DNA of 12,608 nt from Patescibacteria group bacterium (GTDB taxonomy: Bacteria > Patescibacteria > Microgenomatia > Daviesbacterales > UBA10151): positions 1-12,608 of the forward strand of contig JAMCTD010000002.1 in assembly GCA_023380995.1 (NCBI GenBank), written 5' to 3'. The notes beneath the pieces are model-generated. The model made no database searches. It was not told the DNA's origin and was given only the letters and a program-made list of their open reading frames with translations. The translations under genes and the position numbers were made by a program. Below, one piece after another: positions 1-12,608 of this stretch (positions within the stretch are counted from its first letter, which is position 1; each line of letters begins with the position of its first letter).

Positions 1-1
1 T

Positions 2-481
2 ACAAAAAGAGCTGCAGAAGTGATAGCAGAAGGTACAACAGGGGATAGGCAAGAATTTATAAATCTTATGAATGAAAAAGCAAAGCAATTAGGTATGAAG
101 GATACGTATTATGCAAATCCGACAGGTTTAGATGAAGATACCAACAATTCGTACTCAACAGTTTATGATTTAGCAATTCTCACAAGGTTTTTAGTACGCC
201 GTTATCCTCAAGTTGTAAACATTTCTTCCTCAGAACATATTTATTTACCACAAACTGAAACCCATCAGGATTACGATATGTATTCCGGCATAAACCTGCT
301 TACCACATATCCTGGTGTGGTAGGGTTTAAAACAGGCTATACCCCGGAGGCCGGACTTACTTTAATTACTTTAGTTAGAAAAGACGGCCAGGAAATAGTA
401 GGTGTGCTTTTAGGATCAGAAGATAGAAGAGATGAAGCAAGGGAGATTTTGGATTATAGTTTTAAGAAATTAGGTGTTTAA
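2..481 (+). CDS. D-alanyl-D-alanine carboxypeptidase, peptidase S11 family (5' end outside window)
   Basis: The reading frame is open from base 2, so the gene starts upstream of the window; the GTG at base 20 is an internal valine. The product is the C-terminal part of a penicillin-binding-protein-5-like serine peptidase, which removes the terminal D-Ala from peptidoglycan stem peptides outside the membrane. Visible are the segment MNEKAKQLGM followed by NPTGLD, typical of the family just after the SxN motif, and the KTG motif (bases 329-337) in GFKTGYTPEAG. The catalytic SxxK and SxN motifs would lie upstream and cannot be checked. The protein ends about 45 residues after KTG, so it lacks the C-terminal beta domain and amphipathic anchor of E. 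coli PBP5; it is a catalytic-domain-only form. The dacA/dacF-type symbol is not assigned because the family has several members. Confidence 0.93.
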   Translation, partial: TKRAAEVIAEGTTGDRQEFINLMNEKAKQLGMKDTYYANPTGLDEDTNNSYSTVYDLAILTRFLVRRYPQVVNISSSEHIYLPQTETHQDYDMYSGINLLTTYPGVVGFKTGYTPEAGLTLITLVRKDGQEIVGVLLGSEDRRDEAREILDYSFKKLGV

Positions 482-512
482 AAATATTTTATTCATAGGA
501 TGGCTCTGCTAC

Positions 513-541
513 TTGCCAGAACATTTTTAAGGTGATATATA
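513..541 (+). promoter_or_regulatory. Predicted sigma-70 promoter of the cyclophilin gene, leaderless geometry
   Basis: A -35 element TTGCCA (513-518) lies 17 bases before a -10 element TATATA (536-541) preceded by TG at 533-534 (extended -10). Only 6 bases separate the -10 from the ATG at 548, so the expected transcription start is at or next to the ATG. A Shine-Dalgarno-like AAGGTGAT (529-536) sits inside the promoter and would not be in such an mRNA. Prediction from sequence only. Confidence 0.5.
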
Positions 542-547
542 AGTTAC

Positions 548-1234
548 ATGACAAATCAGAAGATTTTAGGCGCACTTTTGATAATATTTATAATAGGGGC
601 AGGGATTTATTTTACCGCTATGAAATTCAAACAAGAAGTAAGTCAAGTATCTGTATCACCTTCTCCGTCGCCGTCTGAGTTAGGTTTTCTTTTTAACAAA
701 ACCCCGCAACCCAGTAGCGGGCAAGCAGCCCAGCAAGCAGAATTACCTTTAGCCAAAACTAAAAAACTTTCCCGTTTCCCGGGGATTTTAAAGTCAGAAC
801 TTTTAGAAAACAAAAAAGCTTTAATACAAACTGCTAAAGGAATAATTCAGCTTCAAATTTATCCTGAAGCTTCTATGGCTGCTTCCAATTTTATGGTTTT
901 GGCAGCAAACGGTTTTTATGATGGATTAACTTTTCATAGAGTAGAGCCCGGGTTTGTAATTCAGGGCGGGGATCCGGATGGAAATGGAGCAGGAGGACCA
1001 GGATACGAGTTTGCGGATGAATTGGTAACCAGAGACTACAAAAAAGGGATTGTGGCAATGGCAAATGCAGGACCGGATACTAACGGCAGTCAATTTTTTA
1101 TTATGCTTGAGGATCACCCGGAGTTGCCTAAAAAATATACCATCTTCGGGCAGGTTATTTCCGGGATGGAGGTAGTGGAAAAAATAGCGGTCGGGGATGT
1201 CATGCAAAAAGTAGTTATCCAAAATCTCAAGTAA
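548..1234 (+). CDS. Membrane-anchored cyclophilin-type peptidyl-prolyl cis-trans isomerase
   Basis: This 228-residue protein has a short N-terminus, one hydrophobic segment (about residues 6-24) that should act as an uncleaved membrane anchor, a Ser/Pro/Gln-rich spacer (about 34-66), and a cyclophilin domain (about 85-228) facing outward. Active-site residues are present: FHR at 129-131, F136 and Q139 in GFVIQGGD, and the NGSQFF block at 179-184. The position of the cyclosporin-contacting tryptophan of human cyclophilin A is a glutamate in LEDHPELPKKY, as bacterial members often lack Trp, so drug sensitivity is unlikely. By family knowledge it speeds proline isomerisation, here probably in folding of exported or envelope proteins, which fits its place after a peptidoglycan carboxypeptidase. 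The ATG at 548 is chosen because the anchor follows directly and the promoter spacing supports it. Confidence 0.93.
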   Translation: MTNQKILGALLIIFIIGAGIYFTAMKFKQEVSQVSVSPSPSPSELGFLFNKTPQPSSGQAAQQAELPLAKTKKLSRFPGILKSELLENKKALIQTAKGIIQLQIYPEASMAASNFMVLAANGFYDGLTFHRVEPGFVIQGGDPDGNGAGGPGYEFADELVTRDYKKGIVAMANAGPDTNGSQFFIMLEDHPELPKKYTIFGQVISGMEVVEKIAVGDVMQKVVIQNLK

Positions 1235-1252
1235 AGTTGATTTTATCAAAGT

Positions 1253-1299
1253 ATACAATATCTTGTATATTGACACTTTATGATATCAACATGTTATGC
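1253..1299 (+). promoter_or_regulatory. Putative tandem NrdR boxes upstream of nrdRJ
   Basis: Box 1 (1253-1268, ATACAATATCTTGTAT) is a near-perfect palindrome: ATACAA and TTGTAT are exact reverse complements around TATC, and the pairing extends one base on each side. It matches 13 of 16 positions of the NrdR-box consensus as I recall it (ACACAATATATTGTGT form). Box 2 (1284-1299, centred on the palindrome AACATGTT) is weaker, about 9 of 16. The centres are 31 bp apart, three helical turns, which is the usual arrangement of NrdR operator pairs. Box 2 touches the -10 region, so binding should block RNA polymerase and give negative autoregulation. Confidence 0.65.
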
Positions 1300-1305
1300 T
1301 ACAAT
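1270..1305 (+). promoter_or_regulatory. Predicted nrdRJ promoter
   Basis: An extended -10, TGCTACAAT (TACAAT at 1300-1305), ends 7 bases before the GTG start at 1313. The perfect -35 hexamer TTGACA (1270-1275) is 24 bases from TACAAT, too far for normal use, but 19 bases from the overlapping TATGCT (1295-1300). Either pairing gives a leader of 0 to about 6 bases. The element lies between and over the two NrdR boxes. Confidence 0.5.
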
Positions 1306-1312
1306 AGGTTTT

Positions 1313-1801
1313 GTGAAATGTCCATTCTGCCAAAGCAGTTTAAGCAAAGTAGTAGATAAAAGAGCAGTTAGCCTCCGGGGAGAGATTAGAAGACGCCGGG
1401 AGTGTTTAAAGTGCACAAAACGTTTTACTACCTATGAGATATTGGCGCAGATTGAAATTTTAGTAATAAAAAAGGATGGCAAAAGACAGCCATTTGATAG
1501 AGAGAAGTTGGCAAGAGGACTAGTAAGAGCTTTAGAAAAAAGACCTGGGGTTGATAAGGTTTCAAGCATACTGGATAGAATAGAAGGCAGGATTAGAGTT
1601 AAACGCTTACAGGAAGTTCCTTCACAAACTTTGGGTAAATGGGTTTTATCAGAACTTAAGAAAACAGACCCGATTGCTTATTTACGTTTTGCAAGTGTTT
1701 ATAGGACTTTTTCTGACCCGAAGGACTTTAGGAAAGAATTAGAAACGCGGGCTCTACTCTATGAAAAGTTAATCCACAGACAAAGTCAGTTTTGCAGGTA
1801 G
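1313..1801 (+). CDS. nrdR: Transcriptional repressor NrdR of ribonucleotide reductase genes
   Basis: The product is a 162-residue NrdR, the usual family length. It opens with a zinc ribbon with cysteines at 3, 6, 31 and 34 (KCPFC and CLKC), followed by the RRRREC and RFTTYE signatures, and then an ATP-cone domain (about residues 48-138, starting near VIKKDGKRQPFDREKL). NrdR senses the ATP/dATP balance through the cone and binds pairs of NrdR boxes to repress reductase genes. An ATG at 1280 in the same frame would add 11 residues but lies within the promoter; the GTG at 1313 gives the family-typical N-terminus V/MKCPFC. The stop codon lies 5 bases before the preferred nrdJ start, so the two genes form a tightly coupled operon. 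Confidence 0.96.
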   Translation: MKCPFCQSSLSKVVDKRAVSLRGEIRRRRECLKCTKRFTTYEILAQIEILVIKKDGKRQPFDREKLARGLVRALEKRPGVDKVSSILDRIEGRIRVKRLQEVPSQTLGKWVLSELKKTDPIAYLRFASVYRTFSDPKDFRKELETRALLYEKLIHRQSQFCR

Positions 1802-1806
1802 TTTCT

Positions 1807-4380
1807 GTGGCTAAAACTAATGGGGAATATAAAACTAATGGATTAAGCAAGAATGGCCGGACTTTTGAAACAAGGTTTGTCCCCCGTTATAAAAAAATAC
1901 CTTCCCTGCCCTCAGGTTTGCCAGAACCCACATTTTCTGAAAGCTCAAATAAAATTTTACAGGAAAGGTATCTTTTAAAGGGTGGCAATTTAGAGGTGGT
2001 GGAAACTGTGGCAGAGAGGTTTTGGCATATTGCTTATGATATTGCCTCCGGAGATTTTGATTTTGGGGTAACCCCCAAAAGTGTGGAAGATTTGGCTACC
2101 CAATTTTACAGTATGATGGTGCGCCAGGAATTTTTGCCTAACTCCCCTACCATTATGAATGCAGGTAAGCAAAATGGACTGCAATATTCAGCCTGTTTTG
2201 TGTTACCTATAGGAGATTCCCTGCCCGAGATTTTTGATTCAATCAAATATGCTGCTTTAATTCACCAAACCGGCGGAGGGACAGGATTTGCCTTTTCTAG
2301 GCTTCGTCCTGCCGGAAGTATTGTAAATACGACGGGTGGTGTGGCTTCTGGTCCGGTGTCCTTTTTAAGGGTATTTAACGCTGCTACAGAGTCTATTAAG
2401 CAAGGCGGTACCAGACGGGGAGCCAATATGGGTATTTTGCGTGTTGACCACCCGGATATTTTAGAATTTATCCGTTGTAAGGCAGAATTGGATGATTTAA
2501 ATAAGCCGATTTTTGAACGTATTGCCCCTCTTTTGCCGGATGATGCTGCCCGTGATTTCGTAAAAACTTTGCTTTTAGACAAACAGATTGCCAATTTTAA
2601 TATATCTGTGGCTGCAACTGATAAATTTATGAAGGCAGTAGAAACAGGTGAGGATTATGAACTGATTGCCCCTCACGACGGAGGAGTGGTAGGTAAACTC
2701 AATGCGAGGGAAGTATTTGATGAAATAATTGATAGGGCTTGGAAAACAGGTGACCCTGGTTTGATCTTTATCGATAGGATTAATGACTCCCCTGCCAATC
2801 CTGTATCTAAATTGGAAACAATTGAGTCTACCAATCCTTGTGGTGAACAGCCTTTGGCTCCTTGGGATGCGTGTAATTTAGGATCGATTAATTTAGGTAA
2901 ATTTGTCTTAGCAGATGGGACTGATGTGGATTGGGGCAGACTAAAGACAGTGACGCGCCTGGCAGTTCACTTTTTGGACAATGTGGTACAGACAAATCCC
3001 TATACCTTAAAACAAATTTATGATGAAGTGCATAACAACAGAAGAATTGGTTTAGGGGTAATGGGTTTTGCTGATATGCTTTTTAAACTAAAAATTCCCT
3101 ACAACTCTGATGCTGCTTTGGAATTGGCTGGGAAAATAATGTGTTTTATTAATGAAGAAGGACACAAATTATCAGAAGAATTGGCTGTGGAGCGCGGCCC
3201 ATTCCCCAATTGGGCAAATTCAATTTATGCTGATCCTAACTCCAGCGCTTTTAAAAACAGACCTCAGTCATCTGCTTACATAGGTGGAAAGCCTATTAGA
3301 AATTCCACCATTACCACAATTGCTCCAACAGGCACAATTTCCATCATCGGAGATTGCTCCTCAGGCATAGAGCCTGTGTTTGCGCTTGCTTATATCCATA
3401 AAGCCAAAGCAAAGGGTGATCAATACAGGACTTTAACCATTGCCAATCAAACTTTTACTGATATTGCCAAAAGGGAAGGATTTCACAGTGAGGATTTGGC
3501 TGCCAAAGTGTTGGAGCATGGATCTGTGAGTGGTGTTTCTGATGTACCGGAAGTTTGGCAGAAAGTTTTTGTGACAGCTCCGGAAATTGATCCAATTTGG
3601 CACGTTAAAATGCAGGCAGCTTTCCAAAACTATACAGATAATGGAGTATCCAAGACAATTAATTTGCCCAACTCTGCAACCCGTGATGACGTACAAACTG
3701 CTTATATAACAGCTTACCAAACAGGTTGTAACGGAATCACGATTTACAGGGATGGTTCAAAAAGTACACAGGTGTTAAATATCTCCTCATCTTTGAGCGG
3801 AGATAAACAAGAGTCGGCAGCTCCTGTTGCTGAAAGACCAATGATCTTAAGAGGACGGACTTATAAAATTGCCACACCTGTGGGAGAGGCTTTTATTACA
3901 GTAAACCGTGATGAAAATGACCAGCCTTTTGAAGTGTTTGTGACAGTGGGCAGGGCTGGGATGCACACCATGGCTGATGCAGAGGCTATGGGTAGGTTGG
4001 TTTCTCTGTCTTTGCGTTTGGCAAGGGGTACAAAAGAAACAGATCCTAAAGCTGTGGCAAAAAAGATCGTTGGGCAACTGAAAGGAATTGGGGGAGCCTC
4101 ACATGTGGGTTTTGGAAAAAACAGGATAATGAGTTTGGCAGACGCGATTGCCAAAGTCTTAGCAGAAGATTTAGTTCAATCACCTACTGGAGAGTCAGTT
4201 GAAACACTGCCTTTAAATCTAACAATAGATGCTGGATCTGAAAATACCGGAACAGATGATGTATTAATATCAGCTTCAGCACATTCCCAGGCAGACCTCT
4301 GTCCAGAATGTGGTTCAGTTTCCTTTGTGATGGAAGAAGGCTGTAAAAAATGTCATAGTTGTGGTTATAGCATGTGCTAA
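1807..4380 (+). CDS. nrdJ: Adenosylcobalamin-dependent (class II) ribonucleotide reductase
   Basis: This 857-residue enzyme reduces ribonucleotides to deoxyribonucleotides with adenosylcobalamin as radical source. Numbering from the GTG at 1807: PNSPTIMNAG near 111-120, redox cysteine C130 (SACFVLP), the N343-C345-E347 active-site triad in STNPCGEQP with thiyl-radical cysteine C345, partner cysteine C356 (ACNLGSINL), then APTGTISIIGDCSSGIEP near 506-523. A TSCPD domain follows (about 677-777), and the C-terminus carries C832, C835, C846, C849, C852 and C857, a zinc-ribbon or thiol-shuttle tail. There is no N-terminal ATP-cone. Residues 226-262, between DILEFIRCK and NFNISV, are about 25-30 residues longer than I expect for the family. 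The start is uncertain: TTG at 1792 overlaps nrdR, while GTG at 1807 follows the nrdR stop and has AGG eight bases upstream. Confidence 0.96.
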   Translation: MAKTNGEYKTNGLSKNGRTFETRFVPRYKKIPSLPSGLPEPTFSESSNKILQERYLLKGGNLEVVETVAERFWHIAYDIASGDFDFGVTPKSVEDLATQFYSMMVRQEFLPNSPTIMNAGKQNGLQYSACFVLPIGDSLPEIFDSIKYAALIHQTGGGTGFAFSRLRPAGSIVNTTGGVASGPVSFLRVFNAATESIKQGGTRRGANMGILRVDHPDILEFIRCKAELDDLNKPIFERIAPLLPDDAARDFVKTLLLDKQIANFNISVAATDKFMKAVETGEDYELIAPHDGGVVGKLNAREVFDEIIDRAWKTGDPGLIFIDRINDSPANPVSKLETIESTNPCGEQPLAPWDACNLGSINLGKFVLADGTDVDWGRLKTVTRLAVHFLDNVVQTNPYTLKQIYDEVHNNRRIGLGVMGFADMLFKLKIPYNSDAALELAGKIMCFINEEGHKLSEELAVERGPFPNWANSIYADPNSSAFKNRPQSSAYIGGKPIRNSTITTIAPTGTISIIGDCSSGIEPVFALAYIHKAKAKGDQYRTLTIANQTFTDIAKREGFHSEDLAAKVLEHGSVSGVSDVPEVWQKVFVTAPEIDPIWHVKMQAAFQNYTDNGVSKTINLPNSATRDDVQTAYITAYQTGCNGITIYRDGSKSTQVLNISSSLSGDKQESAAPVAERPMILRGRTYKIATPVGEAFITVNRDENDQPFEVFVTVGRAGMHTMADAEAMGRLVSLSLRLARGTKETDPKAVAKKIVGQLKGIGGASHVGFGKNRIMSLADAIAKVLAEDLVQSPTGESVETLPLNLTIDAGSENTGTDDVLISASAHSQADLCPECGSVSFVMEEGCKKCHSCGYSMC

Positions 4381-4394
4381 ATAGGATCCTTCTA

Positions 4395-4424
4395 TTGACA
4401 GACAAAAGAATTTATAGGTATAGT
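4395..4424 (+). promoter_or_regulatory. Strong predicted sigma-70 promoter of the small membrane protein gene
   Basis: A perfect -35 hexamer TTGACA (4395-4400), an 18-base spacer and a -10 hexamer TATAGT (4419-4424) form one of the best promoters in the window. Seven bases separate the -10 from the ATG at 4432. The GTG at 4423, which would lengthen the reading frame by three codons, lies inside the -10 itself and is therefore unlikely to be the start. Confidence 0.65.
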
Positions 4425-4431
4425 GAAGATG

Positions 4432-4782
4432 ATGTTTAGCCATCTATTGGATTTCTCTTATAAAAGAAGTTTTGTGCAAGCCCTCGGTTTTTATTTCTTC
4501 TATTGGCTGTTGATAGTATTAATAGCTTTTTTGATAGGAGCAATTATGGGTTTAGTAACTGGGGTAAATGATGCTAAAATAGGATTTTCGTCTGGTTTAA
4601 GAATAGGTGTGATTGTTGCTATAATAGCTTGTCTCTTGCTTTCATTTCTTATTTTAAAGAATAAAAACAGACTTAGTGATCCTTTGTCTCTGGTTTTATT
4701 TGTTTTAGCAGGGATACTCGCTATTTTTGGAGGAGCTTTACTTGGTTTAATTCCTGTTGCTTACCTTTCTACTAGGAAATAA
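4432..4782 (+). CDS. Small three-helix membrane protein of unknown function
   Basis: I cannot assign a function. From the ATG at 4432 the product has 116 residues: a short polar N-terminus with the aromatic and basic run FSYKRSFVQALGFYFFYW, and three predicted membrane helices at about 18-43, 55-75 and 85-111, with short loops and a basic C-terminus (STRK). Glycines and small residues are frequent in the helices. It is preceded by its own strong promoter, 51 bases after nrdJ and 50 bases before the adenosyltransferase gene, so it sits between two genes tied to cobalamin. A role in cobalamin handling would be guilt by association only. Proteins with a similar FSYKR-x-QA-x-GFY opening are, from memory, common in Patescibacteria. 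ATG at 4429 is an alternative start. Confidence 0.8.
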   Translation: MFSHLLDFSYKRSFVQALGFYFFYWLLIVLIAFLIGAIMGLVTGVNDAKIGFSSGLRIGVIVAIIACLLLSFLILKNKNRLSDPLSLVLFVLAGILAIFGGALLGLIPVAYLSTRK

Positions 4783-4795
4783 TAGCTCCCATTTT

Positions 4796-4826
4796 TTGTC
4801 AAACTTTAGTTTTTCTATGTTAAAAT
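4796..4826 (+). promoter_or_regulatory. Predicted promoter of the cob(I)alamin adenosyltransferase gene, leaderless geometry
   Basis: TTGTCA (4796-4801) lies 19 bases before an extended -10, TGTTAAAAT (TAAAAT at 4821-4826). Six bases remain before the ATG at 4833, so the transcript should start at or beside that codon. No Shine-Dalgarno sequence precedes the ATG. The core TATGnTAnAAT matches the nrdR promoter (TATGCTACAAT there, TATGTTAAAAT here). Confidence 0.55.
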
Positions 4827-4832
4827 CAGCTC

Positions 4833-5366
4833 ATGAGTGAGGAAAAAGGGTTGGTAATTGTTTATACTGGTGAAGGAAAAGGAAAAACTACTGCTGCTTT
4901 GGGACTGGTTTTAAGGGCTGTGGGATATAAAAAGAAATGTTTGATAGTCCAATTTGGTAAAATCTGGTTTACTGGTGAGCTTGAAGGAGTAAAAAAACTT
5001 GCTCCTTTTGTGAAATTTATCCAGGGAGGTAAGGGGTTTGTTAAAATTTTAGGTGATAAATTACCTTTAAAAGAGCACAAGCAAGCTGCAAAGAAAACCT
5101 TTGATACTTTATCCAAAGAAGTAAAATCCAATAGATGGGATGTAGTGGTAGCAGATGAGATAGTAGGTGCAGTTTCATCTGGCTTGCTTCCAGAAAACCT
5201 AGTTGTGAGTTTAATTACAGATAAACCTTATAGCTTGGATTTAATATTAACAGGCCATCATGCATCTGAAAAGTTAATAGAGATGGCAGATTTGGTAACT
5301 GAAATGAAAGAGGTAAAACACCCTTACCAGAAAGGAATTTTAGCAAAAAAGGGTCTTGACTTTTAG
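4833..5366 (+). CDS. cobO: Cob(I)alamin adenosyltransferase, CobA/CobO/BtuR family
   Basis: The 177-residue protein transfers the adenosyl group of ATP to cobalt in reduced corrinoids, giving adenosylcobalamin. The P-loop GEGKGKTTAALG occupies residues 13-24, a Walker-B-like VVVADEI is at 104-110, LTGHHAS is at 139-145 (family LTGR-type motif), and the diagnostic C-terminus runs from DLVTEMKEVKHPYQKGI to the final KKGLDF. The length matches the family, so the gene is intact. Its product is the cofactor used by NrdJ, encoded two genes upstream, which gives a clear reason for the neighbourhood. No other cobalamin synthesis gene is present here, so the likely role is activation of salvaged corrinoid. 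Depending on database it may be named cobA, cobO or btuR. Confidence 0.93.
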   Translation: MSEEKGLVIVYTGEGKGKTTAALGLVLRAVGYKKKCLIVQFGKIWFTGELEGVKKLAPFVKFIQGGKGFVKILGDKLPLKEHKQAAKKTFDTLSKEVKSNRWDVVVADEIVGAVSSGLLPENLVVSLITDKPYSLDLILTGHHASEKLIEMADLVTEMKEVKHPYQKGILAKKGLDF

Positions 5367-5384
5367 CACTCGGAGTGATATTCT
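5356..5384 (+). promoter_or_regulatory. Predicted promoter of lon
   Basis: TTGACT (5356-5361), overlapping the last codons of the adenosyltransferase gene, lies 17 bases before TATTCT (5379-5384), which has TG at 5376-5377. The start codon is 18 bases beyond, giving a leader of about 12 bases without a Shine-Dalgarno motif. A second -10-like TAATAC with TG upstream (5387-5392) would shorten the leader to about 4 bases. Confidence 0.45.
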
Positions 5385-5402
5385 GCTAATACTTCAAAAC
5401 AT

Positions 5403-7823
5403 ATGGCTGATTTAATTAGACCCAACATAAATGAACCTTTGAGATTGAAACCAACCATGCCTGTTGGTCCCCTGCGTGATACAGTAATTTTTCCGGGTAA
5501 TTCAGTTCCTATTGTATCCGGCAGGTCAAAATCTAAGGCTGCCTTGGATGTGGCGTGGAATTCAGATAAATTAATAGTTTTCGTTACCCAAAAGAACTCT
5601 AAAATTGAAGACCCGGCAGAAAAGGATCTTTATAAAGTTGGAACAGTCTGTTTGATAAGAAGAGTAGTTAAAAATCCTGAAGGAGAATATACCTTGCAGG
5701 CAGAGGGTATTTCCAGAGTTTACCTTAAAAATTTCACGCAAGTTAGCCCTTATTTGGAGGCAGAAATAGAAGAAATCCCGGAATTATATGAGAAAAACGA
5801 ACAAACAGAAGCTTTAATCAGGACAGTCAGGGAACAAGTTAAGCGTTACCTGGAATTAGGGGGTAATCCTTTCTTTGATCAAAGTAATTTTGCCAATTGG
5901 TCCCTTTTTACCTACAGTGATGACCCCAACCAATTAGTTAACTCCATTGCCCAAGCTATAGATTTTAAAACCATAGACAAACAGCAAATTTTAGAAATGG
6001 TTTCTGCTGCCGAACGTTTACAAAGGCTTTCTGAACTTTTGGCAAAAGAAATAAGAATTTTAGAAATCTCCCAAAAAATCTCATCACAAACTCAAGAAAG
6101 GGTTTCTAAGATGACGAAAGAAGCCATTTTAAGGGAGCAGATGAAAAGTATTGAGGAAGAGCTGGGAGGGGCAGATACAGAACATCAGGAAATTAGGGAA
6201 TTTGAGCTTAAAATTAAAAAAGCTGGTATGCCTAAGGAGGTTTTAGAGCGGGCCAGAAAAGAGTTAGCAAGGCTGTCTAAGATGTCTTCTTATAATCCAG
6301 AGGCAGGTTATATAAGGAATTATTTGGAATGGTTAACAGATCTTCCCTGGAGGCTTAGTAAAAGAGGCAGGATTGATCTGAAAAAAGCAGAAGGGATTTT
6401 AGAAGAAGACCACTACGGCCTTAAGAAAGTGAAAGAAAGAATTATAGAATATTTGGCTGTTTTTAAGTTGGCAGGCAAGATGAGAGGACCTATCCTTTGT
6501 TTTGTCGGCCCTCCGGGTACTGGTAAAACCTCAATTGGTAAATCAATTGCCAAGGCATTAGGCAGAAAATTTGTCAAAATCTCCCTTGGAGGAATCAGGG
6601 ATGAGGCAGAAATAAGAGGACACAGGAGAACTTATGTAGGTTCTATGCCAGGTAGAATTATCCAGGGGATAAAACAGGCAGGGACTACCAACCCAGTTTT
6701 TATGCTGGATGAGATTGATAAAATTGGCATGGATTACAGGGGTGACCCTTCAGCAGCTTTGCTTGAAGCATTAGACCCTGAACAAAATGAAGGGTTTTCT
6801 GACCATTACCTGGAAGTTTCTTATGACCTTTCCAATGTGATGTTTATCACAACAGCCAATATTTTGGATACTATCCCCCCAGCTTTAAGGGATAGGCTTG
6901 AGATTATCAGGTATCCTGGTTATACAGAAGATGAGAAATTCCAAATTGCCAAAAAGTTCTTAATTCCAAGACAAGTAGAAAACCATGGTTTAAAAACTAA
7001 TCAAATAGAGCTTGAAGATGAGGCTGTGCGTTCTATTATCAGAGGGTATACCAGGGAAGCTGGAGTTAGAAATCTGGAAAGAGAAATTTCAGCAGTCCTA
7101 AGAAAAGTAGCAAGAAAGATCGCAGAAGGCAATAAGTCCCGCAAATTCACAATTACTGCCGAAGATATTCATACTTTCTTAGGGCCTATTAAATTCTTGC
7201 CTATTTTGGCAGAAAAATCTGATGAAATTGGAATGGTGACAGGCCTGTCTGTAACTGAGGCTGGAGGAGAAGTATTATTTATCGAGGTTACTTTAATGCC
7301 TGGAAGAGGCAATCTACTTTTAACAGGACAACTGGGTGATGTAATGAAAGAATCAGGTCAGGCAGCCTTGTCTTATGTGAGGGCTCATTTTGCCAGCTTG
7401 GGATTGCCGGAGAGATTTTTCCAAAAAGTAGATGTGCATGTTCATGTTCCGGAAGGGGCAATCCCTAAAGACGGGCCTTCAGCTGGTATTGCTTTAACCA
7501 CAGCTATTGTGTCTGCTTTTACCAAAATCCCTGTACATAAGGAAGTAGCTATGACAGGTGAAGTAACTTTAAGAGGTAGAGTTTTAGAGATTGGTGGGTT
7601 TAAGGAGAAAGTTTTGGCAGCCCACAGGGCAGGAGTAAAAACAATAATAGCTCCTGCAGATAATGAAAAAGATATGGAAGATATTCCAGATTATGTGCAA
7701 AAAGACTTAAAGTTTGTTTTTGTCAAACACATGGATGAGGTGCTAAAAGTAGCTTTGGTTAAACCTCCACAACCAGCCTCACGCAGGCGCATACCAGCTC
7801 CTCCTCCAGCCTATCTGGCTTAA
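5403..7823 (+). CDS. lon: ATP-dependent protease Lon
   Basis: This is a full-length 806-residue LonA-type protease, a hexameric ATP-driven machine that degrades misfolded and regulatory cytoplasmic proteins. The N-terminal substrate-binding domain spans about 18-215 (starting [13 protein letters not shown]), followed by a helical region to about 355. The AAA+ module has Walker A GPPGTGKT at 369-376, Walker [10 protein letters not shown] at 432-440 and a sensor region with [16 protein letters not shown]. The protease domain carries the Ser-Lys dyad S693 (KDGPSAG) and K736 (GGFKEK), spaced 43 residues as in E. coli Lon. A short Pro/Arg-rich tail (about 788-803) ends the protein. The ATG at 5403 is the only reasonable start and lacks a Shine-Dalgarno sequence. 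The gene has its own promoter and no visible link to its neighbours. Confidence 0.98.
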
Positions 7824-7850
7824 AGGATGAAGAATTTGTACAGCTGCCTC

Positions 7851-7879
7851 TTGACTAATCTTATAGCCTATTGTAGATT
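7851..7879 (+). promoter_or_regulatory. Predicted promoter of hppA
   Basis: TTGACT (7851-7856), a 17-base spacer and TAGATT (7874-7879) form a standard sigma-70-like promoter in the lon-hppA gap. Transcription would start near 7886, leaving a leader of about 18-19 bases. This leader (CTCAATAAATTTTC just before the ATG) has no Shine-Dalgarno motif. Confidence 0.5.
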
Positions 7880-7904
7880 TTAAATACTGCCTCAATAAAT
7901 TTTC

Positions 7905-9908
7905 ATGAATTTCATAGTAAATAACGCAAACTTAATCATTTGGGCTGCCGTAGTAGCTGCTTTAGCATATGGCTTTTGGCTGGTTATTGATGTTCTAAAA
8001 AGAGACTCCGGTGATGAAAAAATGAAGGAGATTGCTTCAGCCATCCAAATTGGAGCAGCAGCTTACTTACAAAGACAATACAAAGTTGTGGCGCTTGTGG
8101 CTATAGCTTTAACAATTTTAATCTATTTTGCCTTAGGCCAAAATACTGCTGTTGGTTTTTTGGTTGGAGCAGTGCTGTCCGGGCTGGCTGGATTTATTGG
8201 TATGAGTGTAGCTGTAAGGGCAAATGTCAGGGTGGCAGAAGAAGCTAAAAAGGGCTTATCAGAGGCTTTTTCTTTGGCCTACAAAGGCGGGGCAGTAACA
8301 GGATTTTTGGTGGTAGGTTTGGCTTTGGCTGCAGTTTTTGGTTTTTATCAGTACACAGGTGGGGATTTAAAATCTTTGATTGGTTTAGGGTTTGGAGGGT
8401 CGCTGATTAGTGTTTTCGCCAGGCTTGGAGGAGGGATATTTACCAAAGGGGCAGATGTGGGAGCTGATTTGGTAGGGAAACTGGAGATGAGTATTCCTGA
8501 AGATGATCCCAGAAACCCGGCGGTGATAGCTGATAATGTAGGAGATAATGTGGGTGATGATGCCGGAATGGCAGCGGATATTTTTGAAACATATCTTGTT
8601 ACTGCTATTGCAGCCATGATTTTGGGACAATTGCTTTTTCCAGGTTTCTCAAGTGCAGTAATTTTTCCTCTTCTGATATTGGCTATGGGAATTTTTGCTT
8701 CAGTGATAGGATCCTTCTTTGTAAAGCTAACAGGCAAAAACATAATGAAGGCACTTTACCGCGGTATGATAGTAACTGCCGTTTTTTGTGCAATTTTATT
8801 TTATCCGGTGACAAGTAGCTTGATGGGTGGTAATGGTACTTTTTCAACTTTTAATTTATACCTTGCCAGTTTAATCGGGGTGTTGGTTACGGCAGGAATG
8901 GTTTTGATTACAGAATATTATACAGGTACTCAGTATGCACCTGTTCAAAATCTGGCAAACGCTTCAAAAACCGGACATGCAACCAATATTATTGCCGGAT
9001 TGGCCTTATCTATGCGTTCAACTTTTTGGCCGATAATTTTGATCTCTGCAGCAGTTATACTGAGTTTTCTTTTTGCCGGTCTTTATGGAATAGCTTTAGC
9101 CGGAGTGACGATGCTTTCTTTGGCAGGAATTGTGGTGGCAATAGATGCTTTTGGCCCTATTACTGACAATGCAGGCGGTATAGCTGAAATGGCCAATCTT
9201 CCTGCAAAAGTCCGTGGCGTGACAGATCCTTTGGATGCAGTGGGCAATACTACTAAAGCAGTTACCAAAGGTTATGCCATCGGTTCTGCTGCTTTGGCAG
9301 CCATGGTTTTGTTTTCCGCATACGCCCAGGAGTTTTCAGGCTCAAATGAGTTAAGTTTTTCTTTATCTGATCCTAAAGTTTTAGTGGGTCTTTTTGTTGG
9401 TGGGTCGTTGCCATATTTATTTGCTTCTTTTGCTATGGAGGCAGTGGGTAAGGCAGGCGGGGCAGTTGTGGAGGAAGTAAGAAGGCAATTTAAAACTATT
9501 AAAGGGATAATGGAAGGGACGGCCAAGCCAGATTATGCAAAGTGTGTTGCTATTGTCACTTCTTCAGCGCAAAAACAAATGTTAGTGCCTGCTTTAATTC
9601 CTGTTTTGTCCCCGGTGATTGTTGGTTTTGCTTTGGGACCGGTTGCTTTGGGCGGAATGCTAGTAGGGTCAATTGTTACAGGTATTTTTGTGGCAGTTTC
9701 TATGACGACAGGAGGAGCTGCCTGGGATAATGCAAAAAAGTATATAGAGAGCGGAAAATTGGGCGGGAAGGGCAGCGACGCTCACAAAGCAGCAGTAACT
9801 GGGGATACAGTAGGCGATCCATATAAAGATACGGCGGGTCCAGCAATTAATCCCATGATTAAAGTGGTAAATATTGTCGCATTACTTCTGGTTCCATTCT
9901 TAAGATAA
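7905..9908 (+). CDS. hppA: Membrane-bound proton-translocating pyrophosphatase, K+-independent type
   Basis: The 667-residue integral membrane enzyme hydrolyses pyrophosphate and pumps ions, most likely protons, out of the cytoplasm. It has about 16 hydrophobic helices, the usual number. The substrate-binding signature is clear: DVGADLVGK at 184-192, [20 protein letters not shown] at 199-218, a second acidic site with [16 protein letters not shown] at 414-429, and [14 protein letters not shown] near 634-647. The cation-dependence motif reads [16 protein letters not shown] with K451 and T454, where K+-dependent enzymes carry Ala and Gly. By published family work this lysine replaces K+, so the pump should be K+-independent, a group known to move protons. 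The residue after NVGD, often Cys in bacteria, is D219. Its role would be to recover energy from pyrophosphate released by biosynthesis. Confidence 0.97.
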
Positions 9909-9931
9909 ATTCAGAAATTGATAATTATTTA

Positions 9932-10327
9932 TTAAGAAGCAGGTTGGGTGTTGAAAAGGGCTTTTTTTACCTCATCAACAATTTGATCAGGAGTATAAGA
10001 TGTTTTAATCAGATAGGCCTGGGCTCCTAATTTGAACCCTTCTTTAATAATTGCTTCTTGGCCAAGATGAGTAAGTAAGATGGTAATCATTGGTGAGGAG
10101 GGATTTTGAGTTTTAAATTCCCTTAAAAGCTGTAAACCATTCATTCCCGGAAGCATGATATCTAAAAGAAGCAGGTCAAAGGTTTCATTTTTCAAGATTT
10201 CCAAGCCTTCATCTCCTGCTGTTGCAGTTTTAACAGAGAGATTTGCTTTAGTTAGTTGTCTAAGATATAACTCTCTAACAAAATCATCATCTTCAACCAG
10301 TAATATTTTTTTAGTAGATCCATCCAT
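9932..10327 (-). CDS. Single-domain response regulator (second of tandem pair)
   Basis: The 131-residue protein is a receiver domain alone, with no DNA-binding or enzymatic output domain. Acidic pocket D13-D14 (LVEDDDF), phosphoacceptor D56 in LLLLDIMLPGMNG, the switch threonine T86 and the conserved lysine K108 (AYLIK) are all present, so it should be phosphorylated normally. It starts 6 bases after the stop of the upstream receiver gene and has no Shine-Dalgarno motif, so translation is probably coupled. It is the last gene of a minus-strand unit: histidine kinase, receiver, receiver. Residues 41-86 are identical to the neighbour, while residues 1-40 differ at 14 positions. Its output must be a protein-protein contact, as with CheY-like or Spo0F-like proteins; partner unknown. 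Confidence 0.93.
   Translation of the reverse strand: MDGSTKKILLVEDDDFVRELYLRQLTKANLSVKTATAGDEGLEILKNETFDLLLLDIMLPGMNGLQLLREFKTQNPSSPMITILLTHLGQEAIIKEGFKLGAQAYLIKTSYTPDQIVDEVKKALFNTQPAS
10086..10207. repeat. 122-bp direct repeat, copy 1 (within second receiver gene)
   Basis: This block is identical base for base to 10509-10630 (constant offset 423). It encodes residues 41-81 of the receiver, from GLEILKN through the phosphorylation site. The bases immediately beyond it on both sides differ between copies, including silent sites, so the identity is bounded. Confidence 0.97.
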
Positions 10328-10333
10328 AATGGT

Positions 10334-10750
10334 TTATTGCTTAATAATTTGATTTGAAATAGGAGGTTGGCTACCGAAGAGCGCATTTTTTACCTCGCTG
10401 ACAACTTGATCCGGAGTATAGGAGGCTTTTATGAGATAGGCTTGAGCGCCTAATTCAAATCCTTCCTTGATTACAGCTTCCTGGCCTAAATTGGTCAGAA
10501 GTATGGTGATCATTGGTGAGGAGGGATTTTGAGTTTTAAATTCCCTTAAAAGCTGTAAACCATTCATTCCCGGAAGCATGATATCTAAAAGAAGCAGGTC
10601 AAAGGTTTCATTTTTCAAGATTTCCAAGCCGGCCAGTCCATCAACCGCGTTTTTAACTACTAAACCTGCCTTGGTAAGCTGTCTGGTATACAACTCCCTT
10701 ATAAAATCCTCATCCTCTACGAGCAGGATTTTTTTAACAGCTGGTTCCAT
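10334..10750 (-). CDS. Single-domain response regulator (first of tandem pair)
   Basis: This 138-residue stand-alone receiver closely resembles the gene that follows it. It has the acidic pair in VEDEDF (D13-E14-D15 region), phosphoacceptor D56 in LDIMLPG, T86 and K108 (AYLIK). The C-terminus is extended past the last helix by a polar tail ending NQIIKQ that the paralogue lacks. The gene begins 41 bases beyond the kinase stop codon and has its own predicted promoter there, so it may be made without the kinase. Tandem receivers behind one kinase suggest either a branched output or a phosphate sink, as known for some CheY pairs; which applies cannot be read from the sequence. Confidence 0.93.
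   Translation of the reverse strand: MEPAVKKILLVEDEDFIRELYTRQLTKAGLVVKNAVDGLAGLEILKNETFDLLLLDIMLPGMNGLQLLREFKTQNPSSPMITILLTNLGQEAVIKEGFELGAQAYLIKASYTPDQVVSEVKNALFGSQPPISNQIIKQ
10509..10630. repeat. 122-bp direct repeat, copy 2 (within first receiver gene)
   Basis: Second copy of the block at 10086-10207, with no mismatch over 122 bases. Outside it the two genes align without gaps over most of their length but with many differences, so this is a homogenised core within an older duplication rather than a mobile repeat. Confidence 0.97.
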
Positions 10751-10765
10751 ATCTTTATAATAATC

Positions 10766-10795
10766 AGTATATCAACTCTTCATAAGCTTGGTCAA
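10766..10795 (-). promoter_or_regulatory. Predicted internal promoter for the receiver pair
   Basis: On the minus strand, TTGACC (10795-10790) lies 18 bases before TATACT (10771-10766), 5 of 6 matches in each hexamer. The -35 contains the TGA stop codon of the kinase gene. The ATG at 10750 is 15 bases beyond the -10, predicting a leader of about 8-9 bases without a Shine-Dalgarno sequence. Confidence 0.6.
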
Positions 10796-12324
10796 TAATT
10801 CAAAGTTCCTGATTGAATAGCTTGAGAGATAAATTTGTTAGTGTCTAAAATTCCAGTATTTTGCATTATGATTGGTAAGGTGAAGAAAAACCTGCTTCCT
10901 TTGCCTACTTCAGACTGTACCCAAATTCTACCACGGAGCTTTTCAATAATGGATTTGGTAATATACAATCCTAAACCAGTTCCTTTATTTGCTTTTTGCA
11001 GGCGGCTGGAAACCCTAAAAAATTTATTAAAAAGATGAGGCATTGCTTCTTGGGGTATACCAATGCCTGTATCGGAGACAATAGTTGTTACCTCTGTAAG
11101 CGATATTTTTACAGTAATTTCTACCTTTCCGCCCGGGTTTGTATAATTTATGGCATTTGATAAAAGATTAGTGATTACTTCGCCTAAACGTATCGGATCA
11201 GCTAATATCTTAGGTAAATTTTTTCCCGGAGTGATTAAAGATAAAACAATATTCTTTTGATTGGCTTGGTTTCTTAAGTCTTCAATTGCTTTGGAAAGTA
11301 TGGCAAAGTAGTCGACCGGTTCGAGAGAAATAGACAATTGCTCCCGTTCTATTTTATTAACACTTAATAAATTGGCAATTAGTGTTTGAAGCTGTTGAGC
11401 AGCAATAAAAGCTTTGTCTAAAAGAGGCAAACTGTCCTTGGGAATTTTGTCTTTTGTCTCATTAAGAAACACTGATAGATAACCGATAATACTGGTAAGA
11501 GGTGTTTTAAGCTCGTGTGACGCCATTGATACAAAATCTAATTTCATTTGTTCCAATTCTTCTTCTCTGGATAAGTCATGCAGGATTACAATACAACTTA
11601 AGTTAGTTTGTATAGCAGTACCAACCTGTGTTGTTATTAAGTTAACTTTTGTTTGCTTCCCTCTTTTGCCAATAAGCTTTGCAGTTTGATTAAAATTTCC
11701 CCGGCAATAAGTTTTAGGTAGGATTTCCTCCTGTTCTGAAAGAAAGTGAATAACTTGATCTACAGGTCTTCCGTAAACTTCAGCTTCATTGTAACCGGTT
11801 AACTCTCTTGAGACTTTATTTAAAAAAATTATATTTTTATTAAAGTCTAAAGCTATAATGCCATCTATTACTGAAGAAAGAATTTCGTTTAACTTACTAT
11901 TTTCTAAGATGGCAATATGTTGTTCCCCTTCAAGTCGCTGAAAGGCTTTAGAGAGTTTGTCTGCCATAAAATTAAATGCATTGCCCACATCTTCAAGCTC
12001 GTCACCTGATTTTATATCAACACGTTGGTTAAAGTTGCCATTTGAGAGACTTTCAGCACTTGTTACCAGATTACTAAGTGGTTTTAACAAATAAAACAAA
12101 AGTATTACAGATATAATTGCACTAATAAAAACTGTAAGGATTAAAAGCTGTGGGGTTAAAGGGTACAGCAAACTAAGAAGGTACGGAGAGAATATCGTTA
12201 ATATGGAAATTATGGCAATTTTTAAATGAAGAATGTGTCTGTTTGTCCGCTTAGTCCGTTGCACCTTGCCTTGGGCTGGTATTGGTGGAAGGCGAACAGG
12301 CGGTCTATTAGCCCCTTGTTCCAT
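10792..12324 (-). CDS. Membrane-bound hybrid-free sensor histidine kinase (HAMP-PAS-HisKA-HATPase)
   Basis: From the ATG at 12324 the product has 510 residues. After a basic, proline-rich cytoplasmic start come two membrane helices (about 32-54 and 59-80) joined by only a few residues, so there is essentially no extracellular sensor. A HAMP linker follows (about 78-131), then a PAS domain (about 145-253), a HisKA domain with H270 in MASHELKTPLTSI, and a HATPase domain with N-box NLLSNAINYT (N390), G1 box DTGIGIP (418-424) and G2 box GTGLGL (448-453). All catalytic motifs are intact. Sensing is thus probably in the membrane or in the cytoplasmic PAS domain. The two following receivers are the obvious partners. 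A TTG at 12360 would add 12 residues, but it coincides with the likely -35 element; the ATG fits the promoter spacing seen elsewhere in the window. Confidence 0.93.
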   Translation of the reverse strand: MEQGANRPPVRLPPIPAQGKVQRTKRTNRHILHLKIAIISILTIFSPYLLSLLYPLTPQLLILTVFISAIISVILLFYLLKPLSNLVTSAESLSNGNFNQRVDIKSGDELEDVGNAFNFMADKLSKAFQRLEGEQHIAILENSKLNEILSSVIDGIIALDFNKNIIFLNKVSRELTGYNEAEVYGRPVDQVIHFLSEQEEILPKTYCRGNFNQTAKLIGKRGKQTKVNLITTQVGTAIQTNLSCIVILHDLSREEELEQMKLDFVSMASHELKTPLTSIIGYLSVFLNETKDKIPKDSLPLLDKAFIAAQQLQTLIANLLSVNKIEREQLSISLEPVDYFAILSKAIEDLRNQANQKNIVLSLITPGKNLPKILADPIRLGEVITNLLSNAINYTNPGGKVEITVKISLTEVTTIVSDTGIGIPQEAMPHLFNKFFRVSSRLQKANKGTGLGLYITKSIIEKLRGRIWVQSEVGKGSRFFFTLPIIMQNTGILDTNKFISQAIQSGTLNY

Positions 12325-12331
12325 AATCTTC

Positions 12332-12360
12332 AGCGTATCAGAAGCAAAATTACTAATCAA
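12332..12360 (-). promoter_or_regulatory. Predicted histidine kinase promoter, leaderless geometry
   Basis: On the minus strand TTGATT (12360-12355) lies 17 bases before TACGCT (12337-12332), which has an extended TG upstream; 7 bases then lead to the ATG at 12324. The -10 hexamer is weak (3 of 6), so the call rests on the spacing and the TG. Read-through from the tRNA gene upstream is also possible. Confidence 0.4.
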
Positions 12361-12387
12361 CCCTAAGTATTATTTAGTAATCTAAAG

Positions 12388-12461
12388 TACCGCGTAGGGG
12401 AGTTGAACCCCTGATTTCCGGAATGAGAATCCGATGTCCTAGGCCACTAGACGAACGCGGC
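12388..12461 (-). tRNA. tRNA-Glu, anticodon CUC
   Basis: The 74-base gene folds into a complete cloverleaf: acceptor GCCGCGT/ACGCGGT, D arm GTCT/GGAC, anticodon stem TCGGA/TCCGG with loop TTCTCAT (anticodon CTC, bases 34-36), variable region AAATC, and T arm AGGGG/CCCCT with loop TTCAACT. The D arm and the TTCGTCTAG...GGCCTAGGAC block are typical of tRNA-Glu. It reads GAG codons. The discriminator base is A and CCA is not encoded, so the tail must be added by tRNA nucleotidyltransferase. The first acceptor pair is G1-U72, a wobble pair in place of the usual G-C. Confidence 0.96.
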
Positions 12462-12470
12462 GTGAGTCAA

Positions 12471-12479
12471 ATTATATCA
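12471..12479 (-). promoter_or_regulatory. Predicted tRNA-Glu promoter (extended -10)
   Basis: On the minus strand TGATATAAT (12479-12471) contains a perfect -10 hexamer TATAAT with the extended TG. It ends 9 bases before the mature 5' end of the tRNA, so the primary transcript should have only about 2-3 extra 5' bases. I see no clear -35 hexamer at the right distance. Confidence 0.6.
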
Positions 12480-12608
12480 TTTTGTGAGAGATATTACTGA
12501 CGAGTCTGGTACATAACTAGATCTATCTTATCCCAGCAATCCAAAACCCTTTTAAGATGTAGCAAATCAAGGCCAGATATGTATTTTTAGCAAAGTTTAA
12601 TATTCCCC
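12480..12608. other. Window end without a supported gene
   Basis: These 129 bases hold no convincing gene. One minus-strand frame is open from the window edge to a stop at 12523-12525 (27 codons, ending FWIAGIR) and could be the 3' tail of a gene beyond the window, but it is too short to judge. Confidence 0.4.

Follow-up and report, generated by a model that had tools for sequence, protein, structure and literature searches.

Several genes in a 12,608-nucleotide stretch of DNA from a Patescibacteria group bacterium (hereafter the window, meaning that entire stretch) carry a sequence resembling a -10 promoter element almost directly in front of their start codons, which raises the question of whether their mRNAs possess 5′ leaders at all. 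An earlier note on this DNA had pointed to five such starts and to the -35-like hexamers that accompany four of them. All five -10 hexamers are present with the spacers it described (Table 1), as are TTGCCA, TTGACA, TTGTCA and TTGATT at gaps of 17, 18, 19 and 17 nt, respectively. The short leaders it had predicted for lon, hppA and the first receiver gene likewise agree with -10 elements located at N18, N25 and N15.

The explanation we favor, to which we assign a probability of roughly 85%, is that promoters of the sigma-70 type (TTGACA, about 17 nt, often TGn, TATAAT) are placed very close to the gene, such that RNA polymerase would begin on or beside the first base of the start codon. This transcription start would follow from the usual distance between a -10 element and the start site. 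The mRNAs of nrdR, btuR, the histidine kinase gene and the cyclophilin-type PPIase gene, and probably that of the small ORF at 4432, would have no leader or one of only a few bases. We infer that such mRNAs are translated by direct recognition of a 5′-terminal AUG or GUG instead of by Shine-Dalgarno (SD) pairing.

Promoter elements in the window and their conservation

Table 1. Promoter elements upstream of eight genes in the window. N denotes the number of bases between the -10 hexamer and the start codon.
Gene	Span	Strand	-35 hexamer	Gap (nt)	-10 element	Start codon (spacing)
Cyclophilin-type PPIase (548-1234)	513..548	+	TTGCCA 513-518	17	TGA + TATATA 536-541	ATG 548 (N6)
nrdR	1253..1313	+	TTGACA 1270-1275		TATGCT 1295-1300; TGC + TACAAT 1300-1305	GTG 1313 (N12; N7)
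Small membrane-like ORF	4395..4434	+	TTGACA 4395-4400	18	TATAGT 4419-4424	ATG 4429 (N4) or 4432 (N7)
btuR/cobO	4796..4835	+	TTGTCA 4796-4801	19	TGT + TAAAAT 4821-4826	ATG 4833 (N6)
lon	5356..5405	+	TTGACT 5356-5361		TGA + TATTCT 5379-5384	ATG 5403 (N18)
hppA	7851..7907	+	TTGACT 7851-7856		TAGATT 7874-7879	ATG 7905 (N25)
First receiver gene	10748..10795	-	TTGACC 10790-10795	18	TGA + TATACT 10766-10771	ATG 10750 (N15)
Histidine kinase	12322..12360	-	TTGATT 12355-12360	17	TGA + TACGCT 12332-12337	ATG 12324 (N7)

Ten gene starts of the window were scored at N6/N7 with a -10 matrix trained on relatives and compared with mononucleotide shuffles. Five of the ten reach a score of 2, versus 1.14 in shuffles (P = 0.0045), and three reach the stricter score of 3 (P = 0.037). 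These five differ in part from the original five because TATATA at 548, which is missing the near-invariant last T, scores only 0.9, and because a second -10 element of the first receiver gene, TATTAT (10757-10762, at N6 of ATG 10750) and previously unlisted, scores 4.6. A TGn extension, absent from the earlier description, precedes six of the eight -10 elements (triplets read by eye; binomial 4e-6 at the control-gene rate of 7.5%). Upstream of the gene at 548, the hexamer GGTGAT (531-536) resembles an SD sequence, yet overlaps the TGn -10 element.

Conservation of the spacing was evaluated by locating the best -10 element in the upstream regions of orthologs. This element falls at N5-8 in 11 of 19 PPIase orthologs (2.9 in shuffled sequence), 14 of 27 for nrdR (3.7), 19 of 27 for btuR (3.8) and 15 of 24 for the first receiver gene (3.3). 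Among btuR orthologs, 21 of 27 also carry TGn and 26 of 27 a pyrimidine at -1, making btuR the best single candidate for a leaderless mRNA in the window. For nrdR, the spacing from the consensus TTGACA is 24 nt to TACAAT and 19 nt to the overlapping TATGCT; therefore, the predicted leader is either 0 or about 5 nt. A palindrome resembling an NrdR box is located upstream of nrdR at 1253-1268. Just three ortholog upstream regions were available for comparison with the histidine kinase gene, and the small membrane-like ORF has no match to a Pfam family and no ortholog in the 55 loci searched.

Two genes behave differently. The lon promoter is overlapped by a CIRCE-like operator (5363-5389), and a CIRCE-like element is present in 31 of 33 lon orthologs; the lon mRNA is predicted to carry a short leader of about 12 nt and is not a leaderless candidate, and its orthologs show no signal above chance at N5-8 (4 of 29, with 4.1 expected). 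The predicted hppA leader of about 19 nt ends in CTGCCTC..TTTTC before the start codon. Among 29 hppA orthologs, 15 carry TAAATT, TAAACT or TACATT at N24-28, and -10 elements at N5-8 are no better than chance; in four orthologs (L009, L016, L042 and L055) the hexamer is located instead at N7-8. Both the position of these promoters and its conservation are thus directly evident, and among the six window genes whose orthologs could be compared, the conserved N5-8 spacing supports leaderless initiation as the probable mode for four.

A -10 signal at start codons across three Daviesbacteria genomes

The lon gene assigns the window to Candidatus Daviesbacteria (Patescibacteria/CPR). Aligning the upstream regions of all genes, a check proposed in the earlier note, was carried out on three Daviesbacteria genomes (G001, G002 and G009), the nearest relatives available. 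The alignments reveal a -10 peak that greatly exceeds chance, in which the hexamer ends 6-8 bases ahead of the start codon and a sharp edge falls at 6. In a model-free count of first-ATG starts, hexamers with at most one mismatch from TATAAT occur at N6 in 62 of 672, 51 of 622 and 53 of 615 genes, versus 9.9, 7.4 and 9.0 per position (p = 2e-24 to 1e-29), and at N5 in 10, 9 and 16 genes. The edge at N6 is the point at which the start codon would move past the site of transcription initiation.

Could AT-rich intergenic DNA simply yield -10-like hexamers anywhere? A promoter scan of the window returned 36 sites versus 30.3 in shuffles, TATATA at 548 is weak, and single sites such as those at 548 or 12324 may have arisen by chance. 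For the group as a whole, however, this explanation is refuted by the positional excess in the three genomes and by the spacing in orthologs, and we consider it extremely unlikely.

A start-aware mixture model, seeded and fitted to all three genomes together, places a -10 element at N5-8 in 30.7-34.8% of genes (0.8-2.5% in shuffled sequence). When starts were fixed by orthology, the corresponding values were 34.7% versus 15.8% expected (n = 101), 24.2% versus 12.5% (n = 124), 32.9% versus 18.5% (n = 70) and 29.5% versus 10.9% (n = 88). The excess in this stricter set is 12-19 points, which is below the figure given by the model. An unseeded search for two motifs recovered TATAAT at N6-7 in two of the genomes, G001 and G002. 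Its result for G009 was a -35 and an AT-rich motif with no TATAAT, and for Curtissbacteria G010 an SD-like motif together with a weak T-rich one and no -10 element.

The same model assigns SD sites to 93% of Oceanobacillus genes and a near -10 to 0.2%, which is below its shuffle, and two E. coli values (0.9% and 1.9%) also fall below their shuffles. The positive control, D. radiodurans MP1, is weakly positive by the model (2.3% versus 0.7%) and by count (TANNNT at N6 in 4 of 108 genes, with 0.6 expected), and because this control is weak the absolute sensitivity of the approach is unproven.

The hexamers near starts look like real promoters, as evident by the elements that accompany them. A -35 element at 16-18 nt is present in 23.8% of 584 genes with a confident -10, versus 4.1% elsewhere and 6.6% in 332 SD genes. 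TGn occurs at a rate of 45% versus 7.5% in control genes, and a pyrimidine occupies -1 in 77% of 310 N6 genes versus 45%. Counts made without the model agree for both TGn (184 of 532 versus 72 of 1283) and the -35 element (118 of 532 versus 79 of 1283).

If these promoters are real, transcription might nevertheless begin a few bases further down, with the true start codon inside the predicted gene. The position of transcription initiation can shift by some bases, and a second ATG follows closely in several genes, as with the in-frame pair at 4429 and 4432. Such misplacement is rejected by two cases: NrdR must begin at 1313, since the Pfam zinc ribbon match starts with residue 1 at profile position 1, and btuR orthologs share a common start with N6 spacing and the pyrimidine noted above. 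We therefore judge this possibility to be very unlikely.

Shine-Dalgarno use, operon position and related lineages

Daviesbacteria retain an intact anti-SD sequence, and SD sites at N4-12 are found on 20-25% of their genes (3-4% in shuffled sequence). Accordingly, the genomes exhibit neither the genome-wide absence of SD sites typical of Bacteroidetes nor a purely SD-led pattern, with SD sites on nearly all genes and no -10 peak at starts. With starts picked by the same model that scores the -10, genes with an upstream neighbor on the opposite strand (n = 510) have a near -10 in 46.8% of cases and an SD site in 13.3%, versus 15.2% and 37.9%, respectively, for genes overlapping an upstream operon neighbor (n = 604). 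Daviesbacteria may thus combine leaderless initiation, mostly for genes with their own promoter, with SD initiation, mostly for genes that overlap an upstream neighbor. Contrary to a simple first-gene rule, same-strand genes at gaps above 100 nt have a near -10 less often (32.0% of 372) than those at gaps of 6-30 nt (41.7% of 251). The retention of bS21 and IF3, which favor leadered mRNAs, also counts against the leaderless reading.

An alternative is that the AT-rich hexamers act as a non-SD signal for ribosome binding or structure opening, as in Bacteroidetes, with the real promoters located further upstream. An AT-rich box near the -10 position is possible without leaderless transcription, judging from the available part of PMC5397173, and some sampled lineages show no excess of SD sites. 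However, a translation signal would bring neither a -35 element at 16-18 nt, nor TGn, nor a sharp edge at N6, and would not be rarer in overlapping genes, as is observed. These features and the operon-position bias disfavor the alternative, which we regard as very improbable.

Leaderless initiation from promoters at start codons is therefore supported as a likely major, genome-wide mode in Daviesbacteria. The proposal that it is the default, serving most genes, goes too far and is not proven, given a share of about a third by the model, the lower values from the stricter test, the SD sites on 20-25% of genes, and the leaders of lon and hppA in most orthologs.

In an exact-pattern survey, about half of 192 sampled Patescibacteria genomes display the same signature. 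No excess over the reversed control was seen for this pattern in Woesebacteria G012 (24 versus 28) or in G011 (14 versus 19), and control matches outnumber pattern matches in G085, G126 and G140. A gene-level count over five Woesebacteria loci finds N6 in 10 of 89 genes, with 0.9 expected. For G079, the coding-score gene calls (29 genes) are poor and give 5.3% -10 versus 3.8% shuffled and 27.4% SD versus 16.9%; an ATG-only count yields N6 in 6 of 43 (0.4 expected) and 4 SD sites versus 5, no excess, so the two SD results conflict. It is conceivable, though on balance doubtful, that leaderless initiation is a principal and probably old mode across Patescibacteria, and that the Woesebacteria pool, G085 and perhaps G079 nearly lack SD sites while keeping the CCUCC anti-SD, such that most mRNAs with their own promoter would be leaderless there.

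Relation to known systems and significance

Leaderless starts are known from Deinococcus and Mycobacterium, and genomes that mix leaderless and SD genes as Mycobacterium tuberculosis does fall into class C of GeneMarkS-2. The anti-SD is intact in Bacteroidetes and Cyanobacteria, as it is in Daviesbacteria. In Deinococcus-Thermus, according to the accessible part of PMC12340547, nearly a third of genes have TANNNT placed 6-7 bp ahead of the ORF, and another class has GGAG ribosome sites; the TANNNT motif is kept in homologs and read as leaderless mRNA, and RNA-seq and reporter work exist. Daviesbacteria are similar in having -10 elements adjoining ORFs in about a third of genes beside an SD class, but belong to another phylum with a different base composition and exhibit measurable enrichment of TGn and -35. 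They also resemble M. tuberculosis in mixing both gene classes in one genome (PMC9581028, as available). Bacteroidetes and Cyanobacteria share an AT-rich signal upstream of starts in non-SD initiation (PMC5397173, same portion), whereas in Daviesbacteria SD sites are kept on 20-25% of genes and the AT-rich signal is part of a promoter that includes -35 and TGn.

No report of leaderless initiation in Patescibacteria was found in the literature searched. According to PMC9581028, leaderless genes are among those that GeneMarkS-2 models; the available main text of that paper does not contain ‘Patescibacteria’. In the accessible portions of PMC6851277 and PMC7441243, ‘leaderless’ occurs in reference titles only, and in that of PMC12641178 only in a remark on YchF and one reference. 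The mechanism is already known from Deinococcus-like systems.

Patescibacteria constitute a large, mostly uncultured share of bacterial diversity that has been described chiefly through predicted genes. Should many of these genes be leaderless, annotated start codons, N-termini and signal peptides would need a promoter-aware model. Promoters would be readable straight from the genome, here together with the NrdR-box-like and CIRCE-like operators positioned over them. In reporter constructs for these organisms, the promoter would have to be handled as a single unit with the start codon. Such genomes would also make it possible to study why both modes of initiation persist in a small genome.

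Promoters and genes of the window

All five of the -10-like hexamers that the earlier note had described just upstream of start codons, and all four of its -35 hexamers, are present in the sequence. A -10 element ending six or seven bases before the start codon (N6/N7) occurs at 5 of 10 window starts, when only 1.14 would be expected from shuffled upstream regions (P = 0.0045). At 548 the hexamer is weaker than the other four and falls below the scoring threshold, whereas the first receiver start passes it at N6/N7. Six of the eight window promoters also carry an extended -10 triplet (TGn). Among the best 80 of 145 confirmed lon loci, the best match of the window Lon is that of Candidatus Daviesbacteria (L001, 90% identity).

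Features of the window, with start positions or extents
Feature	Position	Assignment or sequence
D-Ala-D-Ala carboxypeptidase (end)		Pfam
PPIase start region	545-550	ATG-TTT-ACN-AAT in orthologs
Cyclophilin PPIase	548	Pfam
NrdR-box-like palindrome	1253-1268	ATACAATATCTTGTAT
NrdR	1313	Pfam
nrdJ start region	1761-1801	
Ribonucleotide reductase large chain		Pfam
Small ORF	4432	no Pfam family
Corrinoid adenosyltransferase BtuR/CobO	4833	Pfam
CIRCE-like operator	5363-5389	TTAGCACTC-N9-TTCTGCTAA
Lon	5403	Pfam
hppA short leader	7880-7904	CTGCCTC..TTTTC before ATG
H+-pyrophosphatase	7905	Pfam
Two CheY-like receiver genes, side by side	9932-10750	very similar to each other; first receiver starts at 10750
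Receiver domain		Pfam (one of two receivers scanned)
Histidine kinase	12324	Pfam
tRNA-Glu		after the protein genes

Orthologs were compared across 33 Daviesbacteria-type loci. The clearest case among the window genes is btuR, for which the best -10 lies at N5-8 in 19 of 27 orthologs (3.8 expected); 21 of the 27 have TGn, and 26 have a pyrimidine at -1. The same spacing is found for nrdR (14/27; 3.7 expected), PPIase (11/19; 2.9 expected) and the receiver (15/24; 3.3 expected), and is not above chance for lon (4/29) or hppA (7/29; 4.1 expected for each). The small ORF has no ortholog among the loci searched, and just three ortholog upstream regions were read for the histidine kinase.

Several of these upstream regions have features of their own. 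By eye, the PPIase start lies one codon further upstream in about 12 of 19 orthologs, and therefore start and -10 have shifted together. As judged from its zinc-ribbon profile, which begins at residue 1, the NrdR start cannot lie downstream of GTG 1313. The NrdR-box-like palindrome adjoins the nrdR -35 on its upstream side, and a similar sequence is visible in several orthologs; nrdR-nrdJ autoregulation through this site is likely. For nrdJ, the open reading frame begins no earlier than TTG 1792. By eye, most orthologs seem to use an ATG ~30 nucleotides further upstream, and the window ATG at 1761, 31 nucleotides upstream of the TTG, is out of frame, which could reflect a shifted start, a one-base difference or an assembly error.

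The CIRCE-like operator overlaps the lon -10. Of 33 lon upstream regions from Daviesbacteria, 31 match a loose pattern for it, and lon may thus be under heat-shock control of the HrcA type. The hppA leader, which has no Shine-Dalgarno (SD) motif, is conserved by eye and is missing at four loci (L009, L016, L042 and L055), where a -10 lies at N7-8; hppA would appear to be one gene that alternates between leadered and leaderless forms among relatives. Both receiver queries share one single gene as top match in relatives, which suggests a recent duplication.

Position of the -10 across genomes of relatives

The genome-wide check of -10 position named by the earlier note was run on three Daviesbacteria relatives: G009 (a complete chromosome, 800 of 820 kb), G001 (760 kb) and G002 (740 kb). 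With naive starts, TANNNT occurs at N6 in 13.2-13.7% of genes versus ~3% at distant positions. With first-ATG starts, hexamers with at most one mismatch to TATAAT lie at N6 in 62/672, 51/622 and 53/615 genes, at N5 in only 10, 9 and 16, and at 9.9, 7.4 and 9.0 per background position. This edge at N6 is what leaderless transcription demands; a promoter may move toward its gene until the transcription start reaches the start codon.

When -10 and SD are fitted as components of a mixture model, 34.8, 33.7 and 30.7% of 727, 698 and 681 genes receive a -10 at N5-8 (shuffled 2.5, 1.4 and 0.8%), and 20.2, 22.0 and 25.1% receive an SD at N4-12 (shuffled 2.8-4.1%). Controls gave -10 and SD shares of 0.2 and 93.3% (Oceanobacillus), 0.9 and 69.5% (E. 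coli, 35 genes), 1.9 and 64.5% (a second E. coli set, 116 genes) and 2.3 (0.7% shuffled) and 32.4% (D. radiodurans MP1, 103 genes). Starts fixed by orthology, which use no upstream information (225 + 158 kept, from the unique starts of 426 + 365 reciprocal best pairs), have a -10 at N5-8 in 34.7% (15.8% expected, n=101), 24.2% (12.5%, n=124), 32.9% (18.5%, n=70) and 29.5% (10.9%, n=88). The true share probably lies between this 12-19-point excess and the 31-35% of the model. The earlier note is correct in what it observed; its reading, leaderless initiation as a possible default, names the right kind of mechanism but exaggerates its extent.

The hexamers carry other marks of promoters. A TTG-starting -35 at 16-18 nucleotides accompanies 23.8% of 584 confident -10 genes, versus 4.1% elsewhere and 6.6% of SD genes (n=332). 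A TGn triplet stands before the -10 in 45% of the N6 (n=310), 40% of the N7 (n=173) and 33% of the N8 genes (n=97); its rate in SD genes is 7.5%. A pyrimidine directly precedes the start codon in 77% of N6 genes versus 45%, as expected if transcription were to start on the next purine. Model-free counts agree for TGn (184/532 vs 72/1283), the -35 (118/532 vs 79/1283) and the pyrimidine (68% vs 55%). In the Oceanobacillus and E. coli controls, just 16 starts have such a hexamer, one with TGn and one with a -35.

Probable leaderless initiation across the phylum

An exact-pattern survey of 192 sampled Patescibacteria genomes found 4758 matches to TATAAT-N6-ATG versus 1860 to TATAAT-N12-ATG and 1975 to a reversed control. 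N6 exceeds N12 in 173 genomes, equals it in 7 and is smaller in 12, with significance in 100/192 at 5% false discovery. All 45 genomes of the G001 family exceed the reversed control (1649 vs 545), and in 61 Bacillota genomes the ratio of N6 to control matches is just 1.19 (1926 vs 1621). The reversed pattern, GTA-N6-TAATAT, is oddly common in G085, G126 and G140 (52, 39 and 34 matches; forward 16, 24 and 25).

At gene level, in pools of 29-89 genes each, -10 shares (shuffled in brackets) are 24.5% (2.6%) in Curtissbacteria G010, 11.1% (3.8%) in named Curtissbacteria loci, 31.2% (3.5%) in Woesebacteria, 24.6% (6.6%) in a mixed Levy/Gottesman/Roizman/Beckwith pool, 28.6% (2.1%) in G180, 37.8% (6.1%) in G085 and 5.3% (3.8%) in G079. 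There is no SD excess in the Woesebacteria loci (3.1%; shuffled 4.9%) or G085 (1.5%; 3.7%); because the pools are this small, lineages without SD are a lead only. In searches of mainly open-access journal articles, none of those listed was about leaderless genes in Patescibacteria; the mechanism is a known one, here in a phylum for which these searches gave no description of it.

Probable coexistence with Shine-Dalgarno initiation

Operon position separates the two signals. The -10 at N5-8 and SD shares are 46.8 and 13.3% behind an opposite-strand neighbor (n=510), and on the same strand 32.0 and 23.1% for gaps >100 nucleotides (n=372), 40.4 and 15.7% for 31-100 (n=364), 41.7 and 13.6% for 6-30 (n=251) and 15.2 and 37.9% for overlaps or gaps <=5 (n=604). 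Therefore SD marks tightly coupled genes, and the lower -10 share behind gaps >100 nucleotides points to longer leaders at some of the genes there.

Of the 13 loci read for the 16S 3′ end, ten retain CCTCC there (L081, L083, L090, L232-L238), and in L082, L084 and L239 this end was not found; at L233, G085 has ATTACCTCCTTTC and the others ATCACCTCCTTTC. IF3 and bS21 are present in 8/8 relatives (bS21 above cut-off in 7), and a multi-S1-domain protein in 7/8, with single-domain matches only in G001. Leaderless initiation is not forced by any part of this machinery, and the predicted leaderless mode coexists with the SD mode.
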